The translations under genes and the position numbers were made by a program. This document shows, piece after piece, positions 1 to 36,937 of a stretch of 36,937 nucleotides of DNA (positions within the stretch are counted from its first letter, which is position 1; each line of letters starts with the position of its first letter). The stretch covers positions 1-36,937 of the forward strand of contig CATYIV010000022.1 of assembly GCA_958407465.1 (NCBI GenBank). Reading direction: 5' to 3'. This DNA is from an uncultured Collinsella sp. (GTDB taxonomy: Bacteria > Actinomycetota > Coriobacteriia > Coriobacteriales > Coriobacteriaceae). Below the pieces are notes generated by a model, which saw nothing but the letters and a program-made list of their open reading frames with translations, ran no database searches and was not told the DNA's origin.

Positions 1-95
1 AAAGGTCCGGGGCCTCGCTACGGGGCGGCCAAGTTGACGTAGCTGAGATGCAGCATACGGCCTGCTCACTCCTCGAAGTTCTTAGCGGAAATGAG

Positions 96-124
96 TTGAC
101 TTGCAACAACGCCTTGCTTGTGAT
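96..124 (+). promoter_or_regulatory. Candidate promoter for nrdG
   Basis: A -35-like TTGACT (96-101) and a -10-like TGTGAT (119-124) are separated by 17 bp. It is the best promoter match I see in the first 307 bases, which otherwise hold no gene I can support. An 8-T run follows at 146-153 after an imperfect inverted repeat, so part of this stretch could instead end an upstream transcript. Confidence 0.3.
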
Positions 125-210
125 GGCGGTTGAGCTGCAACAAAGTTTTTTTTGGACCTCAAACCCTATGCTCGATGTTCGCTTCGTTCATTGAGTTACC
201 CTTTGCATGA

Positions 211-290
211 GGCCGGGACATATCGTCCCGCCCGCAGTTTCGCAGGCCGCAGGCCGAGAATGTTTGAGGACGGGATGATATGTCCCGGCC
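211..290 (+). repeat. Long hairpin upstream of nrdG
   Basis: Two 20-nt arms (211-230 and 271-290) are inverted copies with a single difference that becomes a G-U pair in RNA, so all 20 positions can pair. The 40-nt loop is GC-rich. The hairpin ends only a few bases before the nrdG Shine-Dalgarno (about 294-300). It lacks a U tract, so it does not look like a simple terminator; a palindromic repeat or an RNA element in the leader are the main options. Confidence 0.75.
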
Positions 291-307
291 TTCCGGGAGA
301 GTTACCT

Positions 308-889
308 ATGAACTACGCGAACATTAAGTATTTCGACATTGCTGATGGGGAAGGCGTTCGTACTTCTCTGTTTGTGAGCGGGTGCCGTCGTGGGTGCAAG
401 AACTGCTTTAACTCTGTCGCGTGGGACTTTGCTGCGGGCGAGCCGTTCGATCGCGCCGTCGAGGATAAGATTATCGAGAGTCTCGACCATCCCTTTATTG
501 ATGGCCTGACGATTCTGGGCGGGGAGCCCATGGAACCCGAGAACCAGGCGGGGCTCGTTGATTTTATTGAGCGTGTTCGTGCCGCTTATCCTGTGGGGTC
601 GGGGAAGACCATTTGGTGCTTTACCGGCGACGTACTCGAGGAGCTTATGCCGGGCGGTCGTCACCATACCGAGGTGACGGACCGCATTCTCGCCTGTCTC
701 GATATGTTGGTGGACGGTCCGTTCGTTCAGGATTTGTATGATATCTCGTTGCGCTTTAGGGGCTCGAGCAATCAGCGCGTGATTGATATGAACGCCACGC
801 GTGCCCGTGCCGAGCGTGAGAACGTTGCGCTTTGCGACGCCGTGGAGCTTTGGCGGGACGATCCGGTCTATTCGACCCATACTATGTAG
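308..889 (+). CDS. nrdG: Anaerobic ribonucleoside-triphosphate reductase activating protein
   Basis: This 193-aa radical-SAM activase would install the glycyl radical on the class III ribonucleotide reductase NrdD, allowing dNTP synthesis without oxygen. The CxxxCxxC cluster motif (C26, C30, C33) lies in the expected N-terminal place, and a GGEP segment follows that is typical of SAM binding. The reading frame stays open upstream to 152, but that part reads through the hairpin and looks noncoding. The ATG at 308 has a GGGAGAG ribosome site and matches the usual NrdG N-terminus. NrdD is not in the window; it is presumably encoded elsewhere or just outside. Confidence 0.93.
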   Translation: MNYANIKYFDIADGEGVRTSLFVSGCRRGCKNCFNSVAWDFAAGEPFDRAVEDKIIESLDHPFIDGLTILGGEPMEPENQAGLVDFIERVRAAYPVGSGKTIWCFTGDVLEELMPGGRHHTEVTDRILACLDMLVDGPFVQDLYDISLRFRGSSNQRVIDMNATRARAERENVALCDAVELWRDDPVYSTHTM

Positions 890-956
890 CTTGCGGCCGA
901 TGCCGGAGGGCGTGGTACCATAGCGCGAACGCGAAATCGAAAAAAGTGAGGCCCAG

Positions 957-1514
957 ATGGTCGATCAGGAAAAAGTCGAGACTGCCATTAAGCTGCTGCT
1001 TGAAGGTATAGGCGAGGACCCAGCTCGTGAGGGCTTGCTGGAGACTCCGGCACGCGTCGCCCGTATGTATGGCGAGATTGCCGGCGGTATGGACCAGAGT
1101 GCCGAGGAGCATCTGTCCAAAACTTTTGCCGTCGCTTCGAACGATTTGGTCATCGAGCGCGACATTACGTTTTACTCGCTGTGCGAGCACCATCTGCTGC
1201 CGTTTTACGGCAAGGCTGCCATTGGCTATATCCCTAACGGTCGGGTGGCTGGGCTTTCCAAGCTCGCCCGCACGGTTGAGGTTTATGCCCGTCGTCTGCA
1301 GCTTCAGGAGCAGCTGTGCGCGCAGGTTGCCGATGCCCTCATGGAATATCTTGCTCCCCAAGGGGCGATTGTGCTGATGGAAGCCGAGCATATGTGCATG
1401 ACCATGCGCGGCGTGCAAAAGCCCGGCACCAAGACCGTGACGCTCGCTCGCCGCGGCGTCTTTGAGACCGATCCCGCGCTCGAGGAGCGGTTCTTTAGGA
1501 TGCTGGGCCGCTAA
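957..1514 (+). CDS. folE: GTP cyclohydrolase I
   Basis: The 185-aa product converts GTP to 7,8-dihydroneopterin triphosphate, the first step of folate synthesis. The zinc-binding residues are visible: C76 and H79 in LCEHH, and C147 in the HMCMTMRG segment. Length fits the family. A GTGAGG ribosome site precedes the ATG. It starts a tight run: the HD-domain gene begins two bases after its stop, and folB follows 43 bp after that. Confidence 0.96.
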
Positions 1515-1516
1515 CC

Positions 1517-2098
1517 ATGAGAGTCGTCAACGACTTTACATCGAAGATCGATGAGGGGACGCCGCGTCGCGGCTTTATGGCTTCGGGCCTGACTCCCTTT
1601 GGCGCCATGCCTCGCATTGATTACATTTGTGCCAATGGGCTGTTCCGGCGGCACCTGGGCAACATTGCACAGTTGGAATCGGGGCGCATCTTTTGCCGCC
1701 ACGGTATTGACCATCTGCTGGATGTCGCGCGCATTATGTGGATTAAGAATCTCGAGGAACAGCTCGAATTTGACCGCGAGGTCATCTACGCCACGGCACT
1801 TCTTCACGATATCGGCAAAGATGAACAGTATGAATCGGGTATATCCCATGATGTTGCAAGCGAGCGCGTCGCTGATGCGATTCTCGGCGGCATGCCCGAT
1901 GACGTGGCGTTTGAGCCGGCCGATGCCGCAGCCATTAAGACGGCCATTCTGGGCCATCGAAAGCTGCGCGTGAACAGCCAACCGCTTGAGCGTCTGCTCT
2001 ATGCAGCCGACAAAGCGTCGCGCGCCTGCTTTGCATGCCCCGCGCGCAATGCTTGCAACTGGAGCGATGATAAAAAGAACCTGTCGATTCGCGTGTAG
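1517..2098 (+). CDS. HD-domain phosphohydrolase in the folate cluster
   Basis: The 193-aa protein has the HD-superfamily metal residues: H62 or H66, the H97-D98 doublet in LLHDIGK, H111, and D165 in AADKASR. HD proteins are metal-dependent phosphohydrolases. A C-terminal cysteine group (C171, C174, C180) is an uncommon addition and could bind metal. The start lies two bases after folE and folB follows, so the gene is very likely co-transcribed with folate genes. The step between FolE product and FolB substrate is removal of the triphosphate, so this protein is a candidate for it; that role is inferred only from position. Confidence 0.85.
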   Translation: MRVVNDFTSKIDEGTPRRGFMASGLTPFGAMPRIDYICANGLFRRHLGNIAQLESGRIFCRHGIDHLLDVARIMWIKNLEEQLEFDREVIYATALLHDIGKDEQYESGISHDVASERVADAILGGMPDDVAFEPADAAAIKTAILGHRKLRVNSQPLERLLYAADKASRACFACPARNACNWSDDKKNLSIRV

Positions 2099-2141
2099 TT
2101 AGTTTGCGCGGTCGGGGTTCTAAACGAAGGAGACGATCGCG

Positions 2142-2627
2142 ATGAGTAACAAGAAGCTGCCCGAGAATGCAACCAAGACTGAAGGCGCCGAGCTCGCCCG
2201 CCGTGGAAGGGGCGAAATATCCACTGCAACGGCGGTGCCCCACGTGGGCTATGACGATCTGCGCCATGCCGATCGCATTACTATCGACGGTCTCGAGGTC
2301 TTTGCCAACCACGGCGTGTATCCCGAAGAGAACGCGCTGGGCCAGAAGTTCATCGTGTCCCTGGTGCTCTATGCCGACTTGCGTGCAGCGGGGGAGCACG
2401 ATAACCTGGACGCCTCGATTGACTACGGCTCGGTGTGCCACGATGTCGATGGCTATCTGCGCGAGCATACGTTTAAGCTTATCGAGGCTGCAGCCGAGGG
2501 TGTGGCCCAGATGCTGCTGCGTCGTTACCCCCTGATGCTTGGCGTTCGTGTTAAGCTCGATAAGCCTTGGGCGCCCGTCGGTCTTCCCCTGGCAAGCTGT
2601 GGTGTCGAGATCGAGCGCGTGCGTTAA
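2142..2627 (+). CDS. folB: Dihydroneopterin aldolase
   Basis: This 161-aa protein should cleave 7,8-dihydroneopterin to 6-hydroxymethyl-dihydropterin and glycolaldehyde. The family core starts near residue 45 (ITIDGLEVFANHGVYPEE), with the conserved acidic pair at 62-63, Y95, and K141 in LDKPWAP. About 40 residues before the core are charged and not conserved in the family. A GGAG ribosome site precedes the ATG at 2142; an internal start is possible but has no better site. folK and folP are not beside it. Confidence 0.92.
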   Translation: MSNKKLPENATKTEGAELARRGRGEISTATAVPHVGYDDLRHADRITIDGLEVFANHGVYPEENALGQKFIVSLVLYADLRAAGEHDNLDASIDYGSVCHDVDGYLREHTFKLIEAAAEGVAQMLLRRYPLMLGVRVKLDKPWAPVGLPLASCGVEIERVR

Positions 2628-2633
2628 CCGGTT

Positions 2634-3410
2634 CTAATACGTCTCTATGGGTGGCTGCTTGAGCCGCTGCGACAGAGCTCTATTGTTGGGGCAGTACGTG
2701 TCGAGCAGGGCGTGAAACCGCTGATTGTGGCTTGGCTCGAGCAAGTGGACGAGCTCGTGGGCGACAACCATGTCGAGACACTCGATGGGATAGGCGGCGA
2801 GCTCGCGTGCGATGCGAATGGCTCCGGTCTTGGGCGTGCATGAGCCCCAACGCGTTTTCATGCTGCGCACGGAAACGCGGGCCACGGTGACGCCCATTGC
2901 GATTTCGTACGCGTGCACGATGTCGCGTAGCGCTGCGGTGACCTCGGTCGTATAAAGCTGGCTGATGTGGGCTTGGAGCTCGTCGGACGTTAGGCCGTCG
3001 AGGATTGCGCGCCGCTTGGCCTGTGGGTCTTCGTCCGTTTCGTCGGTACCCATAAAACTTGCGAAGGTAGCCTGCTTGGGTCGCGGTGCGGGTGATGCAA
3101 AGTTGTGATCGAGCGCATCCTGTACCGTGATGGGCTTGCCCCAAAGTGCAATGATGGACGAGGGACTGAGTGGCTCTCGCGCCGTCGCCCGACGTTGCTT
3201 GCGCTGGGCAAGTCGGCTGACAATCCAGGCGCTGTTGCGCTTCACAAATGCCTCGATGCGCTCGCGGCTGGCGCCGAGCGGTGCGCTGGCGTGGACCTCA
3301 CCGCTTGATGTGACGCGTAGGTTGAAGTTTTTGACGCGCTTTTTGGTAACGACGACGGAGATGGGCGTCCCATCCGGCCGGGATACAGAAATCGTAAACT
3401 GCTGCGTCAA
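2634..3410 (-). CDS. YgjP-like zinc metallopeptidase
   Basis: A 258-aa protein of the YgjP/DUF45 family, related in fold to SprT and M48-type metalloproteases. HELVH (218-222) followed by H228 gives a typical zinc site, and the WGSC segment (188-191) is a hallmark of the family. Substrate is unknown. I chose TTG at 3410 because GAAGGA lies six bases upstream; the longer frame from 3473 would translate through a 12-bp hairpin. It lies just after the dipeptidase gene on the same strand, with that hairpin between them, and converges on folB. Confidence 0.82.
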   Translation of the reverse strand: MTQQFTISVSRPDGTPISVVVTKKRVKNFNLRVTSSGEVHASAPLGASRERIEAFVKRNSAWIVSRLAQRKQRRATAREPLSPSSIIALWGKPITVQDALDHNFASPAPRPKQATFASFMGTDETDEDPQAKRRAILDGLTSDELQAHISQLYTTEVTAALRDIVHAYEIAMGVTVARVSVRSMKTRWGSCTPKTGAIRIARELAAYPIECLDMVVAHELVHLLEPSHNQRFHALLDTYCPNNRALSQRLKQPPIETY

Positions 3411-3432
3411 AAGCGGTCCTTCAGATTGGGGA

Positions 3433-3468
3433 CGGGCCGGCATGTCGACCGTTCGGCATGCCGGCCCG
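3433..3468 (-). terminator. Hairpin between dipeptidase and metallopeptidase genes
   Basis: Arms 3433-3444 and 3457-3468 form a perfect 12-bp GC-rich stem with a 12-nt loop, starting 17 bases after the dipeptidase stop. No U tract follows on the minus strand, so it may protect the 3' end or reduce read-through rather than fully terminate. Confidence 0.55.
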
Positions 3469-3484
3469 CTCAAGGGATGTGAAA

Positions 3485-4498
3485 TTAATAACGCTCAAAG
3501 AAGGCAAGCGCGTTGTCGCTGCAGAGCTTCTGCATCACGGTCTTGCCAAAATGCTTGGAAAGCATGTTCTGGAACTCGGGCATCTTGCTGGCATCGGAGA
3601 GGAAAGCGGGCACCGTGGCACCGTCCCAGTCGCCGCCGAGCGCGATGACGTCCTCGCCGCCCAGGTCGAGCCAGTGCTCGATATGTGCCGCCAGCTGGTC
3701 GAAGGTGACGTCTGCGGCGGTCTTGTCGGTTGCGTCGTTGGAAAGGAACTCACTGCAGTAGTTGAGGCCGACGATACCGCCCATGTCGCGAATGGTGCGG
3801 AACTGGTCGTCGGTGAGGTTGCGCTTGACGCCACAAACCGCACGGGAGTTGGAGTGGCTGGCGACGAAGGGGCGCGTGGCGTGGGCGACAACCTCGTCAA
3901 AGCACTCATCGTTGAGGTGGGAGACGTCGAGTACCATGCCGGCGTGCTCCATCTGCGTAAGTGCCTCGATGCCGGCAGCGGTGAGGCCGGCGTGGGTATC
4001 GTGCCCGCTCGCGAGCGGTCCCTGCGCGTTCCAGCTGAGTGACGACATAAGCACGCCCAAGCTCTTGAGCACTTCGATCAGCGCGGGGTCCTCGGCAAAA
4101 AACGTGGCGTTTTCGATGGTGTGGATGCAAACGACCTTGCCGTCCTTGAGCGCGGGGCGAATGTCTGCGGCGCTGCGCACGTTGACCATGCGGTCGTGGT
4201 TGAGCATTGCCTGGCCGCTCATATGCGCCATGATCTGCGCCTGGAAGCGCGCGGCGTGGGCGGTGGGAATCTCGTCGGGGACAAACGTGGCGAAGCACTG
4301 TGCCCACGGCGTGTTGCCGATCTTTGTGAGCGAGATGGCGCAGGCGTTGCCCTCGATGAGGTCGAAATCTTGCGGATGCGTTTCGTCGCCGGGGAAATAA
4401 CCGTCGGTGCCGGCGGTAAAGCGCAGGTCGAGATCGAGTGTGGCCCAGCCGATGCGGTCAGCGGTGTCGCAGTGTAGGTCAAATACGGGATATGCCAT
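3485..4498 (-). CDS. Membrane-dipeptidase (M19) family peptidase
   Basis: The 337-aa protein belongs to the renal-dipeptidase-like M19 family, binuclear zinc enzymes that cleave dipeptides, often with a D-residue. The N-terminal metal motif DLHCDT (H9, D11), the DVSH and SHSN segments in the middle and the GGDWDG segment near the C-terminus are all present. There is no signal peptide, so it should act in the cytoplasm. The ATG at 4498 is preceded by GGAGG; a further upstream in-frame codon has no such site. Substrate cannot be read from the sequence. Confidence 0.92.
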   Translation of the reverse strand: MAYPVFDLHCDTADRIGWATLDLDLRFTAGTDGYFPGDETHPQDFDLIEGNACAISLTKIGNTPWAQCFATFVPDEIPTAHAARFQAQIMAHMSGQAMLNHDRMVNVRSAADIRPALKDGKVVCIHTIENATFFAEDPALIEVLKSLGVLMSSLSWNAQGPLASGHDTHAGLTAAGIEALTQMEHAGMVLDVSHLNDECFDEVVAHATRPFVASHSNSRAVCGVKRNLTDDQFRTIRDMGGIVGLNYCSEFLSNDATDKTAADVTFDQLAAHIEHWLDLGGEDVIALGGDWDGATVPAFLSDASKMPEFQNMLSKHFGKTVMQKLCSDNALAFFERY

Positions 4499-4618
4499 GG
4501 TTCCTCCGGTTGCAGCGTTTCTTTGCAAACTGTCATTGAATTGTATGACTAGGGTATAGTTAGCGCCATATGTTCATGGCGGCCCGCGTTGTGCGCCGCC
4601 CTTATTACGGAGGTTACC

Positions 4619-5047
4619 ATGTCCAACCAGGGCAAGAAGGTCAAGACCCATTATCGCGGCACGCTCGATGACGGCACGCAGTTCGATAGCTCCTACGATC
4701 GCGGCGAGCCGCTGGAGTTCACCTGCGGCGCCGGTCAGATGATCAAGGGCTTCGACGCCGCTGTTGTCGACATGCAGGTGGGCGAGAAGAAGACCGTGCA
4801 CATTCCTGCTGCCGATGCCTACGGCGAGCACAATCCCGAGATGGTTCTGACCTTCCCGGCCGAGCAGGTTCCCAACATCGAGCAGATCGAGAAGGGCATG
4901 AAGCTCTTCCTGTCCACGCCGAGCGGTATGCCCGTCCCCGCCGTGGTCATCGACGTGACGCCCGAGGCCGTGACGCTCGACGCCAACCACGAGCTGGCCG
5001 GCAAGGATCTCAACTTTGATATCGAGCTCGTCGAGGTCGAGGGTTAG
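4619..5047 (+). CDS. SlyD-type FKBP peptidyl-prolyl isomerase
   Basis: A 142-aa FKBP-fold prolyl isomerase with the inserted chaperone flap typical of SlyD. The FKBP core appears as GTLDDGTQFDSS, then GQMIKGFDAAV and VGEKKTVHIPAADAYGEH; the flap covers about 70-120. The His/Cys-rich metal-binding tail of enterobacterial SlyD is missing; the protein ends in ELVEVEG. GGAGG precedes the ATG at 4619. A UreE-like gene begins three bases after its stop, which suggests joint translation and perhaps a shared role in metalloprotein maturation. Confidence 0.92.
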   Translation: MSNQGKKVKTHYRGTLDDGTQFDSSYDRGEPLEFTCGAGQMIKGFDAAVVDMQVGEKKTVHIPAADAYGEHNPEMVLTFPAEQVPNIEQIEKGMKLFLSTPSGMPVPAVVIDVTPEAVTLDANHELAGKDLNFDIELVEVEG

Positions 5048-5050
5048 GCT

Positions 5051-5629
5051 ATGCCTGCAAATCTGGTTTCGACAGCGTGCCTCGGAAATCTCAACGACCC
5101 GTCCTATGAGCTTTTGCTTCGCCGGGAGCTGGGCGGTGTCTTTGAGGTCGATGAGCTGCTGCTCGATTGGGACCAGGCTGATGTATGCGCATTTGTGGGC
5201 GTGACGGAGCTGGGGCGCACGGTCGATGTTCGGCTGGATGCTGCCGACGGCGGTCGTCTTGCCGATGGCGACGTGCTCGCCATTGACCGTTCGGGTGTGG
5301 TGCCCGTGGCGGTTGTCGTGCGCCTGCGCAGCGCCGAGGTTTATTTGGTCGAAGTCGACCGCATGGATCCGATTGCGCTCGCGCATGCGTGCTGGGAGAT
5401 CGGCAACATGCATGCGCCGCTCTTCCGGGGCGACTCGGACGAGCATACCGTGCGCATGTATACGCCGGTGCAGCCTGTTTTGGGCCGCATGCTCCGGGGT
5501 GTCGAGGGTGTTCGGCTCTCGGTGGTTGCCCGTGAACTCGATGCGGACCGGCGCTTTGCGTCGAGTGCGGCGGAGGTCGTCGTGAGCATGGCTCCCGACT
5601 TTACCATCGTAAAAAAGGTGCGCGGCTAA
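5051..5629 (+). CDS. UreE-like metallochaperone
   Basis: The 192-aa protein follows the UreE pattern: an N-terminal beta domain with RELGG (25-29) and LADGDVLAID (70-79), then a C-terminal domain with the LAHACWEIGNMHAPL segment. H121 corresponds to the conserved dimer-interface nickel-binding His in GNRH of known UreE. The second His pair usually found in a HDHVL segment is replaced by TPVQPVL, and there is no His-rich tail. No urease genes lie in the window. The start is three bases after a SlyD-type gene, so nickel or another metal is plausible, but not shown. Confidence 0.75.
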   Translation: MPANLVSTACLGNLNDPSYELLLRRELGGVFEVDELLLDWDQADVCAFVGVTELGRTVDVRLDAADGGRLADGDVLAIDRSGVVPVAVVVRLRSAEVYLVEVDRMDPIALAHACWEIGNMHAPLFRGDSDEHTVRMYTPVQPVLGRMLRGVEGVRLSVVARELDADRRFASSAAEVVVSMAPDFTIVKKVRG

Positions 5630-5712
5630 GCGCGCGTATGCGCAAGATGGGCTTTGAGGGGCGACCAATCAAGGTCCGTCTTGCTGTTGATATGAGGCTT
5701 TGGGGGAAGCAT

Positions 5713-6510
5713 ATGGGTCTTGAGGGAATCAAACTGATTGCATGCGATTTGGACGGCACGTTGCTGCATCCGGGGGAGCGCGAGCTGCGTTCCGAGGCCT
5801 TTGAGCTTATCGATGAGCTGCATCGTCGCGGTATCGTGTTTATGCCGGCGAGTGGCCGTCAATATGCGAGCTTGCGCTACCTGTTTGCCCCGGTGGCCGA
5901 TGAGCTCGCCTATGTATGCGAAAACGGAACCCTGGTGATGAGCGAGGGGCGTGCCGTTGTCAAGCGTTCCATGGAGCGTGGCCTTGCTATGGATATCGCG
6001 AATGCCGTGGTTGCGTATCCCCATGCCGACGTGACCCTTTCGTGTGAGGGGCACATCTACGCCATGAGCGGCAACGATGCGTTCGTCGACCATTTGCGCT
6101 ATGAGGTCCACTGCGATGTGGCGGTGGTCGACCGTCCCGAGGACATCGACGAGGACGTCATTAAGATTGCCTTCCAGACGCCTGAGGTGGATCAGCCGGC
6201 GGCCCTGGAGTATTTTGAGCGCCTCTTTAGCGACCGTGTCGACGTGATGACGTCGGGAACCGAGTGGACGGACTTTATCGGCTTTGGTTCGGGCAAGGGT
6301 TCCGCGCTTGCCGATTACGGTCGTGCCCTGGGAATTTCGCCCGACGAGATGATGGCGTTTGGCGATAACGAAAACGACCGCGACATGCTCAACGTAGTGG
6401 GCCATCCTTATCTAATGGAGAGCTGCAATCCCTCTATGTGTGGCATCAACGACCGCGTCCGCTACGTGCGCACGGTCGAAGAAGAACTGCGCCGCCTGCT
6501 CGCCGAGTAG
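5713..6510 (+). CDS. Cof-type HAD-superfamily phosphatase
   Basis: A 265-aa HAD hydrolase of the Cof (IIB) class, which usually dephosphorylates sugar phosphates or cofactors. Motif I is DLDGT (12-16), and the late GDNENDRDML segment carries the metal-binding acidic residues. I prefer the ATG at 5713, which has GGGGGA five bases upstream; the frame is open from 5638, but the extra 25 residues look unlike the family. Substrate is not evident. It lies 83 bp after the UreE-like gene. Confidence 0.9.
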   Translation: MGLEGIKLIACDLDGTLLHPGERELRSEAFELIDELHRRGIVFMPASGRQYASLRYLFAPVADELAYVCENGTLVMSEGRAVVKRSMERGLAMDIANAVVAYPHADVTLSCEGHIYAMSGNDAFVDHLRYEVHCDVAVVDRPEDIDEDVIKIAFQTPEVDQPAALEYFERLFSDRVDVMTSGTEWTDFIGFGSGKGSALADYGRALGISPDEMMAFGDNENDRDMLNVVGHPYLMESCNPSMCGINDRVRYVRTVEEELRRLLAE

Positions 6511-6586
6511 ATATATGTGGCATGCCTAGGAATCTCTTTTTGCTGCAGAGTGCAGAAAGGTGGATTTTAAGGCATGTCCCGAACAT

Positions 6587-6967
6587 CTACCGGCAGTCGG
6601 GGCAGAGACCCTCGAAGATGGTGTAGTGCGACGTGACGTGCCAGCCGATTTGCTCGGATGCCTTGGCGTCGAGCTGGGCATCGAAGGGGAGCGGTACGTC
6701 GATGACGCGGCTACACGAGGTGCAGATGATATGCGCATGCGGCTCGATGGTGCGATCGAAGCGGCTGCCGCCCGGTGTCTTGATCGAGAGAATCTCCCCG
6801 GCGTCGGCCAAGAGATTGAGATTGCGGTAGACCGTACCGCGACTGATTCTGTCGTCCTGTTCACGCACAGCGTTGTAGATCTCATCGGCGGTGGGATGGT
6901 TGCAGCTTTGGCGCACGGCATCAAGAACCAGCTTCCGCTGCTTGGTGTTTCTTCTTTGCACGGCCAT
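6587..6967 (-). CDS. Fur-family metalloregulator (PerR-like)
   Basis: This 126-aa regulator has the Fur-family winged-helix N-terminus (RGTVYRNLNLLADAGE, recognition helix) and a C-terminal dimer domain with two CxxC pairs (C82/C85 and C122/C125) that form the structural zinc site. H24, H77 and H79 sit where the sensing site is expected. The layout fits PerR better than Fur, but Fur and Zur cannot be excluded from the sequence alone. Its own upstream region contains a short ATAC-C-GTAT dyad at 7007-7015, a possible but weak self-regulation site. Confidence 0.88.
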   Translation of the reverse strand: MAVQRRNTKQRKLVLDAVRQSCNHPTADEIYNAVREQDDRISRGTVYRNLNLLADAGEILSIKTPGGSRFDRTIEPHAHIICTSCSRVIDVPLPFDAQLDAKASEQIGWHVTSHYTIFEGLCPDCR

Positions 6968-7028
6968 GCGCCTCGCCTCTTTTCTGTCAATGTAGGTAGG
7001 TAAATGATACCGTATTTAGCACACAATA

Positions 7029-7439
7029 CTAATAGCGTGGGTTGAAACCATCTTCGCTGGTAAGCGCGGCGCGGATTTGTGCGTCCTCGAGGCGAAAACG
7101 TATGCCCATTCGCTCATAGGAGGCATGGAGCGCTTCGAGGTGAGACAGGATATTCGCGGGCGCGCCTTGTACCTCCATTTCGACCGAGCCGTCTTCCATG
7201 TTACGCACCCAGCCGGTGAGTGCGCGTGCCTGCGCGAGGTTGGTGTTGGTAAAGCGAAAACCAACGCCTTGGACTTGCCCCGTCCAGTGCAGGAAATAGC
7301 GCAGGGGAGTGTCTTGAGTGGCCTCGTCGCTTGCGAGTACGGTAAGCCTGCGGCGCAGCTCGAGCTCGACGTTTGATGGTTTTTGAGGCTCTCGACTGCC
7401 GCCGGTGACGCTGGAGAAGAACGTATCGAAGAAGCCCAT
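7029..7439 (-). CDS. Acylphosphatase with N-terminal extension
   Basis: The 136-aa protein ends in a complete acylphosphatase domain: GQVQGVGFR with the phosphate-binding Arg and GWVRNMEDGSVE with the catalytic Asn. These enzymes hydrolyse acyl phosphates such as 1,3-bisphosphoglycerate. About 45 residues before it (starting MGFFDTFF) are extra compared with the usual ~90-aa enzyme, and have no clear signal or membrane segment. The start lies two bases after the stop of the Gfo/Idh gene, so the two are translated in sequence. Confidence 0.9.
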   Translation of the reverse strand: MGFFDTFFSSVTGGSREPQKPSNVELELRRRLTVLASDEATQDTPLRYFLHWTGQVQGVGFRFTNTNLAQARALTGWVRNMEDGSVEMEVQGAPANILSHLEALHASYERMGIRFRLEDAQIRAALTSEDGFNPRY

Positions 7440-7441
7440 CG

Positions 7442-8548
7442 CTATGCCTGCTTGCCCGCGTCGGCCGGGAAGGTTATGCCGGCCTGCTGACGCACAGCAT
7501 CCATGATGCGCAGCGAGACGAGCGTGACATCGCGGTAGTGGCCAAGCTCGTGGCGTCCCGCCGGGGTCTCCCAAATCTCTTCCTTAACGTTATCGATGCC
7601 GCAGATGGCGGTGATAAAGTCTGTGAGTTCGTATTCCATAGTGTTGCTCGATTTGGGCAGGTCGAGCACGCGACCGTTGTCTCCCTGTTCGCGCGGTGCC
7701 TCGGTCGCCGAGCCGCGTACGACGTCGCCGCGATAGTCGATGCGGACGTTGCGGGGCGTGGATAGATGGTCGATCTGGATAGTGCCACGCTCGCCTTCGA
7801 TCTGCGAGGGCAGCAGGTCATTCGTAATTTTGGAGTGCGCGAGCTCGACGGAGATGCGGCCTCCGCCATAGCTGGCGAGGATGGAACCGCAGCCGTCGAT
7901 GGGGCCGTGCGTGAGCTGTCGCGTGGTGGGGTCGAGCAGAGTAGTCATGCTCGTAAGGCCGGAGGGCATGCCGAAAATCTCGACCATGGGCTCGACGGCG
8001 TAGACGCCAATGTCCATGAGGGAACCCGATGCCATATTGCAGTCGAAGATATTGGTGGCGCGTCCCGCGAGAATCTCGTTGTAGCGCGAGGAATACTTGC
8101 CAAAGCGCAATGAGGCGCGGCGGATGGGGGCGATCTCGCCCAGGGCGTCCTCGATGGCGTGGAAGGCGGGATCGTGGAGGGGACGCATGGCCTCGAGGGC
8201 CACGACACCTGCTGCCTCGGCAGCGCGGAAGACTTCCAGCGCCTGCGCTTCGGTGGCGCAGAAGGGTTTCTCGACGATGACGTGCTTGCCACCGGCGATG
8301 CAGGCAAGGGCCTGCTCGTAGTGAAGTGCGTTAGGGCTGCCGATATAGACGGCGTCGACGTCGACGGCTGCCGCAAGCTCATCGAGTGACGTAAAGTTTC
8401 GCTCGCCACCGCGCTCGGCGGTAAAGGCAGTACCGCGATTGGCGTCGCGTGAAAGCGTGCCCACAAACGCGGCTTGGTCGTTGGCGTTGACGACTTGGAT
8501 AAAGTCGTCGGTGATCATGGATGTGCCGATGGTCGCGATGCGCAGCAT
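7442..8548 (-). CDS. Gfo/Idh/MocA-family oxidoreductase
   Basis: A 368-aa NAD(P)-dependent dehydrogenase of the Gfo/Idh/MocA type. The N-terminal Rossmann half begins IATIGTSMITDDF, a variant of the glycine-rich loop. EKPF, in the KHVIVEKPFCA segment, carries the conserved catalytic lysine. The C-terminal alpha/beta half (NMASGSLMDIGVYAVEPM) is typical. Sugar, inositol or dehydrogenated-sugar substrates are all possible. The acylphosphatase gene follows directly. A second family member (15952-16971) shares the overall pattern but is clearly divergent. Confidence 0.9.
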   Translation of the reverse strand: MLRIATIGTSMITDDFIQVVNANDQAAFVGTLSRDANRGTAFTAERGGERNFTSLDELAAAVDVDAVYIGSPNALHYEQALACIAGGKHVIVEKPFCATEAQALEVFRAAEAAGVVALEAMRPLHDPAFHAIEDALGEIAPIRRASLRFGKYSSRYNEILAGRATNIFDCNMASGSLMDIGVYAVEPMVEIFGMPSGLTSMTTLLDPTTRQLTHGPIDGCGSILASYGGGRISVELAHSKITNDLLPSQIEGERGTIQIDHLSTPRNVRIDYRGDVVRGSATEAPREQGDNGRVLDLPKSSNTMEYELTDFITAICGIDNVKEEIWETPAGRHELGHYRDVTLVSLRIMDAVRQQAGITFPADAGKQA

Positions 8549-8621
8549 ACGTCCCCCTTACGTTATTTGGTCTACAGGATGAGTGTAGCGCGTGGGGATA
8601 TAAAGCTGCGCGAAAACGCTA

Positions 8622-9107
8622 TTACAGGTCGCTCTCGTTAAAGCCGGTGTCGATATCGAGGTTGCTGCCGTCGGCCGCCGTGGTGGCGAGCTCATCGCAG
8701 CGCTCGTTGAGCTCGTGGCCGGCGTGACCCTTAACCCAGATGAACTCCACCTTATGCTTGCTTTTGGCGGCAAGCAGGCGCTCCCACAGGTCGCGGTTCT
8801 TAACGGGCTGCTTGTTGGCAGTTTTCCACCCGCGCTTTTTCCAGCCGTCGATCCAGTGTTTATTGAAAGCGTTGACGACGTACTGCGAATCGGAATGGAC
8901 CTCGACCTCGCAGGGGCGGTTGAGCGCCTCGAGCGCCACGATGACCGCCATGAGTTCCATGCGGTTGTTGGTAGTCTTGGCGTAGCCGCGCGAAAGCTCG
9001 GAGGTGAAAGTCTTGCCGGCGGGGTTGGTGTATTTGAGCACGGCGCCGTAGCCGCCGCGTCCCGGATTTGATCGGGCCGAGCCGTCGGTGTAGATGATGA
9101 CCTTCAC
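8622..9107 (-). CDS. rnhA: Ribonuclease HI
   Basis: A 161-aa RNase HI that degrades RNA in RNA-DNA hybrids. All four catalytic acids are present: D8 ([10 protein letters not shown]), E51 (NNRMEL), D73 (HSDSQ) and D138 (ERCDELA), along with H128 in VKGHAG. I place the start at GTG 9107, with AAAGGA five bases upstream; the longer ATG-initiated frame from 9158 lacks a good site and adds residues not found in the family. A short ~13-residue tail follows the domain. Confidence 0.94.
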
Positions 9108-9206
9108 GGGCTTCCTTTCGTTGGGTACGTTTCGTGTGAGTGACCATTGTAGCGCCATGCCCGCCGGGGGCTAACAATCTACGATTTCTACCCCGTCTTC
9201 CGACAG

Positions 9207-10109
9207 TTAGTTGGCATGGATGATGCGGTTGAGCTCGTCGAGGTATTGCTGCAAGAGGGGAGAGGGCTTGCGCTCGTCGTGCATGATATAGCCTACGTGC
9301 ATCGTTGGGGCGTCTGCTAACGGGATCGATGCCATACCCCATTGCATTTCATTGGAGAGGACACCGGTCGACAGGGTGTAGCCGTTCGACGTGATAAGTA
9401 AGTTAGTAAGTGTTCCGCGGTCCGAGATTCGTATGTTGCGGTCGCAAGGGATATAGCTAAAAGGTTCCTCGGCGTAATAGAAGGAGTTCGAGGCGCCTTG
9501 CTCAAAGCTGTAGCGCGTATAGGGTGTAAGGTCGGCAAGGGACAGCTGTGGGCGGCGTGCGAGCGGGTGGCGCTCGCTAACGAAGACGTGGACCGTCGCG
9601 TCGAAGAGGGGATGGAAGCTTGCGCGGGCATCGGCGAAGGCCTTCTGCAGAACGCGGGCGTTAAAGTCGTCCAGATAGAGGATGCCGATGTCGCTGCGAA
9701 ACGCGCGGACGTCATCGATGATCTGCGATGTGGTGGTCTCGCGCATGATGAACTCGAACTTGTCGTCCCGGCAGCGCTCGACGACGTTGACGAAGGCCTC
9801 GACCGAAAAGGCGTAATGCTGGGCCGAGATGGCAAGGCGCGCCTGGGGCGTGCCGCCGTCCTCGTAGCGGGCCTCGAGCATGTCGGCCTGCTCTACGACC
9901 TGGCGCGCATAACCCAAAAGCTCGGTGCCGTCGTTGGTGAGTGCAACACCGCGGCTAGAGCGCGTAAAAATTTCGATATGAAGTTCCTGCTCCAGGCTTT
10001 TGACGGCGTTTGAGATGTTGGACTGAGCAGTATAGAGGCGCTGAGCTGCGGCGTTGATTGAGCCGGACTCTGCCACGGCGATCAGAAAACGAAGCTGCTG
10101 GAGGGTCAT
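9207..10109 (-). CDS. LysR-family transcriptional regulator
   Basis: A 300-aa LysR regulator: a winged-helix N-terminus (residues 1-60, with AAQRLYTAQSNISNAVKSLE as the helix-turn-helix) and a periplasmic-binding-protein-like effector domain. The pattern resembles CysB/MetR-type regulators, but the effector is not readable. It is divergent from metY with a 274-bp gap, so control of metY is a reasonable inference. A perfect GATAGCTATC dyad lies at 10126-10135 near its own start, a candidate LysR site. Confidence 0.9.
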   Translation of the reverse strand: MTLQQLRFLIAVAESGSINAAAQRLYTAQSNISNAVKSLEQELHIEIFTRSSRGVALTNDGTELLGYARQVVEQADMLEARYEDGGTPQARLAISAQHYAFSVEAFVNVVERCRDDKFEFIMRETTTSQIIDDVRAFRSDIGILYLDDFNARVLQKAFADARASFHPLFDATVHVFVSERHPLARRPQLSLADLTPYTRYSFEQGASNSFYYAEEPFSYIPCDRNIRISDRGTLTNLLITSNGYTLSTGVLSNEMQWGMASIPLADAPTMHVGYIMHDERKPSPLLQQYLDELNRIIHAN

Positions 10110-10125
10110 CGGTGCCCGTCCTTTC

Positions 10126-10135
10126 GATAGCTATC
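10126..10135. promoter_or_regulatory. Palindrome in lysR-metY intergenic region
   Basis: GATAGCTATC is a perfect 10-bp dyad 17 bases upstream of the lysR start and 36 bp before the metY -35 box. It contains an ATA-N-TAT core like those bound by LysR regulators. It is a candidate operator only. Confidence 0.35.
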
Positions 10136-10170
10136 TAAAAAACCGATAACAGGTTAGCGCTTTTAAGTGA

Positions 10171-10199
10171 TTGACCGAGGGGAACAATGCTCGTACTAT
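10171..10199 (+). promoter_or_regulatory. Strong sigma70-type promoter of metY
   Basis: TTGACC (10171-10176), a 17-bp spacer and TACTAT (10194-10199) make one of the clearest promoters in the window. Transcription would begin near 10206, giving a leader of about 178 nt before metY. Confidence 0.75.
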
Positions 10200-10255
10200 T
10201 CAAAACACACAAAGGCGGTAGGTAATTAAGCCAACCACGGAACCGGGATGCGAAA

Positions 10256-10300
10256 GGAGGCCCGCATATGAATTGCTTGCCAAGACGAATGCCGGGCTCC
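10256..10300 (+). promoter_or_regulatory. Hairpin masking the leader-ORF ribosome site
   Basis: Bases 10256-10267, which include the GGAGG of the leader ORF, can pair with 10289-10300 apart from one bulged base on each side. The second arm can instead form a shorter GGGC/GCCC stem with 10308-10311. Two mutually exclusive structures around a leader ORF are the layout expected of translation-dependent control. Confidence 0.4.
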
Positions 10301-10321
10301 TGTTTGCGCCCGTTGGCGTGA
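10268..10321 (+). CDS. Short leader ORF upstream of metY
   Basis: This 17-codon ORF (MNCLPRRMPGSCLRPLA) begins with ATG seven bases after AAAGGAGG, one of the strongest ribosome sites in the window. It lies in the metY leader and ends 62 bp before metY. It contains two Cys codons (positions 3 and 12). Short Cys-containing leader peptides are known to control sulfur genes in some actinobacteria, so a cysteine-sensing leader is plausible. It could also be a chance ORF. Confidence 0.5.
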   Translation: MNCLPRRMPGSCLRPLA

Positions 10322-10383
10322 TCAGGAGACAGCGACTTACTTCTCTCTAATTTATTTACTTTCGTTCGATCAAGGAGATCGTC

Positions 10384-11694
10384 ATGAGCCAGTTTATCAA
10401 CAATTCCGAGCACACCTTTGGTTTCGATACCCTGCAGTTGCACGTTGGCCAGGAGAGCGCCGATCCCGCATCCGACTCCCGCGCCGTGCCTATCTACCAG
10501 ACCACGAGCTATGTGTTCCGCAACTCCCAGCACGCCGCCGACCGCTTTGGTCTTGCCGATGCTGGTAACATCTACGGCCGTCTGACCAACTCCACCCAGG
10601 GCGTCTTCGAGGACCGTATCGCCGCACTCGAGGGTGGCGTGGCAGGTCTCGCCGTCGCCTCCGGTGCTGCTGCCATCACCTATACCCTGCAGGCTCTTGC
10701 CCAGGCCGGTGACCACGTGGTGGCTCAGAAGACCATCTACGGTGGCTCCTACAACCTGCTGGAGCATACGCTCTCCCAGTTTGGCGTCGAGACCACCTTC
10801 GTCGATGCCCACAACCTGGACGAGGTCGAGGGTGCCATCAAGGACAACACCACGGTCATCTACCTCGAGACGCTCGGCAACCCCAACTCCGACATCCCCA
10901 ACATCGACGCCATCTCCGAGATCGCCAAGAAGCACGGTCTGCCGGTTGTCGTCGACAACACCTTCGGCACCCCGTATCTGTTCCGTCCGCTGGAGCATGG
11001 TGCCAACATCGTCGTCCACTCCGCAACCAAGTTCATCGGCGGCCACGGCACCTCGCTGGGCGGTGTGATCGTCGACGGCGGTAACTTCGATTGGAAGGCG
11101 AGTGGCAAGTACGCCCAGATCGCTGAGCCCAACCCCTCCTACCACGGTGTTTCGTTTGCCGAGGCCGCCGGTCCCGCCGCCTTCGCAACCTATGTCCGCG
11201 CTATCCTGCTGCGCGACGAGGGCGCCTGCATCAGCCCGTTCAACGCCTGGGTCCTGCTCCAGGGCACCGAGACCCTGTCGCTGCGCGTTGACCGTCATGT
11301 CGAGAACACCAAGAAGGTCGTTGAGTTCCTGGCTGGCGACAGCCACGTCGCCAAGGTGAACCACCCGAGCCTGCCTGAGCACCCCGATCACGAGCTCTAT
11401 CAGAAGTACTTCCCCAACGGCGGTGCCTCGATCTTTACCTTTGAGATTAAGGGTGGCCAGGAGGCAGCTTGGAAGTTCATCGATCATCTGCAGGTCTTCT
11501 CGCTGCTCGCCAACGTGGCCGACGTCAAGTCGCTCGTCGTGCACCCGGCTACCACCACGCACTCCCAGCTCTCTGCCGAGGAGCTCGCCGAGCAGAACAT
11601 CACGCCCTCCACGATCCGTCTTTCCATCGGTACCGAGAACGCCGAGGATATCATTTGGGATCTGAAGCAGGCCTTCGCCGCGCTGGACGAGTAA
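10384..11694 (+). CDS. metY: O-acetylhomoserine sulfhydrylase
   Basis: A 436-aa PLP enzyme of the Cys/Met metabolism family. It makes homocysteine from O-acetylhomoserine and sulfide. The PLP-binding lysine is K216 in HSATKFIGG and D191 in VVDNTFGTP contacts the cofactor; a YGR segment (64-66) contacts the partner subunit. The ~430-aa length and the long HDNLDEVEG-like region favour MetY over the shorter MetB/MetC. The ribosome site AAGGAG sits in the loop of a small CGATC/GATCG hairpin (10367-10381). A strong terminator follows. Confidence 0.92.
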   Translation: MSQFINNSEHTFGFDTLQLHVGQESADPASDSRAVPIYQTTSYVFRNSQHAADRFGLADAGNIYGRLTNSTQGVFEDRIAALEGGVAGLAVASGAAAITYTLQALAQAGDHVVAQKTIYGGSYNLLEHTLSQFGVETTFVDAHNLDEVEGAIKDNTTVIYLETLGNPNSDIPNIDAISEIAKKHGLPVVVDNTFGTPYLFRPLEHGANIVVHSATKFIGGHGTSLGGVIVDGGNFDWKASGKYAQIAEPNPSYHGVSFAEAAGPAAFATYVRAILLRDEGACISPFNAWVLLQGTETLSLRVDRHVENTKKVVEFLAGDSHVAKVNHPSLPEHPDHELYQKYFPNGGASIFTFEIKGGQEAAWKFIDHLQVFSLLANVADVKSLVVHPATTTHSQLSAEELAEQNITPSTIRLSIGTENAEDIIWDLKQAFAALDE

Positions 11695-11754
11695 GGCGAC
11701 TTGTGCAAGGATCCCTTGCGACTCGATAGGTATAACTGCATAAAATGCCTGCTC

Positions 11755-11795
11755 AAGGCGCCTGTGCGAACAATGGTTGCACAGGCGCCTTTTTT
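11755..11795 (+). terminator. Rho-independent terminator after metY
   Basis: A perfect 13-bp stem (11755-11767 with 11779-11791), an 11-nt loop and six T residues (11790-11795). The remaining bases up to 12006 hold no gene I can support; a TTGACA lies near 11823 without a convincing -10 box, so the promoter of the following gene is not clearly placed. Confidence 0.9.
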
Positions 11796-12006
11796 GCATA
11801 GAACGGGTGCAAAAACAGGGTTTTTGACACGCTTTATGCATTCGAGTTGTGAAAAACTCCTGTTGAGAGGATGTGAGTTTTACGCAATTGACGTGCGCCT
11901 TTTGAGTAAAACCGCAGGTCGCGATTTGCTCGGGGTACTATGCAGCGCGATCGAATCACACGCAGCTCAAACGCAGCAAAAACGCACTACGGAGGTTTCC
12001 AGCTAC

Positions 12007-12780
12007 ATGAGGATCGATTCACGAAAACCGAAAGCCGCCGCCCTTTCCGCCGCTCTGACCGTGGCACTTTTGGCGGGCTCCGGCGCAACTGATGCCCACG
12101 CGGCAACACTATCCGATACGGTTGGACCTACGCCGTCCGAAGCGACGCTGGTGCAGCCCGTCGACTACCGCAGCGACGGTTATGGCTCTATGCAGGAGTG
12201 GAACGCCTCGATGGAGGCCAAGCGCGATTCCCTGGAGATGCGCGCTCAGATCATCATGAACATGTACGGTGACTATGCCACCGATGACGAGCGCGCTGTG
12301 CTACAGGGTTGCATCGACGGCGCGGGTAGTCTGTTGACGATGGGGGAGGTCGACGCCAAGTCGACCGAGCTCGATGAGCTGCGCATTGCGCTTGAGGATG
12401 CCAAGCGCGAAGCGCTCGAGGCTGCCGCCGAGGCGGAGGCTGCCGAGGTCGCCCAGGCTTCGTACTACAACGCCGGTTACACTCCGTCCTACGCGTCCGC
12501 CGCGTCCTACGCGAACGGATCGGGCCTGACGCGCTCTGCGGGTGTCAATAACTACAACGGGCGCCGCGAGACCTATTACAGCAGCAATGTGCTTTATCAC
12601 TATCGCACGGGCGAATGGACTCAGGATTCTGAGGGCTTCTGGCGCGATTCCGACGGCTATTACGTTGTTGCCGCGGGCGATATGGCCCAGGGCTCGACCT
12701 TTACGGGCTCCAAGGGTGATTGCAAGGTCTATGACTCCGGCTGCGCTGCCGGAACCACCGATTACTACACCGGTTGGTAA
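12007..12780 (+). CDS. Secreted protein with a 3D/DPBB-like C-terminus
   Basis: A 257-aa exported protein. A signal peptide ends near AHA-A (about residue 33). An Asp/Glu-rich stretch and an Ala/Glu-rich helical segment follow (about 110-150), then a Tyr-rich linker. The last ~45 residues (DGYYVVAAGDMAQGSTF... to TTDYYTGW) resemble the small beta-barrel 3D domain of cell-wall lytic proteins, with DSGC and TDYY in place of the usual acidic pair, so the activity is doubtful. The ATG at 12007 has GGAGG 11 bases upstream. The frame is open from 11701, but the extra part reads through the metY terminator. Confidence 0.75.
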   Translation: MRIDSRKPKAAALSAALTVALLAGSGATDAHAATLSDTVGPTPSEATLVQPVDYRSDGYGSMQEWNASMEAKRDSLEMRAQIIMNMYGDYATDDERAVLQGCIDGAGSLLTMGEVDAKSTELDELRIALEDAKREALEAAAEAEAAEVAQASYYNAGYTPSYASAASYANGSGLTRSAGVNNYNGRRETYYSSNVLYHYRTGEWTQDSEGFWRDSDGYYVVAAGDMAQGSTFTGSKGDCKVYDSGCAAGTTDYYTGW

Positions 12781-12804
12781 TTTTTCTGCATCACGGATAT
12801 TTGG

Positions 12805-12850
12805 CGGACGGGCGTCTTTACCGAGCTTTAGGGCAACGTAAGGACGTCCG
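12805..12850. repeat. Intergenic hairpin
   Basis: Outer CGGACG (12805-12810) pairs with CGTCCG (12845-12850), and CGTCTTTAC (12813-12821) with GTAAGGACG (12838-12846) with one G-U pair; the two overlap partly. No U tract follows. It lies after the secreted-protein gene and could stabilise its 3' end. Confidence 0.45.
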
Positions 12851-12966
12851 TTCTATGTATGCGTTTGAGTTAACAGAGCCCTTACCGTGGCGGTACGCTG
12901 GGCGTATGGATGCGGGGCACACTGGTTCTTGAGAAATAAGGTCTTTCTCTTGGAGGAAGTGGTCTT

Positions 12967-13173
12967 GTGAATGCTCGAGATATCGCCGTTGCCGCCGTCG
13001 CGTTGATGCTTGGCTGCCTTGGTCCCACGGCCGCGCTCGTCGCGGGCATGCAGGGGACATGCGGGGCTGCTCCTATCGTGGTCGGCGCGCTGATCGCGGC
13101 CACGCTGCTGGGAAGCGCAGGCGTGGTTCTTTGCCGCGACGATGAGGACGAGGTGCCGGGGTCGCAACGCTAA
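12967..13173 (+). CDS. Small membrane protein
   Basis: A 68-aa protein with two predicted hydrophobic segments (about 5-28 and 35-56), a short cysteine-containing turn between them and a charged C-terminal tail (RDDEDEVPGSQR). I do not recognise a family. The GTG start has GGAGG ten bases upstream, and a strong terminator follows the gene, which together support a real transcript. Confidence 0.6.
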   Translation: MNARDIAVAAVALMLGCLGPTAALVAGMQGTCGAAPIVVGALIAATLLGSAGVVLCRDDEDEVPGSQR

Positions 13174-13214
13174 CTGTTGTGAGATCGGCCGCCGGTCATA
13201 GACGAAGATGAAGG

Positions 13215-13249
13215 CCGCCGCAGGGGAAAGGTTCCCTTGCGGCGGTTTT
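13215..13249 (+). terminator. Rho-independent terminator after small membrane protein
   Basis: A 12-bp stem with one G-U pair (13215-13226 with 13234-13245), a 7-nt loop and TTTT (13246-13249). Confidence 0.85.
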
Positions 13250-13282
13250 GCTGTTAAGGCTGTTGAATGCGGCGCGTCGGCG

Positions 13283-14197
13283 CTACCAGCTTTTCTCGAT
13301 ATCGCGGATGCGCCGATAGAGCCACTCGTTTTGCGGTGCCTGGATATCGTGTTTGGCTGCGAGGCGGCAGATGGTGCCCGCGAACTCATCAACCTCGGTT
13401 TTGCGCCTTGCGATGCGGTCTTGAGCCATCGAGGGCATACCGGCGGGGTCGATTCCCTCGATGAGGTGCACCATTTGCGTCAGATCTGCCTCGGTCAGCT
13501 CAACGTCCTCGGCGTTGGCAACCGCAAGCGTCTCGCGCATGGCGGAGACAAAACAGCGGCGCTGCTCGGAGCCCGGCTCCGTGGCGCTTCCGTAGGTCCC
13601 GCCGTAGGCCATGCAGGTCTGGTTGATGCCGTCGTTGAGCATGAGTTTGGCCCACATGCGGTGCGCAATGTCGCTCTCGACGGTATGGGCGATGCCGCAG
13701 CGCGTATAGAGCTCGTCGATAGCGGCGACGGTCGCGGGGTCCGTGCCGGCCGCCGCGCCAAAGCGGATCTCGCCCGCATTGGTAAAGGTGAGCGCGCCGT
13801 TGAGGAACACGGCGTCCATGCCTTGGCAGATACCCAGGACGGTATGCTCCCAGCCAAAGCGTTCGGCAATCTTTTGCTCGCTCGTAATGCCGTTGCACAG
13901 TGAGGCGATGAGCGTGTTGGGTCCCACGACGCGTTCCATAGTCTTGAGTGCTTGGTCGAGACCGGTGGTCTTGACCGCCAGGATGACCAGATCGGCGGGC
14001 GTTGCCTCGCTGGCGCGGACGGACGTGAGATTGCAGGGCTCGCCGTTGACCGTAAGGGCGTCGCCTGCGTGACGCTCGAAACGGGCGTCGTCCATGACGT
14101 ATTCGACGGCGTCATTGCCGAGGGCCTTGGCAATCATGCTGCCGTAGAGCAGGCCGACGCCGCCCTTGCCGACAAAGGTGACCTTGTTGATCTGCAT
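13283..14197 (-). CDS. Ketopantoate reductase-family protein
   Basis: A 304-aa protein of the PanE/ApbA family, NADPH-dependent 2-ketopantoate reductases. The N-terminal GKGGVGLLYGSM dinucleotide loop, ILAVKTTGLDQAL, LCNGITSEQ and the C-terminal RMWAKLMLNDGINQ helix follow the family layout. Homologues reduce other 2-oxo acids too, and no pantothenate genes are nearby. I chose the ATG at 14197, nine bases after GAGGAG; the ATG at 14206 lies too close to it. The ribosome site directly follows a terminator-like hairpin. Confidence 0.85.
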   Translation of the reverse strand: MQINKVTFVGKGGVGLLYGSMIAKALGNDAVEYVMDDARFERHAGDALTVNGEPCNLTSVRASEATPADLVILAVKTTGLDQALKTMERVVGPNTLIASLCNGITSEQKIAERFGWEHTVLGICQGMDAVFLNGALTFTNAGEIRFGAAAGTDPATVAAIDELYTRCGIAHTVESDIAHRMWAKLMLNDGINQTCMAYGGTYGSATEPGSEQRRCFVSAMRETLAVANAEDVELTEADLTQMVHLIEGIDPAGMPSMAQDRIARRKTEVDEFAGTICRLAAKHDIQAPQNEWLYRRIRDIEKSW

Positions 14198-14214
14198 GTG
14201 AATCATCTCCTCAC

Positions 14215-14241
14215 AAAAAGGCGCCCGCGTGCGGGGCGCCT
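14215..14241 (-). terminator. Terminator hairpin just before the panE-like gene
   Basis: On the minus strand an 8-bp GC stem (14233-14241 with 14219-14226) is followed by five U residues (14215-14219), then within three bases by the GAGGAG ribosome site of the downstream gene. It can end the transcript of the 64-aa gene or act as an attenuator. Confidence 0.65.
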
Positions 14242-14313
14242 GATGGATTGTATGCCGCTGGGGCGTGTAGCGTGCACCGGAGGCTGAATTTAGAAGAACA
14301 AACGCATGGGAAC

Positions 14314-14508
14314 TTATGCCGCGGGGCAGACCGCAAAGACGCGGGCGGGGTACCCGACGCCATCGCGGACCTTGGGGAAGGTGCAGAAGATGACGGCACC
14401 CGTGGCGGGAAGCTCGTCCAGATGGTCCATGACTTCGATCTGGTAGCGGTCGACCGAGAGGATGTATTGCTCGCCGGGGTAGGGGTAGGCGTCCTCTCGT
14501 GTGGTCAC
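14314..14508 (-). CDS. Small uncharacterised protein
   Basis: A 64-aa soluble protein starting with GTG at 14508; AAAGGAG lies six bases upstream, a strong site. It is acidic to neutral, with a central YQIEVMDHLDELP segment and a terminal FAVCPAA. I do not recognise a family. It lies 116 bp upstream of the panE-like gene on the same strand, with a terminator-like hairpin between them. Confidence 0.6.
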   Translation of the reverse strand: MTTREDAYPYPGEQYILSVDRYQIEVMDHLDELPATGAVIFCTFPKVRDGVGYPARVFAVCPAA

Positions 14509-14670
14509 GCTCGTCTCCTTTCATCGGGCTTTTTGCTGATGTTAAAGCGGTGCCGTGACGGTCTGATTTCTGCTGCGTTACGATACGTTCTCAATTGCGA
14601 TTCCGATGTGTTTCGATGACGTGACGGGTTTGTTTCGCCTTGTCAGGGCTTCGATGGGAGGGGAGGGGCC

Positions 14671-15861
14671 GTGCAATATCGCGTTGACCCCAAAAGCGGC
14701 AACCGTATCTCGGCGTTGGGGCTGGGCTGCATGAGGTTTCCCGGTGCGCCGGGACGCCCGGATGCGAAGACTGCCGACGCCATCATCTCCCGTGCGGTGG
14801 AGCAGGGGATTAACTACCTGGACACGGCCTATCTCTATCCCGGTAACGAGGCGTGCGTGGGTGCGTCGCTTGAGCGCCTGGGCTTGCGCGACCAGGTTTT
14901 GCTCGCAACCAAGCTGCCGCATGCTTCGTGCAAATGCGCGGAGGATTTCGATCGGTTCTTCGACGAGCAGCTGCGTCGCCTGCGGACCGACCGTATCGAC
15001 TATTACCTCATGCACAACATTACCTCGCCCGCCCAGTGGGAACGTGTGGTGGCGTTGGGCATCGAGGACTGGATCGCGCATCAAAAGGCGGCGGGGCGCA
15101 TTCGCCAGATTGGTTTTTCGTACCACGGCAGCGCGGCTGACTTCCTTACGATGCTTGACGCATATGACTGGGATTTTTGCCAGATCCAGTACAACTATGC
15201 CGGCGAGCATTACCAAGCGGGAACGGCGGGACTCATGGCCGCCGCCGAGCGAGGCCTCGCGGTGTTTGTGATGGAGCCGCTGCTGGGCGGGCGTTTAGCG
15301 GGCAAGCTGCCGCCACGGGCCCGCGCTGTGCTCGATAGTGCCCGTGACCCGCATTTGCGCACTCCTGCCGCCTGGGGTCTTTCGTGGGTGTGGAATCATC
15401 CTCAGGTGACGATGCTGCTTTCGGGTATGACCGATACCGCGCAGGTGGATGAGAACGTGGTGTTGGCCGATTGGGCCCTGCCGGATTCGATGACAGCTAC
15501 TCAGCTCGACACGATCGCGCACGTGCTGGATGAGTTTGAAAAATCGAATCGCGTGCCCTGCACGGGATGCGGCTATTGCATGCCGTGCCCTAAAGGCATC
15601 AATATCCCTGGATGTTTTGCCGCCTACAACGCGAGTTATGCGCACAGCTGGTTTACGGGTCTATCGCAGTACTTTACGGCGAGCGCGGTGCGTACAAGCG
15701 AGGCCAAGCTGGTGAGCAATTGCGTTAAGTGCGGCAAATGCGCGCGCCACTGCCCACAGCATATCGATATCCCCGAGCGTCTCGATGACGTGCGTCGACG
15801 CTTCCAGCCTGGACCCGTGACGGCAGTGCTTAAGGCCTTCGGCAAAACGCGCTCCTCGTGA
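14671..15861 (+). CDS. Aldo/keto reductase with ferredoxin-type [4Fe-4S] sites
   Basis: The 396-aa protein has an aldo/keto reductase barrel (GLGCMRF, YLDTAYLYPGNE with the catalytic Tyr, YYLMHN) followed by two cysteine groups, CTGCGYCMPCP (about 299) and CVKCGKCARHCP (about 353). Such fused forms are common in strict anaerobes and may use ferredoxin-linked electrons. Substrate is unknown. GTG start at 14671 with GGGAGGGG upstream. The gene ends 12 bases before palindromic element A. Confidence 0.9.
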   Translation: MQYRVDPKSGNRISALGLGCMRFPGAPGRPDAKTADAIISRAVEQGINYLDTAYLYPGNEACVGASLERLGLRDQVLLATKLPHASCKCAEDFDRFFDEQLRRLRTDRIDYYLMHNITSPAQWERVVALGIEDWIAHQKAAGRIRQIGFSYHGSAADFLTMLDAYDWDFCQIQYNYAGEHYQAGTAGLMAAAERGLAVFVMEPLLGGRLAGKLPPRARAVLDSARDPHLRTPAAWGLSWVWNHPQVTMLLSGMTDTAQVDENVVLADWALPDSMTATQLDTIAHVLDEFEKSNRVPCTGCGYCMPCPKGINIPGCFAAYNASYAHSWFTGLSQYFTASAVRTSEAKLVSNCVKCGKCARHCPQHIDIPERLDDVRRRFQPGPVTAVLKAFGKTRSS

Positions 15862-15945
15862 CCCTTTTATAACTTGCGGTGGAATAGTTCCTGTTTGCGG
15901 CAGAATAGGGCTTAAACAGGGACTATTCCGCCGCAACTGAAGGGG
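15862..15945. repeat. Palindromic element A
   Basis: Arms 15874-15896 and 15914-15936 (23 nt each) pair fully, with two G-U pairs, around a 17-nt loop holding AATAGGGC. An outer CCCTT/AAGGG pair extends it. The element is related to element B at 17022-17110: the same outer stem, the same flanking CCTTTTATAA and the same loop core, with a different but compensated inner block. It ends a few bases before the ribosome site of the next gene. Confidence 0.85.
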
Positions 15946-15951
15946 GCTGTC

Positions 15952-16971
15952 GTGGGCCATCGGGATTCATGTAATGATTCGCGTGGGGTTCGTTGGGGCA
16001 TTTTGGGCGCTGGGCACATTTCTCATCGATTTGCATCGTCGCTCAAGAAGGTCGACGGGGCACGGCTGGTGGCTGCGGCCGGTCGCACTCCTGCACATGT
16101 CGAGGAATTTTGCCGAGTGTTTTCGATCGATGCTGCGCATGGCCATGCCTCGGCCGACGATAGCGGCGATGCGGCTTATGACGCGCTGATTGCCGACCCC
16201 GATGTCGACGCAATCTACTTGGCTCTTCCGCATGGCATGCATACGCGTTGGGCCTGTCGCGCGCTGTGCGCCGGAAAGGCCGTGCTGTGCGAAAAGCCGG
16301 CCGTTTTGAGTGAGGAAGAGGCTCTCTCGATCGCCTCCACCTCTCGCGAGCGCGGCGTGCTGTTTATGGAGGCGATGAAGAATCGGTTTTGCCCGATGCG
16401 CACTCGCGTGAAAGACTTGCTTGCGTCGGGTGAGCTTGGCCGTATCGTCTCGATTGAAAGCGTGCAAAAGCTCGATTACGGCGAGTCTCCTTCGGGCTAT
16501 CTGCTTGATCCGCTGCAGGGCGGCTGTCTATATGACATGGGCTGTTATGCGGTCGGTTGGTTTGAGGATTTGCTCGCGGGCGCGTGCGAGGTTTCGTCCC
16601 GTGAAGTTCGCTGGCGTGACGTATCAGGCGGCCGTGTCGATTGGGCCGACGAGATCCATATGAGCGTCGGCGGTATACCCATTCATATGGTGTGCGACGG
16701 CAAAGCAGCATATGAAAGCCGCTTAACGATTGCCTGTGAGCGGGGCTCGTTGGAAATCGAGCGTCTTCATCGCCCCGAGCTCGCCCATGTGAAGTACTCC
16801 GACGGTCGAGCACTCGAAATCGATGCACCATTTGAGGTCGATGATTTTTACGGTGAGGCATCGCATGCGACACAGCTCATTCAGGCGGGGAAACTCGAGA
16901 GTCCCGTCATGCCCCTTGCCGCCACGCAGCGCTGCGCACGCATCATCGATGCGATTCGTTTGAAACTTTAG
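15952..16971 (+). CDS. Gfo/Idh/MocA-family oxidoreductase (second copy)
   Basis: A 339-aa NAD(P)-dependent dehydrogenase of the same superfamily as the 7442-8548 gene. The Rossmann loop is WGILGAGHIS; the EKPAVLSEEEA segment includes the conserved lysine; GGCLYDMGCYAV marks the second domain. Substrate is unknown. GTG start at 15952, preceded by AAGGGGG. The gene alone lies between palindromic elements A and B, so it may have arrived as a unit, though its codon use looks ordinary. Confidence 0.88.
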   Translation: MGHRDSCNDSRGVRWGILGAGHISHRFASSLKKVDGARLVAAAGRTPAHVEEFCRVFSIDAAHGHASADDSGDAAYDALIADPDVDAIYLALPHGMHTRWACRALCAGKAVLCEKPAVLSEEEALSIASTSRERGVLFMEAMKNRFCPMRTRVKDLLASGELGRIVSIESVQKLDYGESPSGYLLDPLQGGCLYDMGCYAVGWFEDLLAGACEVSSREVRWRDVSGGRVDWADEIHMSVGGIPIHMVCDGKAAYESRLTIACERGSLEIERLHRPELAHVKYSDGRALEIDAPFEVDDFYGEASHATQLIQAGKLESPVMPLAATQRCARIIDAIRLKL

Positions 16972-17021
16972 GGCGTGGGGCATGGCACCAGCGCTTGGAA
17001 TGCCTGGAGGCCTTTGTCCCT

Positions 17022-17110
17022 GATGCCCCTTTTATAACTTGCGGTGGAATACGGTCTGTTTGCGCCAAAATAGGGCACCAATAGACCGTATTTCACCGCA
17101 ACTGATAAGG
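17022..17110. repeat. Palindromic element B
   Basis: Arms 17039-17060 and 17080-17101 (22 nt each) pair fully, with two G-U pairs, around a 19-nt loop that again contains AATAGGGC. In the inner stem the 5' block is CGGTC where element A has GTTCC, and the 3' block is GACCG where A has GGGAC, so pairing is kept while sequence differs. It ends just before the ribosome site of nfo. Confidence 0.85.
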
Positions 17111-17121
17111 GAGAGCTGGAG

Positions 17122-17988
17122 ATGCTGACGATCGGGTGTCATCTTTCGACGACGAAGGGCTATCGGGCAATGGGGGAGACGGCGTTGTCCATTGGCGCCA
17201 ATACCTTTGCATTCTTTACGCGCAACCCGCGCGGTGGCAAGGCAAAAGACCTTGACATGGATGACGTGGCGGCTCTGCGCGAGCTTATGGCGCAAAACGA
17301 CTTTGGACCGCTGGTGGCGCATGCCCCGTATACCTATAACCCCTGCTCCGCTAAGGAGCGGGCGCGCGAGTTTGCCTTGGAGGCAATGGCCGAGGACTTG
17401 CAGCGTCTGGAAACACTGCCCGGCAACTACTACAACTTCCATCCCGGTGCGCATGTGGGACAGGGCTCCGACGTCGGCATTCAGATGATTGTCGACACGC
17501 TGTGCCAGGTGATGTTTGAGGGGCAGCAGACGACGGTATTACTCGAGACCATGGCAGGAAAGGGCACCGAGGTGGGCCGTAGCTTTGAAGAACTGGCGTG
17601 CATTATCGAGGGCGTTGCCGCCAAGCGCCCAGAGCTGTCCGATAAGCTGGGCGTTTGTTTGGACACCTGCCATGTGAGCGATGCCGGCTACGACATCATC
17701 CATGATCTGGACGACGTACTCGACGAGTTCGACCGCGTGGTGGGTATCGATCGCTTGCATGCCGTACACATCAACGATTCGAAGAACCCTTGTGGCGCCC
17801 ATAAAGATCGTCACGAGTGCATCGGCAAAGGATACCTTGGCAGCGAGGAATTTGGTGGCGGTATGCAGGTTATGCAGAATATTGTATCGAATGGCCGTTT
17901 GCGTTCGCTGCCGTTTATTTTGGAGACTCCGAACGAACTTGCAGGTTATGCAGCTGAAATTAGACTATTAAGGTCATTGCAGCAGTAA
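17122..17988 (+). CDS. nfo: Endonuclease IV
   Basis: The 288-aa enzyme cuts DNA at abasic sites in base-excision repair. Family features include the start [68 protein letters not shown] and [10 protein letters not shown], with the zinc-binding His, Glu and Asp residues in place. Usual length. The ATG is preceded by GGGAGAG, directly after palindromic element B. Confidence 0.95.
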
Positions 17989-18049
17989 TAACTGTTACAA
18001 AGTGGAGTGTTCCATTCACGTTATGGGTTTGTTTCAATCAGTTTTCTCA

Positions 18050-18078
18050 TTGCAGATTCGTAATTCCGGGTGCATAAT
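18050..18078 (+). promoter_or_regulatory. Promoter of the amino-acid ABC importer
   Basis: TTGCAG (18050-18055), a 17-bp spacer and CATAAT (18073-18078), 58 bp upstream of the binding-protein gene. Confidence 0.6.
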
Positions 18079-18135
18079 AGCCAACAGTTTTTGCAGACCT
18101 CTGAATCAAACGAGGTCACCGGAAGGAGACTGATT

Positions 18136-18996
18136 ATGAAGCTTAAGAAGCTTGGCGCATTTGCCGCCACAGGCGCCATGGCGCTCGCCCTCGCACTGAC
18201 GGGCTGCGGCTCGTCCAACGCCACCTCTGGTTCTGATGCCGGTTCCAGCAGCTCTGACGACGCTAAGGTCGAGAAGGTCGACGGCTCCAAGGAGTACGCG
18301 CTCGTCAAGGACGGTACACTGACCGTCGGCACCTCTGCCGAGTACGCTCCGTTTGAGTACAAGGATGACAACGGCGATTATCAGGGCTTTGACCTTGAGC
18401 TCATCAAGGCTATCGGCGACAAGCTGGGCCTGGATGTCGAGTATGTCAACAATGACTTTGACACGCTGGTTCCGGGCGTCGCTTCGGGCGCCAAGTATGA
18501 CGTTTCCATCGCGGCTATCACCGACACGCCCGAGCGTGAGAAGGAAGTCACTTTCTCTGATTCCTATTACATGGACGATCAGGCTATCGTGACCAAGGTC
18601 GATAACACCGACATCACGGCCGACAACTACAGCGAGAAGCTCAACAACGCTGACGCTACCATCATCGTCCAGTCTGGCTCGACCGCCGAGGCCTTTGCCC
18701 AGGAGAACTTCCCCAAGGCCAAGATTGTCCCCTACAAGGACGCTACCGAGTGCTTCAGCGCCCTGCAGTCCGATAAGGGCGACGCCGTAGTCACCAACCG
18801 CTCCGTTGCCAGCCAGCTGACCGCCGAGCAGTTCAACACCTGCCAGACCATCAAGCAGATCAGCACCGGCGAGGAGTACGCCATCGCCATCAACCAGGGC
18901 AACACCAAGCTCAAGGACGACATCAACCAGGCCATCAAGGACCTGACTGATGACGGTACCGTTGACGCCCTCATGGCTAAGTACAACATCAAGTAA
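18136..18996 (+). CDS. Amino-acid ABC transporter substrate-binding lipoprotein
   Basis: A 286-aa solute-binding lipoprotein. The signal peptide ends in the lipobox LTGC (C24), followed by a Ser/Asp-rich linker, then a type 3 binding domain: LTVGTSAEYAPFEYKDDNGD, GFDLELIKAIGDKLG, DVSIAAITDTPEREKEVTFS. These match polar-amino-acid binding proteins of the HisJ/GlnH group. The ligand cannot be fixed from sequence. AAGGAG precedes the ATG at 18136. It is the first gene of a three-gene importer with a permease and an ATPase. Confidence 0.93.
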   Translation: MKLKKLGAFAATGAMALALALTGCGSSNATSGSDAGSSSSDDAKVEKVDGSKEYALVKDGTLTVGTSAEYAPFEYKDDNGDYQGFDLELIKAIGDKLGLDVEYVNNDFDTLVPGVASGAKYDVSIAAITDTPEREKEVTFSDSYYMDDQAIVTKVDNTDITADNYSEKLNNADATIIVQSGSTAEAFAQENFPKAKIVPYKDATECFSALQSDKGDAVVTNRSVASQLTAEQFNTCQTIKQISTGEEYAIAINQGNTKLKDDINQAIKDLTDDGTVDALMAKYNIK

Positions 18997-19018
18997 AATA
19001 GCTACTTGATTGCGCGCG

Positions 19019-19049
19019 GGCCCTTTCCGTTTTGGCGGAGAGGGCCTTT
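19019..19049 (+). terminator. Hairpin between binding protein and permease
   Basis: An 11-bp stem with one G-U pair (19019-19029 with 19036-19046), a 6-nt loop and TTT. The short U run suggests partial termination, a usual way to make more binding protein than permease. Confidence 0.7.
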
Positions 19050-19112
19050 GCGCTTCTTGAATGGGCGTCATCCCGCCCCGTTATGTCGGCAACTTAAACG
19101 TTAGGAGCCACC

Positions 19113-20474
19113 TTGTCTCGATTGAACCAAGGAGCTACGGGCCAGAGCTATCCACTGCCCTCGATGCTCCAAAAGCTGGCCTGCGCCCTGGCTGTGGCGC
19201 TCGCCTTGGTATGCGCGGGGGCCTGCGTGCCCTCGACTGCCCAGGCGCTTGAGACCGCAAAGATCACCGCCCGACCCAACACCGGTTCGGGTAGCGACGT
19301 GGTCGGTGGCACCGAGACGCGCATCACTTGGGAAGTTCAGGCCGATGCCGACGAGGAGCTGAGCGGTCTTTCTTTGACGTTTGTCGACGGCACGACGTTT
19401 GGTACCGATGACACGCGATTGACGATGCTCTCGGGCGAGGACCTCATGGATCGTACGCCCATGAAGCCCACGTGCAAGGCTGACGGCCAGACGCTCAAGA
19501 TTGACTTTGGCGAGACGGCGCCTGCCGGCGGTTTTTTCCGTGTCGAGGTTTACGGTGTGACGTTTCCCGTCGAGGGCGGCGATGAGGCCTTTAGCGGCAC
19601 CTATACGCTCGCCGACGGTTCGACCAAGAAGATTTCCAAGATTCCTCCCGTCGAGATTAAGGGCGTGACGGCATTCGATAACTTCCTGGCCGACCTTAAG
19701 GAACAGCCGTGGGTCGAGGCCTGGAACTCCAATATGTTTCTGCGCCTGTTCTTAAACCCGGTCATTTTGGTCCAAAGCCTGCCGATCGTCTTTAAGGGCT
19801 TCCTCATGTCGCTCTCGATCGTGCTCGTGGCGTTTCCGCTGGCAATCCCCTTTGGCTTTGCCTTGTCGCTCATGCGCATCTCCAAGTCGCGCATCCTGCG
19901 CTGTCTTGCCGGCATCTATGTGAATATCATTCGCGGTACGCCGGCGTTCCTGCAGATCTATATCGCGTTCTTCGGTCTGCCGTTGGCCGGCGTCAAGGTG
20001 GACGACTATGTCTTGGGCGTCATCGTCATGGCCATGAACTCGTCTGCGTACCTGTGCGAGATCTTCCGTGCCGGTATTCAATCGATCCCCAAGGGCCAAA
20101 ACGAGGCTGCTCGCTCTCTGGGCATGAATGCCTTCCAGACGCTGCTCTACGTTATGATTCCGCAGACGTTCCGCAATGTTTTGCCTACGCTGACCAGCGA
20201 GTTTATCTTGCTTTACAAGGATACGTCGCTGCTTGCCGCCGTGGGTGTGGTCGAAATCGTCATGAACGCCCGTACCATCGTGGCCACGACGGGCTCCATT
20301 ACACCGTACGTGGTTGCCGCCCTGTTCTATCTGGTCATCACCCTGCCGCTCGCTCGCTTGGTGAGCGGTCTTGAGGCGAGGCTTTTGGGTACGACCGAGA
20401 CCAAGAAGAAGCGTCCCGCCAAGAGCGCCGGACAGGTTGTCGCGACGCCTGCCGATCACATCGCCGGTCTGTAA
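19113..20474 (+). CDS. Amino-acid ABC permease with extra N-terminal exported domain
   Basis: The 453-aa protein has a hydrophobic signal (about 19-40, ending AQA near 45), then ~150 residues rich in beta-strand and Thr/Gly/Asp, then a His/Glu-type permease domain (about 215-435). The permease has RGTP (274-277) and the EAA loop (316-338, with QNEAARSLGM). Usual permeases of this group are 220-230 aa and lack the outer domain, so this is a fused form. TTG start at 19113 with AGGAG six bases upstream; an in-frame ATG at 19164 has no good site. Confidence 0.87.
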   Translation: MSRLNQGATGQSYPLPSMLQKLACALAVALALVCAGACVPSTAQALETAKITARPNTGSGSDVVGGTETRITWEVQADADEELSGLSLTFVDGTTFGTDDTRLTMLSGEDLMDRTPMKPTCKADGQTLKIDFGETAPAGGFFRVEVYGVTFPVEGGDEAFSGTYTLADGSTKKISKIPPVEIKGVTAFDNFLADLKEQPWVEAWNSNMFLRLFLNPVILVQSLPIVFKGFLMSLSIVLVAFPLAIPFGFALSLMRISKSRILRCLAGIYVNIIRGTPAFLQIYIAFFGLPLAGVKVDDYVLGVIVMAMNSSAYLCEIFRAGIQSIPKGQNEAARSLGMNAFQTLLYVMIPQTFRNVLPTLTSEFILLYKDTSLLAAVGVVEIVMNARTIVATTGSITPYVVAALFYLVITLPLARLVSGLEARLLGTTETKKKRPAKSAGQVVATPADHIAGL

Positions 20475-20486
20475 GGAGGTCCTATC

Positions 20487-21239
20487 ATGAGCGAAACCAA
20501 TAACTCGAACGAGGTCGTCGTCAGCATCAAGAACCTCCAGAAGGCCTTTGGCGATAACGTGGTCCTGCGCGATATCGATCTGGATGTGCATAGGGGCGAG
20601 GTCGTCGTAGTTCTGGGTCCTTCGGGCTCGGGCAAGTCGACGATGCTTCGCTGCATCAATCGTCTGGAGCATCCTACGAGTGGTTCGATTGTCGTCGAGG
20701 GCGTGGATGTGTGCGCCAAGGGCGTTGACCTCAATAAGGTGCGTACGCACTTGGGCATGGTGTTTCAGCAATTCAACCTGTTCCCGCACCTGTCGGTCAA
20801 AAAGAACGTCATGCTTGCGCAGCAAAAGGTGCTCAAGCGCAGCAAGGAAGAGGCCGAGAAGATCGCCGTCGAGGAGCTGACCAAGGTCGGTCTTGCCGAG
20901 CGTATCGACTTTATGCCGAGCCAGCTCTCGGGCGGCCAGCAGCAGCGCGTTGCCATCGCCCGCGCCCTGTCGATGAACCCTCACGTTATGCTCTTTGACG
21001 AGGCCACGTCGGCGCTCGATCCCGAGCTGGTTCGCGACGTTCTGGGTGTCATGCGCGACCTGGCACGCGATGGCATGACCATGATCGTCGTGACGCACGA
21101 GATGGGCTTTGCCCGCGACGTCGCCGACCGCGTCGTCTTTATGGACGGCGGCGTCATTGTGGAAGAGGGTACGCCGAGCGAGGTCTTCGACCACCCCAAG
21201 AGCGAGCGCACCAAGGCGTTCTTGGGCAATATCTCGTAG
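20487..21239 (+). CDS. Amino-acid ABC transporter ATP-binding protein
   Basis: The 250-aa ATPase powers the importer. Walker A is GPSGSGKST (44-52), the signature [15 protein letters not shown] begins at 147, and Walker B VMLFDE is at 167-172, with the switch His in VVTHE. It matches GlnQ-type subunits closely. The start is 12 bases after the permease stop with AAGGAGG. The gene ends in a strong terminator. Confidence 0.95.
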
Positions 21240-21264
21240 CCGCTTTATATGACTGACATAGCAG

Positions 21265-21300
21265 AAAACGGGAGCCGGATGTGATCCGGCTCCCGTTTTT
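21265..21300 (+). terminator. Rho-independent terminator of the ABC operon
   Basis: A perfect 16-bp stem (21265-21280 with 21284-21299), a GTG loop and a T run. The stem's first bases are A, so it may also work for the reverse strand. Confidence 0.92.
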
Positions 21301-21356
21301 GTTGGGACGCGAATGTGTTTTGTTGCAATGCGCGTTGCGGGCGGAGCTCATTGCCG

Positions 21357-21776
21357 CTAGGCGAGCTCGGCTCCAAGGGCGCGGCAGGCCGCTTCGCTCC
21401 CATCATCGGGGGCGTCGTAGCAGATGACGGAATCGACGACGTTGACGCCCTCCTCGTCGGCGTCCGCCTTCCAGTTGTCCATCCATTCGCCCTCGGCCCA
21501 CGAATAAGAGCCAAAGAGGACGACCTTCTTGTCGCCGAGGGTCTCCTTGACCTCATCCCACATGGGCTGGAACTCATCATATTCAAGCTCCTCGGAACCC
21601 ATGGCGGGGCAGCCGAAGGCGATAGCGTCATAGCCAGCGGCCTTGTCTGCGGAGAAGTCGGCGCAGGAGATGACCTCTGCCTCGGCGCCGGCATCGGTTG
21701 CACCTTCGGCAACGAGGTTTGCCATGGCCTCGGTGTTGCCCGTGCCGCTCCAGTAGACGACGGCGATCTTGCTCAT
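21357..21776 (-). CDS. Flavodoxin
   Basis: A 139-aa FMN-binding electron carrier. The phosphate loop is YWSGTGNTE (about 8-16), with the AFGCPAMGSEELE and LFGSYSWAEGEW loops contacting the flavin ring. It would replace or complement ferredoxin. AAAGGA precedes the ATG at 21776. It is the second gene of a pair with the DUF3793 pseudogene; these two families often occur together, commonly near iron genes. Confidence 0.94.
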   Translation of the reverse strand: MSKIAVVYWSGTGNTEAMANLVAEGATDAGAEAEVISCADFSADKAAGYDAIAFGCPAMGSEELEYDEFQPMWDEVKETLGDKKVVLFGSYSWAEGEWMDNWKADADEEGVNVVDSVICYDAPDDGSEAACRALGAELA

Positions 21777-21822
21777 GTTGAGTCCTTTCAGTTGTGCGGC
21801 AGGTTGCCACGGCTTCTATGTT

Positions 21823-22526
21823 CTATCGGGTTGCCTGGGCAAGTTGCGCCAAGCTGTAGCCCTGCTGATAGACAAAGGTGAAGTATTGGGTGCAGGCGCG
21901 GTAGGCATCAAACGTCGCAAGTGCCTGCTCGACATTTGCGTAGACCTTCCAGGCCCCAAAGACCTTATAGTTCTCGCCGCGCTGGACGATAAACTCGTGC
22001 ACGTCGTCGTAGGGATATCCTAGGAAGTAGCCTATTTCGTGCGGAAACTCGCAGGTGCAGTCGTTGCTGCAGCTAGCTTGCTGGGGTAGTGCGCATCGAG
22101 TCTGGCTACAGGCGCATTCCGCGACGTTATTACTCGCGAGCGTGATGCGTGATGCCAAATGCACAAGGCATGTCGAAAGGTCTCTCGTGTCGTAGCCTTC
22201 CGAGGCGAGCGCCGTTTTGGCGCAAGGGTCCGCGAAAAGGTGGTGAGGCTTTTGGCTCGATACACGTACACGAGCGCTCCGCAGGGCCGCCAGACCAAAA
22301 CACTCAGGTGGATGCCAAGCGGGTCAAGCTCGCGGTTGCACTGGGCGATAACGTTGAGCAGGCGTGCTCGGCGTTCTGCGATGGTTTCTGTTGCGGTCGA
22401 GCCGTCCCCGTGGGCGTAGGTGCCTGGATAGGTAAAGAGCGATGCCGGCTTGATGCCCGCGAGCGTGGGGGAGCAGTTGCGCACGACTGCTGCCTGAAAC
22501 GTTGGGATGTCTATGGTTCGAGTCAC
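21823..22526 (-). pseudogene. DUF3793-family gene broken by a frameshift
   Basis: Two overlapping frames together give one DUF3793 protein. The 5' part (from GTG 22526, AAGGAG upstream) has PTLAGIKPASLF and ALVYVYRAKSLTTF. The 3' part, in another frame, continues with AKTALASEGYDTRDLS, then CEFPHEIGYFLGYPYDDV and GAWKVYANVEQALATF. The switch is near 22235-22238, where a run of four T on the minus strand would need five. Either the gene is truly inactive or the base is an assembly error. Function of DUF3793 is unknown. A clear promoter lies upstream and flavodoxin follows 46 bp later. Confidence 0.88.
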
Positions 22527-22564
22527 GTCGCTCCTTACGGATCTAAACTGTTAGCCTAGGAAAA

Positions 22565-22592
22565 CTTATACACGAAAGTAAGCCATGGTCAA
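22565..22592 (-). promoter_or_regulatory. Promoter of DUF3793-flavodoxin operon
   Basis: On the minus strand, TTGACC (22592-22587), a 16-bp spacer and TATAAG (22570-22565), about 40 bp before the GTG start. Confidence 0.65.
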
Positions 22593-22618
22593 CAAAAAAG
22601 TTTGAAGAGGAAAACTAA

Positions 22619-22650
22619 TTGACCGAACGGACATGATTTTGGGTTAAGAT
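22619..22650 (+). promoter_or_regulatory. Candidate promoter of the HMA gene
   Basis: TTGACC (22619-22624) and TTAAGAT (22644-22650) are separated by 19 to 20 bp, longer than usual. The copper-type operator overlaps its downstream edge. Confidence 0.45.
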
Positions 22651-22671
22651 GGGGACACCCCATGGGGGTAT
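22649..22671. promoter_or_regulatory. Copper-type (CsoR-like) operator
   Basis: Two overlapping dyads: ATGGGG-ACA-CCCCAT (22649-22663), and the perfect palindrome CCCCATGGGG (22658-22667) inside ACACCCCATGGGGGTAT. G/C-run dyads bounded by TA are typical CsoR operators. It lies just after the -10 box and 29 bp before a heavy-metal-associated protein gene, which fits repression by a metal sensor. No sensor gene is in the window. Confidence 0.6.
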
Positions 22672-22699
22672 CTAGATAGTGCTACTGAAAGGGGAACGC

Positions 22700-23083
22700 A
22701 TGAGTGACTTGCTCAACCCTGCGAATCTCATCGTGCTGGCCGTCATTGCCGTCGGCATGTTTTTTGGACTGCGCCGCATTGCCGCTTCGACACATGGGAA
22801 GAGTTGTTGCAGCGATGGCGCGAGCGGCAAGAAAGCCAAGAGGGTTGTGGTGGCAGACACCGACGAGTCCCACTACCCCTATAGCGATGAGCTGCTTATC
22901 GGCGGCATGAGTTGCGACGGCTGCGCTCAGAACGTGGCCAATGCCCTGAATGCGCTGGATGACGTGTGGGCAACGGTGACGTATACGGACCACACGGCAC
23001 GCGTACGCTCGAAGCGCCCGGTTGATCGCGACACACTCGAGACGGCGGTGAGGGGTGCGGGCTATTACGTTATGAAAATGTAG
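22700..23083 (+). CDS. Membrane-anchored heavy-metal-associated (HMA) protein
   Basis: A 127-aa protein: an N-terminal membrane segment (about 8-25), a short linker with adjacent cysteines C36-C37, then an HMA domain with the metal motif GMSCDGC (69-75). HMA domains bind copper(I) or other soft metals. It may hand metal to a P-type ATPase encoded elsewhere. GGGGA precedes the ATG at 22700; a codon at 22679 is in frame but less likely. The upstream operator supports metal control. Confidence 0.85.
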   Translation: MSDLLNPANLIVLAVIAVGMFFGLRRIAASTHGKSCCSDGASGKKAKRVVVADTDESHYPYSDELLIGGMSCDGCAQNVANALNALDDVWATVTYTDHTARVRSKRPVDRDTLETAVRGAGYYVMKM

Positions 23084-23355
23084 GCGTTGCCCTCTCCGGT
23101 GGGTACCAGCCTCCTGCCCATTGTGACTATCGGCATCCAAAAATTTGCGCAAAAATAACCTTTAGATGCGGCAAAAGTGGAGTTTGGTGACGGTTTGCGC
23201 GGAATTCGCTACCAATCGAGCATCTATTAACCCGTCCAAAAAATTACAGGTGTATATTTATACGCTGATTATTGCTGTGCTCAGATTGCAATTAACCGTG
23301 GACAGAAATGAAGAATGCTAAAACTGGGCTTTAGGACAGGGGAGGCTATAACCTT

Positions 23356-25884
23356 ATGAGACGAGTGGGAACACTTGGCTTGGTGGCAGCGCTTGCCGCT
23401 ATCTTGGTATCGCCGCTGCCGGCGCACGCCGAAGACGCATCGGGTGCCGTTACCTACAATGCGGGAAATGGGTATTCCTTTGAGAAGCTCTCGCATCCTA
23501 CGGTAGGAACGTCGCAGCCGGATGGCATCGTCGACTACCAGGGTGACGGTGCCGTTGCCGTTCCGGGCGCCGATGGTAACACGGCCAACAACGAAGGCGA
23601 TCGAGGCCAGAGCTACACTTGGGCGGCTGCGAGCTATGGTGACTGGCTTTATGTGGGCACCTGCTATGCGGCGATGGGCAACACGCTTACGCTCATGAAC
23701 GGCACGCTGGGCGATTCCTTTGATGCCGAGACCATGCGCCTGACGCTGGAGGCCATGTTTAACGGCACCTTCTTCTATGGACAGCAGAAGGAGGACGGCA
23801 CGGCCGACAAGGACAGTGGTGGCATCTTGGTCAAGATCAATACCAAGACCGGTGAGACCAAGCTGCTGCTCTCTGATTCGCTCAACGGCGTCGCTCCTTT
23901 GTTCCGCAATGCCGTGAGCTATAAGGGCAAGCTCTATTTCTGCGGCAGCGTCAGGACCAATGGCGGCAAAAGCGGCCTGCCTGCTGTATATGAGATCGAT
24001 CCTAAGACGGATGAGTGGAAAGTTGTCTATCAGGGGCTTTCGAGCATGCAGGATTACGGTGCTGCCTATAAGCAGGGCATTTCTACTGGTATCCGCGGCA
24101 TGTGCGTTCATGATGGCCAGCTCGTCATCAGTAATGTGGGTAAAGACGCGGCCGGTAACTTTGTGTCGACAATCCTGACGTCGTCTGACCCCTCGAAGGG
24201 CCAGGACAGCTTCACCGAGATTGCCAACTCGGAGACGCTGTTTGGCTATCCGGCGATTCGCTATCAGGACAGCATCTACGGCGGTGCCATTTGGGATATG
24301 GTCTCGTACAATGGCCATCTCTATGCGACCATCTGCACCGGTACGCCCGAGAACGCTCCCGATGATAATTCCATGCAGTCGTTTGCCATGGTCCGTGGCG
24401 ACAAGAACGCCGACGGCAGCTATACGTGGACTCCGATTGTCGGCGACCAGGAGGCGGACGGTGCAAGGTACTGCTTTGGCATCGATCCTGCCCGTACCCG
24501 TTCTGGCGCTGCCAACCTCATCGTCTACAACGACTACCTCTATATCGGTGAATACAACGACGAGGAGATTGCTCTCGAGCGCATCCTGTTCAACAAATCA
24601 AACACCGAAGAGAGCGGCAAGAGCAGCATGGGCGGCGTTGACTGCTCGTTTGTGAATGCCAATCTTGAGCAGTCGGTCAACATCTATCGCATGGACAAGG
24701 ACGAGAACATGGAGCTCGTCGTTGGCGATCGCACCGACATGTTCCCCGAGGGCGGTATTTCCGGCCTGACTTCGGGCTTTGGCCGAAACGAGAACCAGTA
24801 CATTTGGCGCATGCAGAAGTTCGACGGCAAACTGTATATCGGTACCTTTGATACCGCGAGCCTGCTTGAGCCGATCGGCCAGTTCTCTAATGGCGACATT
24901 ATCGATATGACGCCCGAGGAGTGGGCCTCTCAGGTTCAGCGCCTTAGGGACCTGCTCAATCACCTGCTCGACAAGAAATCGCCTGACGACCCCATCGTTC
25001 CCGTGAACACGCTTGCGGACGATGATTCAAACGAGGCCGCCGAGGTCGATGACGAGAAGGCTGAGGCCGTCGAGGTCGATGACGAGAAGACCGAGGTTGC
25101 TAAGGGCTTTGGCGACCTGAACGATGCGCTGGAGGATGCCGCGGGCGGTCTTTGCGATCAGGCCGCGACGATGTCCCAGGACTTTGAGGACGACGCCGCT
25201 TATGTCCAGAAGATCGATGGCGAGATCGCGTACTTCAAGTCCTTTGCCGACCAGTATCAGGACATGCTCGATAGCTATGAGAGCCTTAAGCAGCAGTACG
25301 AGGATGCCTATGGCACCGAGCTGCCGAGCGATATTCAGGATGCGCTCGATAAGCTGCTGAGCGAGGAGAACCTCAAGAAGTTGCAGAGTGTGCTCGCATG
25401 CATGTGTTACCTGCGCGATGCCGAGCGCGGCTTTGATATGTATGTGACCGAGGACGGCGTGAACTTTACGACGCTGACGACTAATGGCTTTAACGATCCG
25501 TATAACCATGGTCTGCGCACCTTTGCGGTGACCAACCAGGGTCTGTGCCTTGGTACCGCCAACCCGTTCTATGGTTGCCAGGTCTGGATCCAGCGCAAGG
25601 AGAATTCGGAGAATCCGGTTGATCCCGGTACTCCGGATCCGACGGAACCCACCGATCCTTCGCAGCCGGGTGGCGGCGATCAGCCTGGCGGCAGCCAGAC
25701 GGGTGGCAACGACCAGTCGAGCAGCACCACGACCACCGTCACGACGACCGCTAAGAAGACTCCGAAGGACGGCTCGCTGCCTCGCGCTGGCGACTCGACC
25801 CTCACGCTGGTCTTGGGATTGCTGGTTGCAGCTGCCGCAGTGCTTGGCATTGCTCTCGTCTTGCGCAAGCGTTCTCGTCGCTAG
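23356..25884 (+). CDS. Sortase-anchored beta-propeller-like surface protein
   Basis: An 842-aa exported protein. It has a signal peptide (ends AHA, about 26), then about 500 residues with recurring strand motifs of the type YGDWLYVGT, YKGKLYFCGS, YNGHLYATI, YNDYLYIGE and FDGKLYIGT, suggesting propeller blades. A long charged helical region follows (about 530-690, including a tandem EVDDEK repeat), then a further strand segment (about 695-750), a Pro/Thr/Gly-rich wall-spanning stretch and the sortase signal LPRAG (808-812), a membrane segment and KRSRR. The ligand is unknown. GGGGAGG precedes the ATG. The 272 bp upstream hold no gene. Confidence 0.85.
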   Translation: MRRVGTLGLVAALAAILVSPLPAHAEDASGAVTYNAGNGYSFEKLSHPTVGTSQPDGIVDYQGDGAVAVPGADGNTANNEGDRGQSYTWAAASYGDWLYVGTCYAAMGNTLTLMNGTLGDSFDAETMRLTLEAMFNGTFFYGQQKEDGTADKDSGGILVKINTKTGETKLLLSDSLNGVAPLFRNAVSYKGKLYFCGSVRTNGGKSGLPAVYEIDPKTDEWKVVYQGLSSMQDYGAAYKQGISTGIRGMCVHDGQLVISNVGKDAAGNFVSTILTSSDPSKGQDSFTEIANSETLFGYPAIRYQDSIYGGAIWDMVSYNGHLYATICTGTPENAPDDNSMQSFAMVRGDKNADGSYTWTPIVGDQEADGARYCFGIDPARTRSGAANLIVYNDYLYIGEYNDEEIALERILFNKSNTEESGKSSMGGVDCSFVNANLEQSVNIYRMDKDENMELVVGDRTDMFPEGGISGLTSGFGRNENQYIWRMQKFDGKLYIGTFDTASLLEPIGQFSNGDIIDMTPEEWASQVQRLRDLLNHLLDKKSPDDPIVPVNTLADDDSNEAAEVDDEKAEAVEVDDEKTEVAKGFGDLNDALEDAAGGLCDQAATMSQDFEDDAAYVQKIDGEIAYFKSFADQYQDMLDSYESLKQQYEDAYGTELPSDIQDALDKLLSEENLKKLQSVLACMCYLRDAERGFDMYVTEDGVNFTTLTTNGFNDPYNHGLRTFAVTNQGLCLGTANPFYGCQVWIQRKENSENPVDPGTPDPTEPTDPSQPGGGDQPGGSQTGGNDQSSSTTTTVTTTAKKTPKDGSLPRAGDSTLTLVLGLLVAAAAVLGIALVLRKRSRR

Positions 25885-26306
25885 GCTCGTCCGCGTAGCT
25901 CAATGTCTTGGATATCGTCGAAGTCGATGGCGATATCCCTGAGTTTGAGCAGCTTGAACGCGGGAAGCACTTCGTCGAGAATGCCGGTGCGGCTACGATA
26001 GCCGTACGTATCGTAATAGGTGACGCGCACCAAGTCGCCACGTTTGAGGCCCTCGAGCTTTTTTGAAAGCTCGAGGGCTTTTTCTTCCGTGAGTTCGCAT
26101 TTTGGTTCGACGGTGATTTCCTGCTTGCGCACGAGTTCGTAGTATCCCGTGAGGGCGGCAAAGGGCATAAACTGCGCGGCACGGCCGGCGCGGACGGCGC
26201 CGTTGGCGGTGAGCTTGGGGTCGGCGGATCGACGTCTTCCCTCGGGGTCCGCTAGACGTTCAAAAGGCGTCGGTGGCCGCATCGGCTGTTGTTGGGACTT
26301 AGGCAC
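25881..26306 (-). CDS. YolD-like protein
   Basis: A 141-aa YolD-like protein, recognised by RAAQFMPFAALTGYYELV in the middle and the late RVTYYDTYGYRSRTGI segment. Members are usually encoded with a Y-family polymerase and are thought to act with it. The GTG at 26306 follows GGAGG by five bases and overlaps the polymerase stop by eight bases (GTGCCTAA), so translation is coupled. Its stop shares the bases CTAG with the convergent surface-protein gene. Its coding sequence contains the other gene's terminator in antisense. Confidence 0.85.
   Translation of the reverse strand: MPKSQQQPMRPPTPFERLADPEGRRRSADPKLTANGAVRAGRAAQFMPFAALTGYYELVRKQEITVEPKCELTEEKALELSKKLEGLKRGDLVRVTYYDTYGYRSRTGILDEVLPAFKLLKLRDIAIDFDDIQDIELRGRA
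26049..26083 (+). terminator. Plus-strand terminator inside the yolD gene
   Basis: A perfect 12-bp stem (26049-26060 with 26067-26078), a 6-nt loop and TTTTT (26079-26083). It lies 165 bp after the surface-protein stop, within the antisense of yolD codons. On the minus strand there is no U tract, so it should not stop yolD transcription. Confidence 0.8.
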
Positions 26307-27804
26307 GGTGTCCTCCAACTTGATCGTTGCGCTCGCGCGCGGTGGCGCCGGCGGTAAAGCTTAATCCCTTGACGAGCGCGTTCTTGCCGTACTTGCCCTT
26401 TACGGCCAACACGGCGCGCGCCAGGTCGCGCTCGCGCTCATCGGCCTCGACGTCGCTAAACAGATCGATAGTGGCAAATTCTTCGGGCATCAGATTGCCA
26501 AAGCCCAGATTGATGCGTTTGACCGGTCGTTTGGGATCGACGGTCTGCGCCCAGAGCTTATCGAAATAGCCCATGATCTTCTTAAACGAATTGGTGCGCT
26601 CGGGCAGCTTGCGCGAGGCGTTGGAGTGCGCAAAGAGCGCGGCATAGCCACCACGCGGTTTGCCGCCATGCTCTCCCACAAAGATGCCATCGATTGCCTG
26701 TGCCTCACGCACCAAGCGCCGCCGTTCGCCATCTCGCTGGACGGGCTTGGGCGCACGGGGCGCGAGCTCGGGGCCGGCGGTTGCGGTGGGTTCGATACTC
26801 GACGTGCTCGAGCGTAGGTGTCCGCATCCGTCCACATATTGCGCTGTGCCGCTGGCGTCGAGGCGGCGTATGTCGGCTCGTTCGCTCGCATAACCCACAA
26901 AGAGCGAGATGCTGTCGCACACCACGTGCTTGTCGATTAAATTCAGCACGGCGTTGTCGACCATCTCGCGCAAGACGGTGTAGGCCTGCTCGTAGGCATA
27001 GCCCTTCGAGAGCACCTGCCCTGTGGTGGTCGAGGTCGCTTGTGGGCGATAAGCTTGGATATCGGCGATAGTTGTCGGCTCGCGCCCAAAGGCGTGGTCG
27101 ATGAGATACTCGGCATTGACGCCGAGCTCGTCGTAAAGCAGATTTTTGTCGAGCGCGGCGACGCCCATCAGGTCGTAGACACCGTATTTTTCGAGGCGGG
27201 CCGCTACGCCGGGGCCGATGCCCCAGATGTCGGTGATGGGGCGATGGGGCCAGATCTCCTTGCGAAAGGTCTCGTCGTCGAGTTTGCCGATACGACTGGG
27301 CACGTGCTTGGCGGTGATATCGAGTGCAACCTTGGCCTGAAATAGGTTGGGGCCGATCCCGACCGTTGCTGTGATGCCCGTGCGTCCCAAGACCTCGTCG
27401 CGCAGCGTGCAGGCGAAGCCTTCCGCATCGGTGTGATAGAGGTCCAGATAGGGTGTCACGTCGATAAAGCATTCATCGATTGAATAGACGTGAATGTCTT
27501 GCGGACTCACGTATTCCAGATAGATGCCGTAGATTTGCGCCGACACCTCCATATAGTGCTGCAGGCGCGGTACGGCCTTGATGTAGTCGATGCCGTCGGG
27601 AATCTCGAATAGACGGCAGCGGTTGTGTATTCCAAGGTCCTTCATAGCCTGCGTGATGGCGAGACAGATGGTCGTTCGTCCGCGCGATTCGTCGGCAACG
27701 ACCAGGTTGGTGGTGAGCGGATCGAGCCCGCGGTCGACGCACTCGACGCTGGCATAAAACGTCTTGAGGTCGATGCAGATATAGGTATGCTGCTCGTGCG
27801 CCAT
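26299..27804 (-). CDS. Y-family DNA polymerase (UmuC/DinB type)
   Basis: A 501-aa translesion polymerase. The catalytic acids are D12 (CIDLKTFYASVE) and D110-E111 (VYSIDECFID); ITDIWGIGPGVAARLEKYG is the helix-hairpin-helix part. A long C-terminal little-finger and tail region matches the UvrX/YqjW group. It should copy damaged DNA under SOS induction. I use the ATG at 27804; the GTG at 27825 lies within a LexA-like box and has no ribosome site. YolD is coupled downstream. Confidence 0.93.
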   Translation of the reverse strand: MAHEQHTYICIDLKTFYASVECVDRGLDPLTTNLVVADESRGRTTICLAITQAMKDLGIHNRCRLFEIPDGIDYIKAVPRLQHYMEVSAQIYGIYLEYVSPQDIHVYSIDECFIDVTPYLDLYHTDAEGFACTLRDEVLGRTGITATVGIGPNLFQAKVALDITAKHVPSRIGKLDDETFRKEIWPHRPITDIWGIGPGVAARLEKYGVYDLMGVAALDKNLLYDELGVNAEYLIDHAFGREPTTIADIQAYRPQATSTTTGQVLSKGYAYEQAYTVLREMVDNAVLNLIDKHVVCDSISLFVGYASERADIRRLDASGTAQYVDGCGHLRSSTSSIEPTATAGPELAPRAPKPVQRDGERRRLVREAQAIDGIFVGEHGGKPRGGYAALFAHSNASRKLPERTNSFKKIMGYFDKLWAQTVDPKRPVKRINLGFGNLMPEEFATIDLFSDVEADERERDLARAVLAVKGKYGKNALVKGLSFTAGATARERNDQVGGHRA

Positions 27805-27818
27805 CCGTACACTTCCAT

Positions 27819-27849
27819 CAAACACATGTTCTTATCGAATACATGTTCG
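27819..27849 (-). promoter_or_regulatory. Two LexA-like SOS boxes
   Basis: On the minus strand, CGAACATGTATTCG (27849-27836) and AGAACATGTGTTTG (27832-27819) both resemble the Gram-positive LexA site (CGAAC-N4-GTTCG) and lie directly after the -10 box of the polymerase gene. Both keep the GAAC half and the ATGT core. Their placement fits repression by LexA. Confidence 0.8.
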
Positions 27850-27878
27850 ATGATACCCGCTCGTCCGGACATCGTCAA
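27850..27878 (-). promoter_or_regulatory. Promoter of the SOS polymerase operon
   Basis: On the minus strand, TTGACG (27878-27873), a 17-bp spacer and TATCAT (27855-27850), immediately upstream of the two LexA-like boxes. Confidence 0.75.
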
Positions 27879-27879
27879 A

Positions 27880-27899
27880 ACCTGCCCTTTTTGGCAGGT
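27880..27899. repeat. Palindrome ACCTGCC/GGCAGGT
   Basis: A perfect 7-bp stem around a CTTTTT loop, in the space between the SOS polymerase and the ADH-like gene. Related sequences occur at 28581-28604 and 28612-28632. Confidence 0.45.
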
Positions 27900-28026
27900 A
27901 TGGTCGTGCGGCTGCATCGGGTTTTAACACGGCTCTAAAGAGTGCGAAACAGCTCGGAAAACCTCGCTTCGTAGCATGAGCCTAACGATCGATACCACCA
28001 TAAAGCACGGAAGGGTTGTGGGGATA

Positions 28027-28551
28027 ATGGTCAACTATGGGTTTGGTATGCCGACGCGCCTTGTTGCGGATGGAGATGTGGCTCGCTGGTGCGGACGATT
28101 GGTCGCTCACTACGGTGGCACCAAGGCGCTGGTCGTGCTGGGCGGTGACAAACATACGCGCGATGAACTCGTCTCGGCAGCACTCGGCTCGCTTGATCGG
28201 GCCCTACTCGAGCGCGTGCTTTTCCGCTGTGGCTCGGTTGAGCGCGACGGGGAAGACGGGCTGATCGACGAAGCTGTAGCCCTGGCGACCGACGAAGGCG
28301 TGGACTTTGTCCTGGCGGTCGGCGATGCCGATACGGCGGGCTTTGCGCGCGAACTCGCTCGTCGCATGGCCGTGCTCGATGCCGGCGAGGACGGCTTTGT
28401 GCCTTATGGATGCATTGTCTCGGAGGGCAAGGTACCTGCTGTCGTGGGAGCCGGCGAGGTGCCCGTTTTTGCCATCATTGCGCCCGAATTGCTGGAGGGT
28501 ATCGGGTCTCCTCTGCGCGAGCTGCTCGGCAGCGTGTGCGCCGCGGCCTAA
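28027..28551 (+). CDS. Truncated iron-containing alcohol dehydrogenase-like protein
   Basis: A 174-aa protein that resembles only the N-terminal half of iron-containing alcohol dehydrogenases such as BdhA: MVNYGFGMPTRLVADGD, KALVVLGGDKHTRDELV, and EGVDFVLAVGDADTAGFARE where the family has the GGGSxxD nucleotide motif. The second glycine-rich motif is altered and the helical metal-binding domain is missing, so it is unlikely to be a normal dehydrogenase. The ATG at 28027 is the family-like start; the frame is open to 27976. Confidence 0.6.
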   Translation: MVNYGFGMPTRLVADGDVARWCGRLVAHYGGTKALVVLGGDKHTRDELVSAALGSLDRALLERVLFRCGSVERDGEDGLIDEAVALATDEGVDFVLAVGDADTAGFARELARRMAVLDAGEDGFVPYGCIVSEGKVPAVVGAGEVPVFAIIAPELLEGIGSPLRELLGSVCAAA

Positions 28552-28580
28552 TATCTGCCATAAAAGGATGGGTTATTTTT

Positions 28581-28632
28581 GGTAGGTAAAGCGTTTGACC
28601 TGCCTAAATAAACCTGTCCCTTTTTGGTCGGT
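28581..28632. repeat. Imperfect copies of the ACCTGCC palindrome
   Basis: A GGTAGGT (28581-28587) / ACCTGCC (28598-28604) stem with one G-U pair is followed by ACCTGTCCCTTTTTGG (28612-28627), which resembles the palindrome at 27880-27899. The 199 bp before pgi hold no gene; a TAGAAT (28686-28691) is a possible -10 box. Confidence 0.35.
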
Positions 28633-28750
28633 TGCCGTTTAGGGGCGGATTGGCAACGCTCGCTGATTATGGTCTTGACCTGCGCTAGAATAGTGGCATC
28701 TGATTATCCGGGCGCATGGAGGTATGCGCCCGTATGTTGAGGAGGACTTT

Positions 28751-30445
28751 ATGGCAACTGTTGCCGCACCTATCGACGCTACGTCGACCGCCGCTTGGAA
28801 GGCGCTCGAGGCCCATCAGGAGAAGCTCGAGGCCGAGGGTATCGACCTTAAGGCATGGTTTGCTGCCGATGCAGAGCGCGTGAACAAGCTGAGCTTTGAT
28901 GCCGGTGACCTGCACTTCGACCTGTCCAAGAACCTGGTGACCGATGAGACCGTCAAGCTGCTGTGCGATCTTGCCCGCGAGGTGAAGCTCGAGGAGCGCC
29001 GCGACGCCATGTTCTCCGGCGAGCACATCAACACCACCGAGGACCGCGCTGTTCTGCATACCGCGCTTCGCCGTCCGGCAAGCGAGAAGGGTCAGCTCAT
29101 CGTTGACGGCCAGGATGTCGTCGCCGACGTGCACGAGGTCCTCGACCGCATGTACGCCTTCGCCGAGCGCGTGCGCTCCGGTGAGTGGAAGGGCGTTACC
29201 GGCAAGAAGATCGAGCACCTGGTGTCCGTCGGCATCGGTGGCTCCGATCTGGGCCCGGTCATGGCCTACGAGGCCCTGCGTCCCTACGCCGACGCCGGTA
29301 TCGACTGCCGCTACATCTCCAACATCGACCCCAACGATCAGGCCGAGAAGCTCAAGGGTTTGGATCCCGAGACCACGCTCGTGATCATCGTCTCCAAGAC
29401 CTTCACCACGCTCGAGACCCTCACCAACGCCCGCGAAGTCAAGACCTGGATGCTCGAGCAGCTCAAGGCTCAGGGTGCCATCGACGGTTCCGATGAGCAG
29501 AACGCCGAGGCCGTGGCAAAGCACTTCGTCGCCGTTTCCACCGCACTCGAGAAGGTCGAGGCCTTCGGTATCGACCCCGCTAACGCCTTTGGTTTCTGGA
29601 ACTGGGTCGGCGGCCGCTACTCCGTCGACTCCGCCGTGGGCCTGTCGCTGATCGTCGTGCTCGGCCCCGAGCGCTTCCAGCAGTTCCTCGAGGGCTTCCA
29701 TGCTATCGACGAGTACTTCTGCAACACGCCGCTCGAGAACAACGCCGTCGCGCTGATGGGCCTGCTCAACGTCTGGTACGTCAACTTCTTCGGCTCCAAG
29801 AGCCACGCCGTGCTTCCGTACTGCCAGTATCTGCACCGCTTCCCGGCCTACCTTCAGCAGCTCACCATGGAGTCCAACGGCAAGCACGTCCGCTGGGACG
29901 GCAGCGCTGTGACCTCCGATACCGGTGAGATCTTCTGGGGCGAGCCCGGCACCAACGGCCAGCATGCCTTCTATCAGCTGCTGCACCAGGGTACCGTGGT
30001 GGTTCCGGCCGACTTCATCGCCTTCGCCAATACCGCCAACCCTGCGACCGATAGCGGCCAGGACGTGCACGAGCTGTTCCTGGGCAACTTCCTTGCCCAG
30101 ACCAAGGCACTCGCCTTTGGCAAGACAGCCGACGAGGTTCGTGCCGAGGGTACGCCCGAGCAGATCGTCCCGGCCCGCTGCTTTGAGGGCAACCGCCCGA
30201 CGACCTCGATCTTCGGCGACACGCTGACCCCGTTTGCACTCGGCGAGCTCATCGCCCTGTACGAGCACATCACGTTTGTCGAGGGCACGGTCTGGGGCAT
30301 CGACTCCTATGACCAGTGGGGCGTTGAGCTGGGCAAGCAGCTTGCCAAGCAGATTACTCCGGCCTTCCACGACGACGCTGCCAAGGCCGAGCAGGACGCT
30401 TCGACCCAGGCGCTCATCGAGTTCTACCGCGCTCACCGCAAGTAG
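28751..30445 (+). CDS. pgi: Glucose-6-phosphate isomerase
   Basis: The 564-aa enzyme interconverts glucose-6-phosphate and fructose-6-phosphate. Visible features are [37 protein letters not shown] with the signature region, the ESNGK segment with the catalytic Lys near the middle, and a QWGVELGK segment close to the end. Length fits the long PGI type. The ATG at 28751 has GAGGAGG upstream; the frame is open from 28724. A strong terminator follows. Codon use is the most biased in the window, as expected of a highly expressed glycolytic gene. Confidence 0.97.
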
Positions 30446-30478
30446 TCGCTGCTGTTAACGCATCGCGCCTTATAGTCA

Positions 30479-30511
30479 GGGGCCCGTATCCTATCGGATG
30501 CGGGCCCCTTT
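30479..30511 (+). terminator. Rho-independent terminator of pgi
   Basis: A 13-bp stem with one G-U pair (30479-30491 with 30496-30508), a TATC loop and TTT. It lies 33 bases after the pgi stop and close to the end of the convergent ATPase gene. Confidence 0.8.
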
Positions 30512-30586
30512 GCTTTGCCGTGGTCCCGGGGCGCACGGCCTTTGTGGAACATCGCCGGGGCGCCGCGCGCTGCGAGAACCCTGCGT

Positions 30587-31891
30587 CTAGATCTCGGCCT
30601 CCGCATGGCCTCGCTGCGCCTCGGGCAGCTCCCCGTAGAGCGGATGGTCTTCGAGCCTAAAGCGCTCGACCTGTTCGGGAGTGCGACCGCGTACAAAGAG
30701 CCACGAGCGATCGATCGGCGTCGCCATGAGCGTGCTGGGCAGCGCGTCGGCGCGGTCGGAAAACACCCGGGCACTCTCGGGATCCTGGAACGCCAGCACC
30801 AGATGCGTGTCGCAGTTGCCCATGATGGAGCGTGCGCGTGCCTCGCCATAGAGCGCATCGAGCTGGTTGGTCGACTGCAGCAGCAGCGTTGCCCAGATGT
30901 TGCGGCTTCGGATAATCGAGAGCACGTTGTCGATCTGGGGGATCTGCAGATTTGCGAAGTCATCGAGCATAAAGCGCACGGGCACGGGCAGGCTGCCGTC
31001 GGGCTGCCTATCGGCCTCACGAATGAGGCCCATAAACGCTTGCGTAATAAAGAGGCCGGTCAGCGGATCGAGATTGCGGTCAATATCGCTTACGGTTACA
31101 AACAGGGCGCAGGGGGTGTGTCCCATGGAAGCGAAGTCCACCTGATGGCACTCACGATAGAGCTGTGCCGCACCGTCGAATCCCAGACACATGACCTTTT
31201 CGGCAAGGATGCCGACGATGCTCGCGTGCATGCGCTCGGCATTTTGCGTAATGGCGTAGCGCCGCCATAGCGAGAGGGCATAGCTTTGGGGGTCGGTCGT
31301 GATCAGATCGTCAAACAATCGGGCCGTGGCACCGTCCTGCAGGTGCTCGATCAGCTTGATGACCGAGCTGATCGTCTGCTCGTCGGCGGGTAGCTGTTCG
31401 GTGACGTAGGCGATAAGACACGACAGCAGGTTCGCCGCCGCATGATCCCAAAAAGGCTGGTTGTTGTCCTCGATGGGGCAGATGGCCTTTGCCACCGAGA
31501 GGATGTCCTGCTGGTTGGGCCTGCCGTCCGCCTTGCGGCGAATGTGCCTCAGGGGGTTGTAGCCGCAGCGCTCGATGCCGGGCGCAAGGGCCGGGACGGT
31601 GTTGAGGTCGGCGAAGTTGAGACATTGCACGCGGTAACCGTGGGCTGCCAGCACGGGTCCCACTTCGCGACAGAGCGTGCCTTTGGTGTCGAGCACGATG
31701 TAGCTTGCGTTCATTTGCAGCAGGTTGGGCTTGAGGACGTTTCGGGTCTTGCCGGCTCCCGAGGGGCCGATCACAAGTGCATTGTTGTTGAGTCCCGTTT
31801 GGCGGGTGTCGCAGGAAAGCGTTCGATCTTTGGCGAGGATGGTGGACGATGCGGACTCAGATGCGGCGAGACGGCTGGCGAGGTTAGACAT
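30587..31891 (-). CDS. Soluble VirD4/TraG-like ATPase
   Basis: A 434-aa ATPase of the type IV coupling protein family. Walker A is GPSGAGKT (42-49), followed by KPNLLQMNASYIVLDTKG, a hallmark of the family; Walker B is RFMLDDFANL (about 306-314), then RSRNIWATLLLQSTNQL. The N-terminal membrane segments of true coupling proteins are absent and it is shorter than usual. It begins inside the end of the clpP-like gene, overlapping by eight bases (ATGTCTAA), with AAGGAGG upstream. No relaxase, VirB4 or integrase is nearby, so transfer is unproven. The role in a pair with a ClpP-like protease is unknown. Confidence 0.85.
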   Translation of the reverse strand: MSNLASRLAASESASSTILAKDRTLSCDTRQTGLNNNALVIGPSGAGKTRNVLKPNLLQMNASYIVLDTKGTLCREVGPVLAAHGYRVQCLNFADLNTVPALAPGIERCGYNPLRHIRRKADGRPNQQDILSVAKAICPIEDNNQPFWDHAAANLLSCLIAYVTEQLPADEQTISSVIKLIEHLQDGATARLFDDLITTDPQSYALSLWRRYAITQNAERMHASIVGILAEKVMCLGFDGAAQLYRECHQVDFASMGHTPCALFVTVSDIDRNLDPLTGLFITQAFMGLIREADRQPDGSLPVPVRFMLDDFANLQIPQIDNVLSIIRSRNIWATLLLQSTNQLDALYGEARARSIMGNCDTHLVLAFQDPESARVFSDRADALPSTLMATPIDRSWLFVRGRTPEQVERFRLEDHPLYGELPEAQRGHAEAEI

Positions 31892-32501
31892 GGGCGACCT
31901 CCTTGGTGGTCGAGAGGATTTCGTGGGCAAAGCCGAGCTCGACGGCGCGCTCGGCCGAAAGGTAGGTGTCTTTTGCAGTGAGGGACTGGATGCGCTTGGG
32001 CGTGAGGCCGCTGCGGTCCGAGAGGATTTGCGTGAGGGTCTTGCGGGTCTGCATGAGACGCCGGCTGGTTTCTTGCAGCGCAAGTGCCGAGCCGCCTGCC
32101 CCCTGGGGGATCAGCGGGTCGTGAATCATGAGCTCTGCATGGGGCGCCATACGGCGATCGTCGCCGCCCATAAAGATCACGGCGCCCATGGACGCGGCGA
32201 ATTCCAGGCAGACGGTGCGGATGGGGCACGATGCGAGGCGCATGGCGTCATAGATCGCAAGACCCGATCGCACGCTTCCGCCGGCGCTGGCGACAAATAT
32301 GGTGATGGGGCGGCTGGGGTCGGTGGCATCGAGCAGGCGGATCTGCTGGCATAGGTCGTGGGCCATCGGGGTTTCGATGTTTCCCATGACGGAGAGCTCG
32401 CGACGGGCGAGCATCTCATCGTAAATGCTGGTGAGCGTGATACCTCGGGCGGATTCACGCATGGTGAGGGGGCTGATGATGGGGGAATGATTGGTGTCCA
32501 T
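31884..32501 (-). CDS. ClpP-like serine protease
   Basis: A 205-aa ClpP-fold protease. The catalytic triad is complete: S104 (FAASMGA), H127 (ELMIHDPL) and D178 (AKDTYLS). GGSVRSGLAIYD is the oxyanion-loop segment. It differs clearly from housekeeping ClpP sequences (for example at EFAASMG and HAELMIHDPL) and no clpX or clpA gene is adjacent. AAAGGAG precedes the ATG. It sits between an unknown gene and a VirD4-like ATPase, with its end overlapping the ATPase start. A dedicated partner is possible but not shown. Confidence 0.88.
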   Translation of the reverse strand: MDTNHSPIISPLTMRESARGITLTSIYDEMLARRELSVMGNIETPMAHDLCQQIRLLDATDPSRPITIFVASAGGSVRSGLAIYDAMRLASCPIRTVCLEFAASMGAVIFMGGDDRRMAPHAELMIHDPLIPQGAGGSALALQETSRRLMQTRKTLTQILSDRSGLTPKRIQSLTAKDTYLSAERAVELGFAHEILSTTKEVAHV

Positions 32502-32564
32502 GAGGACTCCTTTCTGTTGGTTGTGTTGTGGAATAGGATTGTTGCCCGCGGAGGGGCTGGCAGG

Positions 32565-33455
32565 CTACAGGGTTCGTCCGAGCCTGAGATCGAGCTCGGT
32601 TGTGGGGCAGGCTGCCTGTTCGTGCGGCTCGCAAGCGCCAAGGGCTCCAAAGCGATGGAGCGTTGCGACGGGCGTGGTGTAGGCGAGCCGCAGCTGATGC
32701 TCGACAGGGGCACATCCGTCATTTTTGTAATGAGCCGCGTAGTACTGCGCGATGCTGGCGTTCATCTCGCTGCCATTGCGATGGCGCTCAAACTGGCGTC
32801 TGCAGGTCTCGATGATCTTTGCTACCGACTTGGGTGCCGTCGCGGGAACAAGGGCGAGATAGCCCTCAAATAGCTCGTTGATGCTCAGGAGGCACAGCAG
32901 GTCGATCAGCGTCCTTATGGCTGCTCCCTCGGCGGAAAAGTGCGCGGTCATGCGGTTATATCGGTTGCGGTCGACGATGGCCGCATGGGGTCTTGGAGTT
33001 TTCTGCCCCGTGGTCCCGGGCTTTTGCCGCGCCTGTGTATTGAGCTCGACGTTGCAGCGCTTGAGGCCGTCCAACGGAAGGAACAGTGCGGTGCGCAGGG
33101 TGTTCCGCTTACTTTCGAGTTCATGACGCTCGTCGGGTTCCCATTCGAGCTTGAGTTTCGTGTCGAGCGCCGTAAGCATATGGGCTAGGCAGCCTACGGT
33201 AAGAACGTACGAATCGTTGTCGCGTTTTGGGGCATAGGGGTCTGTCAGCTTGCGAATGTCGGGGTCGCCCATGATCTTTGTGCAGCGCTTCAGCAGTTGA
33301 GGGTGGTCGGCCAAGATCGTCGCGAGCGGTAGCGACGCGTAGTTCTTTATGGTCGCGGCGGCAAAGGCGGCGTCATATTCGTTTGCATATGCTCGCTCAA
33401 TGCGGGCATCCAGAATGCTTTTCTTATCGCCGTCTTCAGCGTGGTGGTTTGTCAT
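32565..33455 (-). CDS. Uncharacterised protein, first gene of the ClpP/ATPase islet
   Basis: A 296-aa protein, basic in the middle, with one hydrophobic helical stretch (about 220-245) but no clear signal peptide. I recognise no family or catalytic motif. The ATG at 33455 has GGAGAA upstream; the frame is open to 33611, where it crosses short direct repeats. It is followed 63 bp later by the clpP-like gene on the same strand, so the three genes probably form one operon. Confidence 0.7.
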   Translation of the reverse strand: MTNHHAEDGDKKSILDARIERAYANEYDAAFAAATIKNYASLPLATILADHPQLLKRCTKIMGDPDIRKLTDPYAPKRDNDSYVLTVGCLAHMLTALDTKLKLEWEPDERHELESKRNTLRTALFLPLDGLKRCNVELNTQARQKPGTTGQKTPRPHAAIVDRNRYNRMTAHFSAEGAAIRTLIDLLCLLSINELFEGYLALVPATAPKSVAKIIETCRRQFERHRNGSEMNASIAQYYAAHYKNDGCAPVEHQLRLAYTTPVATLHRFGALGACEPHEQAACPTTELDLRLGRTL

Positions 33456-33472
33456 AGCTTCTCCAATCGGTT

Positions 33473-33540
33473 GATGTTCGTGCTGTTTGTTGATGTGTTG
33501 GTTGTCGTGAGTGATGTGCTTGCCGTGGGTGATGTGCTGA
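33473..33540. repeat. Four short direct repeats upstream of the islet
   Basis: GATGT units at 33473, 33492, 33513 and 33531, in similar contexts (TGATGTGNT), recur at 19, 21 and 18 bp. The spacing and position just upstream of the operon start resemble iterons or operator repeats, but conservation beyond about eight bases is weak. The wider gene-free stretch (33456-34061) also holds a hairpin at 33773-33794 and a TTGACA at 33820; I see no gene in it. Confidence 0.4.
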
Positions 33541-33772
33541 CGTTGGGGTGCTATGCGGTTTTCAATGAGCCCGTGAGGCAGTTGCTGCAGGGGCGGGATG
33601 GAACGGCCCATGCAAGGCGGAAGGCATCGTGCTCAAAATCGAGACAGCAATGCCCCGGGTGCCTCACATGTGGCAGTTACCTCATTAAGTTGTCATTGCG
33701 TTTGGGGCTGTACTTTGCCGATCTTCTTTCTCTTACACGCTGAAAACTGAAACTGAATATGCTCGATCAAAC

Positions 33773-33797
33773 GATGACCACCGGAGTGGTCATCTTT
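33773..33797. terminator. Hairpin in the long intergenic region
   Basis: A perfect 9-bp stem (33773-33781 with 33786-33794), a CGGA loop and TTT. It is a candidate terminator or the remnant of one, between the reverse-strand islet and the HAD gene. Confidence 0.5.
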
Positions 33798-34061
33798 AAA
33801 GTACGTTCGTTTTGCCGATTTGACAAGAACTAATTTTGAATTTTTTCTACGGGATGAAATGAGATTTGTGGAACGGTCGCGATTGGTGTCGCCAGCTTTG
33901 CATGTGGTGGCTCGGCGTTTGGGCTGGAACGACTGAGCCCCGAGATGGCGTCCCGTTCATGTTTGAGACAATATATGACTTTTTGCCCGTTGCAAACAGA
34001 GTCGCGGTGGGTGTTCTGTATGATGGCTCAGACAAGGTTGTTCAATGACAGGGAGGCATAT

Positions 34062-34904
34062 ATGGCAATCAAAGCCATCGCAATGGATATCGACGGTACG
34101 CTCACCAACGATCAGAAAGTGATTAGCCCGCGTACGCGCGAGAAGCTGCTCGCGGCGCAGGAGTCGGGCATTAAGCTCATTTTGGCTTCGGGCCGTCCCG
34201 CATGGGGGCTGCACGCCTTGGCGCAGGAGCTCGACCTTCAAAACCATGACGGTCTGCTGGTGGCCTTTAACGGCGCTCACGTCGTCGATGCCCAGACCGA
34301 CGAAGTGCTGTTCGATCAGGCTATGCCTGCCGACGAATTGCATCGCCTGATTGATCACCTGCGTAATTTTGACGTGATCCCTATGATTTCGCTCGGTCGC
34401 GATTTGCACGTCGAGGACTCGTACCATTGCATGATCACGCTGCCTGACGGCTCGCAGAAGAATATCGTCAAGTATGAGCGCGACGCGTGCGATCTTAAGA
34501 TTCGCGAGGTGGAGAGCCTGCATGAGGTCGCTGATGCTTATCCCGTGGACAAGCTGCTGACGGCAGGCGACCCGGCATACCTGCAAGCGCATCACGAGGA
34601 GATGTATGCGCCCTTTAAGCAGACGCTTTCGGGCATGTTTACGGCTGACTGGTACTTTGAGTACACGGCGCCCGGTATCGACAAGGCCCGTGCGCTCGAG
34701 GGTGCCCTGTCCAAGCTCGGTATCGATGCCAGCGAGGTTGTATCGTTTGGCGACGGCCAGAATGACAAGTCCATGATTGAGTGGGCCGGCACCGGTGTTG
34801 CCATGGGCAACGCGGTCGATGAGGTTAAGGCCGTGGCCCAGATGGTGACCGCCAATAACAACGAAGACGGCATTGCAGCGGCGCTGGATAAGCTGCTGGG
34901 TTAG
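34062..34904 (+). CDS. Cof-type HAD-superfamily phosphatase
   Basis: A 280-aa HAD hydrolase. Motif I is AMDIDGTLTND near the start; LILASGRPAW is motif II; VSFGDGQNDKSMIEWAG is the late acidic motif. It matches the Cof/YidA group that removes phosphate from sugar phosphates. GGGAGG precedes the ATG at 34062; the frame extends to 33945, but without a ribosome site. A terminator follows, so it may be transcribed alone. Confidence 0.92.
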   Translation: MAIKAIAMDIDGTLTNDQKVISPRTREKLLAAQESGIKLILASGRPAWGLHALAQELDLQNHDGLLVAFNGAHVVDAQTDEVLFDQAMPADELHRLIDHLRNFDVIPMISLGRDLHVEDSYHCMITLPDGSQKNIVKYERDACDLKIREVESLHEVADAYPVDKLLTAGDPAYLQAHHEEMYAPFKQTLSGMFTADWYFEYTAPGIDKARALEGALSKLGIDASEVVSFGDGQNDKSMIEWAGTGVAMGNAVDEVKAVAQMVTANNNEDGIAAALDKLLG

Positions 34905-34926
34905 AATCGCCGATAATGCATGGTTC

Positions 34927-34952
34927 GGGCGCCTGCTTACAGGCGCCCTTTT
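34927..34952 (+). terminator. Rho-independent terminator
   Basis: A perfect 9-bp stem (34927-34935 with 34940-34948), a CTTA loop and TTTT, 23 bases after the HAD stop and only about six bases before the ribosome site of the next gene. Confidence 0.85.
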
Positions 34953-34967
34953 GTTAGGGAGGGTGCC

Positions 34968-35627
34968 GTGTCCGCATTTCCGTTCGACGCCGTTATCTTT
35001 GACATGGACGGCGTGATTGTCGATACCGAGTATTACTACCTGGGCGAGACTGCCGCGTTTGCCAAGGAGCTTGGGCTTAATCTGACTCAAGAGGAGTTGA
35101 ATGGGCAGGTTGGTACCTCGCATCAGTTCTTCCTGCATTTGCTGGTCGATTGGTTTGAGCGCGCCGGTAGGGGGCATTTCACTGGCGAGGAAGCGTTGGC
35201 CCGTTGGGACGAGTGGGCGCATAAGCGCCCGCGCGACTATCAGGCTTTGATTAACCCAGGCGCCGTGGATACGATTCGAGAGCTGCCGCGCCGTGGCGTT
35301 CGCGTGGCGCTTGCCAGCTCGTCTCCCATGGTTAGCATCGAGGAGGTACTCAATGCGTGCGGGCTGTCGGATGCCTTTGAGTATGTGGTGAGCGGCGAGC
35401 AGTTTAAGGAGAGCAAGCCCGAGCCCGACATCTACCTGCATGCGCTGGACCTGCTGGGGCTGCCCGCGAATCGCTGCTGCTGCGTTGAGGATTCCGTTCC
35501 GGGCATTACCGCGGGTAAGCGTGCTGGCCTGACGGTGATTGCCAAGCGCGAGGAGCGCTTTGGCTTTAGCCAGGATGCCGCGGACAAGATTATCGACCAG
35601 CTGCCCGATTTGCTGAATCTTGCGTAG
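34968..35627 (+). CDS. Beta-phosphoglucomutase-like HAD hydrolase
   Basis: A 219-aa HAD protein with a helical cap (subclass I). FDMDGVIVDTE is motif I, VALASSSP is motif II, ESKPEPDIY the lysine motif and CVEDSVPGITAGKRAG the late acidic motif. It may be a sugar-phosphate phosphatase or mutase. GTG start at 34968 with GGGAGGG upstream. The sugar-kinase gene begins 60 bp later on the same strand, so a shared sugar pathway is likely. Confidence 0.9.
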   Translation: MSAFPFDAVIFDMDGVIVDTEYYYLGETAAFAKELGLNLTQEELNGQVGTSHQFFLHLLVDWFERAGRGHFTGEEALARWDEWAHKRPRDYQALINPGAVDTIRELPRRGVRVALASSSPMVSIEEVLNACGLSDAFEYVVSGEQFKESKPEPDIYLHALDLLGLPANRCCCVEDSVPGITAGKRAGLTVIAKREERFGFSQDAADKIIDQLPDLLNLA

Positions 35628-35687
35628 GGCCAGGGCGGCACGGTGGCCATTACGGCGATCTCGTTAGGACGAGAAAGGGACGGCGCT

Positions 35688-36551
35688 ATGACATTCAACG
35701 TTAACGCTCTTGGGTTTGGCGACAACGTCGTCGACCGCTACGAGCATATCAACACAATGTATCCGGGTGGCAATGCGGTGAACTTTGCCGTGTATGCCAA
35801 GAAGTGCGGTACCGCGCGCTCCGCGTATATGGGCATCTTTGGTAACGACGCTGCTGCTGAGCATGTGATTGCGAGTCTTGAGGATGAGGGCGTTGAGCTA
35901 GCCAAATGCAAGCAGCTCATCGGCGAGAACGGTGCGGCCCGCGTTACTGTGGTTGATGGTGATCGCGTATTTCTGGGGTCTAACGAGGGCGGCATCCGTG
36001 GTGATGCACGCTATGTGCTCGATCGCTTTGACCTTGCGTACATGAAGCAGTTCGACGTAGTCCACTCGGGCAACTATTGCTTTACCGAGCGCGAGCTGCC
36101 CAAGTTGAAGGCTGCGGGCGTCACGGTCTCTTTTGACTTTTCGGACGACTCCACCGACGAGTACTACGAACAGATTGCGCCCTACGTCGATTTCGCTTTC
36201 TTTAGTGCGGCGGATGCTGCGAGTGAGGACGAGATTCGCGAGCGTCTGGCATGGGTGAAGGGCCTGGGTCCGCGTTTTGTGTCGGCTACGGCGGGCGCCG
36301 AGGGCTGCATTGCTTACGACGGCGAGCGTTATTACCGCCAGCTGGCTAAACCGGTAACGGACATGAAGGACACCATGGGGGCGGGCGACTCGTTCCTCAC
36401 CTCGTTTTTGATGTGCTATCTCGATTCCGCCAAGCGTGGTGAGGATGGCGCCGAGGCCATCGAGCGCGCGCTCGACTTTGCTGCCGGGTTTGCCTCGACC
36501 GTGTGCGGCATGGAAGGTTCTTGGGGCCACGGAGCACCAATCGTCGAATAG
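35688..36551 (+). CDS. PfkB-family kinase, FrlD-like
   Basis: A 287-aa carbohydrate kinase of the ribokinase family. Substrate-side PGGNAVNFAV (26-35) and the C-terminal DTMGAGDSF (catalytic Asp in GAGDS, 231-235) are clear. From GDNVVDRY through PGGNAVNFAVYAKK to FDFSDDS and MGAGDSF the order and spacing are very like fructoselysine 6-kinase FrlD of E. coli, so a role in using Amadori products is likely. A matching deglycase (FrlB) is not in the window. AAAGGGA precedes the ATG at 35688. Confidence 0.85.
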   Translation: MTFNVNALGFGDNVVDRYEHINTMYPGGNAVNFAVYAKKCGTARSAYMGIFGNDAAAEHVIASLEDEGVELAKCKQLIGENGAARVTVVDGDRVFLGSNEGGIRGDARYVLDRFDLAYMKQFDVVHSGNYCFTERELPKLKAAGVTVSFDFSDDSTDEYYEQIAPYVDFAFFSAADAASEDEIRERLAWVKGLGPRFVSATAGAEGCIAYDGERYYRQLAKPVTDMKDTMGAGDSFLTSFLMCYLDSAKRGEDGAEAIERALDFAAGFASTVCGMEGSWGHGAPIVE

Positions 36552-36595
36552 CCGAGCTGTCCCGGGGAGCTGTATTGGTGCCTTCCCGTGACTCG

Positions 36596-36825
36596 GTGGT
36601 CAAAAAAAGCCAAATATGAGTACTGTGACTAATTTAGTCGCAGCAAAATCGACCCCTTCAGACGTGATTTGAGCGTTTGGAGGGGTTTAAGATTGCGAAA
36701 ATGCAGGATGAGTGACTGTAAAAGTGTTAGTTAATGGACAATCGTAGATTATTCTGGTGGTCGGAAAGCTCAGAGTAATGTATCCATTTCGCTAGCAGTA
36801 CTCATATTTGACGTTTTTTGACCAC
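36596..36825. mobile_element. Non-coding element with 30-bp terminal inverted repeats (MITE-like)
   Basis: Arms 36596-36625 and 36796-36825 are inverted copies matching at 27 of 30 positions, starting GTGGTCAAAAAA and ending near AGTACTG. The 170-bp interior is poorer in GC than the surrounding genes, has a GACTAA-T-TTAGTC dyad (36627-36639) and a second hairpin near 36651-36691, and shows no ORF. Small size, long inverted ends and no coding potential fit a miniature transposable element. I see no obvious target-site duplication. The rest of the 386-base tail holds no gene. Confidence 0.65.
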
Positions 36826-36907
36826 AGGGGTTAGCGAAGGCTAAAAACAGAGTGTGCATTCGCTAAAACCGCCGACTCAATAGGTAGCGCACAGAGATGT
36901 GGTGTAA

Positions 36908-36929
36908 GAGGCGGGGCATGCCCCGCCTC
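36908..36929. repeat. Perfect 22-bp palindrome at the window end
   Basis: GAGGCGGGGCA/TGCCCCGCCTC pairs perfectly over 11 bp with no loop. It is GC-rich; a short T run begins within the last bases of the window, so it may be part of a terminator cut by the window edge. Confidence 0.6.
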
Positions 36930-36937
36930 CGCCCTTT

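Follow-up and report, generated by a model that had tools for sequence, protein, structure and literature searches.

The window analysed here, a stretch of 36,937 nucleotides from an uncultured Collinsella sp. (contig CATYIV010000022.1), carries a row of three reverse-strand genes, which a first-pass annotation had described as encoding an orphan protein of 296 aa, a ClpP protease with an intact catalytic triad and a soluble VirD4-like ATPase of 434 aa. All three genes were confirmed from the sequence, as were the eight-base overlap claimed for the ATPase and clpP genes and the claimed flanks, pgi and a HAD-family gene, the latter identified by the first-pass annotation and by eye. The same 8-bp overlap was found at loci L083 and L156. 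The three-gene module is short (about 2.9 kb) and its products are soluble. The features are listed below.

28724-30445, forward strand: pgi, left flank of the insertion site (confirmed)
30587-31891, reverse strand: soluble VirD4/TraG-like ATPase gene (434 aa; ATG start, AAGGAGG upstream of the start)
30956-30967, reverse strand: ATPase Walker B, LDDF, residues 309-312
31178-31186, reverse strand: ATPase LGF tripeptide, residues 236-238
31745-31768, reverse strand: ATPase Walker A, GPSGAGKT, residues 42-49
31884-31891: overlap of the clpP end and the VirD4 start (8 bp)
31884-32501, reverse strand: dedicated ClpP-family serine protease gene (205 aa)
31968-31970, reverse strand: codon of ClpP catalytic Asp178
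32121-32123, reverse strand: codon of ClpP catalytic His127
32190-32192, reverse strand: codon of ClpP catalytic Ser104
32565-33455, reverse strand: third gene, orphan of the 'Unk' family (296 aa; GGAG before the start)
33456-33768, reverse strand: conserved region upstream of the operon
34062-34904, forward strand: HAD-family gene, right flank of the insertion site (longer start possible at 33945)

The window ATPase matched the Pfam families T4SS-DNA_transf (1.5e-32) and TraG-D_C (7.6e-20) and has its nearest relatives among the coupling proteins of CD1115-type conjugative elements (NCBIfam NF045973). VirD4 is a member of the FtsK/HerA superfamily. The NF045973 model returned 255.9 bits for the window protein against a cut-off of 250, 235.5-294.3 for eight other clade members (six above and two below 250), 324.2 for L250, a member of a second clade, and 499.9 for a conjugative control. 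Since several relatives carry the NCBI name 'conjugative DNA transfer protein' and most of the proteins tested pass the CD1115 cut-off, the system is masked by its annotation. The Kyte-Doolittle maximum was just 0.90 within the first 150 residues and 1.30 over the whole protein, thus bearing out the absence of membrane segments noted in the first-pass annotation; the conjugative VirD4 controls gave maxima of 1.96-2.15 in four cases out of five and of 1.52 in the fifth.

The Lys and Thr of Walker A were kept in all 34 ClpP-paired ATPases. Walker B reads LDDF in 39/39 clade ATPases, while an Asp-Glu pair stands there in at least 32 of the 35 conjugative relatives; the Asp-Asp pair might, judging from the motif, entail weak hydrolysis. 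The LGF tripeptide had been offered as a faint hint of docking on ClpP. A hydrophobic-x-[FLMY] tripeptide is indeed enriched at this site (30/39 clade ATPases vs 2/35 conjugative VirD4s); however, it also occurs in clade members lacking ClpP (MAF in Bifidobacterium, FAF in Lawsonibacter) and in none of the five members of the second ClpP-paired clade, and the site does not track the presence of ClpP.

The protease contains a CLP_protease domain (Pfam, 9.9e-45) and scored 122.9 against the clpP equivalog TIGR00493, below the cut-off of 308.6. Ser104, His127 and Asp178 were all found in the window protein and, among the 34 paired ClpPs, Ser and His were conserved in 34/34 and Asp in 32/34. To our knowledge, every known ClpP partner is an AAA+ Clp/HSP100 ATPase, the loop of ClpX, ClpA or ClpC presumably docking into a hydrophobic pocket that includes F82 and F112 (E. 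coli numbering) together with sites 62, 90 and 114. Position 82 is Ala, Ser, Thr or Gly in 33/34 clade ClpPs, Leu in the window protein and aromatic in none, and Phe is found at position 112 in 0/34, while all ten host ClpPs examined have Phe or Tyr at site 82 and Phe at site 112. A two-residue deletion near the altered sites occurs in 30/34 clade proteins vs 0/10 host ClpPs. The remaining presumed pocket sites are kept or hydrophobic (Phe or Tyr at 62 in 31/34, Val at 90 in 30/34, Leu at 114 in 23/34). The module ClpP lacks both aromatics of the presumed ClpX/ClpC dock. Its N-terminal region aligns with that of ordinary ClpPs, so gating is probably retained.

Searches of Pfam and NCBIfam with the 296-aa orphan gave no match at E 1, and its sole PHROG match was PHROG 5534 (E 0.055). 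The protein was predicted to be all-helical (model mean pLDDT 70), and its predicted fold had no match in the PDB at E 0.001. This fast-evolving helical ('Unk') protein is part of the system, and in Bifidobacterium a relative of it is retained with the ATPase in the absence of ClpP. Partner genes are exchanged between loci: an alternative partner of 190 aa was modelled with a pLDDT of 88.6 and its fold had no PDB match. Homology between the orphan family and this alternative partner family was not detected. A 214-aa partner family, tentatively called DUF4365-like, had no Pfam match.

The VirD4 clade comprises 40 loci from Coriobacteriia, two Bifidobacterium and one Lawsonibacter, the members from the last two genera coming from a search separate from the phylum search, which returned the module in 3/396 genomes, all Collinsella. 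The clade is monophyletic (support 99/98). In 34/40 loci clpP adjoins the ATPase gene, with pairwise ClpP identities among paired loci as low as 29%, and the distances of the two proteins co-vary (Mantel r 0.73, 34 pairs; 0/9999 permutations as high), ruling out chance neighbours; the pair is present in many genomes and not in a single one. A second, deeper VirD4 group of five loci is ClpP-paired too and showed no conjugation-probe matches. No ClpP was found in the flanks fetched for three full-length clade members (the two Bifidobacterium and the Lawsonibacter), which shows that the ATPase can occur without this protease. Relatives of the VirB4, VirB6, PrgI and relaxase probes were found in the fetched flanks of 0/40 clade loci. 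The conjugative VirD4 control loci had conjugation-gene relatives in 5/5 cases (3/3 leaving out the two that supplied the probes), the relaxase itself in 2/5 and clpP in 0/5.

Three natural fusions (P0124, P0016 and P0020) at first resemble proof of association; they are frameshift or deletion products in which part of ClpP or of the orphan is lost, and were discarded as evidence. In genome G004 (L075) a full VirD4 is fused in frame to 202/205 ClpP residues, a single sequence that is possibly an error. A phage or plasmid origin was set aside, as the matching records (616 plasmid, 32 phage) were all below 60% identity, the listed ones not exceeding 33.5%. Among 26 viral-contig loci, 24 showed 28-33% identity and two were short pieces at contig ends, L213 (54% over 58 residues) and L215 (65% over 37 residues), with neither a ClpP nor a conjugation-probe match within 8 kb; a clade member may, on these fragments, reside on a viral contig.

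The first-pass annotation had suggested checking the islet's presence or absence among relatives and its junctions: at the pgi-HAD site of Collinsella the module is present in 17 genomes and four sites are cleanly empty. The module is therefore an insert between pgi and the HAD gene. Alignment breaks at position 33768 in 13/15 near-identical copies and extends past it in L074 and L082. Mean identity was 98-99% in the module bins vs 85-96% in the flank bins, and dS was about 0.03 for the module vs 0.14-0.21 for the flanking genes; the module has spread horizontally. Near-identical copies gave dN/dS values of 0.044 for ClpP, 0.17 for VirD4 and 0.30 for the orphan, and the module is under purifying selection.

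Mokosh-like helicases, KAP, SIR2 and AbiD are neighbours at some loci, and so are TOTE-type TPR-S1 or S1/CSD proteins. PADLOC families near modules numbered 97 vs 49, a modest excess due in part to the helicase partner itself. Within the module, the ATPase gave only weak PADLOC matches (mads_8, 6.9e-8; PtuA, 0.024), ClpP and the orphan had no PADLOC family, and no PADLOC match of any of the three proteins was to an already described defence protein of the HerA, SIR2 or DUF4297 type. Long CD1115-type proteins are present in the same genus. Relaxases were found in 9/17 genomes with the window-type module and in 6/26 others (Fisher p 0.057), hence commoner and not rarer with it; no anti-correlation was found, and a simple role against conjugation finds no support in these counts.

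The module is thus an intact stand-alone system made of ClpP, a soluble VirD4-related ATPase and a small helical protein. We estimate a probability of roughly one half that it is a mobile, probably defensive ATPase-protease system whose VirD4-derived ring would serve a dedicated ClpP. The VirD4-like protein would form a ring replacing ClpX or ClpC on the ClpP barrel and, once loaded, would feed or activate the protease, while the helical protein would be the adaptor or sensor choosing the trigger. The purpose would most likely be defence against mobile DNA, either phage or conjugative elements, to which other enzymes would have been added in some lineages. The more specific proposal that a conjugation-derived FtsK/HerA ring replaces the Clp/HSP100 unfoldase of an ATP-dependent protease in anti-mobile-element immunity, the captured coupling protein delivering targets to ClpP, is tentative. 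Two possibilities raised in the first-pass annotation, a defence system and an unusual ATPase driving a protease, were both strengthened, short of proof, by horizontal spread, some defence-type neighbours, the conserved pair with its co-variation and the altered dock of ClpP.

Rather unlikely is an abortive-infection switch, in which the VirD4-like ring would sense DNA or a mobile-element protein and un-gate ClpP without any unfolding of substrates, uncontrolled proteolysis stopping the cell as do the NADase or nuclease effectors of HerA-effector systems. In its favour are an ATPase of the FtsK/HerA superfamily next to the gene for an effector enzyme, the exchange of partner genes and a Walker B Asp-Asp fitting a switch better than a processive motor, but the ordinary N-terminal region of ClpP argues for retained gating and no known case of this kind was found. 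The two enzymes could also share one operon and act separately, ClpP with host ClpX or ClpC and the ATPase working on DNA together with the helical protein, as the ClpP-less Bifidobacterium loci would suggest; the loss of the two aromatic positions and the pairing and co-variation of ClpP with the ATPase make this unlikely.

We consider improbable an anti-conjugation decoy, a soluble coupling-protein mimic capturing CD1115-type relaxases and handing them to ClpP. It agrees with the kinship of the ATPase to CD1115-type coupling proteins, with the long CD1115-type proteins of the genus and with the idea of 'HerA/FtsK capture' defence systems put forward in PMC10853773, but relaxases are not depleted in genomes with the module. 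The transfer-element remnant envisaged in the first-pass annotation draws on VirD4 homology only, and a decayed conjugative element is very improbable: it was ruled out, for the loci read, by the 0/40 count of conjugation-gene relatives, and the lack of membrane segments, the monophyly of the clade and the purifying selection on near-identical copies also stand against it.

Compared with CD1115-family VirD4 coupling proteins, the window ATPase shares fold and core motifs but is soluble, 434 aa long, has Asp-Asp in Walker B, and is paired with ClpP with no conjugation genes near. The protease shares fold, triad, length and N-terminal region with the ClpP that works with ClpX, ClpA or ClpC; however, the module has no Clp ATPase gene, F82 and F112 are replaced and the equivalog cut-off is not reached. 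HerA-DUF4297, HerA-SIR2 and 'HerA/FtsK capture' systems likewise place an ATPase of the same superfamily, related to mobile-element machinery, beside an effector gene, whereas here the effector is a ClpP protease, the ATPase is of VirD4 type and the module is not a PADLOC family. Helicases and TPR-S1/CSD proteins similar to those of Mokosh and TOTE conflict systems lie beside some modules, but such partners are optional and the window has none of them, the module core being ClpP-VirD4. No description of a ClpP-VirD4 pair was found in the titles and abstract openings of papers listed by searches of the openly licensed PubMed Central literature. With a conserved ClpP, altered in its presumed standard dock and usually beside a soluble VirD4-type ATPase, the module would add a class of its own to the known motor-protease pairs and would give immune systems of the FtsK/HerA type a new kind of effector.

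The module comprised three consecutive reverse-strand genes, as described in the first-pass annotation (below, L and G numbers denote fetched loci and genomes, respectively):

30587-31891, (-), VirD4-like ATPase gene, identified by Pfam and NCBIfam
31884-32501, (-), clpP, identified by Pfam and NCBIfam
32565-33455, (-), orphan gene, no Pfam or NCBIfam family

The lack of a match for the orphan agreed with its description as a protein of no known family. All three genes are kept by selection, with dN/dS values of 0.044 for ClpP (15 sequences), 0.17 for VirD4 (15) and 0.30 for the orphan (16), which is the fastest-changing. The orphan frame is open upstream, at 33456-33611 (-) of the window, and its translation there would be rich in histidine (HITHGKHITHDNQHINKQHEHQ); at the DNA level this segment is strongly conserved among module copies and might be a leader or regulatory region.

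The association of ClpP with the ATPase was evaluated using A4, a profile built from ten ATPases; for eight of these, an adjoining ClpP was known before the search. At E 1e-60, the profile matched 53 of 396 Coriobacteriia genomes, some conjugative VirD4s included. Flanks of zero (contig ends) to about 10 kb per side were fetched and genes called with a custom codon-usage script. After removal of four duplicate loci, 40 loci scored at least 320 bits and five scored 285 bits or less, and the clade line was drawn at this gap; 17 near-identical Collinsella copies were counted once, via the window, while the close relatives L217/L221, L087/L088, L239/L240 and L086/L090 were counted separately. A same-strand ClpP occurred within 3.5 kb of the ATPase in 34/40 clade loci, so that a chance pairing in one genome was rejected. 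The six exceptions were two Bifidobacterium loci and one Lawsonibacter locus with a long C-terminal extension, L092 (contig end), L241 (an apparent ClpP start remnant only) and L242 (truncated ATPase). By eye, the C-terminal region of the Lawsonibacter ATPase (L091:10004-12958, no ClpP near) resembles a DHH-type phosphoesterase.

The same loci bear on whether the module is a remnant of a transfer element. Probes for VirB4, VirB6, PrgI and relaxase gave no match in the fetched flanks of any of the 40 clade loci, extending clade-wide the initial observation that no relaxase or secretion channel lay nearby, whereas the five low-scoring VirD4 loci all matched conjugation probes and none had ClpP; two of these five controls had supplied probes, leaving three independent, and the relaxase probe itself matched in just two of the five. 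In the flanks read, the clpP and ATPase genes thus stay together elsewhere outside conjugative surroundings, which argues against a decayed transfer module. ATPase and ClpP distances were correlated (r 0.73, 34 pairs; r 0.65 when the two loci at the greatest distance were left out), and 0/9999 permutations were as high in either case. In the ATPase tree, from which 5/84 sequences were dropped for length and for which the program warned of several long branches, 39 clade members grouped together (99/98), separately from the 35 conjugative VirD4s, supported as a whole group at just 82/48, and from five proteins of a second, deeper ClpP-paired group (L250-L253, L255). The gene order in the latter is a protein of about 300 aa, VirD4, ClpP; L251 and L252 lie near genes reading as C5 DNA methylases and a SIR2-type gene. 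The VirD4 of L239 and L240 is ~600 aa in length and carries a long N-terminal extension. Two proteins are encoded after it, and those of L239 gave no Pfam match. Two viral contigs carry ATPase pieces at their ends, L213 at its start (58 residues, 54% identity to the window ATPase) and L215 at its end (37 residues, 65%); ClpP and conjugation probes had no match within the 8 kb examined.

The ATPase had been described as lacking membrane segments, and at the N-terminus this held for the clade: Kyte-Doolittle hydropathy over the first 150 residues stayed below 1.6 in 39/40 ATPases, the exception being the end-truncated L092 (1.61), with maxima of 1.96-2.15 in 4/5 conjugative VirD4s. The cut-off of NCBIfam NF045973 (250 bits) admits soluble, apparently non-conjugative proteins, which are then named conjugal transfer proteins. 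Walker B reads LDDF in 39/39 clade ATPases and carries Asp-Glu in at least 32/35 conjugative relatives and in 5/5 second-group ATPases. The LGF tripeptide at 236-238, initially taken as a weak hint of ClpP docking, proved typical of the clade (hydrophobic-x-[FLMY] in 30/39 versus 2/35 conjugative ATPases), but its presence does not follow ClpP, since the ClpP-less Bifidobacterium and Lawsonibacter proteins have it and the ClpP-paired second group does not.

The catalytic triad noted in the window ClpP was kept among the 34 clade ClpPs (Ser 34/34, His 34/34, Asp 32/34). F82 and F112, which we take, in number and role, to be part of the pocket receiving the IGF-type loop of ClpX/ClpC, were replaced: site 82 was A/S/T/G in 33/34 and Leu in the window, and site 112 was Phe in 0/34, while the ten host ClpPs examined had F/Y and F, respectively. 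The two residues right before F112 were absent in 30/34 clade and 5/5 second-group ClpPs versus 0/10 host ClpPs. Other pocket sites were kept or still hydrophobic (62 F/Y 31/34, 90 Val 30/34, 92 Leu 28/34, 114 Leu 23/34). The replacements and the gap are read as indicating that the clade ClpP may have a changed partner.

The orphan family is hard to recognise from sequence. Profile comparison linked the orphan to the same-position proteins of L217/L221/L227 (E 3e-5), to those of L229/L224 (E 6e-5, nearly full length) and weakly to the Bifidobacterium proteins (E 0.016). Between the L217 group and the L229 group there was no match. Outside its training set, the profile of the linked groups matched L150 (1e-12), L244 (1e-5), L087 (5e-5), L088 (5e-4) and L083 (1e-3), each match adjoining an ATPase or ClpP gene; all further matches were at E 0.2 and above. 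Another family of small helical proteins, about 190 aa long, was found in 13 other loci and in 0/11 loci with orphan relatives. An L-x-x-R-[LI] motif occurs near the start in 7/11 relatives and at the very end in 8/11; in the predicted model of the window orphan both lie on helices adjoining low-confidence stretches, and one may speculate that they are docking motifs.

The module is mobile among Collinsella genomes. The window type (orphan identity 98-100%) was present in 17/43, the same 17 carrying ClpP at 99-100% identity; diverged versions occurred in three more genomes (G006, G058 and, with two ClpP-VirD4 pairs, G045) and the second group in G005, G051, G052, G054 and G055, giving at least one pair in 23/43. 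Two clade VirD4 loci per genome were seen in G045, G188 and G142. ClpP matches occurred in all 43 genomes, and in each of them a match sharing 29-34% identity with the window ClpP is taken to be the host's own. The islet had been placed between pgi and a HAD gene, and it adjoined the pgi 3' end in 17/17 genomes (one continuous match in 14; G040, G041 and G024 read individually). The site was also read in G006, G058 and 10/26 genomes without the window-type module: four (L141-L144) were empty, with a pgi-HAD gap of 139-152 bp; L140 had ~1 kb with a gene reading as deoC by eye; and L145-L149, from more distant genomes with other arrangements downstream of pgi, were not usable as clean empty sites. 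G006 carried its diverged module at the same site with a helicase in between, and G058 elsewhere. No integrase was noticed on inspection by eye. In L151 (G001), at positions of about 2.3-3.3 kb, past the module on the HAD side, lie a second, partial copy of the pgi 3' end and terminator and a deoC-like gene (2322-2993, (-)); similar partial pgi copies occur in G007, G008, G042 and G014. Mean identity to 15 other copies in 500-base bins was 98-99% in the module versus 85-96% in the flanks, and synonymous divergence was ~0.03 in module genes, compared with 0.21 among three pgi sequences and 0.14 among six sequences of the second HAD gene, these small flank samples resulting from a no-gap filter. 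These sequence comparisons point to recent spread via recombination rather than slow vertical descent, and the separate tree positions of the Collinsella ATPases (the window's, L150, L156, L085, L158) point to horizontal transfer.

Several neighbours are consistent with a defence context. Five loci (L150, L156, L224, L227 and L233) have an SF1 helicase after the pair; those of L150, L224 and L233, scanned singly, matched the MkoA/MkoC models of Mokosh (1e-35 or better), and the L150 helicase weakly matched a DUF2726 nuclease-like region (0.006). TPR proteins with the S1/CSD domain of TOTE conflict systems, explained in PMC12458937, occur in L224 and L229, and a 214-aa family without Pfam match in ten loci. 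A SIR2-type gene (PDC-S25, 1.7e-139) lies near L252, a KAP NTPase (PifA/QatA-like) near L235 and an AbiD-like gene near L086. At 1e-5, 97 PADLOC families were matched among 147 module neighbours, versus 49 in a control set of 147 proteins drawn from 14 module-bearing genomes (20 arbitrary 16-kb regions; 147/152 chosen proteins scanned in each set, none above 1100 aa chosen). This excess lends weak support to a defence role, since families and not proteins are counted, the helicase partner explains part of the difference and the controls had strong matches too, mad3 occurring in five members and reaching 1.6e-36.

In the mechanism we propose, a VirD4-derived ring ATPase would serve ClpP, replacing ClpX/ClpC, the orphan would act as adaptor or sensor, and the target would be mobile DNA. 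Gene anatomy, pairing, selection and mobility have been demonstrated, and the complex and the adaptor and defence roles are inferred. The mechanism is weakened by the ClpP-less clade relatives and by the finding that relaxases were not depleted in module-bearing genomes among the 43 Collinsella: they occurred in 9/17 with the window-type module versus 6/26 without (Fisher p 0.057, in the direction opposite to depletion), and in 10/23 with any pair versus 5/20 without. Titles and abstract openings in the openly licensed literature yielded no description of a ClpP-VirD4 pair. A HerA-DUF4297 system is in print (PMC11291478), and the words 'Clp', 'VirD4', 'TraG' and 'protease' are absent from the main text of PMC10853773. 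The concept set out in that text, 'HerA/FtsK capture', is the closest published one to the ClpP-VirD4 module: ATPases of segregation or transfer machines are recruited into counter-invader systems.
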